Shown: positions 1 through 64,000 of the stretch, piece by piece
Layout: each line of letters begins with the position of its first letter
Numbering within the stretch: position 1 is the first letter of the stretch
Source of the DNA: Sphingomonas profundi
Lineage (GTDB): Bacteria; Pseudomonadota; Alphaproteobacteria; Sphingomonadales; Sphingomonadaceae
Length of the DNA: 64,000 nucleotides
Direction: 5' to 3'
Assembly: GCF_009739515.1 (NCBI RefSeq)
Contig: NZ_CP046535.1
Coordinates: forward strand, 4,344,501-4,408,500
Made by a program: the position numbers and the translations under genes
The notes under the pieces: generated by a model
Told to the model about the DNA's origin: nothing
The model's database searches: none
What the model saw: only the letters and a program-made list of their open reading frames with translations

Positions 1-218
1 AGCTGGTCGCGCACGTCGACGAGCGCTTCGCCGATCAGGGTTTCGGCCGCGCCGTCCCCATACATCTCGGCCGTATCGATGAGCGTCATGCCGAGTTCGA
101 CGCCCGTGCGCAGCGCTGCAGTCTCGGCTGCGCGGCGTTCGTGTCGCTCGCCCATCATCCAGGTGCCCTGGCCGAGCGCGGGCACCGTCTCTCCGCCTGG
201 GAGCGTCACAGTCTTCAT
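1..218 (-). CDS. aldo/keto reductase, N-terminal part (runs off the window)
   Basis: The first 72 residues can be read on the minus strand from an ATG ([20 protein letters not shown]...). The pattern G-x-x-x-P-x-L-G-x-G-T-W followed by D-T-A-E-M-Y-G-D-G is the cofactor-side N-terminus of the aldo/keto reductase family; the D of DTAEMYG and the Y are the conserved catalytic Asp and Tyr. These are NADPH-dependent cytosolic carbonyl reductases. The remaining three quarters of the gene lie left of the window, so subfamily and substrate cannot be told. No link to its neighbours is evident. Confidence 0.85.
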
Positions 219-334
219 GTTGGTCTCACTGCGGGAATGGCTGACGACCTAACGCCGGATATTTCGTTCCGGTGCAACGACCCGCCTGCAATTGCGGACG
301 ACGAGGGGAGTGGCTTGACGCAGAATTGGTCGCC

Positions 335-904
335 CTACCGCGAAGGCTCTGTGCCGGGCCGCAAGTACGCGAACATGTGCGCGACATAGTCGGGCTTGCC
401 CAGCTCGACGCCTTGCGCGCGCAGGATGGCGTAGGCGGTCATGACGTGGAAGTAGAATTGGGGGAGCGCCCAGTCGCGGACATATTGTTCGGCGGTAAGG
501 TCGAACACCATGCCTTGCGGCAGGGCGTGGGCGATCGGCGTCGCCGGATCGATCCCCGGCGTGTCCGCGGCGATCGCCTGCACGAGCGTCAGGGTCTCGG
601 CGATCCTGGCGCGGGCGTCGGCGATGGAGCCAGGATGCTCGGACGCGTTGCGGCCTTCGTCCAGCAGAACCGCGATCGAGGTCGGGAACGTCTCCTGCCG
701 CAGCCGGAACACCCCCTCCTGCGCCTGCACGCACGCGAACCGGATCTGGATCGAGAGCGGGAACATGTCGGGAGCGAGGCGGGCGGTGAGTAGCGCCCGC
801 GCTCCGTCGCTCAATGTTTCCTCGGCCTTGCCGAGCCACGCTGAAAGCGCCCCCAGCATCTGGGTGTGGGTCGGTATCAGGATGTCGTTCAGCATCATCA
901 TCAT
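335..904 (-). CDS. DUF1993 family protein
   Basis: A 189-residue protein matching the DUF1993 family in length and layout: an N-terminal helix with L-x-x-W-L-x-K-A, the segment R-L-A-P-D-M-F-P-L, and a C-terminal Y-F-H-V-x-T-A-Y-A-I-L-R motif followed by G-K-x-D-Y. The fold of the family resembles DinB-like four-helix bundles; the function is unknown. The start is blurred by four consecutive ATG codons (MMMM), so the real start may be any of them. It lies in the same direction as the aldo/keto reductase but about 115 bases away, so an operon is possible but unproven. Confidence 0.8.
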   Translation of the reverse strand: MMMMLNDILIPTHTQMLGALSAWLGKAEETLSDGARALLTARLAPDMFPLSIQIRFACVQAQEGVFRLRQETFPTSIAVLLDEGRNASEHPGSIADARARIAETLTLVQAIAADTPGIDPATPIAHALPQGMVFDLTAEQYVRDWALPQFYFHVMTAYAILRAQGVELGKPDYVAHMFAYLRPGTEPSR

Positions 905-995
905 TTTTCTTCTTCAACGCGCGATCTTCTCGATCTCTCGGGGCAATATCCAAGGAGATCGACGATGGTGCGCGAGATTGCACCTCCTCCGGTGG

Positions 996-1253
996 CTAGA
1001 GCCCGACCTTCTTGAGAGCTGAGGCCAGCTCCGCGTCGATCGCAGGATCGTCGTTGGGCGTGACCCGATTGAGCGCGGTCTGCACCCGGCTTTGCGCTAC
1101 CTGGAATGTCTTGTGCCGGACCTCGCGCGCGGCGTTGGTTCGCCATGACGGGCTTTCGCCGAGCAATGCCGACCACCTGGCTTCTTCCGCTGCGAGGATT
1201 GCCAGGGCCAGCCGCAGACCATCACGCCGCCCATGGGCGTAATCGTCGGACAT
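996..1253 (-). CDS. small hypothetical protein, 85 aa
   Basis: I do not recognise a named family. The protein (MSDDYAHGRRDGLRLAL...) is soluble, helix-rich and charged, with a repeated A/E-rich first half and a C-terminal ASALKKVGL. The longer reading frame upstream is not credible. The start is chosen because a GAGGAG ribosome site lies six bases before the ATG used here; the in-frame ATG two codons earlier would sit directly on that site. Codon use is normal for the region, which supports a real gene. Function unknown. Confidence 0.55.
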   Translation of the reverse strand: MSDDYAHGRRDGLRLALAILAAEEARWSALLGESPSWRTNAAREVRHKTFQVAQSRVQTALNRVTPNDDPAIDAELASALKKVGL

Positions 1254-1439
1254 CGGCATCTCCTCAAGGTTCGCGCCATTGCTACGGTCTCTTCGCCTGG
1301 GGTTCCAGGTGGCTACTTGAAGCGGGCTCAGGCAGCGCACCGATAAACGCCGCCGTGGCCCATAGCTCCTGGGCGGTTGGATTGTACCCGCTGCCTGCCC
1401 ATCTTCCAGGCCTGAGGAACACCAGAACGGACGGACGAG

Positions 1440-1703
1440 ATGGCAGGCGGTTGGACAAGGGATGGCGCGATCCAGGATCAGATCGACGACACGGTCACCG
1501 ACGCCGTTCTGTTCGCACGATCGCGCATACCGGCGGGGGATGGGGAGACGCATTGCACGGAGTGCGGCGACGAGATCCCCGAGGCCCGCCGCCGCGCCCT
1601 CAATGGCGTGCGCACGTGCGTACAATGCCAGTCGGAGCGCAACAGCCGTCCGACGCTTTCCGCCTTCAACCGGCGCGGCAGCAAGGACAGCCAGCTGCGG
1701 TAA
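1440..1703 (+). CDS. DksA/TraR-type C4 zinc-finger protein
   Basis: An 87-residue protein with the short DksA/TraR (YbiI-like) layout: an N-terminal acidic helix (D-Q-I-D-D-T-V), then the four-cysteine finger C-T-E-C-G-D-x-I-P-E-A-R-R-A ... C-V-x-C-Q near residues 39-63, followed by a basic tail. The C-x2-C...C-x2-C spacing and the G-D-x-I-P-E-A-R consensus are diagnostic. Such short members lack the long coiled coil of DksA; whether this one binds RNA polymerase's secondary channel is not known. It stands alone, divergent from the 85-aa gene to its left. Confidence 0.85.
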   Translation: MAGGWTRDGAIQDQIDDTVTDAVLFARSRIPAGDGETHCTECGDEIPEARRRALNGVRTCVQCQSERNSRPTLSAFNRRGSKDSQLR

Positions 1704-1729
1704 GTGGGCGCTACCGCCTGCGCCCCGGC

Positions 1730-2071
1730 TTAGCCTGACTTCGGCTTGCGAGGCGCCTTCGGCTTGGGAAGAGGCAGCTCCGTGGTCGTGATCCGGACGA
1801 GCTCGACCAGCCAGTCGCTGTCGTCCCACCGATCGGCATCGACCAGCAGGCATGGCTTTGCGCCGGGATAGGGTGGGGCTTCCTCGATGCTCCCGGCAAA
1901 CGCCCGTCCGCCTGCGGTCGGCTTGATGAAGAGCTGGCCGTCGCAGATCATCCCGAACATCTTGCCGGCGCAGTATAGGCCATGTTCTCCGAACATCGGC
2001 TTGGCCGAAACGTCACCGGCTGCGGAGAGCTGGTCGACGATGAAGGCGACGGTGTGTTTGTCGGTAGCCAT
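1730..2071 (-). CDS. TfoX N-terminal domain family protein
   Basis: A 113-residue protein with the TfoX_N pattern: V-x-K-P-M-F-G-E-H-G-L-Y near residue 23-33, then F-G-M-I-x-D-G-Q-L-F-I-K-P, and a C-terminal W-L-V-E-L-V segment. Stand-alone TfoX_N proteins are common in alphaproteobacteria and their role is unclear; TfoX itself regulates competence in gammaproteobacteria, but that cannot be carried over. The chosen ATG begins the conserved domain; the frame is open 32 codons further upstream without conserved sequence. The last residues are a basic P-K-A-P-R-K-P-K tail. Confidence 0.75.
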   Translation of the reverse strand: MATDKHTVAFIVDQLSAAGDVSAKPMFGEHGLYCAGKMFGMICDGQLFIKPTAGGRAFAGSIEEAPPYPGAKPCLLVDADRWDDSDWLVELVRITTTELPLPKPKAPRKPKSG

Positions 2072-2144
2072 GAGGCCAGCATGTCCGATCCGAGAGGCAA
2101 TTTCGAGGTGCTGATCTGCGCTCGAGTACGAAAGATGCGTACGC

Positions 2145-3035
2145 CTATGCTGCGACGGCCGTATCAAGGGAGAAGCGCGCTCGAAGATCGTCTTCGGTCA
2201 CGATCTCGATTGCGGAGCCGTTGCGTCGTAGCTCCTCGGCGCGCCGATAATCGGCGCTGGCATGAGCGAACCTGCCAAACGGCTGATCCTTGCTGATAAC
2301 GAACATCGTGGACGTCGTGCCGACCGACGCGACAACCCGGGCACCCATCCCAGCCAACCAAAGACCCAGAGCGCCGTCACGTGGCGCGCCCAGGATTGCG
2401 GCGCGATGCCCTTTGAGGGGGCCATCTGCTGCCGCTTTCGGTGCCGGACCGCCGCGCGGATGCGCTGGCTTCAGCCAAGTGGCCAGATCGATCCCGGTGT
2501 GATCCATCGCTTTCACAATCACCATTCCGGCGGCACGAGCATCGCTCAATGCATCATGATGCTTGTGGCGGACCCCGAGGAAGCGGGTGAGCACATTCAG
2601 CCGGTGGCTGGGAAGGTCGGGCCAGGCGCGCTTGGCGACCCGCACGCTGTCGAGCCATGTCGTCTCGATCATCTCGCGCCGATGCACGCGGCAGGCGGCG
2701 GCGAGCGCTCCCTTATCGAAAAAGGAGTGCGCTACGGTCGTCCGCCCTGAGAGATGGCCATCGACGACTGCGTGGATGTGCGCAAAGGTGGGTTGCCCAA
2801 CGACGTGATCGCAGCTGATGCCGTGGATTCGCGTGTTGAACGACGAGAACTCATCGCACGGATCTACGAGGCTCTCGTACGCGAACACCTCCGAACCATC
2901 CCGAAAGCCGACGATCCCGATCTGGCAGATGCTGCTGACACGTGAGCATGCGGTCTCGACATCGACGACGACGAAGTCGACCTGCGGCTCATCGTCACAC
3001 GGCGCCGCTGCAAAGTCCGTTTTTGAAGCTGTCAT
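2145..3035 (-). CDS. DEDDh 3'-5' exonuclease with C-terminal BRCT-like domain
   Basis: The N-terminal half is a DnaQ-type exonuclease: Exo I V-V-D-V-E-T, Exo II V-A-H-S-F-F-D, and Exo III H-D-A-L-S-D-A-R-A-A-G supply the D-E-D-D-h metal ligands. After a proline/alanine linker the last ~90 residues (L-K-G-H-R-A-A-I-L-G ... G-A-R-V-V-x-S-V) look like the BRCT fold seen at the end of DNA ligases. Exonuclease-BRCT proteins are known outside DNA polymerase III and are presumed to act in repair. The start is uncertain: in-frame ATGs also exist 9, 21 and 69 bases upstream. It precedes xth and ligD on the same strand, suggesting a repair neighbourhood. Confidence 0.8.
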   Translation of the reverse strand: MTASKTDFAAAPCDDEPQVDFVVVDVETACSRVSSICQIGIVGFRDGSEVFAYESLVDPCDEFSSFNTRIHGISCDHVVGQPTFAHIHAVVDGHLSGRTTVAHSFFDKGALAAACRVHRREMIETTWLDSVRVAKRAWPDLPSHRLNVLTRFLGVRHKHHDALSDARAAGMVIVKAMDHTGIDLATWLKPAHPRGGPAPKAAADGPLKGHRAAILGAPRDGALGLWLAGMGARVVASVGTTSTMFVISKDQPFGRFAHASADYRRAEELRRNGSAIEIVTEDDLRARFSLDTAVAA

Positions 3036-3113
3036 GACCGGCATGCCTCGGAACATACCATGTCCAGTCCGTTGCGACAGAGGCGTTGCGTAACACTCCG
3101 TCAAGTTCGCCGA

Positions 3114-3947
3114 TCAGGTGGAGGAGGCGGGCCTTGCCTTGGCTTTTCGCCGCGCCGAGGCCGGTGGCTTCGCGTCGTCGGCGAGCTCGATCCAGACCGG
3201 CGCGTGGTCGCTGGTCTTCTCCCAGCCGCGCACCTCGCGGTCGACCTGGGCGTCGACCAGCCGCTTGGCCAGCGCCGGGCTCAGCAGGAAGTGATCGATG
3301 CGCAGGCCGGCATTCCGCGCATAGGCATTCCGGAAATAGTCGAAGAAGGTGTAGATCGTCTCATCCGGATGGATGGTCCGCAGCGCGTCGGTCCAGCCTT
3401 GCTCCAGCAGCCGAAAGAACGCCGCACGGACCTCAGGTGCGAACAGCGCGTCCTCGGTCCAGCGCTCGGGTTTGTAGACGTCCCGCTCGGTCGGCATCAC
3501 GTTGAAGTCGCCGGCAAGCACCACCGGCGCGCCAGAGGCGAACAGCGCTGCGGCGTGTTCGATCAGCGCGTCGAACCAGGCCATCTTGTAGTCGAACTTG
3601 GGCCCGGGCCGCGGATTGCCGTTGGGCAAATAGAGCCCGGCGATCAGCACGCCGTTGACGGCGGCTTCGAGGTAACGGCTCTGCGCGGGACCGGGATCGC
3701 CCGGCAGCCCGCGACGGGTCTCGTGGATCTTGCCGACGCGGCTGAGGATGGCGACACCGTTCCAGCTCTTCTGACCGTGCCAGATCGCGTCGTAGCCGAG
3801 ATCGCGGATCGGCACTTCCGGGAACTTCTCGTCCGGCGCCTTCAGCTCCTGTAGGCAGACGATATCGGGTTGCTCCTCCTCGAGCCAGCGGAGGAGGACG
3901 GGGAGGCGGCCGTTGATGCCGTTCACATTGTAGGTGGCGATCTTCAT
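3114..3947 (-). CDS. xth: exodeoxyribonuclease III
   Basis: A 277-residue exonuclease III/AP endonuclease of the EEP family. Family motifs are in order: M-K-I-A-T-Y-N-V-N-G-I at the start, C-L-Q-E-L-K (metal-binding Glu), W-N-G-V-A-I-L-S, L-Y-L-P-N-G-N, the catalytic G-D-F-N-V near residue 146, R-I-D-H-F-L-L-S and the terminal S-D-H-A-P-V (catalytic Asp-His pair). It removes 3' blocking groups and incises abasic sites. A short basic tail (A-R-R-K-A-K-A-R) extends the usual length. It lies one base downstream of the ligD stop and is probably cotranscribed with it. Confidence 0.93.
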   Translation of the reverse strand: MKIATYNVNGINGRLPVLLRWLEEEQPDIVCLQELKAPDEKFPEVPIRDLGYDAIWHGQKSWNGVAILSRVGKIHETRRGLPGDPGPAQSRYLEAAVNGVLIAGLYLPNGNPRPGPKFDYKMAWFDALIEHAAALFASGAPVVLAGDFNVMPTERDVYKPERWTEDALFAPEVRAAFFRLLEQGWTDALRTIHPDETIYTFFDYFRNAYARNAGLRIDHFLLSPALAKRLVDAQVDREVRGWEKTSDHAPVWIELADDAKPPASARRKAKARPASST

Positions 3948-3948
3948 C

Positions 3949-6201
3949 CTACAGGTCCGGCAGCACCTGGTCGGCGCGCCCCCAGCCGATCAGATCCTTC
4001 GACGCCGCCCGCTTCAGCAGCTCCGCCGCGTCGCCGACATGCCAGCGCGAGGCGCCGTCAAGCGTCCGCAGCTCCTCCCAGGTGATCGGCACCGCCACCG
4101 GCGCATGTTCGCGGGCCCGCGCGCTGTATGGCATGACCGCGGTCGCGCCGCGCTGGTTGCGCAGATAGTCGACGAAGATCCGTCCCGTCCGCTTGGCCTT
4201 GGCGAGAGCTGCCGTGAACCGGTCGGGTTCGGTCTGCGCCAGCACCTGCGCGAAGCGGTGGGCGAAGTCCTTAACCGCCGGCCACTCGGCTTGGGGTGTG
4301 AGCGGCGCGATGACGTGGACGCCCTTGCCGCCGGTCACCATCGGGAAGGTCACCAGCCCCATTTGCCCGAGCAGCTCCTGGACGTGGAACGCCGCCGAGA
4401 TGACGTCCTTGAAGTCGAGGCCTTCGTCCGGATCGAGATCGAACACCAGCCGGTCGGCCTTCTCGACATCCTCGATGCGCGCGCCCCAGCCGTGGTACTC
4501 GATCGTGCCCATCTGGACGCAGGTGACCAGCCCCTCGGCATCGTCGACGAACAGATAGTCTTCGTCGTGCCCGTCCTTTTCCCGAATGCCGACATGGTGG
4601 ACGTGATCGCCGAAGCTGCCGGCGTCGTGTTTCTGGAAGAAGCATTTCTTGCCGCGTCCCTGCGGGCAACGGACCAGGCTGATCGGCCGGCTGCCGGCCC
4701 AGGGCAGCATGATCCCCGACACCGTCTGGTAATAGTCGGCGAGCTCCCCCTTGGTGATCTTGCCCTCAGGGAAGATCACGCGCTCGCGGTTGGTGACGCG
4801 AACCTTGGTTGCCGCCGGTGCCGTGGCGGTGGCCTCGACCTCGGCGACCGGTGCCTCCTTCTCGACGACGACGGCTTCCGCCTTCTTGTCGAGCCGCAGC
4901 CCGAGATAGCTCGAGTGGCGCAGCACGCCGTCGCCGGTGACCTCCATGAACGCGATCTCGGCGACGAGCTTGGGCTGGATCCAGTGGGCGCCGCGCACCG
5001 CCGCGCGTGGCGCCTCGACGGTCGGCGTCTTGACCTCGAGCGGCGCCATCAGCCCCATCAGCTTGTCGATCTCGTCGGCGGTGTAGCCGGTACCGGCCTT
5101 GCCGGCGTAGCGCAGCTTGCCATCCTCGTTGACCCCGAGCAGCAGCGCACGGAATCCGCGCTGCTTGTCCGACGGGGTCCAGCCGACGATCACGAACTCC
5201 TGGCGCTTGATGCACTTGGTCTTGACCCAGCTGCCCGAGCGCGAGCCGACGTACTTCGCATCGGCTCGCTTGGAGATGACGCCCTCAAGGCCGGCCTCGC
5301 AGAAGGTGCCGAACAGCTCCTCACCGCGGCCGACGATGTGATCGGAGTAGCGGATCTTGGACGTGCCCGAGCCGATCAGCGCGGCGAGCTTCTCCTTGCG
5401 TTCGGTCAGCGGCCGGTTCGTCAGGTCCTCGCCGTCGAGCGCGAGCAGGTCGAACGCGTAGTACAGGATCGAGCCAGGGTCTTCCTTCAGTGCATTCTGC
5501 AACGCCTGGAAGCTGGTCCGGCCCTCGGCATCGAGCACGACCGCCTCACCGTCGAGCAGTGCCGAGGAGACATCGAGCGTGGCGGCATCCGCGACGACGG
5601 GCGCGAACTTGTCGGTCCAGTCGAGGCCCGAGCGCGTGTGCGCGCGGCCATCACCGCCGCCGATCGAGATCAGCGTGCGATAGCCGTCATACTTCATCTC
5701 GTGCAGCCAGGCGTTGCCGGCGGGCACATGGTCGACGAGCGTGGCCAGCTGGACCGGTCGGAACGGCGGGGCGACGCCTTCCGGCTTGGCATTCTTCGTC
5801 CGACGTGCCGGCACGGGAGTGGATGCTGCCGGCGGCTCCGCCTTCGCAGCGCTCGCCTGCTTCTTCGTCGGTTTCTTGCCGGCCGCGATCTCGGCCATGG
5901 TCAGTCCACTCTCGACGCCGGTGAGGTGCGTCGTCACGAGATCGTCGGAGCCGCCGGTATGCTCGTCGGCAACCTTGCGCAGCAGCCAGTTCTCGCCCTT
6001 TTCGCGGCCGCGTGGCTTCAGGCGGATCATGATCCACTCGCCCTTCATGCGATGGCCGTGAAGGATGAAGTGGAGATGCCCCTCGGGGATGGTCTTGCGC
6101 GGATCCTTGCCGGCGATCGACTCCCAGGCGCCGTTATCCCACTTGAAAACCCGTTGAAAGCAGCGTTGCGTGCCAAACTGAGCCCCTTTCGATGGGGTCA
6201 A
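3949..6201 (-). CDS. ligD: ATP-dependent DNA ligase LigD, N-terminally truncated
   Basis: A 750-residue LigD. Residues ~18-80 are only the C-terminal end of the phosphoesterase domain (F-K-W-D-N-G-x-W ... G-H-L-H-F-I-L-H-G). The ligase domain follows at ~148-440 with the nucleotidyl lysine in E-M-K-Y-D-G-Y-R (K170) and K-T-K-C-I-K near its end; the primase-polymerase domain covers ~465-750 with F-D-L-D-P-D-E carboxylates. LigD normally works with Ku in end joining. About 120 residues, including the His/Arg/Asp phosphoesterase site, are missing and replaced by MTPSKGAQFGTQRC, which begins at a TTG inside a sequence resembling an IS21 end. Ligase and polymerase parts look intact. No ku gene is in the window. 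Confidence 0.9.
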   Translation of the reverse strand: MTPSKGAQFGTQRCFQRVFKWDNGAWESIAGKDPRKTIPEGHLHFILHGHRMKGEWIMIRLKPRGREKGENWLLRKVADEHTGGSDDLVTTHLTGVESGLTMAEIAAGKKPTKKQASAAKAEPPAASTPVPARRTKNAKPEGVAPPFRPVQLATLVDHVPAGNAWLHEMKYDGYRTLISIGGGDGRAHTRSGLDWTDKFAPVVADAATLDVSSALLDGEAVVLDAEGRTSFQALQNALKEDPGSILYYAFDLLALDGEDLTNRPLTERKEKLAALIGSGTSKIRYSDHIVGRGEELFGTFCEAGLEGVISKRADAKYVGSRSGSWVKTKCIKRQEFVIVGWTPSDKQRGFRALLLGVNEDGKLRYAGKAGTGYTADEIDKLMGLMAPLEVKTPTVEAPRAAVRGAHWIQPKLVAEIAFMEVTGDGVLRHSSYLGLRLDKKAEAVVVEKEAPVAEVEATATAPAATKVRVTNRERVIFPEGKITKGELADYYQTVSGIMLPWAGSRPISLVRCPQGRGKKCFFQKHDAGSFGDHVHHVGIREKDGHDEDYLFVDDAEGLVTCVQMGTIEYHGWGARIEDVEKADRLVFDLDPDEGLDFKDVISAAFHVQELLGQMGLVTFPMVTGGKGVHVIAPLTPQAEWPAVKDFAHRFAQVLAQTEPDRFTAALAKAKRTGRIFVDYLRNQRGATAVMPYSARAREHAPVAVPITWEELRTLDGASRWHVGDAAELLKRAASKDLIGWGRADQVLPDL
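6166..6201. repeat. IS21-end-like remnant at the ligD truncation
   Basis: On the minus strand this stretch reads TTGACCCC, then GGGGCTCA, then GGCACGCAA. The left end of the complete IS21-family element at 58.4-60.9 kb has the same order (GTTGACCCC, GGGGCTGA, GGCGTGCAA). The match is approximate, with small gaps, but it falls exactly where LigD homology stops. I infer that an IS21-type event cut off the 5' end of ligD and left its tip behind. Confidence 0.4.
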
Positions 6202-6235
6202 GGATCGATGCGGTGGTCGATCAGACTTGAAAGGT

Positions 6236-6264
6236 ACGCGGCTGGATGAGTGATCCAGCCGCGT
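6236..6264 (-). terminator. 12-bp perfect hairpin, terminator-like
   Basis: ACGCGGCTGGAT and ATCCAGCCGCGT form a perfect 12-bp stem with a 5-base loop. It lies 12 bases downstream of the stop of the small minus-strand gene remnant to its right and before ligD. On the minus strand it is followed only by a weak T tract (ACCTTTC), so it is a probable but not classical intrinsic terminator. Confidence 0.6.
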
Positions 6265-6276
6265 AGGACCGAGCGG

Positions 6277-6440
6277 CTAGTCCTTCAGCTTCTTGCCTGC
6301 CTTCTCGAGCATGTTGCCGGTGGCGTCCGCCGCCTTGTCGGCGCCGTTCGAGATGGCCTTTCCAGCCTTATTGGCACCGTTGGTGATGGCGCTTCCTGCT
6401 CGGTCCGCGGTCGCTTCGACGCTGTCGCCTATGCGGACCG
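6277..6440 (-). pseudogene. small alanine/asparagine-rich protein, N-terminus lost to an IS3 fragment
   Basis: The minus strand encodes about 50 residues of an amphipathic, repetitive peptide (A-D-R-A-G-S-A-I-T-N-G-A-N-K-A-G-K-A-I-S-N-G-A-D-K-A-A ... L-E-K-A-G-K-K-L-K-D). The repeated (S/T)NGA(N/D)KAxxA unit suggests a small helical stress or surface peptide; I cannot name the family. Upstream of about base 6440 the frame turns into the antisense of a transposase, so the natural start is missing. A strong hairpin follows the stop, as expected for a once functional gene. Confidence 0.5.
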
Positions 6441-6827
6441 AGCTGCCGCTCGCCGGCCTGATGATGGCGGCCCAGCGGCAGCGACCAGCGGCCGGCCTCA
6501 TCTTCCACTCCGACCGTGGGTCGCGATACGCTGCTGGCGCCTATGCCGATCACCTGACGGCAATCGGTGCGGTGCCCTCGATGAGCCGCACCGGCAACAG
6601 CTACGATAATGCCCCGATGGAGAGTTTCCTCCTCACCGTGAAGGTCGAGCTGGTCCACCGATGCCGGTGGCCGACCCAGGCCGAAGCTCGACAGGCGCTG
6701 TTCGGTTACATCGAAGGCTACTACAACCGCCACCGCATGCACTCGGCCCTCGGGTATCTAACCCCCGAACAGGCCGAGCAACGCATGACCGGCTAACCCA
6801 GCGTGTCCGCTGAACCGAGGGAAGATC
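6440..6827 (+). mobile_element. IS3-family element, 3' end only
   Basis: The plus strand carries the last ~110 residues of an IS3-type OrfB transposase, ending at 6796: H-S-D-R-G-S-R-Y (second catalytic Asp), S-x-T-G-N-S-Y-D-N-A-P-M-E-S-F (catalytic Glu) and Y-N-R-H-R-M-H-S-A-L-G-Y-L-T-P. Just after the stop lies a typical IS3 inverted-repeat tip (TGTCCGCTGAACCGAGG). The OrfA part, the first catalytic Asp and the left end are absent. The left boundary is uncertain, between about 6430 and 6475. The fragment interrupts the small minus-strand gene to its left. Confidence 0.75.
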
Positions 6828-7230
6828 AGTCGCCTCCGTCGGGGGCCGACTGGACGCACACGCGGCGGCGTCAAGCATCCAGAACGGAATCTCCAGAGTT
6901 CGCTCAACTTACGTATCGACACGACTTACGCGTGCTATCGCCCCGGACGCCCTGACGATCCGCTCATGGATGCGGATCCGTTTCCCTCTCCCTCTCAAGG
7001 GATGCCAGCCATAGACTACCGTCGCTTCGTCAATCGCGCCGGTACCGTGGGTCTTGTGGTGATCGGTTGTACAACGAGAGCCGTCCTCGCACAGCGCTTG
7101 GCGGAACCGTTCAAGGTTCCAGCGATGCGCAGCGTCGTTGGAAAAGCGGTGTAGGATGGCTGACGCCGATCGAACATGCTGCTGCAACGGCCGCCAAGGC
7201 GGCCGAATGAACGCCGAAAACTCACCCTTA
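6828..7230. other. degenerate sequence without an intact gene
   Basis: No gene with family support was found. The minus strand has a readable piece (V-V-Y-G-W-H-P-L-R-G-R-G-K-R-I-R-I-H-E) resembling short proteins often found beside transposons, but it is not in a convincing gene. Most likely mobile-element debris lying between the IS3 and IS110 fragments. Confidence 0.35.
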
Positions 7231-7550
7231 GGTTGTTTAAGCAACCGGGGGATCCTCACTGCCTCGCAGATCGCCTTGACCGGGTCGATTTGTTCCGCTT
7301 TATATAAGCTTGTACATAGGCTGGCGGGATCAATCGCACCTCGTAAGTGAGTGGCTGGAGCTAACGCGCCCGTTGATGCGCCGCCGCGCACGCCTCGATG
7401 CCGATTAGGCACGGCTCCATCCCGCCAAGCAGCGCGAGTAGCCGGTCCCGCTTGACCTTTCGCCGCAGCACCGCCCGACCTTCCGCATCGACGCCGTGAA
7501 ACTGGGAGACGTTTTTTCGCGATGTTAAGGCTGATCGTGGCAATCTCCAT
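7230..7550 (-). pseudogene. IS110-family transposase, broken N-terminal part
   Basis: The minus strand begins M-E-I-A-T-I-S-L-N-I-A-K, the start of IS110 transposases. Within about 20 residues the frame shifts: the next stretch (F-H-G-V-D-A-E-G-R-A-V-L-R-R-K-V-K-R-D-R-L-L-A-L-L) is in another frame, followed by I-G-I-E-A-C-A-A-A-H. Later the first frame resumes with D-P-V-K-A-I-C-E-A-V-R. The DEDD transposase core and the C-terminal half are missing. The piece sits directly upstream of the catabolic cluster and marks its left edge. Confidence 0.6.
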
Positions 7551-7690
7551 GTGGGCGACTCCTTCCTGCTGATGGTCGATGACAGCACCACCATGGCACC
7601 ACTCGACGCCATAGGATGGGGGCCGACCAACTCATCAAGGTAGGCAGACACTTCTTGTTTTCACCACCGACAACAAGCAAGAGCGGAAGC

Positions 7691-7700
7691 TGTACGGACA
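7691..7700. promoter_or_regulatory. putative GntR operator, TGTACGGACA (9/10 to consensus)
   Basis: This site differs in one base from the palindrome TGTCCGGACA that recurs in the promoter regions of the cluster. It ends 17 bases before the ATG of the CitE-like gene, a position where a bound repressor would block transcription or initiation. The regulator is inferred to be the GntR/HutC protein at 27.9-28.6 kb. Confidence 0.45.
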
Positions 7701-7717
7701 AGCGGGAGCAAGTTCCA

Positions 7718-8593
7718 ATGACCGCGATCAGGACGTGGCTTTTCGCACCGGGCGATCGGCCGTCCATCATGGCGAAGGCTCTCGCCAGCCACGCCGACGC
7801 CGTCATCCTCGATCTCGAGGATGCGGTAGCGAAATCGGCCAAGCCGGCCGCACGCGACACCGTGGCCGCAGCGCTGCGAGCGTCGTCGCGGCCGGGGCGC
7901 TATGTCCGGATCAACGATCTTGCCACGGACTTCGCGCATGACGATGTCATGGCGCTCGCCGAAAGCCTCCCGACCGGGCTCGTCCTGCCGAAGGCCGAGA
8001 GCGCGGAAGACGTGCGATTGTTGCAGTGGCTTCTCGGACAGGTCGAGCGACGTGTCGGCTACGCGGGCCCCCCGCTCGAGATCGTGCCGTTGCTGGAGAC
8101 AGCGGCGGGTCTCAGTAGCGTGAGCGAGATCGCTGCGGCGTCGTCCCGCGTCAGGCGGCTGGCGTTCGGCGCCGGCGACTTCACGCTGGACCTGTCGCTG
8201 ACATGGTCCCGTGAGGAGCAGGAACTGCTGCCATACCGGTCGGCCATCGTACTGGCGTCGAGGGTGGCCGGGCTCGAGGCGCCGGTCGATGCCGTCTGGG
8301 TTCGCGTCGACGATGCCGACGGCATGGCCGCGTCCGCCGCGCGTTCCAGGGATCATGGCTTCCAAGGGAAGCTGTGCATCCATCCGTCGCAGGTCGACGC
8401 GGTTCGCACCGCTTTCCGGCCGTCGCCGGAGGCCGTGGCGCGCGCGCGGCGGATCGTGGCGGCCTTCGCGGCCGCCGAGGGGGCGGGCCACGCCGCGATC
8501 CGGGTGGATGGCGCGCTAGTCGATTATCCGATCTACGAGGCCGCGCGCCGAACGCTGGCGGACGCCGGACCGGGTGACGGTCCTCCGGAGTAG
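7718..8593 (+). CDS. CitE-like citrate lyase beta subunit / HpcH-HpaI family C-C lyase
   Basis: A 291-residue TIM-barrel lyase: T-W-L-F-A-P-G-D-R (CoA-binding R), A-V-I-L-D-L-E-D-A-V (metal/substrate Asp-Glu), V-L-P-K-A-E-S, P-L-L-E-T-A-A-G, F-G-A-G-D-F-T-L-D (metal Asp) and C-I-H-P-S-Q-V. Stand-alone CitE homologues cleave or form malyl-CoA, citramalyl-CoA or related 3-hydroxyacyl-CoA thioesters. With the CaiB, MaoC and acyl-CoA dehydrogenase genes of this cluster it probably cleaves a hydroxyacyl-CoA made from a side chain; the substrate is inferred only. Start chosen at the ATG with GGGAG upstream; convergent with the HMG-CoA-lyase-like gene. Confidence 0.85.
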   Translation: MTAIRTWLFAPGDRPSIMAKALASHADAVILDLEDAVAKSAKPAARDTVAAALRASSRPGRYVRINDLATDFAHDDVMALAESLPTGLVLPKAESAEDVRLLQWLLGQVERRVGYAGPPLEIVPLLETAAGLSSVSEIAAASSRVRRLAFGAGDFTLDLSLTWSREEQELLPYRSAIVLASRVAGLEAPVDAVWVRVDDADGMAASAARSRDHGFQGKLCIHPSQVDAVRTAFRPSPEAVARARRIVAAFAAAEGAGHAAIRVDGALVDYPIYEAARRTLADAGPGDGPPE

Positions 8594-8607
8594 GCGGCCG
8601 CGCCGGC

Positions 8608-8624
8608 GACCGGACGAGCCGGTC
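8608..8624. terminator. short hairpin between convergent genes
   Basis: GACCGG-ACGAG-CCGGTC forms a 6-bp stem with a 5-base loop between the convergent CitE-like and HMG-CoA-lyase-like genes, touching the stop region of the latter. It has no T tract; it may serve both directions, but support is weak. Confidence 0.35.
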
Positions 8625-9549
8625 AGGACAACCGCCGGATCTCCTCGCGCCAGGCGCCATTGGCGGCGAAGCTCCTCGGCTCGATGCCCAGCAGCGTGGC
8701 GATCTTGCGAGCGGCCGCGACCACCGCCGCCTGATCCAGCCCGGTATCCACGCCGCAATCGTCCAGTATGCAGACCAGATCCTCCGTAGCGTAGTTGCCG
8801 GTGGCCGCCATGCTGGCGGGCATGGCGATCCCGCCGCCGATCCCGCAGATCGCACCCTCGATCCAGGCGGCGCCGGCGTCGATCGCGGCGAGCGCGAGCG
8901 CGGCGGCGCGTCCACCGAGATTGTGGACGTGGAAGCCGATTCGCAGATCGGGAAAGCGGTCGAGCGCTCGTTCGAACAGGGCGGAGACCTGCGCGGGGCT
9001 TTCCAGCCCCACCGTGGCCGCCAGGTACAGGCGCCTCACGCCCGCGTCGTGGAAGCGGCCGATGATCCCGAGGACGCGATCCGGCGGGATCGTGCCTTCG
9101 TACGCGCACCAGAAGGCGAGACCGATTGCCACGCAGAAATCCTTGTTCGCCCGCTCGGCAAGCCTGGCGGCCACGATCGCGTCGCCGACCGCGGCGTCGA
9201 TCGTCATGTTCTGGTTGCGCGCGGAATAGGCCGCGCTGGCCGTCACGAGGCCGAGCACTTCATCGACCTGCGTCGCGACGGCGCGGGCCGCGCCACGGGC
9301 GTTGGGCGCCATTGCGCGGTACCGCGTGGCGGCATGGCGGGGCAGGCGCTCGCACAAGGCCTCCGCATCGGCGAACTGCGGAATCTTCGCCGGATGCGCG
9401 AAGCCGGTGACTTCGATGGTGCCCAGCCCGGCGCGGGCGAGAATCTCGATCATCTTCAGTTTGGCATCTGTGGAGACGGGCAGCCCAAGGCTTTGCAGCC
9501 CATCGCGCGGGCCGACTTCCACCACCTGCATGCTGCCGGGTATGCGCAT
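8623..9549 (-). CDS. hydroxymethylglutaryl-CoA lyase-like protein with altered cysteine loop
   Basis: A 308-residue HMGL/DRE-TIM lyase. Metal and substrate motifs are present: V-E-V-G-P-R-D-G-L-Q at residues ~10-19, F-H-V-H-N-L-G-G, and A-T-G-N-Y-A-T-E-D-L. The family signature G-L-G-G-C-P, whose Cys is catalytic in HMG-CoA lyases, reads G-I-G-G-G-I-A-M-P here, so the cysteine is replaced. The protein may therefore use another 3-hydroxyacyl-CoA, or an altered mechanism. Start: ATG preceded by GGAGAG. It is divergent from the cupin gene, and the intervening 120 bases contain two operator-like sites. Confidence 0.8.
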   Translation of the reverse strand: MRIPGSMQVVEVGPRDGLQSLGLPVSTDAKLKMIEILARAGLGTIEVTGFAHPAKIPQFADAEALCERLPRHAATRYRAMAPNARGAARAVATQVDEVLGLVTASAAYSARNQNMTIDAAVGDAIVAARLAERANKDFCVAIGLAFWCAYEGTIPPDRVLGIIGRFHDAGVRRLYLAATVGLESPAQVSALFERALDRFPDLRIGFHVHNLGGRAAALALAAIDAGAAWIEGAICGIGGGIAMPASMAATGNYATEDLVCILDDCGVDTGLDQAAVVAAARKIATLLGIEPRSFAANGAWREEIRRLS

Positions 9550-9568
9550 CGCGATCTCTCCTATGTCC

Positions 9569-9603
9569 TGTCCGGCGATCGAATAGGCTTGCCTGTCCGG
9601 ACA
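9569..9603. promoter_or_regulatory. two putative GntR operators between divergent genes
   Basis: A perfect TGTCCGGACA (9594-9603) and a partial copy TGTCCGGCGA (9569-9578) lie 25 bases apart, start to start, between the HMGL-like gene and the divergent cupin gene. The partial site is 20 bases from the HMGL-like start codon. The 25-base spacing is close to the 2.5 helical turns common for paired dimer sites. Binding by the cluster's GntR regulator is inferred. Confidence 0.55.
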
Positions 9604-9668
9604 TATCCGCGTCAAATGCCGGCGGCCAGCCCGCATGAAGGCAGTTAACCGGCCACAGGGGAAGAGAC

Positions 9669-10157
9669 ATGGTAGAGGATATGACGGTGAGGCGGGTGAT
9701 CGCCCAGCACGACGCGCACGGCCATGCGCGGTTCGCGATCGACGAGCGGCTGGAGCCTTCGCCGATCGGCGCCCGGGGCTCCAGCAACGCGACGGTGTGG
9801 GCGACCGATCGCGCGCCCGCCGACAATCAGGATCCGCGCGATCTCGCCGGAAGCCTGACCGGCCTCGGCATGGATGGCGGCACGGCGATCCGCGTCATCA
9901 ACGTGTCCCCCGGCGAGGAGACGCCGATGCACCGGACGATCAGCGTGGATTACGTCGTCATCACGCACGGCTCGATCGACCTGGAGCTGGACGGCGGGGA
10001 CGTGCGGACGCTGCATGCCGGCGACGTGGTCGTGCAGCGCGGCACCAGCCATCGCTGGATCAATCGCAGCGGGGACTGGGCGCGGATGGTGGCGGTGCTG
10101 GTGAGCGCCGCGCCCGTGGTGATCGACGGTTCAGTGCTGGCCGAAGTGCATATCTGA
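9669..10157 (+). CDS. cupin-domain protein
   Basis: A 162-residue single-domain cupin. Motif 1 is degenerate (S-P-G-E-E-T-P-M-H-R-T-I-S-V-D-Y) and motif 2 reads A-G-D-V-V-V-Q-R-G-T-S-H-R-W, with candidate metal-binding His residues in both. The family carries out isomerisation, decarboxylation or non-enzymatic sensing; nothing here decides which. It is transcribed away from the HMGL-like gene from a shared operator region, and ends convergent with the first CmcJ-type gene, so it probably belongs to the same regulon. Confidence 0.75.
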   Translation: MVEDMTVRRVIAQHDAHGHARFAIDERLEPSPIGARGSSNATVWATDRAPADNQDPRDLAGSLTGLGMDGGTAIRVINVSPGEETPMHRTISVDYVVITHGSIDLELDGGDVRTLHAGDVVVQRGTSHRWINRSGDWARMVAVLVSAAPVVIDGSVLAEVHI

Positions 10158-10171
10158 CGGCAATTGACCGG

Positions 10172-10193
10172 GCCCCGCCGCGCGTGGCGGGGC
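10172..10193. terminator. GC-rich hairpin between convergent genes
   Basis: GCCCCGCC and GGCGGGGC form a perfect 8-bp stem with a 6-base loop (GCGCGT). It fills the gap between the cupin gene (plus) and the first CmcJ/NvfI gene (minus) and ends immediately at the latter's stop codon. It lacks a T tract; a shared bidirectional terminator is likely. Confidence 0.55.
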
Positions 10194-10988
10194 TCAGTCG
10201 AAGAAGGCCATCGTGCGAACCTCGAAGCTGGCACGCGGCGCCGCGTCCGGCCGGGAGCCGGGATCGTCGATCGCCGAGTGGGCGGCGCGCTGCGGCCGCG
10301 CGGCGTCGCTGTCCACGAGCGTAAACAGCAGCGCCTCGTCCGGTCGCATGTCGGGGTAGTAATACCAGCGTTGGTCGGGATCGTAGCTGATGTTCACCCC
10401 GACGAACGGCGTCGGTGCGCCGGGCGCTTCGTGGATCGGCACCTCGAGCATCGCGTCTTCGGTGATGGTCCGCCCGTCGGCTATCGCCAGCGGGCGACGC
10501 TCCACCGGGTGGGTGCCGCGCCATACGTTGACCGCCGACCAGCGTTTCGCCAGCAGCCTCTCCGCCCGTTCGTCGCCAAGCTCACGTCGCGCCCACAGCC
10601 GGAAGCTTTCCGCCGTATAGTCGATATGGGCATTGCCCGCCGGCTGCCGGCGACCCGCCTGCTGCCCACCCTCACGCCGCGCCAGCTTGTGGAAGACGAT
10701 CACCTCGGAGGCTCCCGTCAGGTCGCGGACCAGCGCCCGCACCTCGGGGACGTAGACGGACTCGACCTGATCGGCATCCTCGAAGTCGTCGACCCGCGTC
10801 GCATGTCGGACCAGCTGCATGCCTTCCACCGCCAATGCCGGCGGTTCGGCGCGCGTGCGCGCGTTCACGATGCGCGTGGCATGCTCCTCGAACCGGCAGG
10901 TCGAACGCTCATGCGCGAGCGCGTAGAACAAGCCGGGCGGATGCGATCGCGAGGCGTAGCGCAACGGCACGATTATGTCTGTCGCCAT
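10194..10988 (-). CDS. CmcJ/NvfI family oxidoreductase (paralogue 1)
   Basis: A 264-residue member of the CmcJ/NvfI/AsaB family, related to fungal GA4 desaturase and AsaB and to bacterial CmcJ of cephamycin biosynthesis. The Fe(II)/2-oxoglutarate-type triad is visible: H-I-D at 121-123, distal His at 237 (A-A-H-S-A-I-D), then the terminal P-R-A-S-F-E-V-R with candidate 2-oxoglutarate-binding Arg. The family hallmark R-W-Y-Y-Y-P-D-M-R-P-D-E is at ~207-218. Substrate unknown. The ATG is preceded by GGAGAG nine bases away. It is divergent from the TonB receptor gene; two operator-like sites lie between them. Two more paralogues lie at 16.3-18.0 kb. Confidence 0.85.
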   Translation of the reverse strand: MATDIIVPLRYASRSHPPGLFYALAHERSTCRFEEHATRIVNARTRAEPPALAVEGMQLVRHATRVDDFEDADQVESVYVPEVRALVRDLTGASEVIVFHKLARREGGQQAGRRQPAGNAHIDYTAESFRLWARRELGDERAERLLAKRWSAVNVWRGTHPVERRPLAIADGRTITEDAMLEVPIHEAPGAPTPFVGVNISYDPDQRWYYYPDMRPDEALLFTLVDSDAARPQRAAHSAIDDPGSRPDAAPRASFEVRTMAFFD

Positions 10989-11030
10989 GTCATGTCTCTC
11001 CTTCGGCGGCGGTTTCGTCACCGGCTCACA

Positions 11031-11040
11031 TGTCCGGTCA
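11031..11040. promoter_or_regulatory. putative GntR operator, TGTCCGGTCA
   Basis: Nine of ten bases match the recurring palindrome TGTCCGGACA. It lies 43 bases upstream of the CmcJ-type paralogue 1 start codon on the minus strand, and is identical to the site in front of the ring-cleavage dioxygenase. Confidence 0.5.
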
Positions 11041-11241
11041 TGACTGCGCCGCGCATCGCAGGCTGTCAATGCGGGGAGGCATACCACCTTCGATCTCCGG
11101 AGCCTTGGCCATCAGGCGAAGACTATGATGGCGCGGCGTAGAGCATGGTCAACGTCGGAATCATCCCGATCCAGGTCCGAGCAGGCCTCTCTCCACGATG
11201 AGCGACAGACACCGGTTGACAGCCTCCACATTCGCAATATA

Positions 11242-11251
11242 CGTCCGGACA
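11242..11251. promoter_or_regulatory. putative GntR operator, CGTCCGGACA
   Basis: Nine of ten bases match TGTCCGGACA, and it is extended by ATATA on the left and AGTAAG on the right. It lies 28 bases before the TonB receptor start, just ahead of its GGGGAGGAGGA ribosome site, so binding would control receptor expression. Confidence 0.5.
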
Positions 11252-11279
11252 AGTAAGATAAAAAGGGGAGGAGGAACAG

Positions 11280-13643
11280 ATGATGCGCTCGTTGATGGCC
11301 CGCAGGCTGCTATGTTCGGCGTCAGTCACCACGCTGCTGGCGTTCGCCGCCGCGCCGGCGCTCGCGCAGGATCAGGCCAAGGCGCAACAGGCGGCGCCGG
11401 CCGGCACGCAGAACGACGCGAGCGGGCCGGATACGTCGCAGGACATTGTCGTGACGGCGCAGTTCCGGAGCGAGCGGCTGCAGGATACGCCGCTCGCGAT
11501 CTCGGCGGTCAACGGATCGCTGGCGGCGGCGCGCAGCCAGGTCAGCATCGCCGACATAGCCAAGACCGCGCCCAGCGTGAACATCGAGCCGAGCGCCAAC
11601 GGCGGCGGCCCGTCCTCCACCATCTTCATCCGCGGCATCGGTCAGTCCGATTCGATCCCGGCGGTCGAGCCGGGTGTCGGCGTCTACATCGACGATGTCT
11701 ATTACGGTATTCTGACGGGGTCCAATTTCGACCTGCTTGACATCGATCGGGTCGAGATCCTGCGTGGACCGCAGGGTACGCTGTCCGGCAAGAATTCCGA
11801 GGGCGGCTCCATCAAGCTGTACAACCGGCAGCCGACCAACGATCCCGGCGGGTACGCCGAGTTCACCTACGGCTCGTTCAACCGGTCGCAGGCGCGCGGC
11901 GCCGTCAACATCCCGATCGTCGACGACAAGATCCTGCTGCGCGTCGGCGGCGTGTACAGGCACGTTCGCGGCTTCCTCGACCGGCTCGATTACGGCTGCG
12001 TCAATCCGGGCACCGTGCCGCAGGTCAGCGGATCGAGCCGGAACGACGGCTGCCGGATCGGTCGCGAGGGCGGACAGGACCTGGCCGCGATCCGCGCGAC
12101 GCTGCGCCTCAACCTGTCGGAACGGCTGCACGACACCATCTCGTTCGACCGCATCAGCGACCATCAGGAATCGACGCCGTCCAAGCTGATCTACTCGCTG
12201 CCGCTCTGGACGGGCGGGCTGGACTTCACGACGCCGGCGAAGAGCTACTCCAACTATTCCACCTTCACCGGCCAGCCGTTCACGGCGAACCAGTATACCC
12301 AACCGGCGAGGAACGACGTCGATCAGTGGGGCATCTCCAACGTCCTGGACTGGGAGCTGTCCGACAATCTGTCGATCAAGTCGATCACCGCCTATCGCAA
12401 GAGCAACACGGTGGCGAACCAGGATGGCGACGCATCGCCGTACAACGTGTTCCTGCAGAACTTCGAGTTCAACAACAAGCAGTTCACCCAGGAGCTGCGC
12501 CTGTCGGGCAGCCTGTCCAGCGTGCTGGACTGGACCGTCGGCGGATTTTACTATCATTCCGACCTGCTGAACAAGGGCTATATCGACATCGCGGGCGGCC
12601 TGGCTCCGGGCGGCGGCGGCGTGAACCTGGCGTTCATCACGCGCGATCCGATCAAGTCGGAGTCGACCTCCGGCTTCGCCCACGGCGTCGTGCACATCAC
12701 CGACAAGCTGAACGTGACGGGCGGGCTGCGTTACACCGACGAATCGAAGGACTATACCTTCGTGCGCCTGAGCCCGACGGGCGGCACGGCCGATTTCCGC
12801 GTGGCCGGGCTGAACGGCACGTCGTCCCGCTATTCGGGCTCGCGCTGGGACTATCGCGTCGCGGTGGACTATCGCTGGTCGCCGTCGCTCATGACCTACG
12901 CGCAGGTGGCGACCGGCTTCAAGGGCGGCGGCATCAATCCGCGTCCGTACTTCCCGACGCAGGCCGTGCCGTTCAAGCCTGAGAAGGTGATCTCCTACGA
13001 AGCCGGAACGAAGGCGGACCTGTTCGATCGCAAGGTCCGGCTCAGCGCCGATGCCTTCTACACGGACTTCTCCGACATCCAGCTGACCGTCACCCAGTGC
13101 GACTCCCTCTCGCCCTTCCCCGGCGCGCCCTGCACCCAGACGACGAACGCGGGCAACGCCAAGCTGTGGGGCGCCGAGATCGAGGGCGACATCCGTCCCG
13201 TCGGCGGGCTGTCGATCAACTTCGCCGCCAGCCTCATCGACTTCAAGTATAAGAGCGTGAACCCGCTGACCGGCATTCCGCTCGACGCCGACAACCCCTT
13301 CCTTTCCAAGACGAAGCTCTCGGGCGGCATCCAGTACGAGATCCCGCTGTTCGGCGGCACGGTGACCCCGCGCCTCGACGTGGACTATCGCTCCGGCTTC
13401 GCGACCGAGGCGCTGCCCACGCTGACCGACATCGGCCGCGTGTCGCCACGCACGTTGCTGAACGCGCGACTGACCTATCGCAGCGAGGACCGCAGCTGGG
13501 AGCTCTCCGGCGGCGTGACCAACCTGACCGACAAATTCTATTATGCCTCGCGCTTCGACCGGTCGGGCCCGCCCTTCTTCACCGCGCTCGGCATCGTCGG
13601 CCGTCCGCGCGAGTGGAGCGTCAGCGTGAAGCGTAACTTCTGA
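11280..13643 (+). CDS. TonB-dependent outer-membrane receptor
   Basis: A 787-residue receptor of the sphingomonad catabolic type. A signal peptide (L-L-C-S-A-S-V-T-T-L-L-A-F-A-A-A-P-A-L-A, cleavage near residue 31) is followed by the TonB-box region D-I-V-V-T-A-Q, the plug domain (G-I-G-Q-S-D-S-I-P ... I-L-R-G-P-Q-G-T-L-S-G-K-N) and a ~600-residue beta-barrel ending in W-S-V-S-V-K-R-N-F with terminal Phe. Such receptors take up aromatic or oligomeric substrates across the outer membrane using TonB energy. A strong GGAGGAGG ribosome site precedes two consecutive ATGs. It starts the operon with pcaI, pcaJ and pcaF, so its ligand is likely the cluster's substrate. Confidence 0.93.
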   Translation: MMRSLMARRLLCSASVTTLLAFAAAPALAQDQAKAQQAAPAGTQNDASGPDTSQDIVVTAQFRSERLQDTPLAISAVNGSLAAARSQVSIADIAKTAPSVNIEPSANGGGPSSTIFIRGIGQSDSIPAVEPGVGVYIDDVYYGILTGSNFDLLDIDRVEILRGPQGTLSGKNSEGGSIKLYNRQPTNDPGGYAEFTYGSFNRSQARGAVNIPIVDDKILLRVGGVYRHVRGFLDRLDYGCVNPGTVPQVSGSSRNDGCRIGREGGQDLAAIRATLRLNLSERLHDTISFDRISDHQESTPSKLIYSLPLWTGGLDFTTPAKSYSNYSTFTGQPFTANQYTQPARNDVDQWGISNVLDWELSDNLSIKSITAYRKSNTVANQDGDASPYNVFLQNFEFNNKQFTQELRLSGSLSSVLDWTVGGFYYHSDLLNKGYIDIAGGLAPGGGGVNLAFITRDPIKSESTSGFAHGVVHITDKLNVTGGLRYTDESKDYTFVRLSPTGGTADFRVAGLNGTSSRYSGSRWDYRVAVDYRWSPSLMTYAQVATGFKGGGINPRPYFPTQAVPFKPEKVISYEAGTKADLFDRKVRLSADAFYTDFSDIQLTVTQCDSLSPFPGAPCTQTTNAGNAKLWGAEIEGDIRPVGGLSINFAASLIDFKYKSVNPLTGIPLDADNPFLSKTKLSGGIQYEIPLFGGTVTPRLDVDYRSGFATEALPTLTDIGRVSPRTLLNARLTYRSEDRSWELSGGVTNLTDKFYYASRFDRSGPPFFTALGIVGRPREWSVSVKRNF

Positions 13644-13707
13644 TGCGGAGTCCGGCGGACCGGCGCCAGGCCCCCGCAAAGTCGCACCGGGAGAGAGGCG
13701 AGACGGC

Positions 13708-14397
13708 ATGATCGACAAGCGGGCCGGCTCTCCGGCGCAGGCCGTCGCCGACATCGGCGACGGCGCCGCCATCATGATCGGCGGCTTCGGGACCGCCGGC
13801 ATGCCGGACGAGCTGATCGACGCCCTGATCGCGCGGGAGGTGGGAAACCTGACGATCATCAACAACAATGCCGGCAATGGCGAGACCGGCGTGGCCGCGC
13901 TCATCAAGGCGGGGCGCGTTCGCAAGATGATCTGCTCCTTCCCGCGTCAGGCGGACTCGCACCATTTCGACGCGCGCTATCGCGCCGGCGAGATCGAGCT
14001 TGAACTCGTGCCGCAGGGCAATCTGGCGGCGCGGATACAGGCGGCGGGGGCCGGGCTGGGCGCGATCTTCACGCCCACCGGCTTTGGAACATCGCTGGCC
14101 GAGGGCAAGGAGACCCGGAGGATCGACGGCCGGGACCATGTGTTTGAGCTGCCGATCCGCGCCGACTTCGCGCTCATCAAGGCGCATCGCGGTGATCGCT
14201 GGGGCAATCTCGTCTACCGCAAGACCGCCCGGAACTTCGGACCGATCATGGCGATGGCCGCGCGCACCACGATCGCGCAGGTTGCCGAGATCGTGCCGCT
14301 CGGCGAGCTCGATCCCGAGACTATCGTCACGCCGGGCATCTTCGTGCAGCGCGTCGTGCCGGTGCCGGCCGCCACGGCGCGAGAGGACATGGCATGA
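13708..14397 (+). CDS. pcaI: 3-oxoadipate CoA-transferase subunit A
   Basis: A 229-residue alpha subunit of a family I CoA-transferase: G-x-x-I-M-I-G-G-F-G-T-A-G-M-P (CoA-binding glycine motif) at ~23-37, N-N-A-G-N-G, and T-P-T-G-F-G-T. It transfers CoA from succinyl-CoA to 3-oxoadipate (or another 3-oxoacid) together with the next gene, which overlaps it by four bases (ATGA). Assignment to 3-oxoadipate rests on the neighbouring thiolase and on the maleylacetate reductase of the cluster, which yields 3-oxoadipate; a general 3-oxoacid transferase is the alternative. Confidence 0.88.
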   Translation: MIDKRAGSPAQAVADIGDGAAIMIGGFGTAGMPDELIDALIAREVGNLTIINNNAGNGETGVAALIKAGRVRKMICSFPRQADSHHFDARYRAGEIELELVPQGNLAARIQAAGAGLGAIFTPTGFGTSLAEGKETRRIDGRDHVFELPIRADFALIKAHRGDRWGNLVYRKTARNFGPIMAMAARTTIAQVAEIVPLGELDPETIVTPGIFVQRVVPVPAATAREDMA

Positions 14398-15029
14398 AGC
14401 GACGCACAAGGGACGAGTTGGCGGCGCGCGTGGCCCGCGACATCCCGGCCGGCGCCTATGTCAACCTCGGCATCGGCCTGCCCACGCGGGTGGCCAACTT
14501 CCTGTCGGTGGACCGCGAGATCCAGTTGCAGAGCGAGAACGGACTGCTGGGCATGGGCCCGGCGCCGGCCGCGGGCGACGAGGATCCGGAGCTCATCAAC
14601 GCGGGCAAGCAGCCGGTGACGCTGCTGGCCGGCGGGGCCTTCTTCCACCATGCGGACAGTTTCGCGATGATGCGCGGCGGCCATATCGACATCTGCGTGC
14701 TGGGCGCTTTCCAGGTCTCGGTTCATGGCGATCTGGCGAACTGGCATACAGGCGAGGCCGGTGCGATCCCGGCGGTCGGCGGCGCGATGGATCTGGCGAT
14801 CGGGGCGAAGCGCACCTTCGTGATGATGGACCTGCTGACGCGGGACGGGCAGAGCAAGCTGGTGACGGCCTGCACCTATCCGCTGACCGGTCTGGCCTGC
14901 GTGTCGCGCGTCTATACCGACGTGGCCGTGATCGACGTCGGGCCGGCGGGAGCGAGACTGGTCGAGGCGGTCGACGGGCTCGATCTCGAAGGGCTGCGCG
15001 CGATGACCCAGATCCCGATCGACGCCTGA
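14394..15029 (+). CDS. pcaJ: 3-oxoadipate CoA-transferase subunit B
   Basis: A 211-residue beta subunit of a family I CoA-transferase. The catalytic glutamate lies in Q-S-E-N-G-L-L-G (E48), preceded by V-N-L-G-I-G-L-P-T and followed by A-G-G-A-F-F-H-H-A-D-S and I-D-I-C-V-L-G-A-F-Q-V. With the A subunit it activates 3-oxoadipate to 3-oxoadipyl-CoA. It is translationally coupled to both neighbours: four-base overlap upstream and nine bases to the thiolase downstream. The same function is called LinGH in lindane-degrading sphingomonads. Confidence 0.88.
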   Translation: MKRRTRDELAARVARDIPAGAYVNLGIGLPTRVANFLSVDREIQLQSENGLLGMGPAPAAGDEDPELINAGKQPVTLLAGGAFFHHADSFAMMRGGHIDICVLGAFQVSVHGDLANWHTGEAGAIPAVGGAMDLAIGAKRTFVMMDLLTRDGQSKLVTACTYPLTGLACVSRVYTDVAVIDVGPAGARLVEAVDGLDLEGLRAMTQIPIDA

Positions 15030-15038
15030 GGTACGAAC

Positions 15039-16244
15039 ATGGCCGAAGCCTTCATCTGCGATGCCGTGCGTACACCGATCGGCCGCTACGCCGGCGTGCT
15101 GGCCGACGTGCGCGCCGACGATCTGGGCGCGGTTCCGCTCAGGGCGCTGCTTGACCGGCAGTCACGGCTCGATCCGGCGGCGATAGAGGAGGTGTTCTAC
15201 GGCTGCGCGAATCAGGCCGGCGAGGACAACCGCAACGTCGCGCGGATGAGCCTGCTGCTGGCCGGCGTGCCCGTATCGACGGCGGGGGTAACGCTCAATC
15301 GCCTGTGCGCGTCCGGCCTTGAAGCGGTGGGCGCGGCGGCTCGGGCGATCCGTTGCGACGAGATGGCGCTGGCCATCGCCGGTGGCGTCGAGAGCATGAG
15401 CCGTGCGCCGCTGGTGATCGGCAAGGCCGGGCGCGGGTTCTGCCGCGACCAGCGCCTGGAGGATACCACGATGGGCTGGCGCTTCGTCAATCCGACGCTC
15501 GACGCGCGGTACGGCACCGAGACGATGCCGCGGACGGGCGAGAACGTCGCCGTCGAACGCGGCGTCGGACGCGACGATCAGGACGCATTCGCCTGTCGCA
15601 GCCAGGCGCGCGCCGCCGCCGCGATGGAAGCCGGCTTCTTCGCGGAGGAGATCGTTCCCGTGGCCGTTCCGGACGGCCGAAAGGGCTTCATCGAGGCGGG
15701 TGTCGACGAACATCCCCGCGCGGATACCACGCTGGATCGGCTCCGGCGCCTGAAGCCCTTGTTCGGTCCGGACGGCACGGTGACGGCCGGAAACGCATCC
15801 GGCATCAACGACGGCGCGGCGGCGATGATCGTGGCGAGCGAGGCGGCCGCGCGTGCGCACGGTCTGACGCCACGGGCGCGCATCCTGGGCATGGCATCCG
15901 CCGGCGTGGAACCCCGCGTGATGGGACTCGGCCCGGTGCCCGCCACGCGCAAACTGCTCGACCGCCTGGACATCGCCGTCGCCGACCTCGATGTCATCGA
16001 ATTGAACGAGGCGTTCGCGAGCCAGGCGCTGGCGGTGCTGCGTGACCTGGGCCTGCCCGACGACGCCGCGCACGTGAACCCCAATGGCGGCGCGATAGCG
16101 CTGGGCCATCCGCTCGGCATGTCGGGCGCCCGGCTGGCGATGACGCTGGTGCATCAGCTGGAGCGGACCGGTGGCCGGCTGGGACTGGCAACGCTCTGCG
16201 TCGGCGTCGGCATGGGGCTTGCCCTGGTTGTCGAGCGCGTCTGA
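15039..16244 (+). CDS. pcaF: 3-oxoadipyl-CoA thiolase
   Basis: A 401-residue degradative thiolase. The acylated cysteine is C90 in N-R-L-C-A-S-G-L; the second active site includes N-E-A-F-A and [14 protein letters not shown]; the general-acid cysteine is in C-V-G-V-G-M-G near the C-terminus. It splits 3-oxoadipyl-CoA to succinyl-CoA and acetyl-CoA, the last step of the lower pathway. It is the last gene of the receptor-pcaIJF run and is convergent, 21 bases away, with the minus-strand CmcJ-type operon. PcaF and LinJ are names for the same activity. Confidence 0.9.
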
Positions 16245-16265
16245 ACCGCCCGCCGACGAGCGGCC

Positions 16266-17117
16266 CTAGTCGTAGAGCGCGAAGAAGCGGCACTCTATGC
16301 TGCCGCGCGGAACGGCATCGGATCGCGTGTGATCCTCGAAGGCGGTGTGCATGGCGTTCATCGCTTCCGGCGCCGCTGAGTCGAAGCCCTTGAAGACGAG
16401 GACTTCGTCCGGCACCATGTTCGGGAAATAGTACCAGCGGTGGTCCGGGCTGTGGAGGCAGCCGCGCGACCTGACCGACGCGTCACGCGAGCCGTCCGGC
16501 CCACGAAATTCCATCGACACCATGTCGCGCGGCGAGACCGTGCGGCCGTCGCAGATCGCCAGCGGTTTGTCCTGCGGCGGCGGTGTGGTCACGCGCCAGG
16601 TCTGGATGACCTTGAGCCGGGAAAATGGCGCAACCCTCCGTCCCGTCACCTTAAGCGTCTGCGCCAGCTGCCGGTCGACCTCGCCCGGCGTGAAATCGAG
16701 ATGCGCCATCGCCGCGGTCGACATCCAGCCCTGAACTGGAGAGCGGCTGCTGAACCGCATGGTGAGGAAGCCATATTGCGCGACGATCTCGCGCGCACCG
16801 CTGATGCTCTGGATAAGTGGCGCCACCTCTTCGAGATAGGCTAGACTGGCGGGGCCCATCGTCTCGCTCGGTCGGCTATTCTCCGCGATTAGCTCCCCGC
16901 CGCGTTCCGCGATCAGGTGGGATGGCCATCGCGCGAGCATGAAGCCCTGAACGTCCAGCGACAGCGGTTCGGAAGAGCACCGGCCATTGCGCATCGCAAC
17001 GCTATGCGGCTCGATGACGAAATTCTGCCTTGCCGGATCGGATGAGAAGATGATCTCGCGCTCCGCCGTGGCGATATAGGGGATCTCGACCGTGATCGCT
17101 TCGTCGACGACATTCAT
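16266..17117 (-). CDS. CmcJ/NvfI family oxidoreductase (paralogue 2)
   Basis: A 283-residue paralogue. The metal-site candidates are H139-x-D141 (A-H-L-D-F) and H257 (A-M-H-T-A-F-E), with the terminal P-R-G-S-I-E-C-R arginine. The family hallmark is H-R-W-Y-Y-F-P-N-M-V-P-D-E. W-R-V-T-T-P-P-P-Q-D, shared almost word for word with paralogue 3, points to a recent pair, while paralogue 1 is more distant. It is the last gene of a minus-strand operon, 37 bases after paralogue 3. Predicted Fe(II)/2-oxoglutarate chemistry (hydroxylation, desaturation or endoperoxide formation in the family); the substrate is unknown. Confidence 0.83.
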   Translation of the reverse strand: MNVVDEAITVEIPYIATAEREIIFSSDPARQNFVIEPHSVAMRNGRCSSEPLSLDVQGFMLARWPSHLIAERGGELIAENSRPSETMGPASLAYLEEVAPLIQSISGAREIVAQYGFLTMRFSSRSPVQGWMSTAAMAHLDFTPGEVDRQLAQTLKVTGRRVAPFSRLKVIQTWRVTTPPPQDKPLAICDGRTVSPRDMVSMEFRGPDGSRDASVRSRGCLHSPDHRWYYFPNMVPDEVLVFKGFDSAAPEAMNAMHTAFEDHTRSDAVPRGSIECRFFALYD

Positions 17118-17154
17118 GAGCAGGCTTCCTTAAGCAGCGTCGGACGGGGATGCG

Positions 17155-18000
17155 TTACCGAAAGAACGCGAAGGCGCGGGTCTCGATACTTTCGCGCGGC
17201 TCGGCCCCGGCCGGGCAGGCGACGTTCTCGAAGCCGCCATGCAGGACGTTCATGCGATCGGCGCCATCGCCCTCGAAGCCCTTGAAGAGAAGGATCTCGT
17301 CCAGCCGGAGATCGCTGAAATAGTACCAGCGATGCGCCGGGTTGTACCGGTACATGTAGAATTCCAGATCCGCCCGGCGCGGCAGCTGGACGGTGAAGCG
17401 GCTGAGGACGCGATCGGCGAGGTCGACGGTGCGCGCGTCGCAGAATGCGAGCGTGTTGTCCTGCGGTGGCGGCGACAGCGCGCGCCACGTCTGATAGGCC
17501 TCGATCCGGCTGTAACCGGCGAGGGCGGGATCGGTCAGGTCCAGCTGGAAGCCGATCTGCGTCCTCAGCGTGAAGTCGCTATAATCGGTATGGGCGATGG
17601 AGGCCGGACGCACCGAGTCCGTCCGCTCCGCGTTGAGCCGCAGTAGAGGGCCATGCGCGGACACGACAAGGTCCGCGCCGGTCTCCGCCTGGACGAGCTG
17701 TTCCATCTCGCGCAGGTAGGTGCCGTCCACCTTGCCGGGATCGCGGAAGTCCGCCCGTTCCAGCGCCGTGTGGTGCGAAACCAGCCGGAATCCCTGCACG
17801 TCCAGCGACAGATCGCCGGCGAAGGCGCGAGCGTCGGTGAAGGTCATGGTCCGTGGATCGACCGCCAGCCGCGTGCGGGAGCGATCCGCGACGTCGACAT
17901 AGGGCGCTTCGTCCATCGGCCCGAGATAGTTCATGGTGGACCGTACCGTGCCGGCCGGCGCGTCGGTGTCCGCCGTCTGATGCGTGCCGGTGATCGTCAT
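17155..18000 (-). CDS. CmcJ/NvfI family oxidoreductase (paralogue 3)
   Basis: A 281-residue paralogue with H137-x-D139 (A-H-T-D-Y), distal H254 (V-L-H-G-G-F-E), H-R-W-Y-Y-F-S-D-L-R-L-D-E and the terminal P-R-E-S-I-E-T-R. The first ~25 residues are variable and could be an unstructured extension; a second ATG (M-N-Y-L-G) 22 codons in is an alternative start. It lies between the SnoaL-like gene and paralogue 2 in the same operon. Side-by-side paralogues suggest either two successive oxidations or two halves of a heterodimer; both ideas are inference. Confidence 0.83.
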   Translation of the reverse strand: MTITGTHQTADTDAPAGTVRSTMNYLGPMDEAPYVDVADRSRTRLAVDPRTMTFTDARAFAGDLSLDVQGFRLVSHHTALERADFRDPGKVDGTYLREMEQLVQAETGADLVVSAHGPLLRLNAERTDSVRPASIAHTDYSDFTLRTQIGFQLDLTDPALAGYSRIEAYQTWRALSPPPQDNTLAFCDARTVDLADRVLSRFTVQLPRRADLEFYMYRYNPAHRWYYFSDLRLDEILLFKGFEGDGADRMNVLHGGFENVACPAGAEPRESIETRAFAFFR

Positions 18001-18049
18001 CCGAAACTCCTGTCAATCATCGGTGCGCATCCGCGTCGGTCCCGGCTGG

Positions 18050-18418
18050 TCAGGCGAAGACGTCGGTTGCGCGCGTGTCGCAATATTCGCGCGACGAGAC
18101 GATCCGGCCGTCGCGCAGCTCGAAGAGGAAATGGTAGCGGTTGCGGTAGGTCTGGCCGTTCGCCAGCAGCGTGGCGGCGGTGGCCTCCACGGCCACCCGG
18201 TCGCCCTCGCACGTGGTGCCGACGATCGTCTGATCCAGCGGGTTCACCAGCAGCGGCGCGAGCTGGGAGAAGAGGGCGCGGAGGCCGGCCTTGTCCAGCT
18301 CGCTGCCGTCCGGCGAGCGGAACACGGCGTCGTCGGTCGCCAGCGCGAGCGCGCCGTCAAGGTCGCCGCGCGCGATGCGGGCCATGTGATCCAGTACGAT
18401 GGCGCGATTGTCGGGCAT
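18050..18418 (-). CDS. SnoaL-like / NTF2-fold protein (1)
   Basis: A 122-residue alpha+beta-barrel protein of the SnoaL/NTF2 superfamily: N-terminal helix V-L-D-H-M-A-R-I-A-R-G-D-L-D-G-A-L, then D-D-A-V-F-R-S-P, V-A-V-E-A-T-A, Y-R-N-R-Y-H-F-L-F-E-L-R-D-G-R-I-V and R-E-Y-C-D-T. The family contains polyketide cyclases, ketosteroid-isomerase-like enzymes and dehydratases. The strand F-x-F-E-x-x-D-G-R-I is typical. It is cotranscribed with the SDR and CmcJ-type genes, so a role as isomerase or hydratase in the upper pathway is plausible but unproven. Confidence 0.75.
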   Translation of the reverse strand: MPDNRAIVLDHMARIARGDLDGALALATDDAVFRSPDGSELDKAGLRALFSQLAPLLVNPLDQTIVGTTCEGDRVAVEATAATLLANGQTYRNRYHFLFELRDGRIVSSREYCDTRATDVFA

Positions 18419-18456
18419 GTCGTGCTCCTGCTGGGTCTCGGGGCAGCGAGGCGCCG

Positions 18457-19293
18457 TCAGGCCGGGCCGGTCGTCATCTGCCGCCCGAACGCGGTCAGGA
18501 TACGACCGGCGCGGGCCTCGACGCGCTCATATTGTTCGGGATGGGTGATCGCATACAGTTCGCCCTGCCGGATCGCGTCGACGACGATGCCGGCGGCGAA
18601 GGCCGGATCCTTCCACGGCAGCGTGTCGCGATATTGCGGCAGCTCCTCGAGCAGCACGTCGGCGAGGCCGGTGTCCGCCGGCACGCCGCCCGGCCGGCTT
18701 CTGGAGCTGCGGCCGAGATCAGACCGCACCGGACCGGGGCAGAGCAGGGTCGCGCCGACCTTGCCGCCGTCCGCCTCAAGCTCCATCGCGAGCGTCTCGG
18801 TGAGCGCGGCCACGCCGAACTTCGTCGTGGCATATGCGCCGAGCCCGGGAAAGGTCGAGAGTCCGCCCATCGAGGCGGTGTTCACGATCCAGCCGCCATC
18901 GGCATTGTCGAGCAGCACGGGCAGGAACGTCTCGACGCCGTTGATGACGCCCCAGAGATTGACGTCGATCATCCACTTCCAGTCGGCGTGGGAGAGATCC
19001 TTGATCGCGCCGAAGGGACCGATGCCGGCGTTGTTGCAGACGATATGGACCGCGCCGAAGCGATCGATCGTCGCGTCCAGCAGCGCGCCGACGCTGGCGC
19101 GATCCGACACGTCCGTCTGCACGCCGTGGGCGCCGATCGCGTCCGCCGTGTCGCGCAACCGCGCATCCTCGACATCGGCGATCACGACGTTCATGCCTTC
19201 CTGAACGAAGCGTTCCGCCATACCACGCCCGATCCCGGACGCCCCACCCGTGACGACCGCCGTTCGCCCCGCCAGCGTCTTCAGTCCAGCCAT
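18457..19293 (-). CDS. short-chain dehydrogenase/reductase (1)
   Basis: A 278-residue classical SDR: NAD(P) motif T-G-G-A-S-G-I-G at residue ~15, N-N-A-G-I-G, and catalytic S...Y-A-T-T-K. D in V-I-A-D-V after the second strand favours NAD(H). Its closest relative in the window is the SDR at 23.9-24.7 kb: both have C-N-N-A-G-(I/V)-G and D-V-N-L-x-G-V-I-(N/H)-G, and similar C-terminal T-H-P segments, so they arose by duplication. Start: ATG with GGGAGAG five bases upstream. Alcohol-carbonyl interconversion in the upper pathway is inferred. Confidence 0.85.
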   Translation of the reverse strand: MAGLKTLAGRTAVVTGGASGIGRGMAERFVQEGMNVVIADVEDARLRDTADAIGAHGVQTDVSDRASVGALLDATIDRFGAVHIVCNNAGIGPFGAIKDLSHADWKWMIDVNLWGVINGVETFLPVLLDNADGGWIVNTASMGGLSTFPGLGAYATTKFGVAALTETLAMELEADGGKVGATLLCPGPVRSDLGRSSRSRPGGVPADTGLADVLLEELPQYRDTLPWKDPAFAAGIVVDAIRQGELYAITHPEQYERVEARAGRILTAFGRQMTTGPA

Positions 19294-19393
19294 GTCACTC
19301 TCCCGAATCATGCTTCGCGGCGTCAGCCCGGATCGCCCCGAGCGCCGCCGCCCTTGTTCACCGCGGGCGCGTCGCGCTCCGCTCGCGACGAGA

Positions 19394-20557
19394 TCAGACC
19401 GTCTCGGACCTGGCGCCGGCCATATCCTCGAGCAGCGCGTCATTGTCCGCGCCAAGAGCCGAGCATACAGCCTGTTCCGGCCGTTCGCCGTCGATGCGCA
19501 GCGGATTGGCGAGCAACCGCATGTCCGGAAGCAGCGGGTGCGGCACCTGCCTCACCATCCCGATCGTCTCGACGAACGGGCTCTCCAGCGCCTGGGCGAT
19601 GTCGTAGACCGGGCCGATCGGGATGAACGGACCGAGCAGCGTGATCCACTCGGCGACGGTCCTGTCCTGGAACGCGCGGTCCAGTTCCGCCGTTAGCGCC
19701 TCGCGATGCACCGACCGGCTTTCCATGTCGGCGAAACGGGCATCGTTTAGCAGGTCGGGCCGGCCGATCGTCTCCGCCAGCAACCGCCAGAACTTCTCCG
19801 TCATGCACATGACGAATATCCAGCCATCCTTGGCCTGGAAGGTCTGGACGGGAGTCGCGGAGAAGTGCGAGCTGCGCGCCAGCCGGGTCGCGGCGTGCCC
19901 ACGGTTGAGATACCATGTCGCCGCATAGTTGAGCTGGTGCAGGGCGACATCGAACAGTGACGTATCGACGTCGCAGCCGATCCCCGTCCGCTGCGCGCGC
20001 AGCAGGCACGCCAGCAGGCCGACATCCAGCGTCACGCCGGTCATGAAATCGATGATCGACGGCCCGAACCGCGCCGGATCGCCGTCGGGATCGCCGGTCA
20101 GGCTCATCAGACCGGCTTCGGCCTGCATCAGGAAATCGTAGCCGGGCCGCGACGCGCGCTCATTGTCACGGCCGTAGGCGGAGATGTGGCCGCAAACGAT
20201 CTTGGCGTTGACGGGCGCGAGACTGGCATAGTCGAGGCCCAGCTTGACGGCCTGATCGCCCCGCAGGTTCTGCATGATGGCGTCCGCGCCGGCGACGAGC
20301 CGGTGCAGCGCCGCCCGGCCCCCGGCGGACTTCAGGTCGAGCGTGACCGAACGCTTGTTGGTGTTCCAGCCCTGGAAATAGAGGCTGTCATTATCGCCGA
20401 GCGGGTAGGGCCCGCCGCCACGCGCGGCATCGCCGCCGGTGTCGGCATTCTCGATCTTGATGACGTCGGCGCCGAGATCCGCCAGGAACAGCGAGCCATA
20501 GGGGCCCGCGCCGAACTGCTCCACCGTCAGGATGCGGAGCCCCTCCAGCGGCTTCAC
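19394..20557 (-). CDS. CaiB/BaiF family (type III) CoA-transferase (1)
   Basis: A 387-residue family III CoA-transferase: L-E-G-L-R-I-L-T-V-E-Q-F-G-A-G-P-Y-G, L-A-D-L-G-A-D-V-I-K-I-E, N-T-N-K-R-S-V-T-L-D-L, and the catalytic-region aspartate in R-P-G-Y-D-F-L-M-Q-A. It moves CoA between carboxylates in a ping-pong mechanism. It begins with GTG overlapping the stop of the acyl-CoA dehydrogenase by four bases, so the two are translationally coupled and probably handle the same acid: activation to its CoA ester followed by desaturation. Confidence 0.88.
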   Translation of the reverse strand: MKPLEGLRILTVEQFGAGPYGSLFLADLGADVIKIENADTGGDAARGGGPYPLGDNDSLYFQGWNTNKRSVTLDLKSAGGRAALHRLVAGADAIMQNLRGDQAVKLGLDYASLAPVNAKIVCGHISAYGRDNERASRPGYDFLMQAEAGLMSLTGDPDGDPARFGPSIIDFMTGVTLDVGLLACLLRAQRTGIGCDVDTSLFDVALHQLNYAATWYLNRGHAATRLARSSHFSATPVQTFQAKDGWIFVMCMTEKFWRLLAETIGRPDLLNDARFADMESRSVHREALTAELDRAFQDRTVAEWITLLGPFIPIGPVYDIAQALESPFVETIGMVRQVPHPLLPDMRLLANPLRIDGERPEQAVCSALGADNDALLEDMAGARSETV

Positions 20558-21756
20558 GACCGCCCGCCCCGGCCGACGATCTGCTTGGCGATGATGATTC
20601 GCTGCAACTCGTTGGTGCCCTCGCCGATGCAGGTGAGCGGCGCGTCACGGTAGAGGCGCTCGATGTCATACTCCTTCGAGTAGCCGTAGGCGCCGTGGAT
20701 ACGCATCGACTCGGTGGCGTTCTCCAGCGCGGCTTCGGACGCGAAATACTTCGCCATGCCCGCTTCCAGATCGACGCGCTCGCCGCGGTCGAACTTCTCG
20801 GCGGCGTCGAGCGTCAGCAGCCGCGCCGCGCGCGCGCGGGTCGCCATGTCGCCGATCTTCAGCTGGATCGCCTGATGCTCGGCGATCGGCTTGCCGAACG
20901 TCTCGCGCAGCCGCGCGTAATCGACCGCCAGCGCCAACGCGCCCTCGGCGATGCCCACGCCGCGCGCCGCGACGTTGATGCGGCCGAGTTCCAGGCCGCC
21001 GGTCGCCTGATAGAAGCCCTGGCCCTCGACACCGCCGATCAGCTGATCGGCGGGAACGCGGCATTCGTCGAACACGAGCTCGGCCGAGTCGATGGACTTG
21101 TAGCCCAGCTTCTCCAGCTTGCGGCCGACGGTGAAACCTTCGCGCTTGTCGGCGATGAACAGGCTCATGCCCTTGTGTCGCGGCTGCGCGGCCGGATCGG
21201 TCTTGACCAGCAGTGCGAAGACCGACCCGTGGATGCCGTTCGAGATCCACGTCTTGGTGCCGTTGATGACATAGTCGTCACCGTCGCGGCGCGCGGTCAT
21301 CCGCAGGCCCTGCAGGTCGGTGCCGGCGCCGGGCTCGGTGAGGGCGAGGCCGCCGCGCAGCTCGCCGGACGCCAGACGGGGCAGCCAGCGCCGCTTCTGC
21401 TGCTCGGTGCCGAACTTCTCGATGGCGAGGCACAGCATCAGGTGGGAGTTGAAGATGCCGGTTATCGACATCCAGACGGCCGAGACCCGCATCACGATCT
21501 TGGCGTATGTCGAGGCGGGCAGGCCGAGCCCGCCATATTCCTGGCCAACCGTGGCGCCGAACAGCCCGAACTCGGCCATCTGCGCCACCAGCGCCTCCGG
21601 CCACTCGTCGGCATGGTCGAATTCCTTGACGACCGGACGCACGTCCCGCTCGACCCAGCGGTCGATCATGTCGAACAGGGCGGCCTCGTCGTCGGCTGCG
21701 ATCGTTCGTTGCTGCTCGAGCTTGATGGCGGTGGCCAAACTATCCTCCCAATGCAT
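20554..21756 (-). CDS. acyl-CoA dehydrogenase
   Basis: A 400-residue FAD-dependent acyl-CoA dehydrogenase. Motifs: L-T-E-P-G-A-G-T-D-L-Q-G, W-I-S-N-G at ~170-180, and the C-terminal G-E-G-T-N-E-L-Q with the catalytic-base Glu (E379). Layout resembles the glutaryl-CoA/short branched-chain group. The ATG used here is inside what looks like its own ribosome site; a TTG six codons later (base 21738) sits five bases after TGGGAGG and may be the true start. It is the first gene of the minus-strand operon running to paralogue 2 of the CmcJ type; a weak operator-like site lies upstream. Confidence 0.88.
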   Translation of the reverse strand: MHWEDSLATAIKLEQQRTIAADDEAALFDMIDRWVERDVRPVVKEFDHADEWPEALVAQMAEFGLFGATVGQEYGGLGLPASTYAKIVMRVSAVWMSITGIFNSHLMLCLAIEKFGTEQQKRRWLPRLASGELRGGLALTEPGAGTDLQGLRMTARRDGDDYVINGTKTWISNGIHGSVFALLVKTDPAAQPRHKGMSLFIADKREGFTVGRKLEKLGYKSIDSAELVFDECRVPADQLIGGVEGQGFYQATGGLELGRINVAARGVGIAEGALALAVDYARLRETFGKPIAEHQAIQLKIGDMATRARAARLLTLDAAEKFDRGERVDLEAGMAKYFASEAALENATESMRIHGAYGYSKEYDIERLYRDAPLTCIGEGTNELQRIIIAKQIVGRGGRS

Positions 21757-21875
21757 ATCTGAACATGTACGTATATGCTACGGCGCCGAACGTCGAGCGG
21801 ATTTTCGCTTCCCGTTTTATCTGTGCCGTACCACAGTCCAGATGGCGGCAGAGCGATGTTGCGCGACCGAAAACA

Positions 21876-21885
21876 TATCCGTACA
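21876..21885. promoter_or_regulatory. weak GntR operator-like site, TATCCGTACA
   Basis: Eight of ten bases match TGTCCGGACA. It is in the 253-base gap between the divergent acyl-CoA dehydrogenase and SDR genes, which holds no other gene. A second, more degenerate palindromic region (ACATGTACGTATATG) lies at about 21763-21777. Both are only tentative. Confidence 0.3.
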
Positions 21886-22009
21886 TCATGGACAGATCGT
21901 CGTTCCGCAGTCAAACGGGCGGACTTGACGGCGGGCTGGAGGGGGAGAGCGTAATGAGTGGAACGGCGAGCCGGCTGGCCATGACGGGGTCGCGAGGGAG
22001 GAGCGCCGG

Positions 22010-22984
22010 ATGAGCGGGATCACGAAGCTTGCCGGAAAGGTCGCGATCGTCACCGGTGGCGGACGGGGCCTCGGGCGGGCGCATGCGCTCGCTCTGGCGG
22101 ACGCGGGCGCCGCCGTCGTCGTAAACGACATCGGCGGCAGCGGACGTGGCGAGGGCGTCGACACGGCCGTCGCGCAGACAGTGGTCGACGAGATCGTCCG
22201 GAAGGGCGGGCGCGCCGTCGCGAACGCCACGGACCTGGCGGACTGGGCGGCGACCAAGGAACTCGTCGAGGTCGCGATAGCGACGTTCGGCGGGCTCGAC
22301 ATCGTGGTCAACAACGCCGGCATCTCGCGATTCGCCCCCATCGACGCACTGACCCAGCAGGATTGGGAAAGGACGCTCGCGGTCAATCTCACCGGCACCG
22401 CCGCGCTCATCCACTGGGCGGCCCGGGCCTGGCGCGAGGCGGGGCCGCAGGCGGGGCGGGCGGTCGTCAACACCGGATCGCCGGCGGGAACGAATCCGCT
22501 GCCCGGCAGCCCGGCATATTGCGCGGCCAAGGCCGGCGTGGCGGCGCTCACCATCACCTCCGCCGCCGAACTCGCGTCGCTGGGCGTCCGGGTCAACGCG
22601 ATCGCGCCGATGGCGCGCACGCGGCTGACGGAGGCGGTGCCGTTCCTCGAGGAGGTCATGCGTAAGCCCGAGACGGGCTTCGACCGCGTCGCGCCGGAGA
22701 ATGTGGCGCCGCTGGTCGTCTGGCTCGCCGGCCCGGACTGCGATTTCACGGGCCGCGTCTTCGGCGTCGAGGGTGACGACATCTACCTGTTCGACGGGTG
22801 GAGCGCATCGCAGCATGTCGGCAACGGCGGGAAGCCGTGGACGGATGAGGCGCTCGGCACCGCGCTGCGAGAGGCCGACCGTCGTGACCGGGGCTACATG
22901 ATCGCGCCGTCGGCCCGGATCGCCGCGCCCCAGCCATCCGACGAGACCGTGGCGGCGCTTGCCGCGCTGGGAGGAAGGGCATGA
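22010..22984 (+). CDS. short-chain dehydrogenase/reductase (2), long form
   Basis: A 324-residue SDR similar to the dehydrogenase part of peroxisomal multifunctional enzyme type 2. T-G-G-G-R-G-L-G-R-A-H-A-L at ~14-26, V-V-N-D-I-G-G-S-G-R-G-E-G, N-N-A-G-I-S-R, then N-T-G-S ... Y-C-A-A-K with the active-site Tyr and Lys. The N-D-I-G-G segment and the ~60-residue C-terminal extension separate it from the two other SDRs of the cluster. It likely oxidises a 3-hydroxyacyl-CoA. It overlaps the following membrane-protein gene by four bases (ATGA). Confidence 0.83.
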   Translation: MSGITKLAGKVAIVTGGGRGLGRAHALALADAGAAVVVNDIGGSGRGEGVDTAVAQTVVDEIVRKGGRAVANATDLADWAATKELVEVAIATFGGLDIVVNNAGISRFAPIDALTQQDWERTLAVNLTGTAALIHWAARAWREAGPQAGRAVVNTGSPAGTNPLPGSPAYCAAKAGVAALTITSAAELASLGVRVNAIAPMARTRLTEAVPFLEEVMRKPETGFDRVAPENVAPLVVWLAGPDCDFTGRVFGVEGDDIYLFDGWSASQHVGNGGKPWTDEALGTALREADRRDRGYMIAPSARIAAPQPSDETVAALAALGGRA

Positions 22985-23862
22985 GCGGCGTAGACGCGGG
23001 AAGCCCGACCGCGACTCAGGATGGACAAGCCGGGAGATCCGCGATGATCGCGCTGAACATGGTTGGCCGAGTGATTTTGGGTCTGTGGCTCGTGCTCGTC
23101 GGCATAAGCCACTGGACGCCGCTCGTACCGGTGACGAATGGAACGGGGCTGGCGGCGGAGCTGTCGCGGGCGTTCGCGGACAGCGGTCTCACCGGCATCG
23201 CCTCGGCCCTGCTGATCGTGGCTGGCCTGTTGATCCTGGCGAACCGGCTCACCGTGCTGGCGCTGCTGGCCGGCATCTCGGTCTTCACCGCGGGCGCCTA
23301 CTGGGCGATCCTGACCGCCGAGGCGCTGCCGATCCTGATCGTGGCCGCCACCCTCGGGCTCAGCGTTCTGCTGCTCCTCGGCTACTGGCGCTATGTCGGC
23401 CAGCTGCTGTCGATGCGGGCGACGGGCCTGGTCGAAAGCGGCGCGGAGAAGAATGTCGCGCTGCGCCGGCTCACGATCTTCAGCCATTATCTGTGGGGCG
23501 GCTGGTGGATCATCAGCGGGCTGTTCCACTTCATCACCGGTCCGATCATCGGGACGAGTCCGCTGGCGGTGCAGCTCATCATGGCGCTGCTGCACACCGG
23601 CATGTACGAGTTGATAAAGGCGATCGAGGCGATCGGCGGCCTCGCGGTGCTGACGCGTCGCTGGGCACCGCTCCTTCTGGCGATCAACGTACCCATCACG
23701 TTCGTCGTCGTGTACTGGGACACGGTCCTCCAGGATCCCGGCCATCCGATCGGCCTCGCGGTCGCGGTACTGACGCTGGGATCGACCGGGTTCCTGCTCC
23801 GCAACTATCGTGAGTATCTGCGACCGCTGCTCACCTGGGCGCCACGGTCCGCCGGTCGCTGA
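22981..23862 (+). CDS. polytopic membrane protein, two-repeat
   Basis: A 293-residue inner-membrane protein with about eight hydrophobic helices. Two halves look alike: V-I-L-G-L-W-L-V-L-V-G-I-S-H-W in the first, L-W-G-G-W-W-I-I-S-G-L-F-H-F in the second, each followed by three helices, suggesting a duplicated DoxX-like four-helix unit. An ATG 21 codons downstream (M-I-A-L-N-M) is an alternative start since the first 20 residues are polar. Translational coupling to the SDR places it in the cluster; transport or an accessory role in redox is possible, function unknown. Confidence 0.65.
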   Translation: MSGVDAGSPTATQDGQAGRSAMIALNMVGRVILGLWLVLVGISHWTPLVPVTNGTGLAAELSRAFADSGLTGIASALLIVAGLLILANRLTVLALLAGISVFTAGAYWAILTAEALPILIVAATLGLSVLLLLGYWRYVGQLLSMRATGLVESGAEKNVALRRLTIFSHYLWGGWWIISGLFHFITGPIIGTSPLAVQLIMALLHTGMYELIKAIEAIGGLAVLTRRWAPLLLAINVPITFVVVYWDTVLQDPGHPIGLAVAVLTLGSTGFLLRNYREYLRPLLTWAPRSAGR

Positions 23863-23897
23863 GCGCGGCTGGCGCGGACCGGCGGACGCACCCATGC

Positions 23898-24716
23898 TCA
23901 GCCGTCGGCGAAGGCGGCTTCGACGGCACGATGGCGGGCCGCGATCGGATCGATCATGGCCGGATGCGTGGTCGTGTAGAGCCGACGATCACGAATGGCC
24001 CGCCACGCGCACGCTCCCGCCGCCTCGGCGGACAGCCACGGGATCGTTCCGCCGAACATCTCCGGCTTGTCGTCCAGCTCGACATCCACGAGGCCGCGTT
24101 GCCCGTCTCCGTCACGGCGGTTCCTCATGCTGCTGCCGAGCCTCGACCGCACCGGGCCGGGCAACAGCACGCCGGCGCCCACGGTCGATCCGTCCTGCGC
24201 CAGCTCGGCGGCGAGCGCTTCGGTGAACGCCACGATCGCGAACTTGGATACTGAATATCCGCCAAGCCCCGGCAACCCCGCAGCCAGTCCGGCGATCGAG
24301 GCCGTGTTGAGGATGAATGCCGCGTCGTTCGTCGACTCCAGTAGCGGCAGAAAGGCCTTCGTGCCGTGGATCACGCCCTTCAGGTTGACGTCGAGCAACC
24401 AATCCCAGTCGGCCGTGGACATCGCGCGGATCGCGCCCATCGATCCCACGCCGGCATTGTTGCAGACGATGTCGACCCGGCCGAAGCGATCGATTGCGGA
24501 TTCCGCGAGCGCCTCGACCGAAGCGGGATCAGTCACGTCGGCGCGGACACCGTAAGCGCCCAGCTCGGCCGCTGCCAGTGCCAGCGTCCCAGCTTCGACG
24601 TCGGCGATCACGACGTCCGCTCCCTCGCCGATCAGCGTCGCGGCTATGCCCTTGCCGATGCCCGACGCTCCACCTGTCACCACGGCCACCCGGCCCGTCA
24701 GCGCCTTGCGTGTCAT
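23898..24716 (-). CDS. short-chain dehydrogenase/reductase (3)
   Basis: A 272-residue classical SDR: T-G-G-A-S-G-I-G-K-G at ~14, V-I-A-D-V-E, C-N-N-A-G-V-G, and catalytic S...Y-S-V-S-K. It is a paralogue of SDR 1 of the same cluster (see there). Start: ATG preceded by GGAGG eight bases upstream. It is convergent with the membrane-protein gene and divergent from the Rieske oxygenase, with a perfect operator site in the 340-base gap. The C-terminal part has an insertion (M-R-N-R-R-D-G-D-G-Q) relative to SDR 1. Confidence 0.85.
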   Translation of the reverse strand: MTRKALTGRVAVVTGGASGIGKGIAATLIGEGADVVIADVEAGTLALAAAELGAYGVRADVTDPASVEALAESAIDRFGRVDIVCNNAGVGSMGAIRAMSTADWDWLLDVNLKGVIHGTKAFLPLLESTNDAAFILNTASIAGLAAGLPGLGGYSVSKFAIVAFTEALAAELAQDGSTVGAGVLLPGPVRSRLGSSMRNRRDGDGQRGLVDVELDDKPEMFGGTIPWLSAEAAGACAWRAIRDRRLYTTTHPAMIDPIAARHRAVEAAFADG

Positions 24717-24984
24717 TCTATTTACCTCCGTTGCAGATGCTGGCTCGTGTCGCCGTTGTCGGATTCGTGGTCGTGGCCGAACCATGGCGGCCTGTCCGAC
24801 GATCGACGGGCAGCGTCCGCGCGGAAACGTTTTCCGCCGGACGGTGGCCCCGGTCGCCGCCATCCTGCGCCGGCGGGGGACCGGCTCCCGCGCGGCCGGC
24901 GCATCGCGATCCGTTGGGTGCGCGTTCTCCCAAGCTGCGACCCCGATCTGAAACGCAATCGAGCCTCCAAGCCACACTTGCACC

Positions 24985-24994
24985 TGTCCGGACA
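24985..24994. promoter_or_regulatory. putative GntR operator, perfect TGTCCGGACA
   Basis: A perfect ten-base palindrome (CCTGTCCGGACATTTGG in context) between divergent SDR 3 and the Rieske oxygenase gene, 63 bases before the latter's ATG. The rest of the 340-base gap (24717-25056) shows no gene or other clear element. Confidence 0.55.
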
Positions 24995-25056
24995 TTTGGA
25001 TAGCTTAGCAGCGGTAAGGCGCGATGCAACGGGTCGCTTCTGATTGGGAGATCGCG

Positions 25057-26169
25057 ATGTTCCTCAGGAATTGCTGGTACGTCGCCGGCTGGGACATGGA
25101 ACTGCCGGAGGGTGGCTTTCTTCCGATCACCATCGCGGGCGATCCCCTGCTGATCTATCGCACGTCACCGGACGGGCGCCTCGTCGCGATCGAGGATCGC
25201 TGCTGTCACCGGCTCGCGCCGCTGTCCAAGGGCCGGCTCGAGGGCGGGTGCAACGTGCGCTGCATGTACCACGGGCTGATGTTCGCGCCGTCCGGCGAGT
25301 GCATAGAGATACCCGGCCAAGATCGGATCCCGTCCAGCGCACGTGTCCGGACCTATGCGGTTGTCGCGCGACATAGTTGGATATGGGTCTGGCTGGGTGA
25401 TGCCGCCGCCGCAGACGAGACGCTCATCCCGGCGGCGGTCGGCTACGACCATCCCGACTACGTGCTGCGCCACGGCAACATGGACTATGCGGCCAATTAC
25501 CAACTCATCAACGACAATCTGACCGACTTCTCGCACCTGTCCTACGTGCATGCGAACAGCTTTGGCGCCACCGAGCACTGGGCGCGCAGCCGGCCGACGA
25601 TCAAAGTCATCGACCGGGGCATTCGGGTGTCGCGCTGGATCGCGGCGGAAGACCAGGGGTTGAAGCAAGATGCGCCGGCCGCGTCGCGTGCGGGGTGGTC
25701 CGGGCCGGTCGCGCTATACTCTACCTATGATTACCTCGCGCCCGGCGTGCTGCTGATGAAGTCCGGCATGTACCGGCCGGAGGACATGCCGGCCGACCGT
25801 GTGTCCCCGCCCGTGGCCGCCGCGATCACCGAGAATTTCACCAGCCAGGCGGTCACGCCGCTGACGGAGCGCAGCACGCGTTACTTCTTCTCCTGGGGCC
25901 CGACTAGGGCGACCGGCGACGAGGCGATGGCCGACGGCATGCGGGCGCTGGCGGAGACGGCGTTTACCGAGGACCGCGAGATGATCGAGGCGCAACAAGC
26001 AATGATCGACCTGAAGCCCGGCCGGGAGATGCTGACCAGCGCCGATGTCGGCCCGGTGCAAATGCGCGCGGTGCTACGCAAGCTCATCAAGGCCGAACGG
26101 GGCGATGCGGACATTGAGGATCCGGGTGATCCCGAGACCGCCCACCGTCGACGAGAACTCGCCGCCTGA
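25057..26169 (+). CDS. Rieske non-heme iron oxygenase, VanA/O-demethylase type
   Basis: A 370-residue oxygenase alpha subunit that begins M-F-L-R-N-C-W-Y-V-A-G like VanA and dicamba O-demethylase. Rieske ligands: C49-x-H51 and C69-x2-H72. Mononuclear iron site: N-D-N-L-T-D157-F-S-H160-x4-H165. The family opens methoxy ethers or hydroxylates aromatic acids using electrons from a reductase/ferredoxin. No reductase or ferredoxin gene is in the window, so it must borrow one. The ATG with GGGAG seven bases upstream was chosen over an earlier in-frame ATG. A perfect operator lies upstream; the FAD monooxygenase follows 22 bases later. Confidence 0.87.
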   Translation: MFLRNCWYVAGWDMELPEGGFLPITIAGDPLLIYRTSPDGRLVAIEDRCCHRLAPLSKGRLEGGCNVRCMYHGLMFAPSGECIEIPGQDRIPSSARVRTYAVVARHSWIWVWLGDAAAADETLIPAAVGYDHPDYVLRHGNMDYAANYQLINDNLTDFSHLSYVHANSFGATEHWARSRPTIKVIDRGIRVSRWIAAEDQGLKQDAPAASRAGWSGPVALYSTYDYLAPGVLLMKSGMYRPEDMPADRVSPPVAAAITENFTSQAVTPLTERSTRYFFSWGPTRATGDEAMADGMRALAETAFTEDREMIEAQQAMIDLKPGREMLTSADVGPVQMRAVLRKLIKAERGDADIEDPGDPETAHRRRELAA

Positions 26170-26191
26170 CGGCTTTAGGAAGGACATAGAT

Positions 26192-27445
26192 ATGGACGAT
26201 GCGGGAGATGTTCTGATCGTCGGCGGCGGCCCCGTCGGGATGATGACCGCGCTGGCGTTGGCGCAGAAAGGGGCGTCCGTCACCGTCGTCGAGGCGGGAT
26301 CGGGAGTAAGCGATTCGCCGCGGGCGATGGTGTATTTCGCACCGACGCTCGTCGTGCTGGAGGAACTGGGTATCCGGCAAGAGCTGGAGGCGATGGGGGT
26401 GATCGGGCGCAGCTTCGGGCACCATGTCCCCGATCTGGATTTCCACGCCGTCATCAGTACCGATTGCATGGCCGGCATCACCTACGACTATCAGCTGCAT
26501 TGTGGGCAGGACCTCGTCGCCCGGGTTGCGCTGGAGCATGCCGAGCGACTGGGCGTTCGGATCCTGTTCGATCATCGCGTGGTGGCGGTCGGCGAGGAGG
26601 ACGACGGGGCCTTCGCCACGGTCGAGACGCCGGAAGGCGTGCGTGACCTGCGGGCGACATGGATCATCGGCGCCGATGGCGCGCGCAGCACGGTTCGCAA
26701 GCTGCTGGGCATCGGGTTCGAAGGGCATTCTTGGCCAAACCGGTTCGTCGCCACCAACGTGTACTGCGACTTCGCCAAGCTGGGCTACCAGCCCGCGAAC
26801 TTCGTCTGCGATCCCACCTACATGGCGGTCATCGCGGTGATCGACGACGAGGGGCTGTGGCGGCTGACCTATCAGGAGGACGCCGATCTGCCGGCCGAGA
26901 CGTTCATGGAGCGGCTGCCGGAGCGATACGCCTTCTTCATCCCCGAGGGTACGCCGTACCAGATCAAGTCGGCCAGCCCTTACGCGATACACCAGCGATG
27001 CGCGGAGACGTTGCGGCGCGGCCGGGTGCTTCTGGCGGGCGACGCCGCGCACGCGACCAATCCGTGCGGAGGGCTGGGCCTGACCACCGGCGTCTGGACC
27101 GGGATGATCCTGAGCGACGTGCTTGGCGCCGTGCTGCGCGGCGAGGAGAGCGAGGACATCCTCGACCGCTACTCGGACGAGCGCCGCCGCATCTTCCTGG
27201 AGGTGACGTCGCCGGGCGCGTCCGCCAACAAGCGCATGCTGGAGGAGAGCGACATCGAGCAGCGGCGCAAGGATCTCGGCCCGATCGAGGCCGCGGCCAA
27301 CGATCCCGCGGTCGCCCGCATGATGATGTCCTTCCCGTTCAAGGTGATCGGCGACGTCCTGCGCGCCGGATCCCGCTGGCGGGATGCCAATCCGCTGTCG
27401 GAGACGGCGATCGACGTGTCGGAACGGGGCTCCCAGGTCGCATGA
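26192..27445 (+). CDS. FAD-dependent aromatic monooxygenase (1)
   Basis: A 417-residue class A flavoprotein monooxygenase, MhpA/PheA-like. FAD fingerprints: V-L-I-V-G-G-G-P-V-G-M at ~7-17, I-I-G-A-D-G-A-R-S (DG motif), and L-L-A-G-D-A-A-H-A-T-N-P-C-G-G-L-G-L-T-T-G (GD motif). It is short, with no C-terminal thioredoxin-like domain. These enzymes ortho- or ipso-hydroxylate phenols with NAD(P)H, and some decarboxylate 4-hydroxybenzoates to hydroquinones, which would feed the dioxygenase here (inference). It is cotranscribed with the Rieske oxygenase and overlaps the SnoaL-like gene by four bases. A paralogue lies at 32.0-33.2 kb. Confidence 0.87.
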   Translation: MDDAGDVLIVGGGPVGMMTALALAQKGASVTVVEAGSGVSDSPRAMVYFAPTLVVLEELGIRQELEAMGVIGRSFGHHVPDLDFHAVISTDCMAGITYDYQLHCGQDLVARVALEHAERLGVRILFDHRVVAVGEEDDGAFATVETPEGVRDLRATWIIGADGARSTVRKLLGIGFEGHSWPNRFVATNVYCDFAKLGYQPANFVCDPTYMAVIAVIDDEGLWRLTYQEDADLPAETFMERLPERYAFFIPEGTPYQIKSASPYAIHQRCAETLRRGRVLLAGDAAHATNPCGGLGLTTGVWTGMILSDVLGAVLRGEESEDILDRYSDERRRIFLEVTSPGASANKRMLEESDIEQRRKDLGPIEAAANDPAVARMMMSFPFKVIGDVLRAGSRWRDANPLSETAIDVSERGSQVA

Positions 27446-27825
27446 CGGGCGTGTCCGATACCCGATCGGTCATCGAGGCCTTCGCCGACCTGTTCTATGG
27501 GGACCTGTCCGTGCGAGCGGCGTTCGAGGCGTATGTCGCGCCCGAGTACAGGCAACATAATCCGCTCGCCGGAGACGGACGTGACGCGGCGATCGCGATG
27601 CTGGAGGGATTCGCGGCGGCGACGCCCGGCCTGTCGATGGATGTGAAACGCATCCTGGTGGACGGCGACATCGCGGCGGTGCACCTCCACCTCCGCATGT
27701 CGCCGGATGACCGCGGCATGGCCGTGGTCGACCTGTTCCGCGTCAAGGGCGGGCGGATCGTCGAGCATTGGGACGTCGTGCAGCCGGTGCCCGCCGAAAG
27801 CGGCAACGACAATTCGATGTTCTGA
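27442..27825 (+). CDS. SnoaL-like / NTF2-fold protein (2)
   Basis: A 127-residue SnoaL-like protein: F-A-D-L-F-Y-G-D, the signature Y-R-Q-H-N-P-L-A-G-D-G, V-K-R-I-L-V-D-G-D-I-A-A-V-H, and V-V-D-L-F-R-V-K-G-G-R-I-V-E-H-W-D-V-V-Q. The Y-x-Q-H-N-P and E-H-W-D motifs are typical of the predicted SnoaL aldol-condensation-like subgroup. Function in this pathway is unknown. It is translationally coupled to the FAD monooxygenase and convergent with the GntR gene. Confidence 0.8.
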   Translation: MTGVSDTRSVIEAFADLFYGDLSVRAAFEAYVAPEYRQHNPLAGDGRDAAIAMLEGFAAATPGLSMDVKRILVDGDIAAVHLHLRMSPDDRGMAVVDLFRVKGGRIVEHWDVVQPVPAESGNDNSMF

Positions 27826-27856
27826 CTCGCGGCGCCACGCGACGGCCGATGCCCGG

Positions 27857-28633
27857 TCAGTCGCGGACGCGACGCAACGTCATCGCGTAGGAGAACTCGT
27901 TCGGAGGATAGCGGTTGAGGCTCAGCAACGCGATGTCGTCATCCGACCGGATCCGGTACGTGCGACGTACCAGGATGCCGAACGTGCCCTTTTCCAGGCC
28001 GATCGCGGCGCCGGCCGTGCCATCCGCTATGAAGGTCGTGATGACCTGCTCGACCTCGACGATCGTCTCGCCGTAGATGGTCTCGAGGACGGCGTAGATC
28101 GAGCCTGAATGGGGCGCAATGACCCGGCCGACGCCGGCGAAGCGGGCGGCGACATAGGTTTCCACCTCGTTGAACGGCGTCGCCGAGCCCGGGCGGAAGC
28201 GATGCCCCTGGATACGCAGCCACTTGCGCCTCTCGTCGCCCAGCGCGAAGCCCTTGTCCTCGGGCAGCGGGGCGAGCGTCCCGTCGATCGGGTCGTAGCG
28301 GGTCTCGACGTTGGTCGGAAAGAGGTCGGCGATCGTGTTGATCTGATGGACGTAGCCGCGATCGCCGCCCGGCCGCTGTACGATGGTCCCGAGGCCCTGG
28401 TGGGACTTCACCATGCCCGCCTCGCGCAGATAGCGCAGCGCCTCGCGGACGGTGTGCCGGCTGATGCTGAACCGCTGCATCAGCGCCGCTTCGGACGGCA
28501 GTTGCGTGCCGACCGGGTACACGCCCTGCACGATCTCCGATTGCAGCGTCTTGACGACCAGCCGGTACAGCGGTGGGCCGGACCTGTCGTCCCGCCCGCG
28601 CTTCGATATTCCCGTCTCGGCCGCCAAGCTCAT
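27857..28633 (-). CDS. GntR family (HutC/UTRA subfamily) transcriptional regulator
   Basis: A 258-residue regulator: winged helix at ~24-90 (P-L-Y-R-L-V-V, L-P-S-E-A-A-L-M-Q-R-F-S-I-S-R-H-T-V-R-E-A-L, G-L-G-T-I-V) and a UTRA ligand domain ending Y-A-M-T-L-R-R-V-R. HutC-type proteins repress catabolic genes until a pathway acid or CoA ester binds. HutC-type operators have the form GT-N4-AC, which fits TGTCCGGACA at the cluster's promoters, so I propose it governs the regulon. The ATG used here starts ~20 residues before the domain; its ribosome site is too close, so an ATG 33 codons upstream, overlapping the operator, is a possible alternative. Confidence 0.87.
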   Translation of the reverse strand: MSLAAETGISKRGRDDRSGPPLYRLVVKTLQSEIVQGVYPVGTQLPSEAALMQRFSISRHTVREALRYLREAGMVKSHQGLGTIVQRPGGDRGYVHQINTIADLFPTNVETRYDPIDGTLAPLPEDKGFALGDERRKWLRIQGHRFRPGSATPFNEVETYVAARFAGVGRVIAPHSGSIYAVLETIYGETIVEVEQVITTFIADGTAGAAIGLEKGTFGILVRRTYRIRSDDDIALLSLNRYPPNEFSYAMTLRRVRD

Positions 28634-28721
28634 CTCCCTTCGCCACCGTCTACGCCGAAACGGTGCGGTGCGGCAACGTTCACGCGGATCGTTGACAAGT
28701 GCCGGCGGCGCACATACAACT

Positions 28722-28731
28722 TGTCCGGTCA
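28722..28731. promoter_or_regulatory. putative GntR operator, TGTCCGGTCA
   Basis: Nine of ten bases match the palindrome, with the outer bases extending the symmetry (TTGTCCGGTCAA). It lies between the regulator gene and the divergent ring-cleavage dioxygenase, 33 bases before the latter's ATG, fitting both autoregulation and control of the main plus-strand operon. Confidence 0.55.
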
Positions 28732-28763
28732 AGTCGCAGGTTCACGCTGCACGGGAGAGTCTC

Positions 28764-29720
28764 ATGTCTGATCGCATTGGCGGCCTTCACCACATCACCT
28801 TGTGCACCGGCTCGGCGCAGGGCGACATCGATTTGTTCTACAAGACGTTGGGCATGAGCCTGGTGAAGCGCACGCTGCTGTACGACGGCGGCGCGCCGAT
28901 CTACCATCTCTATTTCGGCAACGAGACCGGCGATCCCGGCACGCTGACGACGGTGTTCCCCTTCCGTCGCGACGGCCGCAAGGCGAAGCGCGGCGCGGGG
29001 CAGATCGAGTTGTGCAGCTACTCGGTGCCGAAGGGCGCCGTCCCCTACTGGAAGGAGCGTCTCACCGAGCGCGGCGTACCGATCGTCAAGGTGTATGAGC
29101 GGTTCGGCCAGCAGATCATCCAGTTCGAGCATCCGGATTGCGGCCTCAACTTCGAGCTCGTCGAGGAGACGGCGGACGATCGCAAGCCCTTCGTTGGCGG
29201 CGACGTGCCGCCGGAACATGCCATTCGCGGCTTCCACAACTGGACCGTCCTCACGCGCGACAACGAGGATATGGACATCTTCATGAAGGATGCGTGGAAC
29301 TATCGCGAGCTTGGCGCCGACGGCGCCTTCACCCGCTACGCGGTGGAGGGTGGCAAGGCCGCGCACATCATCGACGTGCACCTCCAGCCCGATGCCCGTC
29401 CGGGCAGCTGGTTCTACGGCGAGGGCATGATCCATCACGGCGCTTTCGCCGTGCCGAACCTCGACGTGCAGCATCAGGTGAAGCTGGAGGTCGAGGGCAT
29501 GGGCCTGACGGACTTCTCCGATCGCAAGCATCGCGGCTATTTCGAGTCGATCTACGTCCGCACGCCGGGTGGTGCCTTGTTCGAGGCGACGCATTCGCTC
29601 GGCTTCGACGTTGATGAGGCGGCGGACCGGCTGGGGCAGGAGGTGATCGTCTCGCCGCAGTTCCGTGACCGGCGCGACCAGATCGTGACCGAGCTGAACG
29701 ATCCGTTCGAGCTCAACTGA
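28764..29720 (+). CDS. hydroquinone-type ring-cleavage dioxygenase (PcpA/LinE family)
   Basis: A 318-residue VOC-superfamily extradiol dioxygenase of the PcpA/LinE/MnpC group, which opens (chloro- or methyl-) hydroquinones between a hydroxylated and the adjacent carbon. The iron ligands of PcpA (H11, H227, E276) map with a constant offset of two to H9 (L-H-H-I-T-L), H225 (M-I-H-H-G-A-F) and E274 (L-F-E-A-T-H-S). Length agrees with PcpA and LinE. Products would be maleylacetate or its semialdehyde or acyl form, passed to the next genes. It heads the plus-strand operon; the preferred ring substituent cannot be read from sequence. Confidence 0.88.
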   Translation: MSDRIGGLHHITLCTGSAQGDIDLFYKTLGMSLVKRTLLYDGGAPIYHLYFGNETGDPGTLTTVFPFRRDGRKAKRGAGQIELCSYSVPKGAVPYWKERLTERGVPIVKVYERFGQQIIQFEHPDCGLNFELVEETADDRKPFVGGDVPPEHAIRGFHNWTVLTRDNEDMDIFMKDAWNYRELGADGAFTRYAVEGGKAAHIIDVHLQPDARPGSWFYGEGMIHHGAFAVPNLDVQHQVKLEVEGMGLTDFSDRKHRGYFESIYVRTPGGALFEATHSLGFDVDEAADRLGQEVIVSPQFRDRRDQIVTELNDPFELN

Positions 29721-29837
29721 GCGTCCGCCGCCGGGTCGCGGCGGTGCCATGCGGCCGGGGGCGTCGTCGTCCGGCCGCCGGATGGGCGGCCCCGGCCGCG
29801 ACATGTCCGGGCCCGTGCCCGGCTCACGGAAGGTGAC

Positions 29838-29975
29838 GTGACGGCGATGCTGGTGGCTGGCGACGATCTGATCGGGGCGGGCGGTTGGCCGCGCGTGCCG
29901 TATGGCGCGGCGTCCCCGCTGGCGCGCGGCGAGTTGAAATCAGTCGGCACGGTCGTGCCGGCCGGGGACGCGTGA
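29838..29975 (+). CDS. small ORF (45 aa) coupled to maleylacetate reductase
   Basis: A GTG-started frame (or ATG three codons later) follows GGAAGG and ends with TGA sharing its A with the ATG of the maleylacetate reductase gene. The peptide contains A-G-D-D-L-I-G-A-G-G-W-P-R-V-P and matches no family I know. It may be a leader peptide for coupled translation, a remnant of a lost gene, or chance. The rest of the 250-base gap contains a TGTCCGG half site at about 29805. Confidence 0.25.
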   Translation: MTAMLVAGDDLIGAGGWPRVPYGAASPLARGELKSVGTVVPAGDA

Positions 29976-31057
29976 TGCAGCCGTTCACCTATCAGGCGCT
30001 CCCGACTCGGGTGGTATTCGGCGCCGGCGCCTTCGCGCGGCTGCCCGAGGAAGCGGCGGCCGTCGCCACGCGCCTGCTGGTGCTCGCCACGCCCGAGCAG
30101 GCCGGCCTCGCCGAGGATGCCGGCGGGCGGCTCGGCGATCTGTGCGCCGGAGTGTTCGCGGGCGCGGTGATGCACGTGCCGGTCGCGACCGTCGACGCGG
30201 CCGAGGCGGCGTTGCGGCGCGCGGGCGCGGACGGGCTGCTCGCGATCGGAGGCGGTTCCACGACCGGGCTGGCCAAGGCGATCGCGCTGCGCACGGGAGT
30301 GCCGATCGTCGCGGTGCCGACCACCTACGCCGGATCCGAGATGACGCCGATCTGGGGGTTGACCGAGGATGGCGTGAAGCGCACCGGGCGCGATCGCGGC
30401 GTCCTGCCGCGCACGGCGATCTACGATCCGCTGCTCACCTTGAGCCTGCCGCCGCGCCTGTCGGCCGTCAGCGGCCTCAATGCCGTGGCGCATTGCGTCG
30501 AGGGGCTGTACGCCGAGAACGCGAACCCGCTCGTCTCGATCATGGCGGAAGAGAGTATCCGCGCCATCGGGCGCAGCCTGACGCGGGTGATTCATACGCC
30601 GGACGATCTGCCGGCCCGCAGCGACATGCTCTACGGCGCGTGGCTGGGCGGGGTGGTGCTCGGTTCGGTCGGCATGGCGCTGCACCACAAGCTGTGCCAC
30701 ACGCTCGGCGGGACGTTCAACCTGCCGCACGCCGAGACGCACGCGATCGTGTTGCCGCACGCCGCCGCCTACAACGCGGCGGCCGCGCCCGAGGCGATGA
30801 TGCGCGTGGCGCGGGCGCTGTCGTCGAAGGACGGGCCGGGCGGACTGTACGATCTGCTGGCCGGGTCCGGCGCGCCCCGCGGCCTGAAGGACATCGGCAT
30901 GCCGGAGGACGGCCTTGACCGCGTGGTCGAACTGGCACTGACCAATCCATACTATAATCCGGCGCCGCTGGCGGAAGGGCCGCTTCGCGCGCTGCTGGGC
31001 AACGCCTTCGAAGGACGCGCGCCCGTCGTCGCCCCGCCGGCGGAGGCGGTGGCATGA
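29975..31057 (+). CDS. maleylacetate reductase
   Basis: A 360-residue iron-containing-alcohol-dehydrogenase-fold enzyme matching maleylacetate reductases (LinF, PcpE, TftE): R-V-V-F-G-A-G-A at the start, A-I-G-G-G-S-T-T-G-L-A-K-A-I-A-L, V-P-T-T-Y-A-G-S-E-M-T, S-G-L-N-A-V-A-H-C-V-E, and M-A-L-H-H-K-L-C-H-T-L-G-G. The G-G-G-S-T-T-G-L-A-K form and G-S-E-M-T distinguish it from ordinary Fe-alcohol dehydrogenases. It reduces maleylacetate to 3-oxoadipate with NAD(P)H, linking the dioxygenase to PcaIJ/PcaF. It overlaps the next hydrolase gene by four bases. Confidence 0.92.
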   Translation: MQPFTYQALPTRVVFGAGAFARLPEEAAAVATRLLVLATPEQAGLAEDAGGRLGDLCAGVFAGAVMHVPVATVDAAEAALRRAGADGLLAIGGGSTTGLAKAIALRTGVPIVAVPTTYAGSEMTPIWGLTEDGVKRTGRDRGVLPRTAIYDPLLTLSLPPRLSAVSGLNAVAHCVEGLYAENANPLVSIMAEESIRAIGRSLTRVIHTPDDLPARSDMLYGAWLGGVVLGSVGMALHHKLCHTLGGTFNLPHAETHAIVLPHAAAYNAAAAPEAMMRVARALSSKDGPGGLYDLLAGSGAPRGLKDIGMPEDGLDRVVELALTNPYYNPAPLAEGPLRALLGNAFEGRAPVVAPPAEAVA

Positions 31058-31950
31058 CGGTGGAGGCTTCCGTCCTCGGCCGGACGCTCCGCTACCGGCC
31101 GATCACCGCGCATACGCCCGATGGCCTGGCCATCGCCGTGCAGGACCATGATCGCGGCGGTGGCGGGCGCGACGTGCTGTTCGTCCACGGCTACTCGCAA
31201 TCCAGTCTGGCGTGGCTGAAGCAGGTGACGGGGCCGCTCGCCGACCGCCACCGGCTCGTGACCTACGACCTGCGCGGGCATGGCGCCTCGGACAAGCCGC
31301 TCGATCCGTCGTTCTACCGCGAGCCCCGCCGCTGGGCCGACGAGCTGGCGGCGGTGATCGACGCCGCCGGGCTGGTCAGTCCGGTGCTGGTCGCATGGTC
31401 CTATGCGGGCCGGGTCGTGCTCGACTATCTAGCCCAGCGCGGGTGCGGCGCGATCGGCGGGCTGGTGAAGGTGGCGTCGACCTCCAGCGGGGATCGGGCG
31501 ATGATGGGCGACGGGGCGGCGATCCTCCGCCGGCTGGCCGAGGCGACCGAGCTTGTCGAGGTGATCGCGGCGGCGCGCGCGCTGCTCGCCGCCTGCACGG
31601 CCGTGCCGCCCGCGCCGCCCGAGCTGGAATTCATGCTCGCCTACAACATGGTGGTGCCGCCCGCGGTGAGACTCGCGCTGGTCGGCCGGCCGGTCGATTA
31701 TCAGGCGGTGCTCGCCGGCCTGTCGGTGCCGGTCATGACGGTCCACGGCGCGCTCGATCCGATCAACCTTCCCGCGATGAGCGAGCATACCGGCAGCCTG
31801 GCGCCAGGATGCCGCGGCATCGTCTACGACCGCGCCGGGCACATGCCCTTCTGGGAGGAGGCGGAGCGGTTCGACGCGGACCTTGACAGCTTCCTGCGCG
31901 GCCTTGGCGCCACCGCCGCGTCGCCGCCGCCGCGCGGGGCCTCCGCGTGA
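31054..31950 (+). CDS. alpha/beta hydrolase (1)
   Basis: A 298-residue alpha/beta-hydrolase: oxyanion region L-F-V-H-G-Y-S-Q-S, Y-D-L-R-G-H-G-A-S-D-K-P, nucleophile serine in A-W-S-Y-A-G (the first Gly of G-x-S-x-G is Ala and the residue after Tyr is Ala-Gly), acid D in H-G-A-L-D-P-I-N, and His in D-R-A-G-H-M-P-F. It resembles ring-cleavage-product (MhpC/BphD-like) hydrolases and haloperoxidase-like esterases. Position between maleylacetate reductase and FAD monooxygenase suggests hydrolysis of a ring-cleavage product or an ester substrate. Confidence 0.82.
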   Translation: MTVEASVLGRTLRYRPITAHTPDGLAIAVQDHDRGGGGRDVLFVHGYSQSSLAWLKQVTGPLADRHRLVTYDLRGHGASDKPLDPSFYREPRRWADELAAVIDAAGLVSPVLVAWSYAGRVVLDYLAQRGCGAIGGLVKVASTSSGDRAMMGDGAAILRRLAEATELVEVIAAARALLAACTAVPPAPPELEFMLAYNMVVPPAVRLALVGRPVDYQAVLAGLSVPVMTVHGALDPINLPAMSEHTGSLAPGCRGIVYDRAGHMPFWEEAERFDADLDSFLRGLGATAASPPPRGASA

Positions 31951-32025
31951 GGCCGCGCACGGGCCACCCTCGCCTTGCCGCGCGCGCTTCCTGTCCGCGC
32001 CGGTGCCATCGACCGGAGACCAGCC

Positions 32026-33231
32026 ATGTATGACGTCACAATCGTCGGCGGAGGGCCGACCGGCTTCATCAACGCCCTCGGCCTCGCACAGGCGGGCGTG
32101 AAGGTGCGGCTCGTCGAGGCCGGGCCGCACATCATCAACTCGCCGCGCGCGATGGTGTATCACTGGTCCGTGCTGGAGGGACTCGATCGCCTCGGCATCC
32201 TCGCCGAGGCGGAGGGCATCGGCTTCCGCAAGCAGGACTATACCTATCTGGTGCACCGCACGGGGGAGCGCATTCCCTACAGCCTCGAAGTGCTGGAAGG
32301 GCATACGCCCTATCCCTACAACCTCCATCTCGGCCAGCATCGCCTGGCTGAGATCGCGATGGCGCGGCTCGGGCAGCTGCCGAACGCCGAGATCAGCTTC
32401 AATGCCCGCCTGACGGCGCTGCGGCAGGACGCCGACGGCGTCACGCTGTCGATCGACACGCCGTCCGGCCCGGAGGAGGTGCGCAGCGCCTGGGTGATCG
32501 GCGCGGATGGAGCGGGAAGCGCAGTGCGGCAGCTGCTCGGGCTCGATTTCGAGGGCATGACCTGGCCGGAGCGGTTCGTCGCCACCAACGTCCACTATGA
32601 TTTCGAGCGGCACGGCTATGCGCGCTCGACGCTGCTGATCGACGACACCTACGGCGCGGTGATCGCCAAGATCGACAATGAGGGCCTGTGGCGCTGCACC
32701 TACATGGAGGACGGCGCTCTGCCGGCGGACACTTTCATGGACCGGCTGCCGGACTTCTACCGCGAGATACTGCCCGGCGCCGACGACTATCGGGTCGATA
32801 TGGCGACGCCCTACCGCATGCACCAGCGCTCCGCCTCGCGATACCGCGTCGGGCGGGTGGTGCTGGCCGGAGACGCCGCGCACGCGACCAATCCGACCGG
32901 CGGGCTGGGGCTCACGTCCGGGCTGTTCGACAGCTATGTCCTCTATCCGGCGCTGGCGGCGATCGTCCTGGAGCAGGCCGACGATGCGGTGCTGGACCGC
33001 TACAGCGACGAGCGGCGCGCCATGTTCGTCGATCGTGCCTCGCCGCAGGCGTCGGCCAACAAGCAGGTCATCTTCCACGCATCCGGCGGCGGCGCGATGC
33101 TGGAGCAGACGCTGGCCATGCTGCGCCGGCTCTCGACCGACGACGATTTCCGGCTGGACCGGCTGATGTTCACCAGGACGCTGGAGTCGGCGCCGCTGCT
33201 CGACCGGTCGCTCGCGGTGCTGCCGTCGTGA
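32026..33231 (+). CDS. FAD-dependent aromatic monooxygenase (2)
   Basis: A 401-residue paralogue of the monooxygenase at 26.2-27.4 kb; shared stretches include N/D-S-P-R-A-M-V-Y near residue 45, W-P-x-R-F-V-A-T-N-V near 190 and G-D-A-A-H-A-T-N-P-x-G-G-L-G-L-T. FAD motifs are complete: T-I-V-G-G-G-P-T-G at the N-terminus, V-I-G-A-D-G-A-G-S and the GD motif. It also lacks the C-terminal thioredoxin-like domain. Start chosen at the ATG that begins the FAD motif, with GGAG eight bases before it. Its stop overlaps the GTG of the next hydrolase. Two consecutive hydroxylations, or two substrates, may explain the pair. Confidence 0.87.
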   Translation: MYDVTIVGGGPTGFINALGLAQAGVKVRLVEAGPHIINSPRAMVYHWSVLEGLDRLGILAEAEGIGFRKQDYTYLVHRTGERIPYSLEVLEGHTPYPYNLHLGQHRLAEIAMARLGQLPNAEISFNARLTALRQDADGVTLSIDTPSGPEEVRSAWVIGADGAGSAVRQLLGLDFEGMTWPERFVATNVHYDFERHGYARSTLLIDDTYGAVIAKIDNEGLWRCTYMEDGALPADTFMDRLPDFYREILPGADDYRVDMATPYRMHQRSASRYRVGRVVLAGDAAHATNPTGGLGLTSGLFDSYVLYPALAAIVLEQADDAVLDRYSDERRAMFVDRASPQASANKQVIFHASGGGAMLEQTLAMLRRLSTDDDFRLDRLMFTRTLESAPLLDRSLAVLPS

Positions 33232-34319
33232 GCACGGCCCGGCCCTCGCTGCGCCCGGCGGACCTGCACGCCGCGTCGCGGGCGCCGCTCGCACTCGCCG
33301 CGCAGGGCTTCTTCTGGGTCGGCGCGACGCCGCTCGACACGCCGGCCGGGCCGGTGCCACGCGGGCAGATGTACGTCGAATACTGGATTCCGGCGGTTCT
33401 GGCGCACCCGCTTCCGATCGTGATGATCCACGGCGGCGGCGGCCAGGGGCTCGACTTCCTCGGCACGGCGGACGGTCGCGAGGGCTGGGTACATTGGTTC
33501 GTGCGCCAGGGCTACGCGGTCTACGTCGTCGACCGGCCGGGGCACGGCCGCGCACCCTTCCACCCCGACGCGCTGGGCGCGATGACGCCGCTGCTGCCGA
33601 CGGCGTTCCTCGAGGAGTGGTTCTGCCGGCCGGAGGACTTTCCCGAGCGGTATCCGCAGGCGCGACTGCATGACAAGTGGCCGGGCTCCGGGCGGCTCGG
33701 CGACCCGGCCTTCGACCATTTCCTCGCCAGCGCCGGGCCGGCGCAGGCGGACATGGCGCAGGCGCATCGCGACGTCCAGGCGGCAGGGGCGGCCATGCTC
33801 GACGAGATCGGCCCGGCGATCCTGCTCACCCATTCGGCCGGCGGGCCGAGCGGATGGCTGATCGCCGACGCGCGGCCCGGGCTGGTGAAGGCCATCGTCG
33901 CGGTCGAGCCCGTCGGCCCGCCCTTCACCGAGAGGGCGGGCGGCAAGCTGGTCTGGGGACTGACGGCCGCGCCGCTGGCCTTCGATCCACCGGCCGCGAC
34001 GCCCGGGGATCTGCGGCTGGAGGAGCGGGCGCCCGCGCGGGAGGGCACCGTGCCATGCCTGGTGCAGCAGGCGCCGGCGCGCCGCCTGCCCAACCTGTCC
34101 GGCTTCCCGATCGCGATCGTCACGGCCGAGGCGTCGTGGATGGCGACCGACAATCATGGCGTGGTGGACTTCCTCGCGCAAGCCGGCGCGCGGGTGGAGC
34201 ATGTCCGGCTGGAGGAGCAGGGCGTCCACGGTAACGGCCATGCAATGATGCTGGAGACGAACAGCGACGAGGTGGCGCGGGTGATCGAACGGTGGGTCGC
34301 TGGGCAGGGCCTCGCATGA
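33228..34319 (+). CDS. alpha/beta hydrolase (2), bacterial esterase-713 type
   Basis: A 363-residue hydrolase. I-V-M-I-H-G-G-G-G-Q-G, D-G-R-E-G-W-V-H-W-F-V-R-Q-G-Y-A-V-Y-V-V-D-R-P-G-H-G-R and the nucleophile L-T-H-S-A-G-G match the secreted-like esterase 713 family, though no signal peptide is visible. A catalytic His is likely in Q-G-V-H-G-N-G-H. The GTG start overlaps the monooxygenase stop (GTGA) and its own stop overlaps the CaiB gene (ATGA): a tightly coupled operon. It may cleave an ester or a C-C bond of a ring-cleavage product; the substrate is not predictable. Confidence 0.82.
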   Translation: MSTARPSLRPADLHAASRAPLALAAQGFFWVGATPLDTPAGPVPRGQMYVEYWIPAVLAHPLPIVMIHGGGGQGLDFLGTADGREGWVHWFVRQGYAVYVVDRPGHGRAPFHPDALGAMTPLLPTAFLEEWFCRPEDFPERYPQARLHDKWPGSGRLGDPAFDHFLASAGPAQADMAQAHRDVQAAGAAMLDEIGPAILLTHSAGGPSGWLIADARPGLVKAIVAVEPVGPPFTERAGGKLVWGLTAAPLAFDPPAATPGDLRLEERAPAREGTVPCLVQQAPARRLPNLSGFPIAIVTAEASWMATDNHGVVDFLAQAGARVEHVRLEEQGVHGNGHAMMLETNSDEVARVIERWVAGQGLA

Positions 34320-35422
34320 AGCTGGAGGGTATCCGGGTCCTCGACCTTTCGAGCTTCCTTCCGGGGCCATACGTAACGCTCGGCATGGCCGATCATGGGG
34401 CCGAGGTCATCAAGATCGAGGCTCCAGACGAAGGCGATCCGGGGCGCCACATCGGCCTGGCGGACGGTGCGCACACGGTCTTCTTCCGCAATCTCAATCG
34501 CGGCAAGAAGAGCGTGGTGCTGGACCTGAAGGCGCCGGCCGACCGGGAGGCGTTCCTCCGGCTCGTCGATACGGCGGACGTCGTGGTCGAATCGTACCGG
34601 CCGGGCGTCGCCGCGCGCTTGGGCGTCGACTATGCCAGCGTCGCGTCGCGCAATCCGCGCATCGTCTATCTCTCGATCAGCGCCTTCGGACAGGACGGAC
34701 CCTATGCGTCCCGTCCCGCCCATGACCTTGCGATCGAGGCGATCGGCGGCCTGCTGAGCAACAATCTGGGCGGTGACGGCCGCCCGGCCCTTCCGGCGAT
34801 ACCGATCGCGGATGTGACCGCCGGGCTGCAGGGCCTGGCGGGCGTGCTGATGGCGCTGCTGCGGCGCGAGCGGACCGGGCTGGGCGACCGGATCGACATA
34901 TCGATGCACGAGGCGCTGGTGGGTGCCATGCTGAACGTGCTGGGGCCGACGCTGGCGGAAGGGCGGGCGCCCGACACGCCGAACGAACGCACGACGGGCG
35001 GCGCGGCCTTCTACCGCCTGTATGACTGCGCCGACGGCCGGCAGGTGGCGATCGCCGGGCAGGAGCCGAAATTCGTGCGTACGCTTCTGCGCGCGTTGGG
35101 GCGCGAGGATCTGGCGCCGTTGTGCGAGCGCGGGCCGGGACCTCATCAGGCGCCGGTCGTCGCCCTGCTCCAGTCGACCTTTGCCGCCATGTCCTCCGCC
35201 GATGCCGAAGCGATGCTGGCCGACATGGATGTCTGTTGGGGCAGGGTGGCGACGATGCCGGAGGCACTGGCGGATCCGCACCTCGCAGCGCGCGGCTTTA
35301 TCACCCGTGACGCGGACGGCCTTCGTCACATCGGCTCGCCCATCAGGTTCCAGTACGAGCCGGCCATGCCAACGCTCGTCACCCCCCTGCTGGATGAGCA
35401 CGTGTCCCTCGTCCGAGACTGA
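34316..35422 (+). CDS. CaiB/BaiF family (type III) CoA-transferase (2)
   Basis: A 368-residue family III CoA-transferase: L-E-G-I-R-V-L-D-L-S-S-F-L-P-G-P-Y, G-A-E-V-I-K-I-E-A-P, N-R-G-K-K-S-V-V-L-D-L-K, and the catalytic-region R-P-A-H-D-L-A-I-E-A-I-G with Asp. G-G-D-G-R-P and R-I-D-I-S-M-H-E-A follow in the usual order. It differs clearly from CoA-transferase 1, so each probably serves a different acid. It is followed closely by a MaoC hydratase, a pairing seen in mesaconate/itaconate-type and side-chain CoA pathways. Confidence 0.88.
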   Translation: MKLEGIRVLDLSSFLPGPYVTLGMADHGAEVIKIEAPDEGDPGRHIGLADGAHTVFFRNLNRGKKSVVLDLKAPADREAFLRLVDTADVVVESYRPGVAARLGVDYASVASRNPRIVYLSISAFGQDGPYASRPAHDLAIEAIGGLLSNNLGGDGRPALPAIPIADVTAGLQGLAGVLMALLRRERTGLGDRIDISMHEALVGAMLNVLGPTLAEGRAPDTPNERTTGGAAFYRLYDCADGRQVAIAGQEPKFVRTLLRALGREDLAPLCERGPGPHQAPVVALLQSTFAAMSSADAEAMLADMDVCWGRVATMPEALADPHLAARGFITRDADGLRHIGSPIRFQYEPAMPTLVTPLLDEHVSLVRD

Positions 35423-35432
35423 ACGTGAAAGG

Positions 35433-35945
35433 ATGGAAGTGGTAGGTACAGCGCAGCAGATCGGCCCCAACCGGTATCGGGAAAGTTACGGCCGGCACTA
35501 TGAAGAGTTCGTCGTCGGCGACGTATATGAGCATCGCCCCGGGCGGACGATTACCGAGGCCGACAATGTGTGGTTCACCCTCCTGACCATGAACACGCAT
35601 CCGCTGCATTTCGACAAGGAATATGCCGCGCGATCGGAATTCGGCGCTCCCTTGGTGAACAGCTGCCTGACCCTGTCGATCGTGGTCGGGATGAGCGTCA
35701 GCGACGTCAGCCAGAAGGCGATCGGAAATCTTGGCTGGAACGACATTCGCCTGAGTGCCCCGGTCTATGTGGGCGACACGATCTACGCCGAGTCGAAGGT
35801 GCTCTCGAAGCGTGAATCGCAGAAGCGGCCGACGCAGGGGGTCGTCACGGTGAATACGATCGGCCGGAAGGCGGACGGAACGATCTTCATATCTTTCGAA
35901 CGAACCGTTCTCGTACCCAAGCTGGGCCATGCCGTGGACACTTGA
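35433..35945 (+). CDS. MaoC-like enoyl-CoA hydratase
   Basis: A 170-residue hot-dog-fold hydratase. The MaoC signature is present: G-R-T-I-T-E-A-D-N-V-W-F-T-L-L-T-M-N-x-H-P-L-H-F-D with the catalytic Asp-His region, then E-F-G-A-P-L-V-N-S, and D-I-R-L-S-A-P-V-Y-V-G-D-T-I. It adds water to an enoyl-CoA; mesaconyl-CoA hydratases have this architecture. It is the last gene of the operon starting at the dioxygenase. With CoA-transferase 2 and the CitE-like lyase it could complete activation, hydration and cleavage of a C5-like acid (inference). Confidence 0.87.
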   Translation: MEVVGTAQQIGPNRYRESYGRHYEEFVVGDVYEHRPGRTITEADNVWFTLLTMNTHPLHFDKEYAARSEFGAPLVNSCLTLSIVVGMSVSDVSQKAIGNLGWNDIRLSAPVYVGDTIYAESKVLSKRESQKRPTQGVVTVNTIGRKADGTIFISFERTVLVPKLGHAVDT

Positions 35946-36287
35946 GCCACTCGCCGCTCGGCTGAAACGCGGCAATCGAGGACGGATCGCTCGTTTTCGC
36001 AATCAGCCGAGGGTGATCCGAGCACATGGACCTCCGTCTGGACAGCAGGGCCGAGCGACAAATCTACCCTGGAGCAAGGATTGGCTTAAGATCATAAGCG
36101 ATGACGCTGGCAGCGAGCCATCATGCAATTCTCTTAGATTGTCTGGTCCGGAGTGCTTCGAAACCACCGCTTTGGGCGCAAGGAGGTGAGACTCGGAGGG
36201 TGAGGCGGGTAAATGGATAGTTTGCGGATCAACGTCCCGATGGTGCGCCTTTGACGGTTAGTGGGCGGAGGAATGAGGAGTTGCAGG
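35946..36287. other. intergenic stretch without a gene
   Basis: This stretch follows the MaoC gene and precedes the broken AraC-type regulator. I see no conserved frame, no operator-like palindrome and no clear terminator. Base composition drops slightly compared with the cluster, marking the right edge of the catabolic region. Confidence 0.5.
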
Positions 36288-36814
36288 ATGCTGACCTGTG
36301 TAACTGCCGACGTACCCCTGAACGATCGTGAGGATCACTGGAAAAAATCGGTTCGCACGGCTTTCCCGTCGCTACGAGTCAAGATCGACAGAGGGGCTGC
36401 CTTTAGCGGACAGTTGAAGTACGCCCAACTAGGATCCTTGCACGTCGCTTCGCTGCACGCGGATCGGCAACATACGTGGAGCGAGCCGATCGCTTCGCCC
36501 GAGCAGGCAAGCCGCAGCATATATTTTCTTAACGTCCTCTCGGGCAGAGCTAAACTGTCGCAGTTCGGCTCCGTTGTTCAGTTGAGCGCGGGTAGCTGCT
36601 GCCTCGTCAGTCCGACGATCCCTTCGAGTTCGACACCTGGCCTTCTCAGTGCCTCTCGGTATCAATACCGCGTTCCTTGCTGGAAATGTACGCGGCGAAC
36701 TTACAACAGGTTTGTGGAAAGCCGATCAGGCAGACACCTTGGTTGATGGTCTTGCGTCAGGCGCTCATGGCAATGCACCTGGATCTCGACCGCTGCGATG
36801 AGCTTAACTCCTGA
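36288..36814 (+). pseudogene. AraC-type regulator, frameshifted and without its DNA-binding domain
   Basis: The first ~108 codons encode an AraC N-terminal sensor domain (L-N-D-R-E-D-H-W ... R-S-I-Y-F-L-N-V-L-S-G-R-A-K-L-S-Q-F-G). Near base 36615 the frame is lost by what looks like a one-base deletion; in the next frame the domain continues D-P-F-E-F-D-T-W-P-S-Q-C-L-S-V-S-I-P-R-S-L-L and runs to a stop at 36812. No helix-turn-helix region follows. A GAGG site precedes the ATG. It may once have been an activator for the neighbouring catabolic operon; transposase fragments downstream mark what removed its end. Confidence 0.7.
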
Positions 36815-36837
36815 CGTGCTCCCCAAAGCTCTACCAG

Positions 36838-37016
36838 TCATAACTGGAGTCCGGGGTTGGTATGGTGCCCCTCGGGGCGGTGTTGCACAACCCGCCTGGC
36901 AGCATCGGCGGGCGTCAGCCCGCCAACACCACTATGCGGGCGCACATGGTTGTAGTCGTCGCGCCGAAGCCGCAGCACCGAGCGGGCATGGCCGAGCGAC
37001 ACGAAAAGCGTCTGGT
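36838..37016 (-). pseudogene. IS3-family transposase, C-terminal fragment
   Basis: The minus strand reads N-Q-T-L-F-V-S-L-G-H-A-R-S-V-L ... D-D-Y-N-H-V-R-P-H-S-G-V-G-G-L-T-P-A-D, the typical end of IS3-type OrfB. Only about 60 residues remain. The upstream side is cut exactly where the deleted IS21 element begins, so the IS21 copy inserted into, or recombined with, this transposase gene. Confidence 0.75.
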
Positions 37017-37878
37017 TGAGGACCGGCGTGCAATGGGGACCCCGGTAGCGGGGTGATCGGCGTCTAAAAGGGACCCCACATCCTGATGTTCTAGGCGCGT
37101 CTGCTTTGGTGATGACCGGGGCGGCGGGATCGGGATGTTGATATTGGAAACGGTGGTTCGGGTTCGGCGCGAGCACGCTGAGGGCAAGTCGATCAAGGCG
37201 ATCGCGCGGGATCTGAGGCTGTCGCGCAAGGTGGTGAGGAAGGCGATCCGGGCGCCGGAGGCGGAGTTCACCTACCGGCGAGCGGTGCAGCCACTGCCGC
37301 GGATCGGACCGTTCCAGGAGCGGCTCGATGCGTTGCTGGTGGAGAACGAGGCGCGGCCGCGACGCGAGCGGGTGCGGATGACCCGGCTGTGAACCGGCTC
37401 GAGAAGAGGCCCGGATCGGCAAGGCCGGGACCCTGGCTGCTCAGCTCGCGCGGCTCGACGTCGTTGTGCTGGACGAGCTTGGCTACCTGCCGTTCGCGCG
37501 GTCCGGCGGGCAGCTGCTGTTCCACCTCGTCAGCAAGCTCTACGAGCGCACCTCGGTGATCATCACCACCAACCTGGCGTTCGGCGAGTGGCCGAGCGTG
37601 TTCGGTGATCCCAAGATGACCACCGCCATGCTCGACCGGCTCACCCAACACTGCGACATCGTCGAGACCGGCAACGACAGCTGGCGCTCAAGTACCGCAG
37701 CTGACGCCCGCAGCACCCGATGGAAGGACGCTTCGCGCTGGTTGCGCCTCCGGTCGGGCTACGCCCGCCCTACGCCGCAACCAGCGCGAACGGTGCGCCC
37801 GCCATCGTCGTGCCGCTGCTCGAGGAGGGGGTCCCTTTTACACGCCGATAAGGGGTCCCGGTTGGACGCCTATTTACA
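37017..37878 (+). mobile_element. IS21-family element with large internal deletion (~0.86 kb left)
   Basis: Matching ends remain: ATCGGCGTCTAAAAGGG and a following ACCCC on the left (37056-37077), and its reverse complement with one mismatch in 22 on the right (37828-37849). The outer tips read TG...CA. Inside are the first 82 residues of IstA (37135-37392; M-L-I-L-E-T-V-V-R-V-R-R with helix-turn-helix K-S-I-K-A-I-A-R-D-L) and, after a deletion, the C-terminal part of IstB (about 37396-37705; [20 protein letters not shown]). About 1.6 kb of a normal 2.5-kb IS21 is missing. It is related to, but a different type from, the copy at 58.4 kb. Confidence 0.82.
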
Positions 37879-38093
37879 TGCCCGGCCATGGCGCCGAGGT
37901 GAAGCCGGAGGCACTTGTGCCGCTCGACGCGACAGATCGCCGCTTTGCCGGGCTGCTGCTGTTCGACGGACCGATCAACGGAGATCCGACTCTGCTGATC
38001 GTTGACTTTGCCGATCCGACAAAGCGCGGGGAGGGAGTATCAACCGTTTGCGAGCCTGAGGCGGCACGCACATCGGGAGCATCCTCGGGCTGA
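37878..38093 (+). CDS. unrecognised ORF (71 aa) beside the IS21 remnant
   Basis: The ATG overlaps the last base of the IS21 remnant, so the natural start of whatever gene this was may be lost. The peptide has a plausible globular middle ([21 protein letters not shown]) but matches no family I recognise. It may be the end of a gene cut by the element, or chance. Confidence 0.25.
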
Positions 38094-38541
38094 GTGCTGA
38101 TAGCTGGCGGTGATGGGCGTCCTATGCGTTAGTGGCCGACTGACGCGACACCGTATCTCGTAACAGCTCAGGCGTCTTGGCACCGGGTAGGTGGCCGCGG
38201 CCGGGCACCGTTGCCGCGCTCCAGAAAGGTGGCTAACATATAGCCAGGCTACAACACTGCAGTCGAATTGGCACAGCGGGTCATCGCTTCAACTCCTGAC
38301 GCTCTACGCCCGCACAGTTAGGCGAGCGACTGTCGACCGGAAGCCGTAGTCGAATGAATGAGTACGCTCCACCTAAATACGGGAGCCTGCTGCAATCAAG
38401 AGGTTGATATCGCAGCACTATCGCAGAGCCCACACGTCCCTGTCATGTTCTGAGTAAATCCGGAAAAATTTTGACGGAACAATGATCCGGCCCACCTTTT
38501 TTTAGCGATGATGTCGCGAACGTCGGAGGTGCCGCCTCGGC
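38094..38541. other. non-coding stretch among mobile-element remnants
   Basis: No frame with family support. Composition is less GC-rich than the flanks, which fits decayed or foreign DNA. I see no tRNA, CRISPR array or convincing promoter. Confidence 0.4.
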
Positions 38542-38666
38542 CTACGCCACGGCGGTGAAGAGCCCCTGAACCAAGATGCTCTTGGCAAGCCCTGGCGGAA
38601 GCAGAGGCGGGCCAGCCGCGCGTCGCAAGTTAAGATGAAAGCGGGTCCCCGCAACCACCGCAAAAC
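38542..38666 (-). pseudogene. serine recombinase, C-terminal tail only
   Basis: On the minus strand a frame reads V-V-A-G-T-R-F-H-L-N-L-R-R-A-A-G-P-P and ends ...V-Q-G-L-F-T-A-V-A followed by TAG. The intact counterpart is the tail of the recombinase at 53.1 kb: L-V-A-G-T-R-F-H-L-N-L-R ... F-P-G-L-F-A-T-L-A. Only about 40 codons remain. It contains the left copy of the 33-bp direct repeat, and so looks like the scar of a recombinase-borne element. Confidence 0.6.
38625..38657 (+). repeat. 33-bp direct repeat, left copy (possible attachment site)
   Basis: The block runs from GCAAGTTAAGATG to GGTCCCCGCAACCA. The same 33 bases with one difference (A to G at position 14) occur at 53191-53223 in the same orientation, while the flanks are unrelated. 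It ends in CCGCAACCA, like a tRNA 3' end, and holds a small GCGG/CCGC hairpin. It is a candidate att core for a serine recombinase or tRNA-mimic integration site. Confidence 0.6.
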
Positions 38667-38704
38667 AAGATTATCACGTCAAAACAAAAAGTTGAGCAGC
38701 ATCG

Positions 38705-38944
38705 ATGCGGTATTTCGCAACCAACAGAGGCGTTATGGTTGCGAGTTCGCCAGCGGTAACAGCGGGCTCGACGCCAGGTAGCCAGGGTGAACTCAGGCTA
38801 GAATTGCTTGAGGTCGCGCCCGTCGCCCAAGTTTCAAGGCTTGACGCGCTACTTGCGTATGTAGCAGCGATGCCTCGCCGGACGGCTGACGGATGGCGAC
38901 GCGAAGACCTGTACGGCTGGGTGCTGGGCTCTCATGATCTTTGA
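38705..38944 (+). CDS. hypothetical protein, 79 aa
   Basis: An open frame with no recognised family. The C-terminal half (L-D-A-L-L-A-Y-V-A-A-M-P-R-R-T-A-D-G-W-R-R-E-D-L-Y) looks like two amphipathic helices. There is no clear ribosome site before the ATG. It is inside the direct-repeat-bounded segment, upstream of the ion island. The following 245 bases up to the permease gene show nothing else. Confidence 0.3.
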   Translation: MRYFATNRGVMVASSPAVTAGSTPGSQGELRLELLEVAPVAQVSRLDALLAYVAAMPRRTADGWRREDLYGWVLGSHDL

Positions 38945-39189
38945 CACGGGCGACCGGACAAGTTGGCTTAAGGAAGTCGCGGGCGCCGATAAGGCATTGC
39001 GCGCATTCCACTCGTCGACCTGATTATTATTAGCAACTTCAGCGTTCCTTCAAGCAATCAGTCCACATCCAGCAACCAAACCTGGCTCGGGACGGTTGTC
39101 AGCTGAGAGACCTGCCAGAAAACGCCGCCTAGGATCACGTCAGAGGAACGGGTGATCTGATTGTTCGCTCCGTCAACGGAGGTGCGGAC

Positions 39190-40323
39190 ATGGCAGTACT
39201 GGACAGAGGCGAGCACGCGCTGCTCATGGCGGCAGGCATGTTCTGGCAGACCGGTTGGAGCCTCGTTCTCGGCTTCTGCTTGTCGGCCGTGCTGCAGGCG
39301 ATCATCCCGGCCGAACAGATGCGCAAGGCGTTCGGCCGAGGCGGCGCCAGGGAGATCGCGCTTGCGACCGTCGCCGGCGCGGCGAGCTCCAGCTGCTCCT
39401 ATGCCTCTGCGGCGATCATGCGGACCTTATTCAAGAAAGGCGCGGCGCTGGTCGCGAGCCTCGCGTTCCTGTTCGCATCCACTAATCTCGTGCTGGAGCT
39501 GGGCGTGATCCTGTTCCTGCTGCTGGGCTGGGAGTTCATGGCGGCGGAGTGGATCGGCGGCGTGGTGCTGATCGTGGTCATGAGCGTGCTGGTAAAGCTG
39601 ACGTTCCCGAGACGGCTCGTCGAGGAGGCGCGGACCTATAAGGAGGAAGGGTACGGCCATGAGCATATGAGCGCAGCCGCCGAAGGCGAGACCTGGCGCG
39701 CCCGCCTCGCCAGTCCCGAGGCACGGATCAAGGTCGCGCAAAATTTCGCGATGGAATGGCGGATGCTCTGGAAGGATCTCGCCGCCGGCTTCCTGATCGG
39801 CGGCTTTCTCTCTGCCTTCGTGCCCGATAGCGTGTGGCAGGCGCTGTTCCTCGCCGACGCCTCGCCGGCGGTGCGGACCGTCGCCAATGTGCTGATCGGA
39901 CCGATCGTGGCGATGCTCACCTTCGTCTGCTCAATCGGCAACGTGCCGCTCGCGGCCATCCTGTGGTCGGGCGGTGCGAGCTTCGGCGGGGTGATCGCCT
40001 TCCTCTATGCCGACCTGATCGTGCTACCGTTGCTCGACGTCTATCGTCGTTACTTCGGATGGAAGATGATGGCCTACATGGCGACAATCTTCTTCGTGAC
40101 GATGGCGGCGGCGGCGCTGGTCGTCGATCTTGGCTTTCAGGCCACGGGCTTCGTGCCCGACCGCGCCGTGGACATCCGCGCACGAATGACAAAGTTCAGC
40201 TTCAACTACACCTTCTGGCTCAACCTGGTCGCGCTGGTGCTGGCGGCGTACCTGTTCGTTCAGAACCGCCGCCATCCCATGGACCACAGCGCCCATCATC
40301 ACGGAACCGACGCCTCCGCATGA
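39190..40323 (+). CDS. permease, UPF0718/ArsP-like family
   Basis: A 377-residue inner-membrane protein with eight to ten helices in two halves. Each half has a conserved cysteine loop: A-S-S-S-C-S-Y-A-S-A-A near residue 60 and F-V-C-S-I-G-N-V-P-L-A-A near 250, typical of the predicted-permease (DUF318) family to which ArsP organoarsenical exporters belong. The tail is His-rich (H-P-M-D-H-S-A-H-H-H), suggesting metal contact. GGAGG lies seven bases before the ATG. First gene of the ion island; four-base overlap with the MscS gene. Confidence 0.85.
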   Translation: MAVLDRGEHALLMAAGMFWQTGWSLVLGFCLSAVLQAIIPAEQMRKAFGRGGAREIALATVAGAASSSCSYASAAIMRTLFKKGAALVASLAFLFASTNLVLELGVILFLLLGWEFMAAEWIGGVVLIVVMSVLVKLTFPRRLVEEARTYKEEGYGHEHMSAAAEGETWRARLASPEARIKVAQNFAMEWRMLWKDLAAGFLIGGFLSAFVPDSVWQALFLADASPAVRTVANVLIGPIVAMLTFVCSIGNVPLAAILWSGGASFGGVIAFLYADLIVLPLLDVYRRYFGWKMMAYMATIFFVTMAAAALVVDLGFQATGFVPDRAVDIRARMTKFSFNYTFWLNLVALVLAAYLFVQNRRHPMDHSAHHHGTDASA

Positions 40324-41237
40324 ATCTCGTCAACATTCTCCTCCATCGCCTGCGCGAGATGGTCGCGGACTTCATCCGCATTCTCCCGCAGCTCGGCATC
40401 GCGATGGTGATCCTGTTCGCGACCTGGTTCGCTGCGAAGTTCGCGCGCCGGATCGCGGATCGGCTCCTCAGCCGGACCGAGGTGCGCGGAACACTGATCA
40501 ACCTCGCCGAGACGCTGGTCAGCGTGATGATCTGGATCGTCGGCCTTATGATCGCCAGCTCGATCGTCCTGCCGGGCGTCACTCCGGCCAATCTGCTCGC
40601 TGTCGTCGGACTTGGCTCGGTCGCGGTTGGCTTCGCGTTCAAGGACATCTTCGAGAACTTCCTCGCAGGCATCCTCATCATGCTTCGTCCTAAAATGCGG
40701 ATCGGCGACATGATCGAGTGCGAAGATGTTGCCGGCAAGGTCGAGCAGATCACCCTGCGCGAAACCTATCTCCGCCACCTCAGCAACGAGCTGGTGCTCG
40801 TGCCCAACTCCTTCCTCTTCAAGAACCCGGTCAAGATCCTGACCGACGCGACCAAGCGCCGGCATCAGGTCGAGGTGGGCGTCGGCTATGACGTCGATCT
40901 CGAGGACGCGGCGCGCGTGATCGAAGCAGCGGTGCGGTCGGCGGACGGCGTCGACCCGGATCAGCGCATCGACGTGTTCGCCAAGCAATTCGGCGACAGC
41001 TCGATCGACTTCCTCGTCCGCTGGTGGGCCGGTTCCAAGCCGGTCGATGCCCACCGTTCGCGCGACGCGGTGGTGCGCGCGATCAAGCGTGCGCTGGACG
41101 ATGCCGGAATGGAGATCCCGTTCCCGTATCAGACGCTTACCTTCAAGGAGCCGCTGCCGCTCGTGCGGGCGCGCAGGGATTCGCCACCTGCGGCCGATCC
41201 CAGGCCGACACGGAGCGGTGATGATGATGGCTTCTGA
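40320..41237 (+). CDS. mechanosensitive channel, MscS family (1)
   Basis: A 305-residue small-conductance channel. Three N-terminal helices are followed by the pore-lining TM3 and beta domain: V-V-G-L-G-S-V-A-V-G-F-A-F-K-D-I-F-E-N-F-L-A-G-I-L-I (Gly/Ala pore packing) and I-G-D-M-I-E. A C-terminal alpha/beta cap (G-V-G-Y-D-V-D-L) precedes a Pro/Arg-rich tail. It would release solutes on hypo-osmotic shock. Overlap with the permease suggests coexpression; its stop abuts that of the convergent APC-type permease gene. Confidence 0.9.
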   Translation: MNLVNILLHRLREMVADFIRILPQLGIAMVILFATWFAAKFARRIADRLLSRTEVRGTLINLAETLVSVMIWIVGLMIASSIVLPGVTPANLLAVVGLGSVAVGFAFKDIFENFLAGILIMLRPKMRIGDMIECEDVAGKVEQITLRETYLRHLSNELVLVPNSFLFKNPVKILTDATKRRHQVEVGVGYDVDLEDAARVIEAAVRSADGVDPDQRIDVFAKQFGDSSIDFLVRWWAGSKPVDAHRSRDAVVRAIKRALDDAGMEIPFPYQTLTFKEPLPLVRARRDSPPAADPRPTRSGDDDGF

Positions 41238-42482
41238 TCAGCTCTCCGCCGGAGCCCCGGCAAGCGCCGCAACGATGCAGACCAGTCCAACCGCCGCGAA
41301 GCCCGCCCGCGCGGGCCAGCCACCCACCTGCGAGCGGAACGACACCCACAGCGCGAGAACGGCCTGCATCGCGTAGAACAGTGCGAACGCACGCGAGGAC
41401 AGCGCGATCACCGAAAAAGGATCGGTGAGCCAAACGACCGCGATCGACAGCGCGCTCGCGAGGATGAACGCGCCCCGCACGCCCAGCCGCCGCCGCGAAA
41501 CCTCCATCATCAACCCGCCCGAGCCGATCGAGTCCGCGATCGCCGCGCTGAGCTGGCTGGAGACCGCGCCGATCAGCACGAAGATGCCGAGCAGCGGCGC
41601 GACCATGGTCATGATGTCGAGGATGCCCGCGACACCCTCGGCGTGCTGCGCCTCCGCTAGGAAGGGCGTGAGCAGGGCAAGGAAGGCGAGATAGATCGCC
41701 GACGACAGCCACTGGGCATAGCGCATCGTGCGGACGCGGGTGGGCTGATCGTAGCTGTCTCCCATGTAGCGTGAAGTCTCGAAGCCCTGGACGGTAATCA
41801 GCAGGCCGAGCAGCAGCGGAATCCCCGAGAAGGTCAGCCGCGCTGGCGGGAGTGCGAGCGGTGCACCGGTCCGTGTAGCCCACCAGACCGCGAGTCCCGC
41901 GAGCAGGCCAGCGATGATCCCGAGCTTGACCGACACGCTGGCGTGCGCGGCATGCTCAATCTTGCGGATCTCGCCCGAGAAGGTGAGCGCCGTCAGCGCC
42001 ACAATGATCACAGTGACCACGATGTTGGCGATCAGCCCGTGCCATTCAGTTGGAACCGAAAGCGGCTTCATCGTGAACTCGGCAAGCAGCTTCAGATAAT
42101 AGGCGACGGAGACGGCATAGGCGATCGCCAGCATGACCTGCGCCGCGCGCATCGCCCAGGCCATCGGGTCATGAAGCGACAGCTTCGGCGCGATGTTCTC
42201 GACATGGACGATGTTGAAGCGGACTACCGCGCCGACCGCATAGGCGAGCGCCAGCAGCGCCGCCATGGCGAGGATCGCCGCCGACCCGAACTCGCGTGCG
42301 AGCAGCGGACCGCAGATTAGGAAGCCCGATCCGATGATCGAGGCGAGCGGCGTCACCGTCGCCCGCCAAGAGGTCGATCGCGCAAAGCTGCCGAAACTCA
42401 ACAACGCTGTGACCGCGACAGCGGCAAGCAATGCGATGACAATTATCAGGGGATGGGCTCTCGAATGTGGCTGGCACGTCAC
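41238..42482 (-). CDS. APC-type amino-acid/ion permease-like membrane protein
   Basis: A ~414-residue protein with about eleven helices. The first helices read L-I-I-V-I-A-L-L-A-A-V-A-V-T-A-L-L and S-I-I-G-S-G-F-L-I-C-G-P-L-L-A-R-E-F-G; a later Q-G-F-E-T-S-R-Y-M-G-D-S-Y-D motif resembles the APC superfamily (amino acid/Nramp-like) transporters. The GTG start is my choice, because the frame upstream of it lacks conserved sequence; other starts are possible. It is the only minus-strand gene in the island and shares its start region with the divergent DUF389 gene. Confidence 0.7.
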   Translation of the reverse strand: MTCQPHSRAHPLIIVIALLAAVAVTALLSFGSFARSTSWRATVTPLASIIGSGFLICGPLLAREFGSAAILAMAALLALAYAVGAVVRFNIVHVENIAPKLSLHDPMAWAMRAAQVMLAIAYAVSVAYYLKLLAEFTMKPLSVPTEWHGLIANIVVTVIIVALTALTFSGEIRKIEHAAHASVSVKLGIIAGLLAGLAVWWATRTGAPLALPPARLTFSGIPLLLGLLITVQGFETSRYMGDSYDQPTRVRTMRYAQWLSSAIYLAFLALLTPFLAEAQHAEGVAGILDIMTMVAPLLGIFVLIGAVSSQLSAAIADSIGSGGLMMEVSRRRLGVRGAFILASALSIAVVWLTDPFSVIALSSRAFALFYAMQAVLALWVSFRSQVGGWPARAGFAAVGLVCIVAALAGAPAES

Positions 42483-42569
42483 CGTGCGCCACCCCGCCGG
42501 GTTGAACAAGGTCGCAGTCTCGCTTGCACGCCCTTGCCGGTGCCCGCACAAGCACTTGATGGAACACCC

Positions 42570-44168
42570 TTGCAACATACGCGAACCGCGCAGGTGATCG
42601 ACCAGCTGTCGTCTGGCGCCTCCATCGAGGATGCGCCCGAGCACGGTTTCAGAAGCCTGCCGGTTTACCGCTGGTGGCGCCAGTCGATCGTCGGCGGGGT
42701 CTACCACGAGAAGGTCGTAGACCGGATCGTCTCCGATAGCGGCTGGTCGCCGCGCTACGCGTTCATGATCATGATGTCGGCCGGCATCGCCGTGCTCGGC
42801 CTGCTGCTGTCGTCGCCGGCGGTGGTCATCGGGGCGATGCTGATCTCACCGCTGATGAGCCCGATCCTCGGTCTCGGCTTCAGCCTCGCCCTTTTCGACT
42901 TCGCGGAGATGCGCCGCTCGCTGACCGCGCTGGCGATCGGCGCGGTGCTGGGGGTGGCGTTCACCGCGATGATCGTGCTCGCCTCGCCGCTGAAGGCACC
43001 CACCGCCGAGATCCTGGCTCGCACCCGCCCGAACCTGTTCGATCTGCTCGTCGCCTTGTTCGCGGCGCTCGCCGGCACGTTCGCGATCATCCGCGGCCGT
43101 GGCGAGACGATTGTGGGCGTCGCGATCGCGACCGCGCTGATGCCGCCGCTCGCAACGGTCGGATATGGCCTGGCGACCGGCAACATGGCGATCCTGACCG
43201 GCGCGCTGGCGCTGTTCGCGACCAACTTCCTGACGATCGCCCTCTCGGCGACGATCATGGCCCGCTTTTATGGGTTCGGCCATCATCTCTCCAGCCATCA
43301 AAGCTGGACGCAGACGATCATCCTGCTGCTCGTCTTTGTCGGCATGTCGGTGCCGCTGGCGGTGTCGCTCGGCCAGATCGCCGGGGAAGCGGTCACTACC
43401 ACCAAGATCCGGTCCATCCTTTCCGGCAGCTTCGGCGTGGATGCCCGTGTGACCCAGCTCGACGTCGACTATGACCGCAAGCCGCTGTCGATCCGCTCGG
43501 TGGTGATCGCGCCGCGTGCCAGCGCCAAGGACAGCAAGCGGATCGAAGCCGACCTTGCGCATCAGCTCGGCCGGCCCGTGCGCCTCCAGCTGGATCAGGT
43601 GCTGCTCGACCCGTCTGCAGGTTCGGTGGGTGCGCAGCGGGCCGAGCTGGAGCAGGCCTCGGCTGCCGCCGCTGCCGAGGAGGCGGAGACTGTGGCGATC
43701 GCGCGGCTCGTGGCGCTAGCTGCCGGCGTCTCGCCGGATGACGTTACGATCGACCGCGAGCATCGCCGCGCAGCCGCGACCGCGGCGCCGCTGCCCGATG
43801 CGGGCGCGGAAGCCTATCGCACGCTGGAGCATCGCGCGGCAGCGGCTTCCAGTGGCTGGCAGATCACGATTGTGCCGCCACTCGGGCGCCTGCCGACCAT
43901 TCGGTTCGCCGACAATGTCGAGACGCTGGATGCGGCGGCGCGGGAGGCGGTGCTGCTGTCGGCCTGGGAAGCGCGGCGCTGGAATATCCCGGCACTCGCG
44001 GTGCCGGGATTGCCCGGCGAAGGAGCGGCTCCGGCGCGGCCGACGCTCAGTCAACGCCGTGGTCTCGCCGTTGCGGCGCTTTTGCGCCAGCAGGGCGTAG
44101 CTGCCGCGCCAGCACCGGCGGCGGGCCAAGTCTTCGCCCTGACCGCCGCACCGGGTGTGTCGCGATGA
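42570..44168 (+). CDS. DUF389 (TIGR00341) membrane protein with long C-terminal domain
   Basis: The DUF389 core is clear: D-S-G-W-S-P-R-Y-A-F-M-I-M-M-S-A-G-I-A-V-L-G-L-L-L-S-S-P-A-V-V-I-G-A-M-L-I-S-P-L-M-S-P in several helices, then G-V-A-I-A-T-A-L-M-P-P-L-A-T. About 230 cytoplasmic or periplasmic residues follow, rich in Ala/Glu and with an OmpA-like middle. Function is unknown; members are widespread in actinobacteria and sphingomonads. The start is uncertain: a TTG is used because longer frames (to 42453) read only antisense of the neighbour; a GTG at 42594 is another option. Confidence 0.75.
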   Translation: MQHTRTAQVIDQLSSGASIEDAPEHGFRSLPVYRWWRQSIVGGVYHEKVVDRIVSDSGWSPRYAFMIMMSAGIAVLGLLLSSPAVVIGAMLISPLMSPILGLGFSLALFDFAEMRRSLTALAIGAVLGVAFTAMIVLASPLKAPTAEILARTRPNLFDLLVALFAALAGTFAIIRGRGETIVGVAIATALMPPLATVGYGLATGNMAILTGALALFATNFLTIALSATIMARFYGFGHHLSSHQSWTQTIILLLVFVGMSVPLAVSLGQIAGEAVTTTKIRSILSGSFGVDARVTQLDVDYDRKPLSIRSVVIAPRASAKDSKRIEADLAHQLGRPVRLQLDQVLLDPSAGSVGAQRAELEQASAAAAAEEAETVAIARLVALAAGVSPDDVTIDREHRRAAATAAPLPDAGAEAYRTLEHRAAAASSGWQITIVPPLGRLPTIRFADNVETLDAAAREAVLLSAWEARRWNIPALAVPGLPGEGAAPARPTLSQRRGLAVAALLRQQGVAAAPAPAAGQVFALTAAPGVSR

Positions 44169-45427
44169 TCCACGGCGTCATCATCACCCCGTTCGATGCG
44201 GCCGCGATCCTGATCGTGCTGGCAGCGACGCTCGGCTACTTGAACCGGCGCTTCCTGCACCTGCCGCAGACCATCGGACTAACGGTGATGGGGGCGATCG
44301 CGTCGCTAATCGTCGTCGGCATCGACCGGCTGTCACCAGGCAGCCGTCTCAGCCACGAGATCGTCGCGTTCATTGCCGGCATCGACTTTCATGCGACGCT
44401 GATGGACGGGATGCTGTCGTTCCTGCTGTTCGCTGGCGCGCTCCACATCGACTGGAGCGAGATGCATCGCGGTCGATGGGCGATCTTGATCCTCAGCACG
44501 GTCGGCGTTCTCGCCTCGACGGCGATCGTCGGCTTTGGCTTCCAGTTCATCGCGGGCCTCATGGGGCTTTCCATTCCGCTGATCTGGTGCCTCGTCTTCG
44601 GAGCGCTGATCAGTCCGACCGATCCGGTGGCCGTGATGGCGATCATGCGGCAGGCGGCGGTGCCGCCGACCTTACAGGCCACGGTCGCAGGGGAAAGCCT
44701 GTTTAACGACGGGGTCGGCGTAGTCGTGTTCGCGATCATCCTCGCCGCCGCGACGGGAGCCGAGCCGCTCTCGCTCGGCCATGCCACGCACCTATTTCTG
44801 ATGGAGGCGGGCGGCGGCATCGCGCTCGGGCTCGTCATAGGCTGGCTCGCCTACCGGGGAATGCACTCGATCGACGACTATCAGGTCGAGGTGATGATCA
44901 GCCTCGCGGTGGTGATGGGCGGCTATGCGGTCGCCCGCTGGCTGCACGTCAGCGGCCCGGTGGCGATGGCGGTGGCGGGGCTCATCATCGGCAATCACGG
45001 CGTCGCCCATGCGATGAGCGACGTGACGCGAGATTACCTGCTCAAGTTCTGGGCGCTTATTGACGACATTCTCAACGCGGTGCTGTTCCTGCTGATCGGG
45101 CTGGAGGTAGTAACGATCCCGTCCGACATGCGCCTGATCCTGTTAGGGGCGGCCGCGATCCCGCTGGTCCTCCTCGCGCGCGGTGTGTCGGTCCTTTTGC
45201 CTTTGGCGGCGCTCCGGCCGTTCCTGTCGCTCGGGAACTTGGCGCCGGTCACCCTGATCTGGGGAGGCTTACGCGGCGGCATCTCGGTTGCGCTGGCACT
45301 CGGCCTACCAGATGGACCTGCGCGCGCGTTTGCGCTGGCCGCTACCTATCTCGTCGTCCTCTTCTCGGTCATCTTCCAGGGTGGGACGATCGAGCGGGTG
45401 CTCAGATCGCGCAAGAAAAGCGGGTGA
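44165..45427 (+). CDS. Na+/H+ antiporter, CPA1 family
   Basis: A 420-residue, ~12-helix antiporter of the NhaP/NHE type. Signature stretches: F-G-A-L-I-S-P-T-D-P-V-A-V (ion-binding Asp), G-E-S-L-F-N-D-G-V-G-V-V-V-F and F-L-L-I-G-L-E-V. It exchanges cytoplasmic Na+ (or K+) for protons, giving salt and pH tolerance. It overlaps the DUF389 gene by four bases and is followed by an SLC13-like transporter, so the ion genes appear to be one operon. Confidence 0.9.
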   Translation: MIHGVIITPFDAAAILIVLAATLGYLNRRFLHLPQTIGLTVMGAIASLIVVGIDRLSPGSRLSHEIVAFIAGIDFHATLMDGMLSFLLFAGALHIDWSEMHRGRWAILILSTVGVLASTAIVGFGFQFIAGLMGLSIPLIWCLVFGALISPTDPVAVMAIMRQAAVPPTLQATVAGESLFNDGVGVVVFAIILAAATGAEPLSLGHATHLFLMEAGGGIALGLVIGWLAYRGMHSIDDYQVEVMISLAVVMGGYAVARWLHVSGPVAMAVAGLIIGNHGVAHAMSDVTRDYLLKFWALIDDILNAVLFLLIGLEVVTIPSDMRLILLGAAAIPLVLLARGVSVLLPLAALRPFLSLGNLAPVTLIWGGLRGGISVALALGLPDGPARAFALAATYLVVLFSVIFQGGTIERVLRSRKKSG

Positions 45428-45455
45428 TACTCCCAACCGCGTCTGGCACGCTGCA

Positions 45456-47180
45456 GTGACTCCGGCGGCACTCAGCGCGCTGATCCTCGTGAGCGCGCTC
45501 GTCCTGTTCGTCAGCGAGAAGGTTCGTCACGATCTGGTCGCAGTGCTGGCGTTGTTCGCCTGCTTGTTGACCGGGCTGACGACGCCTGCCGCGGCCTTCT
45601 CCGGCCTTGCCGATCCGGCAGTGGTGGCGGTCGCGGCGATTCTTGTGGTCGGCCGCGCGGTCGAGCTGTCCGGCGTCGCGGCGTGGATCGCGCGCATCGC
45701 CATCCCGGCGCGCGAGTCGTTCACCGTGCGCCTGTCCGGTCTCTTGCTAGTCGGCGCGGTGCTCTCCGCGTTCATGAACAACATCGCAGCGCTGGTCATC
45801 ACCATGCCGATCGCGACCGAGATCGCCCGCGACGCGCGCCGGCCTCCGGCAACGACGCTGATGCCGCTCGCCTTCGCTACGATCCTCGGCGGCATGACCA
45901 CGCTGATCGGGACGCCTGCAAACATCATCCTCTCGTCGGTGCGGCAAGCCGAACTCGGCACGCCGTCCGGCTTCTTCGCCATGACCCCGGTCGGGGTCGC
46001 CGCCTGCGGAGCTGGTCTCCTCTACCTCACACTTCTAGGCTGGCGGCTGCTGCCCGTCCGCCAGTCTGCGCAGCGGGAGGCGCGGCCATCGTGGCGGGTC
46101 TTCGAGCTCACCGCTCCAGCATCGATGCCGCTCGCCGATCTGCTGCCACGCCTTCGCGCGGGTTCCGTGCGGCTGCTCGCCTTGCTCCGAGGAGGCGAAA
46201 GGATTGCGACCCACTCGGAAGCCCGGGTGGACGGCGGCGACCGCCTGCTGGTCGTCTCTCGCAGGCAGCAATGGACCGCCGCAGAGGCGACCGGTCTCGT
46301 TGCCGACGAGAACCCCGCCGTCGTGAGAGAGGCCGTCACCACGCGAGTGGTGGTCGCGCACGGCTCGTTCCTGACCGGCCTCAGCCACGAAGCGGTGCGC
46401 ATCCGCAGCGGCGAACGCCTCCACGTCGTGGCGGTCGGTCCGCGCGCCGCCCGACAAAAGGTTCCGCTCGCGACGCTCAGGATCGAACCTGGCGACCAAC
46501 TCTTCGTGCGAGGCAGGCCGGCCGATCTGGCGAGCTTCGTCGGTCGCGCGCGTCTGCTGGAGATCGACCGAGTCGATCCGGTGCCCGTCGCGAAACGCCG
46601 GGCGGCGACCATTCTCGTCCTCTTCCTGGCAGCCATCGCTTCGATCGTAGCGCTGGGCGTGCCGCCGGCGCTCGCCTTCCTAGCCACCGCAGCGCTGCTC
46701 GCCGCAACGCGCCTAGTGCCGGCGGAGGACATTTATCGATCGGTCGATTGGAGCATCATAGTCCTGCTGGCGGCGATGATCCCCGTCGGCCGGAGCTTCG
46801 AGTCGAGCGGAGCGGCAGAGATTGCCGCAACGTGGCTGGGAACGGCGCTCGCCGGACTTCCGCTCTTCGCAGTCATTGCCGCCCTGTGCGGCGTGACGTT
46901 GCTGCTCTCGATCTTCCTTAACAATGTCGCGACCGCGATCATCATGGGTCCGTTGGCGATTGATGCAGCGCATTTGTTGGGTGTCGATCCGGACGCCGCG
47001 CTGCTGGCGGTACTGATCGGCGTTTCGTCCGATTTCCTGACGCCGATCGGCCACCAGAACAATCTGCTGGTGATGGCGCCGGGAGGCTACCGCTTCACCG
47101 ATTATGCGCGGATGGGCAGTGTGCTCGTGGTGCTGGTCGTGATTGCGACGGCATCCGTGCTGTCGTTGCGCTACGGCTAG
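45456..47180 (+). CDS. SLC13/DASS-type transporter with two RCK_C (TrkA-C) domains
   Basis: A ~574-residue protein: two sets of membrane helices flank a cytoplasmic insertion with two TrkA_C-like regulatory domains (about residues 205-380, e.g. H-S-E-A-R-V-D-G-G-D-R-L-L-V-V and L-R-I-E-P-G-D-Q-L-F-V-R-G). Substrate-site motifs are S-A-F-M-N-N-I-A-A and T-L-I-G-T-P-A-N in the first half, and S-I-F-L-N-N-V-A-T and L-T-P-I-G-H-Q-N-N in the second. Relatives carry sulfate, dicarboxylates or other anions with Na+. The GTG start begins the first helix; the frame upstream has no conserved sequence. Confidence 0.85.
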   Translation: MTPAALSALILVSALVLFVSEKVRHDLVAVLALFACLLTGLTTPAAAFSGLADPAVVAVAAILVVGRAVELSGVAAWIARIAIPARESFTVRLSGLLLVGAVLSAFMNNIAALVITMPIATEIARDARRPPATTLMPLAFATILGGMTTLIGTPANIILSSVRQAELGTPSGFFAMTPVGVAACGAGLLYLTLLGWRLLPVRQSAQREARPSWRVFELTAPASMPLADLLPRLRAGSVRLLALLRGGERIATHSEARVDGGDRLLVVSRRQQWTAAEATGLVADENPAVVREAVTTRVVVAHGSFLTGLSHEAVRIRSGERLHVVAVGPRAARQKVPLATLRIEPGDQLFVRGRPADLASFVGRARLLEIDRVDPVPVAKRRAATILVLFLAAIASIVALGVPPALAFLATAALLAATRLVPAEDIYRSVDWSIIVLLAAMIPVGRSFESSGAAEIAATWLGTALAGLPLFAVIAALCGVTLLLSIFLNNVATAIIMGPLAIDAAHLLGVDPDAALLAVLIGVSSDFLTPIGHQNNLLVMAPGGYRFTDYARMGSVLVVLVVIATASVLSLRYG

Positions 47181-47183
47181 CCC

Positions 47184-48572
47184 ATGCCACGTCTTTTTTC
47201 CCGAAACGATGTCCGCAAGCTATCCGTCATGTGGCGGCGTCGGCGGTCGACTCATCTTGCGCCGCCGCTCAAGGCGCTGAGCCGGCGGATCGCGACGGCA
47301 AGCGGCGCGATCCTGCTCGGCCTGGTCGCGCTGACCTTCGCCAAAGCCGGCGACTGGGCGCAGCACGTATTTGCCCGCATTGTCGCGGTCTGGCCTTACG
47401 CCCCGCTCATTCTGACCCCTGCCACCTTCGCCGTGGTTATGCTGGCGACGCAGCGTTGGTCGCCCGAGGCGCGCGGGTCGGGCATTCCGCAGGTCATCGC
47501 CGCGACCCGGACACCGGACGTCGCCGCTCGAGGTCCTCTGGTGTCGCTCCGCACTGCCGCAGCCAAGTTCGGGTTGACCATCGCCATGCTCTTCGCCGGC
47601 GGTTCGGTGGGACGTGAAGGCCCCACCGTCCAGATCAGCGCGGCGCTGATGGTGGCGGTTCATCGAATCTTTAAGGTGCCGATCAGCGCTGGCGTCCTGA
47701 TTGCCGGCGGCGCCGCTGGTGTGGCAGCGGCGTTCAACACGCCATTGGCCGGTGTGGCGTTCGCCATTGAGGAACTCGCCTCGGCCTATGAGCAGCGTGT
47801 CGCGGTGCTGGTCATGGCGGCAGTGATGATTTCGGGTTTGGTGAGCCTCGGGATCGCCGGGGATTACGTTTATTTCGGTGCCATGCGGGAGACGCTGTCG
47901 GTCTCGGCAGTGCTTATGATCAGCCCCATTGCCGGCGTCACCGGTGGCCTGGCGGGCGGGGTATTTACGCGGCTGGTGCTCCGCTTCGCGAAGTCCGCGC
48001 ACCCGGCGCTTCGGCGACTGAGATCCCGGCCGGTGCTGTTTGCCGCGGCCTGCGGACTGGCGGTCGCCGTGCTCGGCCTCGCCACGGCGGGTAGTACGTG
48101 GGGCACGGGCTACGAGGCGACCCGCAGCCTCGTCGAGGGACATGGCGGCTCGCTTTGGTTCGGGCCGGCGAAGTTCCTGGCCGCGCTCGCAACGACGCTG
48201 AGCGGGACCCCGGGCGGCATCTTCGCGCCGTCGCTCGCAGTCGGTGCCGGTGTCGGCAACCTGCTGACCCCCCTGTTTCCGGAAAGTCCAGCCGGTGCGG
48301 TGGTTCTACTCGGCATGGTGGCCTATTTCGTCGGTGTAGTGCGCGCGCCGCTGACGGCGGTGATCATCATCACCGAGACGACTGCCAGCCGAGGAATGAT
48401 CCTACCTTTGTTCGCCACTGCTCTGATTGCGGACGGCGTCAGCGCGCTGGTATCCAAGGAGCGGCTTTACCACGGGTTGGCGAAGCCGTTCCTCGACACA
48501 TCTGCCATCCTCGAAGCGGAAAGGTCCGGTAAGGCTCCCTCTGAGGATGCTGATCGCATACCCTTGGGCTGA
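47184..48572 (+). CDS. ClC-family chloride channel/transporter
   Basis: A 462-residue ClC protein. All three selectivity regions are present: G-S-G-I-P-Q-V near residue 96, G-R-E-G-P-T-V-Q with the gating glutamate near 146, and T-P-G-G-I-F-A-P-S-L-A-V-G-A near 345; Y in H-G-L is near the end. The gating Glu suggests a 2Cl-/H+ exchanger or voltage-type channel; the F-A-P form is usual for bacterial ClCs. There is no CBS domain. It lies three bases downstream of the SLC13-type gene, so it shares its transcript. Confidence 0.9.
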   Translation: MPRLFSRNDVRKLSVMWRRRRSTHLAPPLKALSRRIATASGAILLGLVALTFAKAGDWAQHVFARIVAVWPYAPLILTPATFAVVMLATQRWSPEARGSGIPQVIAATRTPDVAARGPLVSLRTAAAKFGLTIAMLFAGGSVGREGPTVQISAALMVAVHRIFKVPISAGVLIAGGAAGVAAAFNTPLAGVAFAIEELASAYEQRVAVLVMAAVMISGLVSLGIAGDYVYFGAMRETLSVSAVLMISPIAGVTGGLAGGVFTRLVLRFAKSAHPALRRLRSRPVLFAAACGLAVAVLGLATAGSTWGTGYEATRSLVEGHGGSLWFGPAKFLAALATTLSGTPGGIFAPSLAVGAGVGNLLTPLFPESPAGAVVLLGMVAYFVGVVRAPLTAVIIITETTASRGMILPLFATALIADGVSALVSKERLYHGLAKPFLDTSAILEAERSGKAPSEDADRIPLG

Positions 48573-48670
48573 CTACGGCAACCTCGCGCGCTCTCAAGCG
48601 TAGGCAATGGCGTAGCAAGACCTGCGAACTCTCCGGTGACTCCCGGTCTGCGCCAGGCCGGAGACGCGGA

Positions 48671-49438
48671 ATGTTCAACGACAAGGTTGCCATCGTCACG
48701 GGTGGAGAGTCCGGCATCGGCGCGGCTTGCGCGTGGGCGCTCGGGTCCGCCGGCGCGCGGGTGGTAATTACCTACTTCAAGGATAAGGACGCCGCGGCGC
48801 AGGTCTGCGAGGCCATCGGTGGTAGGGATCGGGCCATCGCCGTCCAAACCGACGTCGCCGATGAAGGTGCGGTGACCCAGCTGTTCGAGGCGGCAGAGGG
48901 GGCGTTCGGAACCGTGAGCCTCCTCGTCAACTCCGCCGGCTTGAACATGAGCGGCGTGAAGCTGGTCGACATGGAGTTGGCCCAGTTCGACCGGGTGGTC
49001 CGCTCTGACCTTTACGGCCCGTTCCTGACTTGTCGCGAACTGGTCAGGCGGCTCGAGACGAAGGACGAGAAGGGCCGGATCGTCAACATCTCCTCGATCC
49101 ACGAGCATGCCCCGCGGCCTGGTGGCGTGGATTATGACTCGGCGAAGGGCGGGCTGTCGCAGCTCACCGCGACGCTGGCTTTGGAACTCGCACCGAAGGG
49201 CATCGCGGTCAACGGAGTCGCGCCCGGTATGATCCTGACGCCGATGAACGAGAAGGCCGTCGAGGACACCGGCTATCGCGTCAAACTGGAGGCAAACATC
49301 CCGTGGGGCCGTGCGGGACGACCCGAGGAAGTGGCGGATCTCGTCGTGTTCCTCCTCTCGCCTGCCGCCGATTATATCAGCGGCACCACCGTCACCATCG
49401 ACGGCGCGCTTTCGCTTACCGTCGCACAGGGGGCCTGA
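48671..49438 (+). CDS. short-chain dehydrogenase, glucose-1-dehydrogenase-like
   Basis: A 255-residue SDR: T-G-G-E-S-G-I-G at residue ~10, N-S-A-G-L-N, catalytic S-S ... Y-D-S-A-K, and V-A-P-G-M-I-L-T-P-M-N. The V-N-I-S-S-I-H-E and P-R-P-G-G-V-D-Y segments resemble glucose 1-dehydrogenases of stress operons. It lies with one base before the GH130-like gene, and the two are probably cotranscribed; a role in compatible-solute or sugar metabolism during osmotic stress is inferred. Confidence 0.85.
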   Translation: MFNDKVAIVTGGESGIGAACAWALGSAGARVVITYFKDKDAAAQVCEAIGGRDRAIAVQTDVADEGAVTQLFEAAEGAFGTVSLLVNSAGLNMSGVKLVDMELAQFDRVVRSDLYGPFLTCRELVRRLETKDEKGRIVNISSIHEHAPRPGGVDYDSAKGGLSQLTATLALELAPKGIAVNGVAPGMILTPMNEKAVEDTGYRVKLEANIPWGRAGRPEEVADLVVFLLSPAADYISGTTVTIDGALSLTVAQGA

Positions 49439-49439
49439 C

Positions 49440-50333
49440 ATGGTCACCTACGCGGTCGAGCAGCTCGACGACGTCGTCCTGACCGGTGGCCCATTGGCCA
49501 AGGACATGGACCTGATGAGCCCTTTCGTTTGGCGCGAGGGGAAAAGCTACCGAATCATGGTCCGGGGTGTGAGCTGGCCGCTGGGACCCAGCGATCCGAC
49601 CGGGATCATCGCCGGTGGCAGCAGCATCGACGGCCTGACGTTCACCATGGACGACAAGCCGGCCATCGATCCCGGCCCTGACCCTGACGACGCCGGTGGG
49701 GTTGAGGACCCGACCGTCGTCCTGCTGCAGGATGGCCGCTATCTCGTCTTCTACACCGGCGTCGATGCCGCGCGGAAGCAGAGCGCGATGATTCTCGCCG
49801 AAGGCTCCGACCTCACTTCGCTCAAGAAGGTCGAGCTGGTGCTGAAGGCGCCGCCGGGGGAGGGCAACATCAAGGAAGCGACGCTCGCTCAGACCTCCAC
49901 GGGCGAATGGCGGCTGTTCTACGAATATGCCGCCGACGAGGCATCCCGCATCGGCATGGCTGGCAGCCATACGCCGGACGGCCCTTGGACCGTACTACCA
50001 GATCCGTTCGGCATCCGCGAGGACAGCTGGGACAATTGGCACCTTTCAACCGGCCCTGTGACGATGATTGACGGGGAGGACCCGGTGATGTTCTACAACG
50101 GCGCGACGCACGATGCGCGCTGGCGGATCGGGTGGATCAGCTTCGACACGGACTTCACACGAGTGACGGGGCGCGGGATCGAGCCGATGCTGGTGCCGCC
50201 GCCTCCGACTCACCGGGACTCGACCGACATCGCATTTGCCGCCTCCACGGTCATCGAAGGCGACCTGATCGCGCTCTACTTCTCACTTGAGGATCGCAAG
50301 CTGCGCCGTGCGCTGATCCGACGCTACGCATGA
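49440..50333 (+). CDS. GH130-like five-bladed beta-propeller (glycosidase/phosphorylase fold)
   Basis: A 297-residue protein with the beta-propeller repeats of GH130/GH43-like proteins: M-S-P-F-V-W-R-E-G-K-S-Y-R, V-E-D-P-T-V-V-L-L-Q-D-G-R-Y-L-V-F-Y-T-G-V-D, W-R-L-F-Y-E-Y-A, and V-M-F-Y-N-G-A-T-H-D-A-R-W-R-I-G-W. GH130 enzymes phosphorolyse beta-mannosides using a single Asp; the E-D-P motif may supply it. It is coupled to the SDR upstream and lies 16 bases before the DUF2254 gene. Possibly acts on a sugar-type osmolyte; substrate unknown. Confidence 0.72.
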   Translation: MVTYAVEQLDDVVLTGGPLAKDMDLMSPFVWREGKSYRIMVRGVSWPLGPSDPTGIIAGGSSIDGLTFTMDDKPAIDPGPDPDDAGGVEDPTVVLLQDGRYLVFYTGVDAARKQSAMILAEGSDLTSLKKVELVLKAPPGEGNIKEATLAQTSTGEWRLFYEYAADEASRIGMAGSHTPDGPWTVLPDPFGIREDSWDNWHLSTGPVTMIDGEDPVMFYNGATHDARWRIGWISFDTDFTRVTGRGIEPMLVPPPPTHRDSTDIAFAASTVIEGDLIALYFSLEDRKLRRALIRRYA

Positions 50334-50349
50334 GCGGGGCGGTCTCGCC

Positions 50350-51666
50350 ATGAACGTCCGTATCCGCAAGCTGGTGAGCGACCTCGGCGAGAAGTTCTGG
50401 TTGCTGCCGGCGCTGCTCGTCGTCGGCGGTATCCTGCTCGCGGTCGCGCTGGTCGCGCTCGATCGGAGCGGGCGCGTGCCGCAGTGGCTGATCGACAGCC
50501 CTTGGCTCTACAATGGCGGCGGTACGGGCGCCCGTACCTTGCTTGGCGCGGTCGCTTCTTCGACGATCGGCGTTGCCGGCACCGTCTTCTCGATTACGAT
50601 CGCTTCCCTGTCGCTCGCAGCCGGGCAGATGGGCCCGCGGCTGCTGCGCAACTTCGTGCGCGATCGGGGCAACCAGTTCACGCTGGGCGCCTTCCTTGGC
50701 ACCTTCTCCTATGCTCTGATGGTGCTCCGCAGCGTGCGTACGCAGACCGAGGGCGAGTTCATCCCGCATCTTTCGATGAGCGTCGGCATTCTGCTGGCGT
50801 TTGTCTGCGTCGGCACATTGGTCTTCTTCGTCGGCCACATGGCCGGCCGCATCAACGTTGATACCGTCATCGAACTGGTTAGCGAGGACGTCCGCTCGGC
50901 GATCCAGCGCCTGACGACAGCCGATCGCCCTGCTGACTTCGGTCGACATAGCTTCGGCGGAGGTGTCGTTGCGGTGCCCGACGCGCGGCGAGGCTACGTA
51001 CAGGAGTTTGACGCCGATCAGCTCGCCGACTGGGCGGGCAGCCGCAACGCCGTCGTTCAGTTGCTCGTGCGTCCGGGCGACTTCGTGTTTCCGGGTGCGG
51101 CGATCGCGATGATCGAACCGGCGATCGATGACGCGGGAGAGGCTATCCGCCGCGCGACCGCTCTTGGCGGGCAGCGGGTGAGCAAGGAAGATCTCGAGTT
51201 CGCGGTGCGCCAGTTGGTCGAGATCGCCGTGAGGGCGCTCTCGCCTGGGATCAATGATCCGCATACGGCGATGAGCGTGCTGGATCGGATGGGCGCGTCG
51301 CTCTGCGACATCGTCCCGCGCCACCTACCCGACGGACGGATCGCACGTGACGGCAGGCCAGTGTTAATCTTCCCGGCGATCGATTATGACGGGCTGGTCG
51401 ACGCCATGTTCCACATGATCCGCCAGAATGCGGCGGGTAGCGCTGCCGTGCTGATCCGGATGGTCGAGGTGCTGACCGCGGTCATCGGCTACGAGCGTGA
51501 TCCGGGGCGGATGGCTGTGCTGCGCCGCCATGCCGATCTCGTCCTCGGCGATGGCGAACGCGACATCGGCACGCCGTCAGACGTTGCCGAGCTACGCGAC
51601 CGACATCGTCGTTTTGAAGCCATGCAGGCGGACGGTCCGCTCTCCAGTGCATGCAGCGCACGATGA
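50350..51666 (+). CDS. DUF2254 membrane protein
   Basis: A 438-residue protein matching DUF2254: four N-terminal membrane segments (F-W-L-L-P-A-L-L-V-V-G-G-I-L-L-A, V-F-S-I-T-I-A-S-L-S-L-A, L-G-A-F-L-G-T-F-S-Y-A-L and G-I-L-L-A-F-V-C-V-G-T-L-V-F-F-V-G-H), then a ~250-residue soluble part including A-L-S-P-G-I-N-D-P-H-T-A. Function unknown, often near ion-stress genes. Its last codons overlap the start of the DUF1622 gene. Confidence 0.85.
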   Translation: MNVRIRKLVSDLGEKFWLLPALLVVGGILLAVALVALDRSGRVPQWLIDSPWLYNGGGTGARTLLGAVASSTIGVAGTVFSITIASLSLAAGQMGPRLLRNFVRDRGNQFTLGAFLGTFSYALMVLRSVRTQTEGEFIPHLSMSVGILLAFVCVGTLVFFVGHMAGRINVDTVIELVSEDVRSAIQRLTTADRPADFGRHSFGGGVVAVPDARRGYVQEFDADQLADWAGSRNAVVQLLVRPGDFVFPGAAIAMIEPAIDDAGEAIRRATALGGQRVSKEDLEFAVRQLVEIAVRALSPGINDPHTAMSVLDRMGASLCDIVPRHLPDGRIARDGRPVLIFPAIDYDGLVDAMFHMIRQNAAGSAAVLIRMVEVLTAVIGYERDPGRMAVLRRHADLVLGDGERDIGTPSDVAELRDRHRRFEAMQADGPLSSACSAR

Positions 51667-52031
51667 TGGAGCTGCTGAAGGAGGCCACTCTGTGGCTCGC
51701 CGCAGGCGTAGAGGCAGGCGCGGCGCTTGTGATCGGGCTTGCGGCGATAGAAGCGTTCCTGCGCGCGCTCACCCTTTTTGTGCCGCGTACGACCGTTCCC
51801 GGCGAGCCGGATGCCAAGGAAGCCGTTCGGCTCAAGCTTGGCCGCTGGCTGGCGGTTGCGCTGGAACTGGAGCTCGGTGCCGACATCCTGCGCACGGCCG
51901 TTGCGCCGACCTGGACCGAGATCGGGCAGCTTGGTGCGATCGTCGTTCTTCGAACAGCGCTCAACTTCTTCCTGCAGCAGGAAATCGACAAGGCAGAGGC
52001 GCGCCGGACGGGTGCACCACCGACCCGCTGA
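51651..52031 (+). CDS. DUF1622 membrane protein
   Basis: A 126-residue protein with the DUF1622 pattern: V-E-A-G-A-A-L-V-I-G-L-A-A-I-E-A-F as first helix, then L-K-L-G-R-W-L-A-V-A-L-E-L-E-L-G-A-D-I-L-R-T-A-V-A-P-T-W and I-V-V-L-R-T-A-L-N-F-F-L. The L-x-L-G-x-D-I-L-R-T motif is the family hallmark. Three short membrane helices are likely. It overlaps the DUF2254 gene by 16 bases and is followed by the second MscS gene. Confidence 0.85.
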   Translation: MQRTMMELLKEATLWLAAGVEAGAALVIGLAAIEAFLRALTLFVPRTTVPGEPDAKEAVRLKLGRWLAVALELELGADILRTAVAPTWTEIGQLGAIVVLRTALNFFLQQEIDKAEARRTGAPPTR

Positions 52032-52052
52032 CGCATCAACCGGAGCTTCTTT

Positions 52053-52997
52053 ATGCATCTTCTCGGGATCGACTGGGTCGGCGTCAATGCCGAGAACGGG
52101 CGCAAGCTGCTGCTGTCGTTGGCGTTCATCGTCGTGATTCTGCTCGCAAGTTCGGCACTGCGCGCTCTGGTTGGGCTGTTGCTCCGCAAGACCGATCACG
52201 CCTCGGTGCAGACACGATTCTGGATGCGACAGGCGATCAGCCTGTTCGGTGCGATCGTGCTGATCCTCGGGCTGCTCTCGATCTGGTTCAGCGATCCCAC
52301 TAGGCTCGCGACGGCGCTCGGCCTGATGTCGGCCGGCCTGGCCTTCGCGCTCCAGCAGCCGGTAACTTCGATCGCGAGCTACTTCGTCATCCTGCGGGGC
52401 TCCACCTTCACGATCGGCGACCGCATCTCCATGGGGGGCGTGCGCGGCGACGTACTGCGGCTAGGCTTCATCCAGACCACGATCATGGAGATGGGTCAGC
52501 CGCCGAGCGTCCAAGGCGGCGATCCGGCAATGTGGGTCAAGAGCCGCCAGTTTACCGGGCGGATCGTAACGGTGAGCAATTCGAAGATCTTTGCCGAGCC
52601 GGTGTTCAATTACACCCGCGACTTCCCGTTCATCTGGGAGGAGATGTCGATCCCGATCACCTACCAGTCGGACCGCGCCAAGGTCGAGGAGATCATGCTC
52701 GAAGCGGCGCGGCAGAATGCCGTCGATTCCGCGATGCTCGAGGAAGCCGTTAAGGATGACCTCCAGCGCCGTTTCGACGTGCAACCTCTCGATCTGATCC
52801 CGAAGGTCTTCTACCGCATTACGGATAACTGGCTCGAACTCACCGTCCGCTTCATCGTCCACACGCATCTCATCCGCGGTGTGAAGGACAGCATGAGCCG
52901 AGAGATCATCGGAAAGATGGATGAAGCTGGTATCGGCATCGCCTCGGCTACCTACGATATTGTGGGCTTCCCGCCAGTCGAGGTTCGGACGACGTAG
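52053..52997 (+). CDS. mechanosensitive channel, MscS family (2)
   Basis: A 314-residue channel with helices at the N-terminus and the pore/beta-domain motif S-A-G-L-A-F-A-L-Q-Q-P-V-T-S-I-A-S-Y followed by T-I-G-D-R-I-S-M-G-G-V-R-G-D-V. Gln-Gln replaces the usual G-F-A-(F/L)-(Q/K)-D, so it belongs to a different subfamily from the first MscS gene. The C-terminal cap is full length. It is the last gene of the island, about 190 bases before the right-hand direct repeat. Confidence 0.87.
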   Translation: MHLLGIDWVGVNAENGRKLLLSLAFIVVILLASSALRALVGLLLRKTDHASVQTRFWMRQAISLFGAIVLILGLLSIWFSDPTRLATALGLMSAGLAFALQQPVTSIASYFVILRGSTFTIGDRISMGGVRGDVLRLGFIQTTIMEMGQPPSVQGGDPAMWVKSRQFTGRIVTVSNSKIFAEPVFNYTRDFPFIWEEMSIPITYQSDRAKVEEIMLEAARQNAVDSAMLEEAVKDDLQRRFDVQPLDLIPKVFYRITDNWLELTVRFIVHTHLIRGVKDSMSREIIGKMDEAGIGIASATYDIVGFPPVEVRTT

Positions 52998-53101
52998 CGT
53001 TGACGGATCTCAGGGATGTCCAGGTGAGCTTAAGAGAAGCGACCCGATCTCGTCAGGAGGCTGCCAAGCAGAGGACGGCAAATTCACGTCGCCGCCGCCG
53101 A

Positions 53102-54864
53102 TCAAGCAAGAGTTGCAAACAGCCCTGGGAACAGGGCAGGGGACGGCATCGCATCGTGTAACTGGGTCCCGATCACTGGTCGCCGAGCCCGCAAGTTAAG
53201 ATGGAAGCGGGTCCCCGCAACCAGTTTCGACGACATAAACGCCTCCGTAGCACAAGCAACGGGGGCGTTGTCGTGTCTACCATTGCGGGCTGACATCCAC
53301 TCCAGGATCGCGCCAAACTCGCCGTGCAACGTCGCGTGTATCTCGCCACGCCGCTGCCCCGGGTGCAGCGTCACCCGCTCGATGAGGCTGCGGATGGCGT
53401 AGGAGGCTTCGTCCCGGTCCGCCGGATGGTTCAGCGCCTCGGCAAGGCGCGCAACCTTGCGCCGGTAGATCTCGGCGATGTTCGGATGGATGTCGGGCAC
53501 GTCGGCCGGAGCGTCACCCAGGCGAGCCTTGAGCTGCTTCTGCCGCCCCTCGAGCCCCTCGAGCCGATCGAACAATGCATCACTTTTTCGGCCTTGCTCG
53601 ATCGCATCGAGAACCTCGCCGATGCTCCTGACGACGCGGCTCAGTTCCGCCGTGTCGGCGACGTGAGATGCCCGCCTGTCGTGGTTGAGCCTGTTATTCT
53701 CAGCCACATAGGCGTCGATGGCCTCGGAGACCATTTCCGGCGCCATGAGACGGTCTCGGAGCCCATCAAGGACACGAGATTCCAGCGCCAGCCGGGTGAT
53801 ACTGCGACCGTTCTTGCACGCGCCGGTGTCATTGTGGCTCGAGCAGGCGAAACGGCCCTGACCGCGTAATGAGCAAGGGCCGCCGCACACGCCGCAGAAT
53901 ACCAGACCCGACAGCAGCGATTTCGGGCGAACCGTGCCGCGCATGCCAACGGCCTTGCGCGTCGCCTCGATACACCCGGCATATTGCACGGCAATGCTTG
54001 CCTGCCGCGCCTTTGCTGCCTGCCATAATCCATCGTCGATGATGCGCAGGTCTGGCACCTCGGTCGTAATCCATTCGCTTTCGGGGTTGATCCGCGAGAC
54101 ACGCTTGCCCGTGCTGGGGTCCTTCACATAGCGCTGCCGGTTCCAGACCAGCCGACCGATATAGAGTTCGTTGTTGAGGAAGCCGGTGCCGCGCCTGGCA
54201 TGACCACGCAATGTGCCGTGTGACCACAATTGCCCTTCCGGACCGGGGATGCCTTCATCATTGAGACGCCGGGCGATGAGCTGCGGGCTTACTCCGGCGG
54301 CATAGTCGCGGAACACCCGCCTCACGACCGCCGCCTGCGCCTCGTTGATTGTGCGTTCGCCGGTCACCGGGTTACCGGCGCCTTCGAGCCGCCGGACCAC
54401 GTCATAGCCATAGCACAAGCCACCGCCCGCTTTGCCCTGCTCGACGCGGCCGCGCATGCCGCGATGCGTCTTCTTCGCCAGATCTTTAAGGAACAGCGCG
54501 TTCATCGTGCCCTTGAGGCCGACGTGCAGTTCGCTGATCTCCCCCTCGGCCACGTGACCAGCTTCACGCCGGCGAACTGGAGGTGCTTGTAGAGCGTCGC
54601 GACATCGGCTTGGTCGCGCGATACACGGTCCAGGGCTTCCGCCAGCACGACATCGAAGCGGCCGCGCTGGGCATCTTGCAGCAGGCCTTGGATGCCGGGG
54701 CGCAATGTCAGTGTCGCACCAGAAATCGCCGCGTCCTGATAGGTGCCGACGATCTGCGAGCCGTCTCTTGCCGCCTGCTCGCGACAAATGCGAAGCTGAT
54801 CGTCGATAGACGACGCGCTCTGCTGGTCGGATGAGTAGCGGGCGTAGAGGGCGGCACGGGTCAT
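53102..54864 (-). pseudogene. large serine recombinase, one-base frameshift
   Basis: The resolvase domain starts M-T-R-A-A-L-Y-A-R-Y-S-S-D-x-Q with the nucleophile Ser in Y-A-R-Y-S-S-D, continues to F-D-V-V-L-A-E-A-L-D-R-V-S-R-D, and then loses frame near 54555; the second frame takes over at A-E-G-E-I-S-E-L-H-V-G-L-K-G-T-M. The recombinase domain (G-M-R-G-R-V-E-Q-G-K-A-G-G-G-L-C-Y-G-Y) and zinc ribbon (F-C-G-V-C-G-G ... F-A-C-S ... C-K-N) follow. A single missing base would restore one protein of ~590 residues; a sequencing error is possible. Its 3' end carries the right-hand 33-bp repeat. Confidence 0.82.
53191..53223 (+). repeat. 33-bp direct repeat, right copy (possible attachment site)
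   Basis: The same block as at 38625-38657 with a single A/G difference, in the same orientation, 14.6 kb apart. It lies in the last codons of the serine recombinase (antisense of V-A-G-T-R-F-H-L-N-L-R). The two copies bracket the complete ion island. Confidence 0.6.
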
Positions 54865-55369
54865 CGCGCATGTCTCCAGATCTCGGGCGCGGGCAGACGT
54901 GAGAGTGTCGCGCTTTGCCGGGCTTTGGTCAAATCGAGACGTTGTCGGATGGGCTGCCATCCTTTCGCCTTGCCGCCTGGTGGTGCTCACGTGCGATCTG
55001 CCGGCCGAGCAGGCGGGCGATTGATAGGATTGGCGGAGTGGCGCGCGCTTACGGTCGTGAGTTTGCCGCCAAGCGAGACGAGCATTCGATCTTAGGCGAC
55101 AAGCGATCTGGCGAGGGAGGAGGGTCATTGTCTTGCATCCGATGATCACCCCGATCGATCGGTCTGCCCGCAATCATCATGCTGCCGTTCGGACAAGGGC
55201 TGCGCAAGGGAGGGGGCATCTGACTGCCGCATCGGCAATCAAGTGGAGCGGGGCGGGGGGACGGAGAGAAGGCGGAGATGAAAAGCGTCTCTCGTGCTGC
55301 CGTTTTGAGAACAGTCTCGTTTTCCGGGGGGCAGCGAAGATGGTATCATGTTGCTGGAAGGAGCCCAGG
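54865..55369. other. intergenic stretch upstream of the recombinase and the membrane-protein gene
   Basis: No gene with support is visible on either strand in these ~500 bases. They should hold the promoters of the divergent recombinase and small membrane-protein genes; I see no clear operator or attachment site. A purine-rich tract (GGAGCGGGGCGGGGGGACGG) lies near 55247. Confidence 0.45.
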
Positions 55370-55789
55370 ATGTCGATTGCAGACGATGTTCGGTGTGACG
55401 AAGATCTTGCCCTGATGTCCACACCACGTCCGCTGACGAGGGACTGGCTCTGGCGTCCTTGGTACGCCAAGCTCTGGTGGACTGGGATGATCGCTTACTG
55501 GGTCGGGAAACTCGCAAGCTTCTGGCTCCCAGCTTTGGTAACATTTTACACGGGCGCCTTGGCTGGCTTCCTAAACTTTGCCTTCTTTCCGACGGTTATC
55601 CTCATGATCCTCGGCTTGGGCTTCGCGCGTGCGTGGTTCGCCTGGAGCGATTGGGAGCTGGTACCGCCATCGCATGAGGAAATGTTTCCGAAGCGATCGG
55701 TTGGTGGATGGAGAGATCCCTACACCGACCCGCTTGATCCACGTTCGGGTCCAATGCATTGGCGCCGGTTCCACCATCACGATCGATAG
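55370..55789 (+). CDS. small inner-membrane protein convergent with traG (139 aa)
   Basis: The ATG is preceded by GGAAGGAG seven bases upstream. A polar N-terminus (~45 residues) is followed by two or three membrane helices (W-T-G-M-I-A-Y-W-V-G-K-L-A-S-F-W, F-L-N-F-A-F-F-P-T-V-I-L-M-I-L-G-L-G-F) and a C-terminal tail F-A-W-S-D-W-E-L-V-P-P ... R-S-V-G-G-W-R-D-P. Its stop is three bases from the convergent traG stop. A second, broken copy with the same tail lies at 60.9 kb beside a second traG end. I know no family; a role in surface or entry exclusion tied to TraG is conceivable but unproven. Confidence 0.65.
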   Translation: MSIADDVRCDEDLALMSTPRPLTRDWLWRPWYAKLWWTGMIAYWVGKLASFWLPALVTFYTGALAGFLNFAFFPTVILMILGLGFARAWFAWSDWELVPPSHEEMFPKRSVGGWRDPYTDPLDPRSGPMHWRRFHHHDR

Positions 55790-55792
55790 CGG

Positions 55793-58404
55793 TCATTTTT
55801 TGCCTTTCACGTTGGGCGCGTCGGCGTCGTCAAATGGCCCGTGCGCCAGGTCGGTCGAGAAGCGGCCCGTACCTAAAACTGCGCCCTGTTCGATCGACGT
55901 GAAAGGACCGGTAATATCGAATGTGCCGCGCGCTGCATCGGCTTGACGAATGTAACGATCGCGCAGGCCGTCCGTCCCAAGCATGCTATCTGACAGCGAT
56001 CGGGCAAAGGCGTTTTCCGGGTTAGATGATTGATAGGCTGCTCGCTCGGCTGCGGCGATGACCGACCGTACATCGTGATTGATGACGTCGAGCGTTGCAG
56101 CGGCGCTCTCGACCGTCGTGCCGCGATCGACGCTCGTGAACCCCAATGCTCCCGAAACGCCACCTGTCGTCCGGCCGCCGCCACCCCGCCCATTGCCACT
56201 AGCCTGATGCGCGGCGGCGGAAATCGACCCGCTCACTTCCGTCCCTATCGCCGTGCTATCTTCCGCGTTACGCGTAATCGATCGCTGCCACCCCGTCTGA
56301 GTCATGACTGCCTGCACGTCTCGCTGGAGAGTATCAGCGACCTGTGGCTTCAGCCGCCAGTGACCCTGGCGATCCATCTCGAACCCGCCCTTCAGCCAGT
56401 TCGCCATGGCGGCATGGCCCTCCGCACCGCCGGCGAGGAAATGCTCGATCGTATCCGGCCCCGCCTGCTTGCCCGCCTCGAAGCGGGTGCTGGTGTCGTT
56501 GCGCGCCGCCTGCTGGAAGCCAGTCGAACTGGACACCAGCAGGTCGTTGTGCGCGAAGCTGAAGCGGGCGTGGCCGCCGTTGGCGACGGCGCCGAGCTGG
56601 CTCTGGTTGATCAGCCCGCCGCGCCACATCTGTGCGGCCGTCACTGGTGTCAGGTTGAGGGTGAAGTCGCCATTCTGGTCCATGGCGATCTGGCGCCTGC
56701 TGAGTTCGATGCCGTGGCTGCGCAGCAGACCCTGCACGCGGGTCAGCCGCTCGGCATCGACGATCCGGCCGAGCCGCTCGTTGCCGGCGCGGTCCCTGAT
56801 TCCGGCGGTGCCGCCCTCGGCCATGTCGACCTGGTTGCCGGCGGTCGCGCCGAGCGTGCGGATGAAACTGTCGAGCCGCGCCGCCTCACGGGTCGAGACG
56901 CCAGCCGCGGCCGCGCCCTCGGCGAAGCCGGCATTATCGGCCTGCCGCCGCTGTTCGCCAATCCGCGCCACGCTGCGCGTGCCATCGCGACCGATCTCGC
57001 GCTGCGCATCGAGTTTGCCGGCGCGTTCGGCGAAATCGTAGCCGGCGGCCTCGCGGGTGCGACCATAGACGCTGGTGCCCTCCCGCGCCGCCTCGGCGGT
57101 AGCACCATCTGCCGTCCCAAGGTTCGTGGCGGCGGTGTACCGCTCCATCGCCTCAACCACCTGCGCCTCATTGCGGCCGGTGGCGCGAGAGAGTTGGGTG
57201 ATGGCCGTAGAGCGCGCTTCACCCGAAAGCGCATTGATGAAGCCGATGCGGCGGCTGGTCTCCTCGACCGGCAGGCCGAGCATCCCCGCCGCGTCGCGCT
57301 GGCCCTGGTTGCTGCCTGCGCGCTGCGCCTGCTCGGTCGCGACATTGCGTCGCTCGCTGCCGGCGACATCGCCGCCGGCATAGTCGCGCCGCCCCGCCAT
57401 CGCGCCCACCTGCACCTGCGCGGCGGTCAGATCGTTGCGGATCAGCTGCTCCTGATCGAAGGCGTTGGCGATCAGCTTGCCGAACAGCGGGTCGGTGCCC
57501 GCCTGCGCGATGACGGTCGACGCCTTGAGGTCGGCATCGGCCGGGCTGTAGCCGCTGCGTTCGAAGTGGCGCGCCGCGCTGGTGCGCATCATGTCATAGG
57601 CGCTGGTGTCGCCGAACGCCTTCCACTGCACCATCCTCTGCGCGAAGGAGGCAAAGGCGCTCTCGCCTTTCTGTCCCTCGCCGAAATAGGTGTGGCCGAG
57701 CCCCCGCAGTGTATCCTTCTCGGCGAACTGGTGGATCGCCGCCGTCGTCGCATTGTCACGGACGGCACGCTGGGCCGACGGGCGCGACAGGTCGCCACCT
57801 ATCAGCGCTGGCGCAAGCCCACCAAGCTCCCGTGCCGCGTCGATCCCGCCCATGCCGAAGGCCCGGATCCCCGGTACACTCGTGCCTTGCTCGGTGAGGA
57901 AGCCGCCGGCAGCCCCGAACCCGCGATTGGCGGCGAAGCTCGATCGCTCGCCGAAGTCGCCGAAGCTTGAGGCAGCACCCCGTCGGGCCGAGGTGCCGGA
58001 GGCCGACGCCTGCGTCTCGAGTGCGGAGGCCTGCCCCTCCGCTGTCGCGAGCGGTGCGGCGGCAGCACTCGCCTGTCCCTGCACGCCGAGCGCGCCACCG
58101 CTCAGCGCACTGAGCGCGTTGCCCGAGAAGCGGAAGACGGTGAAGACGAAGGCGCCGGCAAGCTCCGCCGCCGCCGTCCGGAAGCTGCCGAAGATCGCCA
58201 GCGCCTTCTGCGCGGCCGACGGCGCCAGCAGCCAGGCGTTGGCGGCGGTCGCATTCGAGCGCATTTCGGCAAGCGCGCTCATCGCCCGGCCAAGCGTCAG
58301 CTGATAGATGCCGGCATCGATCACGCCCCACAGCGCCACGAACACGAACAGCCCGAGCGCGAAACTCGCGACCCGCAGGTTGATCGGCGAGAGGATGAAC
58401 AGCA
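55793..58404 (-). pseudogene. traG: conjugal transfer protein TraG, C-terminal part, fused in frame to IstB
   Basis: About 870 residues of an F-type TraG: remaining membrane segments ([30 protein letters not shown]) and then a long hydrophilic, Ala/Gln-rich periplasmic region with [10 protein letters not shown] and D-V-I-N-H-D-V-R near the end. Intact TraG acts in pilus assembly, mating-pair stabilisation and entry exclusion. The N-terminal membrane half (some 400 residues) is absent; the frame instead continues through the IS21 end into istB, giving one open frame of 1181 codons up to 59338. No other tra genes are in the window. Confidence 0.8.
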
Positions 58405-58605
58405 TGTCAATCGGCTCGGGAAGTTGACCCCGTATCGGCGTGCAAGTTTGACCCCCTTTTCTGATGGCAGCCGGGTTGTCCCGGTAGTCCACAGGAGGGC
58501 CCCGCGGCCGGCGCCGCGCGCCGCCACGAGCGCAGGCGGTGACGGCCGTGGGAGGTGCCTGTGGACCCACCGGGTCAACCTGGGGATGGGGTCCGGGGAA
58601 GGGTT

Positions 58606-59338
58606 TCAGGCGGCTTCGCGGTTCTTGAAGCGCCAGCTCGTTGCCGGTCTCGACGATGTCGCAGTGGTGGGTGAGCCGGTCGAGGAGCGCGGTCGTCATC
58701 TTGGCGTCGCCGAAGACCGTGGGCCACTCGCCGAAGGCAAGGTTGGTCGTCACCACCACCGAGGTCTGCTCGTAGAGCTTGCTGACGAGGTGGAAGAGCA
58801 ACTGGCCGCCCGAGAGCGCGAAGGGCAGGTAGCCAAGCTCGTCGAGGATGACGAGGTCGAGCCGCGACAGGTGGTCGGCGATGCGCCCGGGGCGCCCGGC
58901 ACGGGCCTCGGCCTCGAGCTGGTTCACGAGGTCGACGGTGTTGTAGAAGCGGACCCTCGCTCCGCCCCGCACGCAGGCACGGCCCATGGCGATGGCGAGA
59001 TGCGTCTTGCCCGTCCCGGTGCCGCCGACCAGCACGACGTTGCGCTGCGCTTCGAGGAAGGCACCCGTGCCGAGATCGCGGACCAGGCCTTCGTTGATGC
59101 CGGTGCCGGCGAAGTCGAAGTCGGCGAGCTCCTTGGCGAGCGGCAGCTTGGCGGTCGTCATCTGGTAGCGGATGGAGCGGGCCTGCTTCTCGTCTATCTC
59201 GGCCTTGAGCAGGTCGCCGACGACGCGCTGAGCGGAGTGCTGCCGCTTCACGGCATCGGCGACGACCTCGTCATAGGCATGGCGCATGCCGACGAGCTTC
59301 AGCGTTCCCATCATCTCCAGGATGGCGTGACGTTCCAT
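58606..59338 (-). pseudogene. istB: IS21 ATPase IstB, frameshifted at the end
   Basis: A DnaA/DnaC-like helper ATPase: Walker [12 protein letters not shown] near residue 108, Walker [13 protein letters not shown], then [10 protein letters not shown] perfect AGGAGG site lies before its ATG. Close to the end, E-T-G-N-E should continue [10 protein letters not shown] and stop at 58606; here two bases appear to be missing (near 58640), so translation reads on through the IS end into traG. The fragment at 37.4 kb has the unshifted G-N-D-S-W-R sequence for comparison. Confidence 0.8.
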
Positions 59339-60835
59339 AAGGCCTCCTCAGGCTGTCGTAGCGGGCGCAGTCGGCGACGGGCTCGCGGGCGAGCCGCAGA
59401 GCCTCGGGCGTGGCGATGCTGGCGGGCGCGGCGGTCTGGCGCTGGCGGGTGAGCACGTTGAGCACGACGTCACGGCTGACGGTGCCGCCGGCCAGCGCCT
59501 CGGCACAGGCCGCCTCGACGGCGTCCAGTCCGTCCGTCGTCACCGCCGCCAGGATGCCCACCATCTGGCGGTCGCCGTCGGCATGGCCCGCCAGCCTCCG
59601 CCTGACGCGTTCCAGCGCCACCGGCAGCGGCCAGTCCTGAAGGGCGCACCGTTCCTCAGCGCACCCGGCTTGCGCTCGAGGACCGGCACATAGTGCCAAG
59701 GGTCGTAGACCGTTTGGTCGCGCCCGAAGCGCCGGGCATGCTCGCCGACGACTTCGCCGTCCTGCCGGATGACGATGCGCTCGGCATAGGCGTGCACCTC
59801 GACCGGGCGCCCCGCCGCCTTCGCGTGCACCGAGTATTTGTTGTAGTCGAAGCGGACCAGCAGCGTCTTCGACACCGCCGCCGGCAAGGCGTGGAAGCCG
59901 TCGAAGGGACCACGGTAGGCGATGAGCGCAGGCTGGTCGGCCGCCTCGAACACCTGCCAGACTGTGTAGTCCCTGAGCTCGGGATGCGCGGCACGCTGGG
60001 CATGGGCGGTGCAGCGGTCGAGCAGCCAGGCGTTGAGCTCGTCGTAGCTCCTGAAGCGCAGCCGCGGCGTGAAGAAGCGCTCGCGCACGAGCCCGACCTG
60101 GTTCTCGACCTGGCCCTTCTCCCAGCCCGATGCCGGCGTGCACGCCACCGGCTCGACGAGGTAGTGGCCGCACATCTGCTGGAAGCGGCGGTTGTAGCGC
60201 CGCTCACGACCGACGAAGATGGCGTCCACCGCGGTCTTCATGTTGTCGTAGATGCCGCGCTGACAGGCGCCGCCGAAGAAGGCGAACGCCCGGTCGTGGG
60301 CGTCGAACACCATCTCCTGGCTCTCGCGCGGATAAGCTCGCACGAAGAACATCCGGCTGTGGCAGAGCCGCATGTGCGCAACCTTCACCGTCGTCGTCGC
60401 GCCGGCGATGACGACGACCTCGTGGCTCCAGTCGAACTGGTAGGCCTCGCCGGGCGCGAAGCTCAGCGGCACGTAGGCCGCGGCCGTGACCGCCGACCGC
60501 TCACGCTGCCATGCCGTGGCATAGCGACGCACGGCATCGTAGCCGCCGCGGTAGCCCAGCCCCTGCAGCTCCTCGTACACCCGGACCAGCGTCAGGCGCT
60601 CGCGCCGCTGCTTGCGCTCGTTGGCCTCCAGCAGCCGCTCGAGATCCGCCGACCATGGCCCGAGCTTCGGCAGCGGCTGCACCGTCCGCTCGTAGGAGAA
60701 GTCCGTCTCGCCGGACCGCAGCACCTTGCGCACCGTGTTCCGCGACACCCGCAGGTCGCGCACGATCTCCTTGATGCTCTTACCCTTGACGTAGAACTCG
60801 CGCCGGATGCGCGCCACCGTCTCCACGACCAGCAT
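59271..60835 (-). pseudogene. istA: IS21 transposase IstA, frameshifted
   Basis: The N-terminal part has the helix-turn-helix (G-K-S-I-K-E-I-V-R-D-L-R-V-S-R-N-T-V-R-K-V) and the DDE domain (F-D-W-S-H-E, D-A-H-D-R-A-F-A-F-F-G-G, P-A-S-G-W-E-K-G-Q-V-E-N). Near 59640, after P-G-A-L-R-N-G-A-P-F, one base seems missing: the expected D-W-P-L-P-V-A-L-E-R-V and the rest continue in another frame to C-A-R-Y-D-S-L-R. The post-shift frame runs past the istB start to 59271. As it stands, no active IstA would be made, unless this is a sequencing error or programmed frameshift. Confidence 0.8.
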
Positions 60836-60947
60836 TCTCCCCGACCGCTCCTGCGCAAAGCGCCGGGCGTGAACCGCTCAGTTCAGGGGGGTCAATTTTG
60901 CACGCCGATCAGCCCCGAACGGGGTCAACATTGCACGCTGATTCACA

Positions 60948-61104
60948 CGCGCGTGCATAGTTCGCCTGGAGCGATTGGGAGCTTGTCGAGCCGACATTCG
61001 AGCAACGCTTCCCGAACCGTTCCGTCGGAGGTTTCGTTGATCCGATGGCTGATCCGCTCGATCCTAGATCACCGCTTTACCTCCGACGCCATGGAGATCG
61101 CTGA
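60948..61104 (+). pseudogene. second copy of the small membrane-protein gene, 3' end only
   Basis: Starting exactly at the IS21 boundary, the sequence CGCGCGTGC...TTCGCCTGGAGCGATTGG matches the intact gene at 55624 onward. The frame encodes F-A-W-S-D-W-E-L-V-E-P ... R-S-V-G-G-F-V-D-P and D-P-L-D-P-R-S, diverged from the intact copy (about two thirds identical in the tail). A TGG codon has become TAG two codons before F-A-W-S-D-W. The membrane part is missing. Confidence 0.75.
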
Positions 61105-61111
61105 GGCATGG

Positions 61112-61635
61112 TCAATCGTCCCGCCGCTCTTTAAAAGTTGGATTGCCATCGGCCGGCCCCTTTGAGATATCGTCCGAGCATCGACCGCTGCTCAATAGCG
61201 AAGATTGTTCGATCGATGTGAGCGGGCCCGTAAGATCAACGGTGCCTCGGGCCGAGTCTGCCTCGGCTAAGTAGCGGTTGCGAAGGCCGTCTCGACCGAA
61301 CAACTGGCTCGATAGAGACCCGACTAGAGCATGTTCTGGAGTGGTGGAGTTTGTTGCTGCCCGTTCTGCCGCTGCGATAGCCGCGCGTACGTCATAGTTC
61401 ACGACATCAAGCGTCGCTCTCGCGCTCTCTGAAGTGGCACCGCGATCGAAGCTGACAAATCCAATCTTGCCATCGATTCCTCCACGCGATCCTGCCTGGC
61501 CCGGCCGAACAGCCGATGATATGGCTCCATGCGACGTGCTCGCGGTGATCGAGCCCGCTACGTCAGTTCCGACAGAGGTGCTATCATCGGCTGTTCGTGC
61601 GATGCTGCGCTGCCACCCGGTCTGAGTCATGACTG
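61112..61635 (-). pseudogene. second traG copy, C-terminal 172 codons only
   Basis: The minus strand encodes [13 protein letters not shown] ... V-S-F-D-R-G-A-T-S-E-S-A ... [20 protein letters not shown], clearly homologous to the TraG end at 55.8-56.3 kb but diverged (roughly 55-60% by eye). Homology stops just after the first ATG, at about 61635, where the SDR gene region begins. It is again convergent with the small membrane-protein copy, seven bases from its stop. Confidence 0.75.
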
Positions 61636-61641
61636 GATGCC

Positions 61642-62430
61642 ATGCAGGGGCGCCGGGTCGTCGTGTCGGGCGGTGGTACCGGCATCGGCAAGGCCACGGC
61701 GATGCTGTTCGCTCGGCTCGGCGCGGAAGTCGCTATCTGCGGCCGGCGGATGGAGCGGCTGGCTGCGTCCGCCGCTCTCATAGAAGCGGCGACCGGGCGC
61801 CGGATACTCACCCGCGCCATGTCAATCCGCGACCCGGAGGCGGTCGCCGCATTTGTCGGGGAGGTGCACGATACGCTCGGCGGCATCGATGTTCTCGTCA
61901 ACAACGCCGGCGGCCAATTTCCGCAAGCCTCGATTGATCTCACGCCAAAGGGCTGGCTGTCGGTAATCGACACCAACCTTAATGGCACCTGGTGGATGAT
62001 GCAGGCTGCGGCGCGCGAATGGCGAGATCGCGGCCAGCCGGGCAGCATCGCCAACGTCGTGTGCTTGGTCGAACGCGGCTCGCCCCAGGTCACCCACACC
62101 ATAGCGGCGCGCGCGCGGGTGATCTACGCCTCGAAATCGCTCGCGCTCGAATGGGCGCCGTACAACATACGGGTCAATTGCTTGGCGCCGGGCGCGATCA
62201 GCACCGAGGGCTTTCGCATGTATCCTGAAGAAGCGCTGCGGCATATGGCCACTGCCAATCCGATGAAGCGCGCTTCCGATGCATTCTCCATGGCCGAGAC
62301 GCTGGTCTACATGGCGTCGCCCGCCGCCGATCTCATGAATGGCGCGGTGATGACGGTGGACGGTGGAATGACAATGTGGGGTGTGGGCTGGCCGGCCGGC
62401 AGACCGGCCTATTTCGCGGGTGGCGAGTGA
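61642..62430 (+). CDS. SDR-family oxidoreductase, 2,4-dienoyl-/enoyl-CoA reductase-like
   Basis: A 262-residue SDR of the DECR/PECR type: V-S-G-G-G-T-G-I-G-K-A at ~8-18, C-G-R-R, N-N-A-G-G-Q-F-P, D-T-N-L-N-G-T-W and E-W-A-P-Y-N-I-R-V-N-C-L-A-P-G. In place of the classical Y-x3-K this subfamily has A-A-R-A-x-V ... K-S-L-A, as here. The ATG is only a few bases from the recombination junction with the traG remnant, so the first residues and the native promoter may be lost. It overlaps the thiolase-like gene by four bases. Probable role: reduction or oxidation of an acyl-CoA intermediate. Confidence 0.8.
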   Translation: MQGRRVVVSGGGTGIGKATAMLFARLGAEVAICGRRMERLAASAALIEAATGRRILTRAMSIRDPEAVAAFVGEVHDTLGGIDVLVNNAGGQFPQASIDLTPKGWLSVIDTNLNGTWWMMQAAAREWRDRGQPGSIANVVCLVERGSPQVTHTIAARARVIYASKSLALEWAPYNIRVNCLAPGAISTEGFRMYPEEALRHMATANPMKRASDAFSMAETLVYMASPAADLMNGAVMTVDGGMTMWGVGWPAGRPAYFAGGE

Positions 62431-63965
62431 ACGTGGGCGAACCCTTGGCGCAACGCCGGCCGGTCATCATTGGCGTCGCGCAACTCACGATATCACGCGG
62501 CGCGCAGCCAGGGCCGGAGCCTCTCGACATGTGGGCCGATGCCGCGCAGGCGGCCGCGCGCGACGCCGGGATCGATCCCGGGCTGCTGGCGCACGCTGGC
62601 GCGGTGCTCGTTACCGATTGCATGAGCTGGCGATACGACGATGCCCCCGGGCGCCTCGCCGGGCGGATCGGCGCCCCCGATGCGCGGCTGATCGCCGGCA
62701 CGCCCAGCGGCACCTCCGGCCAGACCCTGGTCGACCAGGCAAATGCGCTCGTCCGAAGCGGCGCAGCCGATCTCGTCCTCGTCGCTGGTGGCGAGGCGAT
62801 GGCGACGAGACGCCACTACCGCCTTCTAGGCGAGACACCGCCGTGGCATCATGCGCACCCCGACGGCCCGGCCCCTGCATTTGACCTGCAGGCACACCAG
62901 CACCCCGCCGAAGCAGCTGTCGGCCTTCTGGACGGGATCGGGGCGGTCTACGGCTTCGCGATGCGCGACGTTGCGCGACGTGCCCATCTTGGCATCGCGC
63001 CCGACGTGTATCGCGCGCTGCTGGGCGAGACGATGGCAGGAATGACGCGGGTCGCTGCGCGTAATCCGGACGCCTGGTTCCCGGTCGAGCGTACGCCAGC
63101 AGCGCTCATCACGCCCTCTGCCGACAATCGCATGATCGCCTATCCCTATACCAAGAATATGGTGGCGATCATCGATGTGGACATCAGCGGCGCGATCCTG
63201 ATCGCGTCCGAGCGATGGGCTGAGGCGCATGGCGTCGCGACGACGAAGCGAATTTACCAGTGGGCGAGTTGCCATGCCGAGGATCCGGCCTATATCGCCG
63301 TGCGGCCAGAGTTGTGGCGTAGCCCGGCGATGGCGGCCGCAGCCGGTGCGGTACTCGATGCGGCAGACCTGACGATCGAGCGGATCGATCACCTCGATTT
63401 ATACAGCTGTTTCGCTTCGGCCGTAAATTTCGCGCGGGATGCACTGGGAGTGACGGATAGACCGGGGGATACGGTAACCTGCACCGGGGGCCTGCCTTAC
63501 GCCGGTGGCCCGGCAAGCAGCTACATGCTTACCTCCATCGTCAAGATGGTCGAGCGACTGCGTGCGGAACCCGGCAGTCGGGGTATGGTGAGCGGGGTCG
63601 GCATGATGATGTCGCATCACGTCTTCGCACTCTACTCGACCGATCCGCCGCCCGCAGGTCTGATCCAGCCCGACGCTGCCGCGGTGCAGCGCGCGCTCGC
63701 CCAAATTCCAGAGCTGCCGATCGAAGACGGCTATGGCGGACCTGCGACAATCATCGCCTATACCGTCGTGCACGATCGGGACGGCGCAGCCAGCCACGGC
63801 ATCGCCATCTGCGACCTGCCTGGCGGCGCGCGCACTTATGTCCGGATTTTAGATGCCGCGCTTTTGGCCCGAGCTGAGGCAGAGGAGTTTGTCGGCTGCA
63901 CCGTCGACATCACCGCCGGCGAACGTATCGGCACGATCGTGAGCGCCGCCGAGCAAAAGGGTTAG
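62427..63965 (+). CDS. thiolase-like acetyl-CoA acetyltransferase family protein
   Basis: A ~512-residue protein of the thiolase-like group found in CoA catabolic clusters: R-P-V-I-I-G-V-A-Q at the start, G-T-P-S-G-T-S-G-Q-T-L-V-D-Q-A-N at the position of the active-Cys loop (Ser/Gly instead of Cys), V-A-G-G-E-A-M-A-T, D-L-Y-S-C-F-A-S-A-V and C-T-G-G-L-P-Y-A-G-G-P. The missing loop Cys suggests a non-acetyltransferring, SCP-x-like member that may work with an OB-fold partner. The GTG start overlaps the SDR stop; a second GTG lies two codons later. The gene ends 35 bases before the window end. Confidence 0.8.
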   Translation: MNVGEPLAQRRPVIIGVAQLTISRGAQPGPEPLDMWADAAQAAARDAGIDPGLLAHAGAVLVTDCMSWRYDDAPGRLAGRIGAPDARLIAGTPSGTSGQTLVDQANALVRSGAADLVLVAGGEAMATRRHYRLLGETPPWHHAHPDGPAPAFDLQAHQHPAEAAVGLLDGIGAVYGFAMRDVARRAHLGIAPDVYRALLGETMAGMTRVAARNPDAWFPVERTPAALITPSADNRMIAYPYTKNMVAIIDVDISGAILIASERWAEAHGVATTKRIYQWASCHAEDPAYIAVRPELWRSPAMAAAAGAVLDAADLTIERIDHLDLYSCFASAVNFARDALGVTDRPGDTVTCTGGLPYAGGPASSYMLTSIVKMVERLRAEPGSRGMVSGVGMMMSHHVFALYSTDPPPAGLIQPDAAAVQRALAQIPELPIEDGYGGPATIIAYTVVHDRDGAASHGIAICDLPGGARTYVRILDAALLARAEAEEFVGCTVDITAGERIGTIVSAAEQKG

Positions 63966-64000
63966 CCACACAAGGCGCCGGTTATCCCGCCGCGTTTCGG

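Follow-up and report, generated by a model that had tools for sequence, protein, structure and literature searches.

The ligD2 locus and the other NHEJ genes of the genome

The DNA analyzed here, a stretch of 64,000 nucleotides from Sphingomonas profundi that we refer to as the window, carries near its left end a minus-strand open frame that encodes the ligase (LIG) and primase-polymerase (POL) parts of a LigD protein, preceded by a remnant of the phosphoesterase (PE) domain. The relevant features, in window positions, are listed below.

1-6142, minus strand: window part of an 8.3-kb block collinear with a relative from another genus, G240 (93.9% identity); it continues about 2.1 kb past window position 1
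1730-2167, minus strand: gene with a TfoX_N domain (Pfam)
2145-3104, minus strand: exonuclease gene, RNase_T (Pfam)
3114-3947, minus strand: xth, exodeoxyribonuclease III family, Exo_endo_phos (Pfam); begins 1 base past the ligD2 stop
3949-6201, minus strand: ligD2, a 5'-truncated LigD, 750 aa long when read from the TTG (ORF list, Pfam and NCBIfam)
4006-4755, minus strand: primase-polymerase domain, LigD_Prim-Pol (PF21686), residues 483-732, complete at 299 bits (Pfam)
4885-5163, minus strand: ligase C-terminal domain, DNA_ligase_A_C (PF04679), residues 347-439, complete (Pfam)
5215-5718, minus strand: DNA ligase adenylation domain, DNA_ligase_A_M (PF01068), residues 162-329, complete at 89 bits (Pfam)
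5896-5898, minus strand: alternative start ATG, giving 649 aa
6022-6150, minus strand: PE domain remnant, positions 66-107 of the 107 in the LigD_N profile (Pfam)
6028-6030, minus strand: alternative start ATG, giving 693 aa
6142/6143, no strand: junction at which collinearity with G240 and LigD homology end (DNA comparison)
6143-6430, no strand: stretch separating the cut from the IS remnant, with no second copy in the same genome and no long match in four relatives
6431-6828, plus strand: degraded 3' fragment of an IS3-family transposase, with rve domains (Pfam) and about 68-76% identity to IS3 transposase stretches of plasmids

A preliminary description made from the sequence letters had judged the ligase (with K170) and polymerase domains to be intact, and the profile searches agree. 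Both are complete in Pfam, the NCBIfam models TIGR02779 (LIG, 316 bits) and TIGR02778 (POL, 305 bits) score well above their cut-offs, and the catalytic lysine of the ATP-dependent ligase domain is K170 in TTG numbering, in the motif KYDGYR at 170. The gene has the ligase and primase-polymerase domains of an NHEJ DNA ligase D; it lacks the complete PE domain, with its active-site His, Asp and Arg, of a three-domain LigD, and also the adjacent ku of a Ku-LigD NHEJ operon. The LigD_N (PF13298) match reaches only 28 bits, under the 31.1-bit cut-off, and covers the C-terminal 40% of the profile, and TIGR02777, also a PE model, scores 43 bits where its cut-off is 144. The description had correctly placed xth beside ligD2; it lies directly downstream. 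Its exonuclease-BRCT neighbor is an exonuclease with an RNase_T domain, but no BRCT match was obtained with Pfam at E ≤ 0.001.

The genome, a single contig of 4,538,634 bases, has a complete ku-ligD1 operon at 1.20 Mb, which makes the window gene its second LigD (LigD2). It had been observed that the window holds no ku and proposed that the genome be searched for ku and for another, complete ligD. The sole Ku gene found is at 1.205 Mb and overlaps the gene for LigD1 (838 aa, full PE profile). In addition, a LigC-type ligase gene is located at 3.34 Mb and another ATP-dependent ligase gene at 3.06 Mb. A genome search with PF13298 for the lost N-terminal PE part matched only LigD1 and the window ligD2, and the separate ligC locus carries no PE part. 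At that locus (L135:6928-10474), ligC is followed by genes for an aldo/keto reductase, a phosphoesterase-like protein and a methyltransferase. The same three genes, 83% identical in DNA, are present in the probably acquired block to the left of the window, and in G240 they surround ligD2 together with ligC.

A complete orthologue and the position of the cut

Among 397 sampled genomes of the family, the nearest relative found for ligD2 is the LigD2 of G240, which is complete (842 aa) and 97.3% identical over window residues 20-750. It belongs to a cluster with the order ku (divergent), ligC, ligD2, xth and exonuclease. The collinear block spans 8283 bp at 93.9% identity and stops exactly at 6142, within the PE domain. 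The preliminary description had proposed that homology begins late in the PE domain and that unrelated sequence lies upstream of a natural PE loss. Both proposals fit the comparison, in which DNA homology sets in at 6142, at about residue 20 of the frame, and LigD homology ends there.

The proposed loss of the PE active-site residues is likewise evident from the partial profile match and from the motifs of the complete G240 orthologue, which are QKHDATRLHYDFRLEL at residues 45-60 and DHPLDY at residues 88-93. The window gene matches the G240 protein only from residue 110 on, and therefore all PE motifs are absent from it. We take the His, Asp, Arg and Tyr residues of these motifs (H42, H48, D50, R52, H84 and Y88) to be the active site. 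By alignment to LigD1, both motifs correspond to the Pseudomonas aeruginosa PE structure 2lj6. The domain order of the P. aeruginosa three-domain LigD (PE-LIG-POL) is also that of the complete orthologues from G240 and Sphingomonas faeni; unlike a LigD of this type, the window copy has its PE active site deleted.

Between the genome studied here and G240, rpoB is 88.0% identical (dS 0.37, dN 0.073), and ligD2 shows dS 0.22 and dN 0.011. Because the accessory gene is closer than rpoB, this comparison points to horizontal transfer, and the block with ligD2 was probably acquired in this way. The simplest reading of the PE loss is that it marks the boundary of a transferred or rearranged block, near a degraded IS3 remnant, with the cut made either at the time of transfer or later. 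Beyond 6142, four relatives match the flank only over short stretches, none longer than about 210 bases, and a search for where the DNA at 6143-6240 came from yielded no significant plasmid match and no second copy in the same genome. An assembly error at 6.14-6.2 kb is another explanation, and the proximity of the junction to a degraded IS remnant is in keeping with one. We nevertheless regard such an error as very improbable. The genome is a single contig, and the sequence across the junction from ligD2 occurs only once in it, which makes a collapsed repeat unlikely.

Two further observations concern these regions. Overlapping short ORFs at 6909-7651 (minus strand) resemble, by eye, a decayed IS110-type transposase, although they have no Pfam match. 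In G240, contig C1 matches the ligD2 stretch at 1125624, 2357103, 3365585 and 3654700, with xth adjacent at two of these positions, and this genome seems to hold several LigD genes.

LigD2 relatives with and without a PE domain

To place the gene among its relatives, we used the best 80 of 487 from a scan of genome contigs, and the resulting tree comprises 89 LIG-POL rows. One group holds 16 LigD1 rows, all 16 with ku within the compared stretch and none with xth adjacent. A second consists of complete LigD2s and includes the window gene, which pairs with that of S. faeni (98% SH-aLRT); in a codon tree, the G240 LigD2 is sister to the window ligD2 with full local support. Among 33 complete-type LigD2 loci, xth lies 45 bases or less downstream in 12 and ku is found in the flank of 23. 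The third group is a clade of 39 rows (99%) drawn from Sphingomonas, Sphingobium, Novosphingobium, Sphingopyxis, Hephaestia and Mesorhizobium, and 38 of these rows have no PE match. The remaining row, L105, has a PE domain with an in-frame stop.

After removal of duplicates with identical LIG-POL rows (L039 = L097 and L040 = L094), this clade represents 37 loci. In 34 of them xth is directly downstream, counting L104, L114 and L125, where the xth match is partial or split, and ku is in the flank of four, with ku sought within flanks of 6 kb or less. Fisher tests on gene order (p = 8.8e-7 for xth and 4.1e-7 for ku) ignore shared ancestry and are descriptive only. A PE-less LigD2 beside xth is, on this tree, an old and persistent form with a single older origin, and the window gene is outside it.

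The window gene does share with this clade its LIG-POL architecture, an xth gene directly downstream (as in 34 of the 37 PE-less loci) and the absence of an adjacent ku. This resemblance could suggest that it is simply a clade member that lacked a PE domain from the outset. We give this explanation virtually no chance, because the gene branches with complete LigD2s rather than inside the clade in both the LIG-POL and codon trees, and it retains a PE remnant that the clade lacks. Membership is refuted by the tree together with the 97% identical, complete copy in G240, and the PE loss in the window has a separate origin.

Across the 33 complete-type loci, L105 and the window gene, the PE domain is broken in three (the window gene, a frameshift in L078 and the stop in L105) and the Pol domain in one (a frameshift in L083), counts that are too few, in a sample of the best 80 of 487, for a claim of PE bias. 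One locus that looked PE-less in the match table, L156, was found by tblastn to be complete. L105 (the same as L151) is recombinant-like in that its LIG-POL falls in the PE-less clade and yet both PE and ku lie upstream. Seven Mesorhizobium loci (L092, L100, L103, L110, L114, L118 and L125) carry a PE-less LigD2 of the sphingomonad type. Among these, xth is not adjacent to LigD2 in L100, L103 and L110, and the match is partial or split in L114 and L125.

Possible fate and function of the shortened gene

The preferred reading, which we hold to be moderately likely as a statement of origin and function together, is that ligD2 is a horizontally acquired, cut second LigD that still works as a LIG-POL enzyme. 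The principal competing explanation is a dying gene, whose promoter, start and PE domain were taken by the cut too recently for decay to show, with LigD1-Ku doing the work. This is possible, though we incline to doubt it. The loss of upstream operon genes relative to G240 and the complete LigD1-Ku elsewhere in the genome are what it would predict, and the TTG start is weak. Moreover, a search of 5950-6700 for a consensus sigma-70 promoter gave none, although such a result says little for a sphingomonad.

Translation had been proposed to begin at the TTG. The open frame does run from TTG 6201, but anti-SD pairing there is nearly absent (-1.1 kcal/mol), compared with -8.3 kcal/mol at ATG 6030 and -6.8 kcal/mol at ATG 5898. 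The anti-SD measure is only a hint for start choice, since the ATG of ligD1 in the same genome has no such pairing (0.3 kcal/mol). If the gene is translated, a start at ATG 6030 or 5898 is most likely and would give a LIG-POL protein of 649-693 aa. Frames in the PE-less clade are mostly about 630-690 codons long. The two well-paired internal ATGs, and the persistence of the same LIG-POL form in that related clade, argue against a dying gene.

The same is true of the state of the frame, whose 750 codons from TTG hold no internal stop or frameshift in the ORF list. In pairwise comparison with G240, dN/dS is 0.060 for ligD2, which is below that of its intact neighbors (xth, 0.079; exonuclease, 0.225; TfoX gene, 0.25; ORF 335-904, 0.18). 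A branch codon model with 8 taxa puts omega at 0.057 for the window branch and 0.012 for the G240 branch, compared with a background of 0.053. For the window branch, an omega of 1 can be rejected (2dlnL 14.6); the difference between it and the G240 branch is marginal (2dlnL 3.9). By domain, omega on the window branch is 0.037 for LIG, 0.042 for POL and 0.19 for the PE remnant plus linker, the last value being indistinguishable both from 1 and from the background. Polarized counts of 10 replacement and 34 synonymous changes on the window branch versus 5 and 42 on the G240 branch (Fisher p = 0.16) reveal the slight excess of replacements that a dying gene might be expected to have. The preliminary description was to be given up if a complete LigD existed elsewhere and selection here was relaxed; LigD1 at 1.20 Mb is indeed complete, but selection is not relaxed, as omega on the window branch matches the background. 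The frame thus carries no decay signal. The branch may in part be older than the cut, and because selection before the cut is inseparable from selection after it, low dN/dS is no proof of use since then.

Under the preferred reading, of an acquired gene still in use, a second NHEJ-type cluster with the gene order seen in G240 would have arrived by horizontal transfer, and the window would hold its downstream part. The acquired or rearranged block would end inside the PE region of ligD2, and for this reason ku, ligC and the PE active site would be missing. The remaining open LIG-POL gene, followed directly by xth, would then, if translated, seal and fill ends or gaps. On its own, a LIG-POL LigD2 would presumably be unable to make 3'-phosphates or 3'-ribonucleotides ligatable. 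This step would have to be supplied by the neighboring Xth or by LigD1, if at all.

Several known systems are relevant to these possibilities. PMC8656161 describes the PE domain as converting 3'-phosphates to 3'-OH and trimming 3'-ribonucleotides, and Bacillus subtilis LigD (YkoU) as lacking it. This enzyme, like the window gene, has a ligase and then a polymerase domain with no PE (PMC8656161 and PMC4770248). Unlike B. subtilis LigD, which has no PE at all and acts with its own Ku, the window copy keeps a PE remnant and its genome has a second, complete LigD. According to PMC4770248, ends could be healed for the B. subtilis LigD by other enzymes, its ligase domain has 5'-dRP lyase activity, and together with an AP endonuclease it repairs abasic sites in vitro. 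In mycobacteria, ExoIII and XthA clean up 3' ends ahead of gap filling, and LigC1 interacts with both (PMC5663958). That mycobacterial set of LigC, Prim-PolC and ExoIII/XthA likewise combines a ligase and a primase-polymerase with exonuclease III-type enzymes acting on 3' ends (same paper), whereas its LigC and Prim-PolC are separate proteins and the link to xth in the window is one of gene order only. From gene order and this literature, LigD2 could serve to fill gaps and seal them, with Xth cleaning the 3' ends.

More speculatively, LigD2 might team up with Xth as a unit of two proteins for end healing or base excision. Xth would take over 3'-end cleaning and PE would be dispensable, hence its two losses: an ancient one in the clade now found across sphingomonads and Mesorhizobium, and another in the lineage of the window, where the shortened enzyme would still be in use. 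We consider this rather unlikely.

The PE-less architecture itself is already known, as LIG plus POL without PE is listed among nonconventional NHEJ types in PMC7719229, and the window gene alone is unsurprising to a specialist. In the literature searched, with subscription journals mostly outside its scope, we found neither a LigD-xth pair nor a PE-less LigD of sphingomonads described. The preliminary description had suggested a changed end-joining outcome as one possible consequence of the domain loss. For the cell, the presence of complete LigD1 and Ku means that a change in the main end-joining pathway need not follow from the loss of PE in ligD2. The complete G240 LigD2 and the PE-cut window LigD2, 97% identical over their shared part, together with the old PE-less clade beside xth, are natural material for asking if LigD can do without PE activity where its gene has an exonuclease III-type neighbor.
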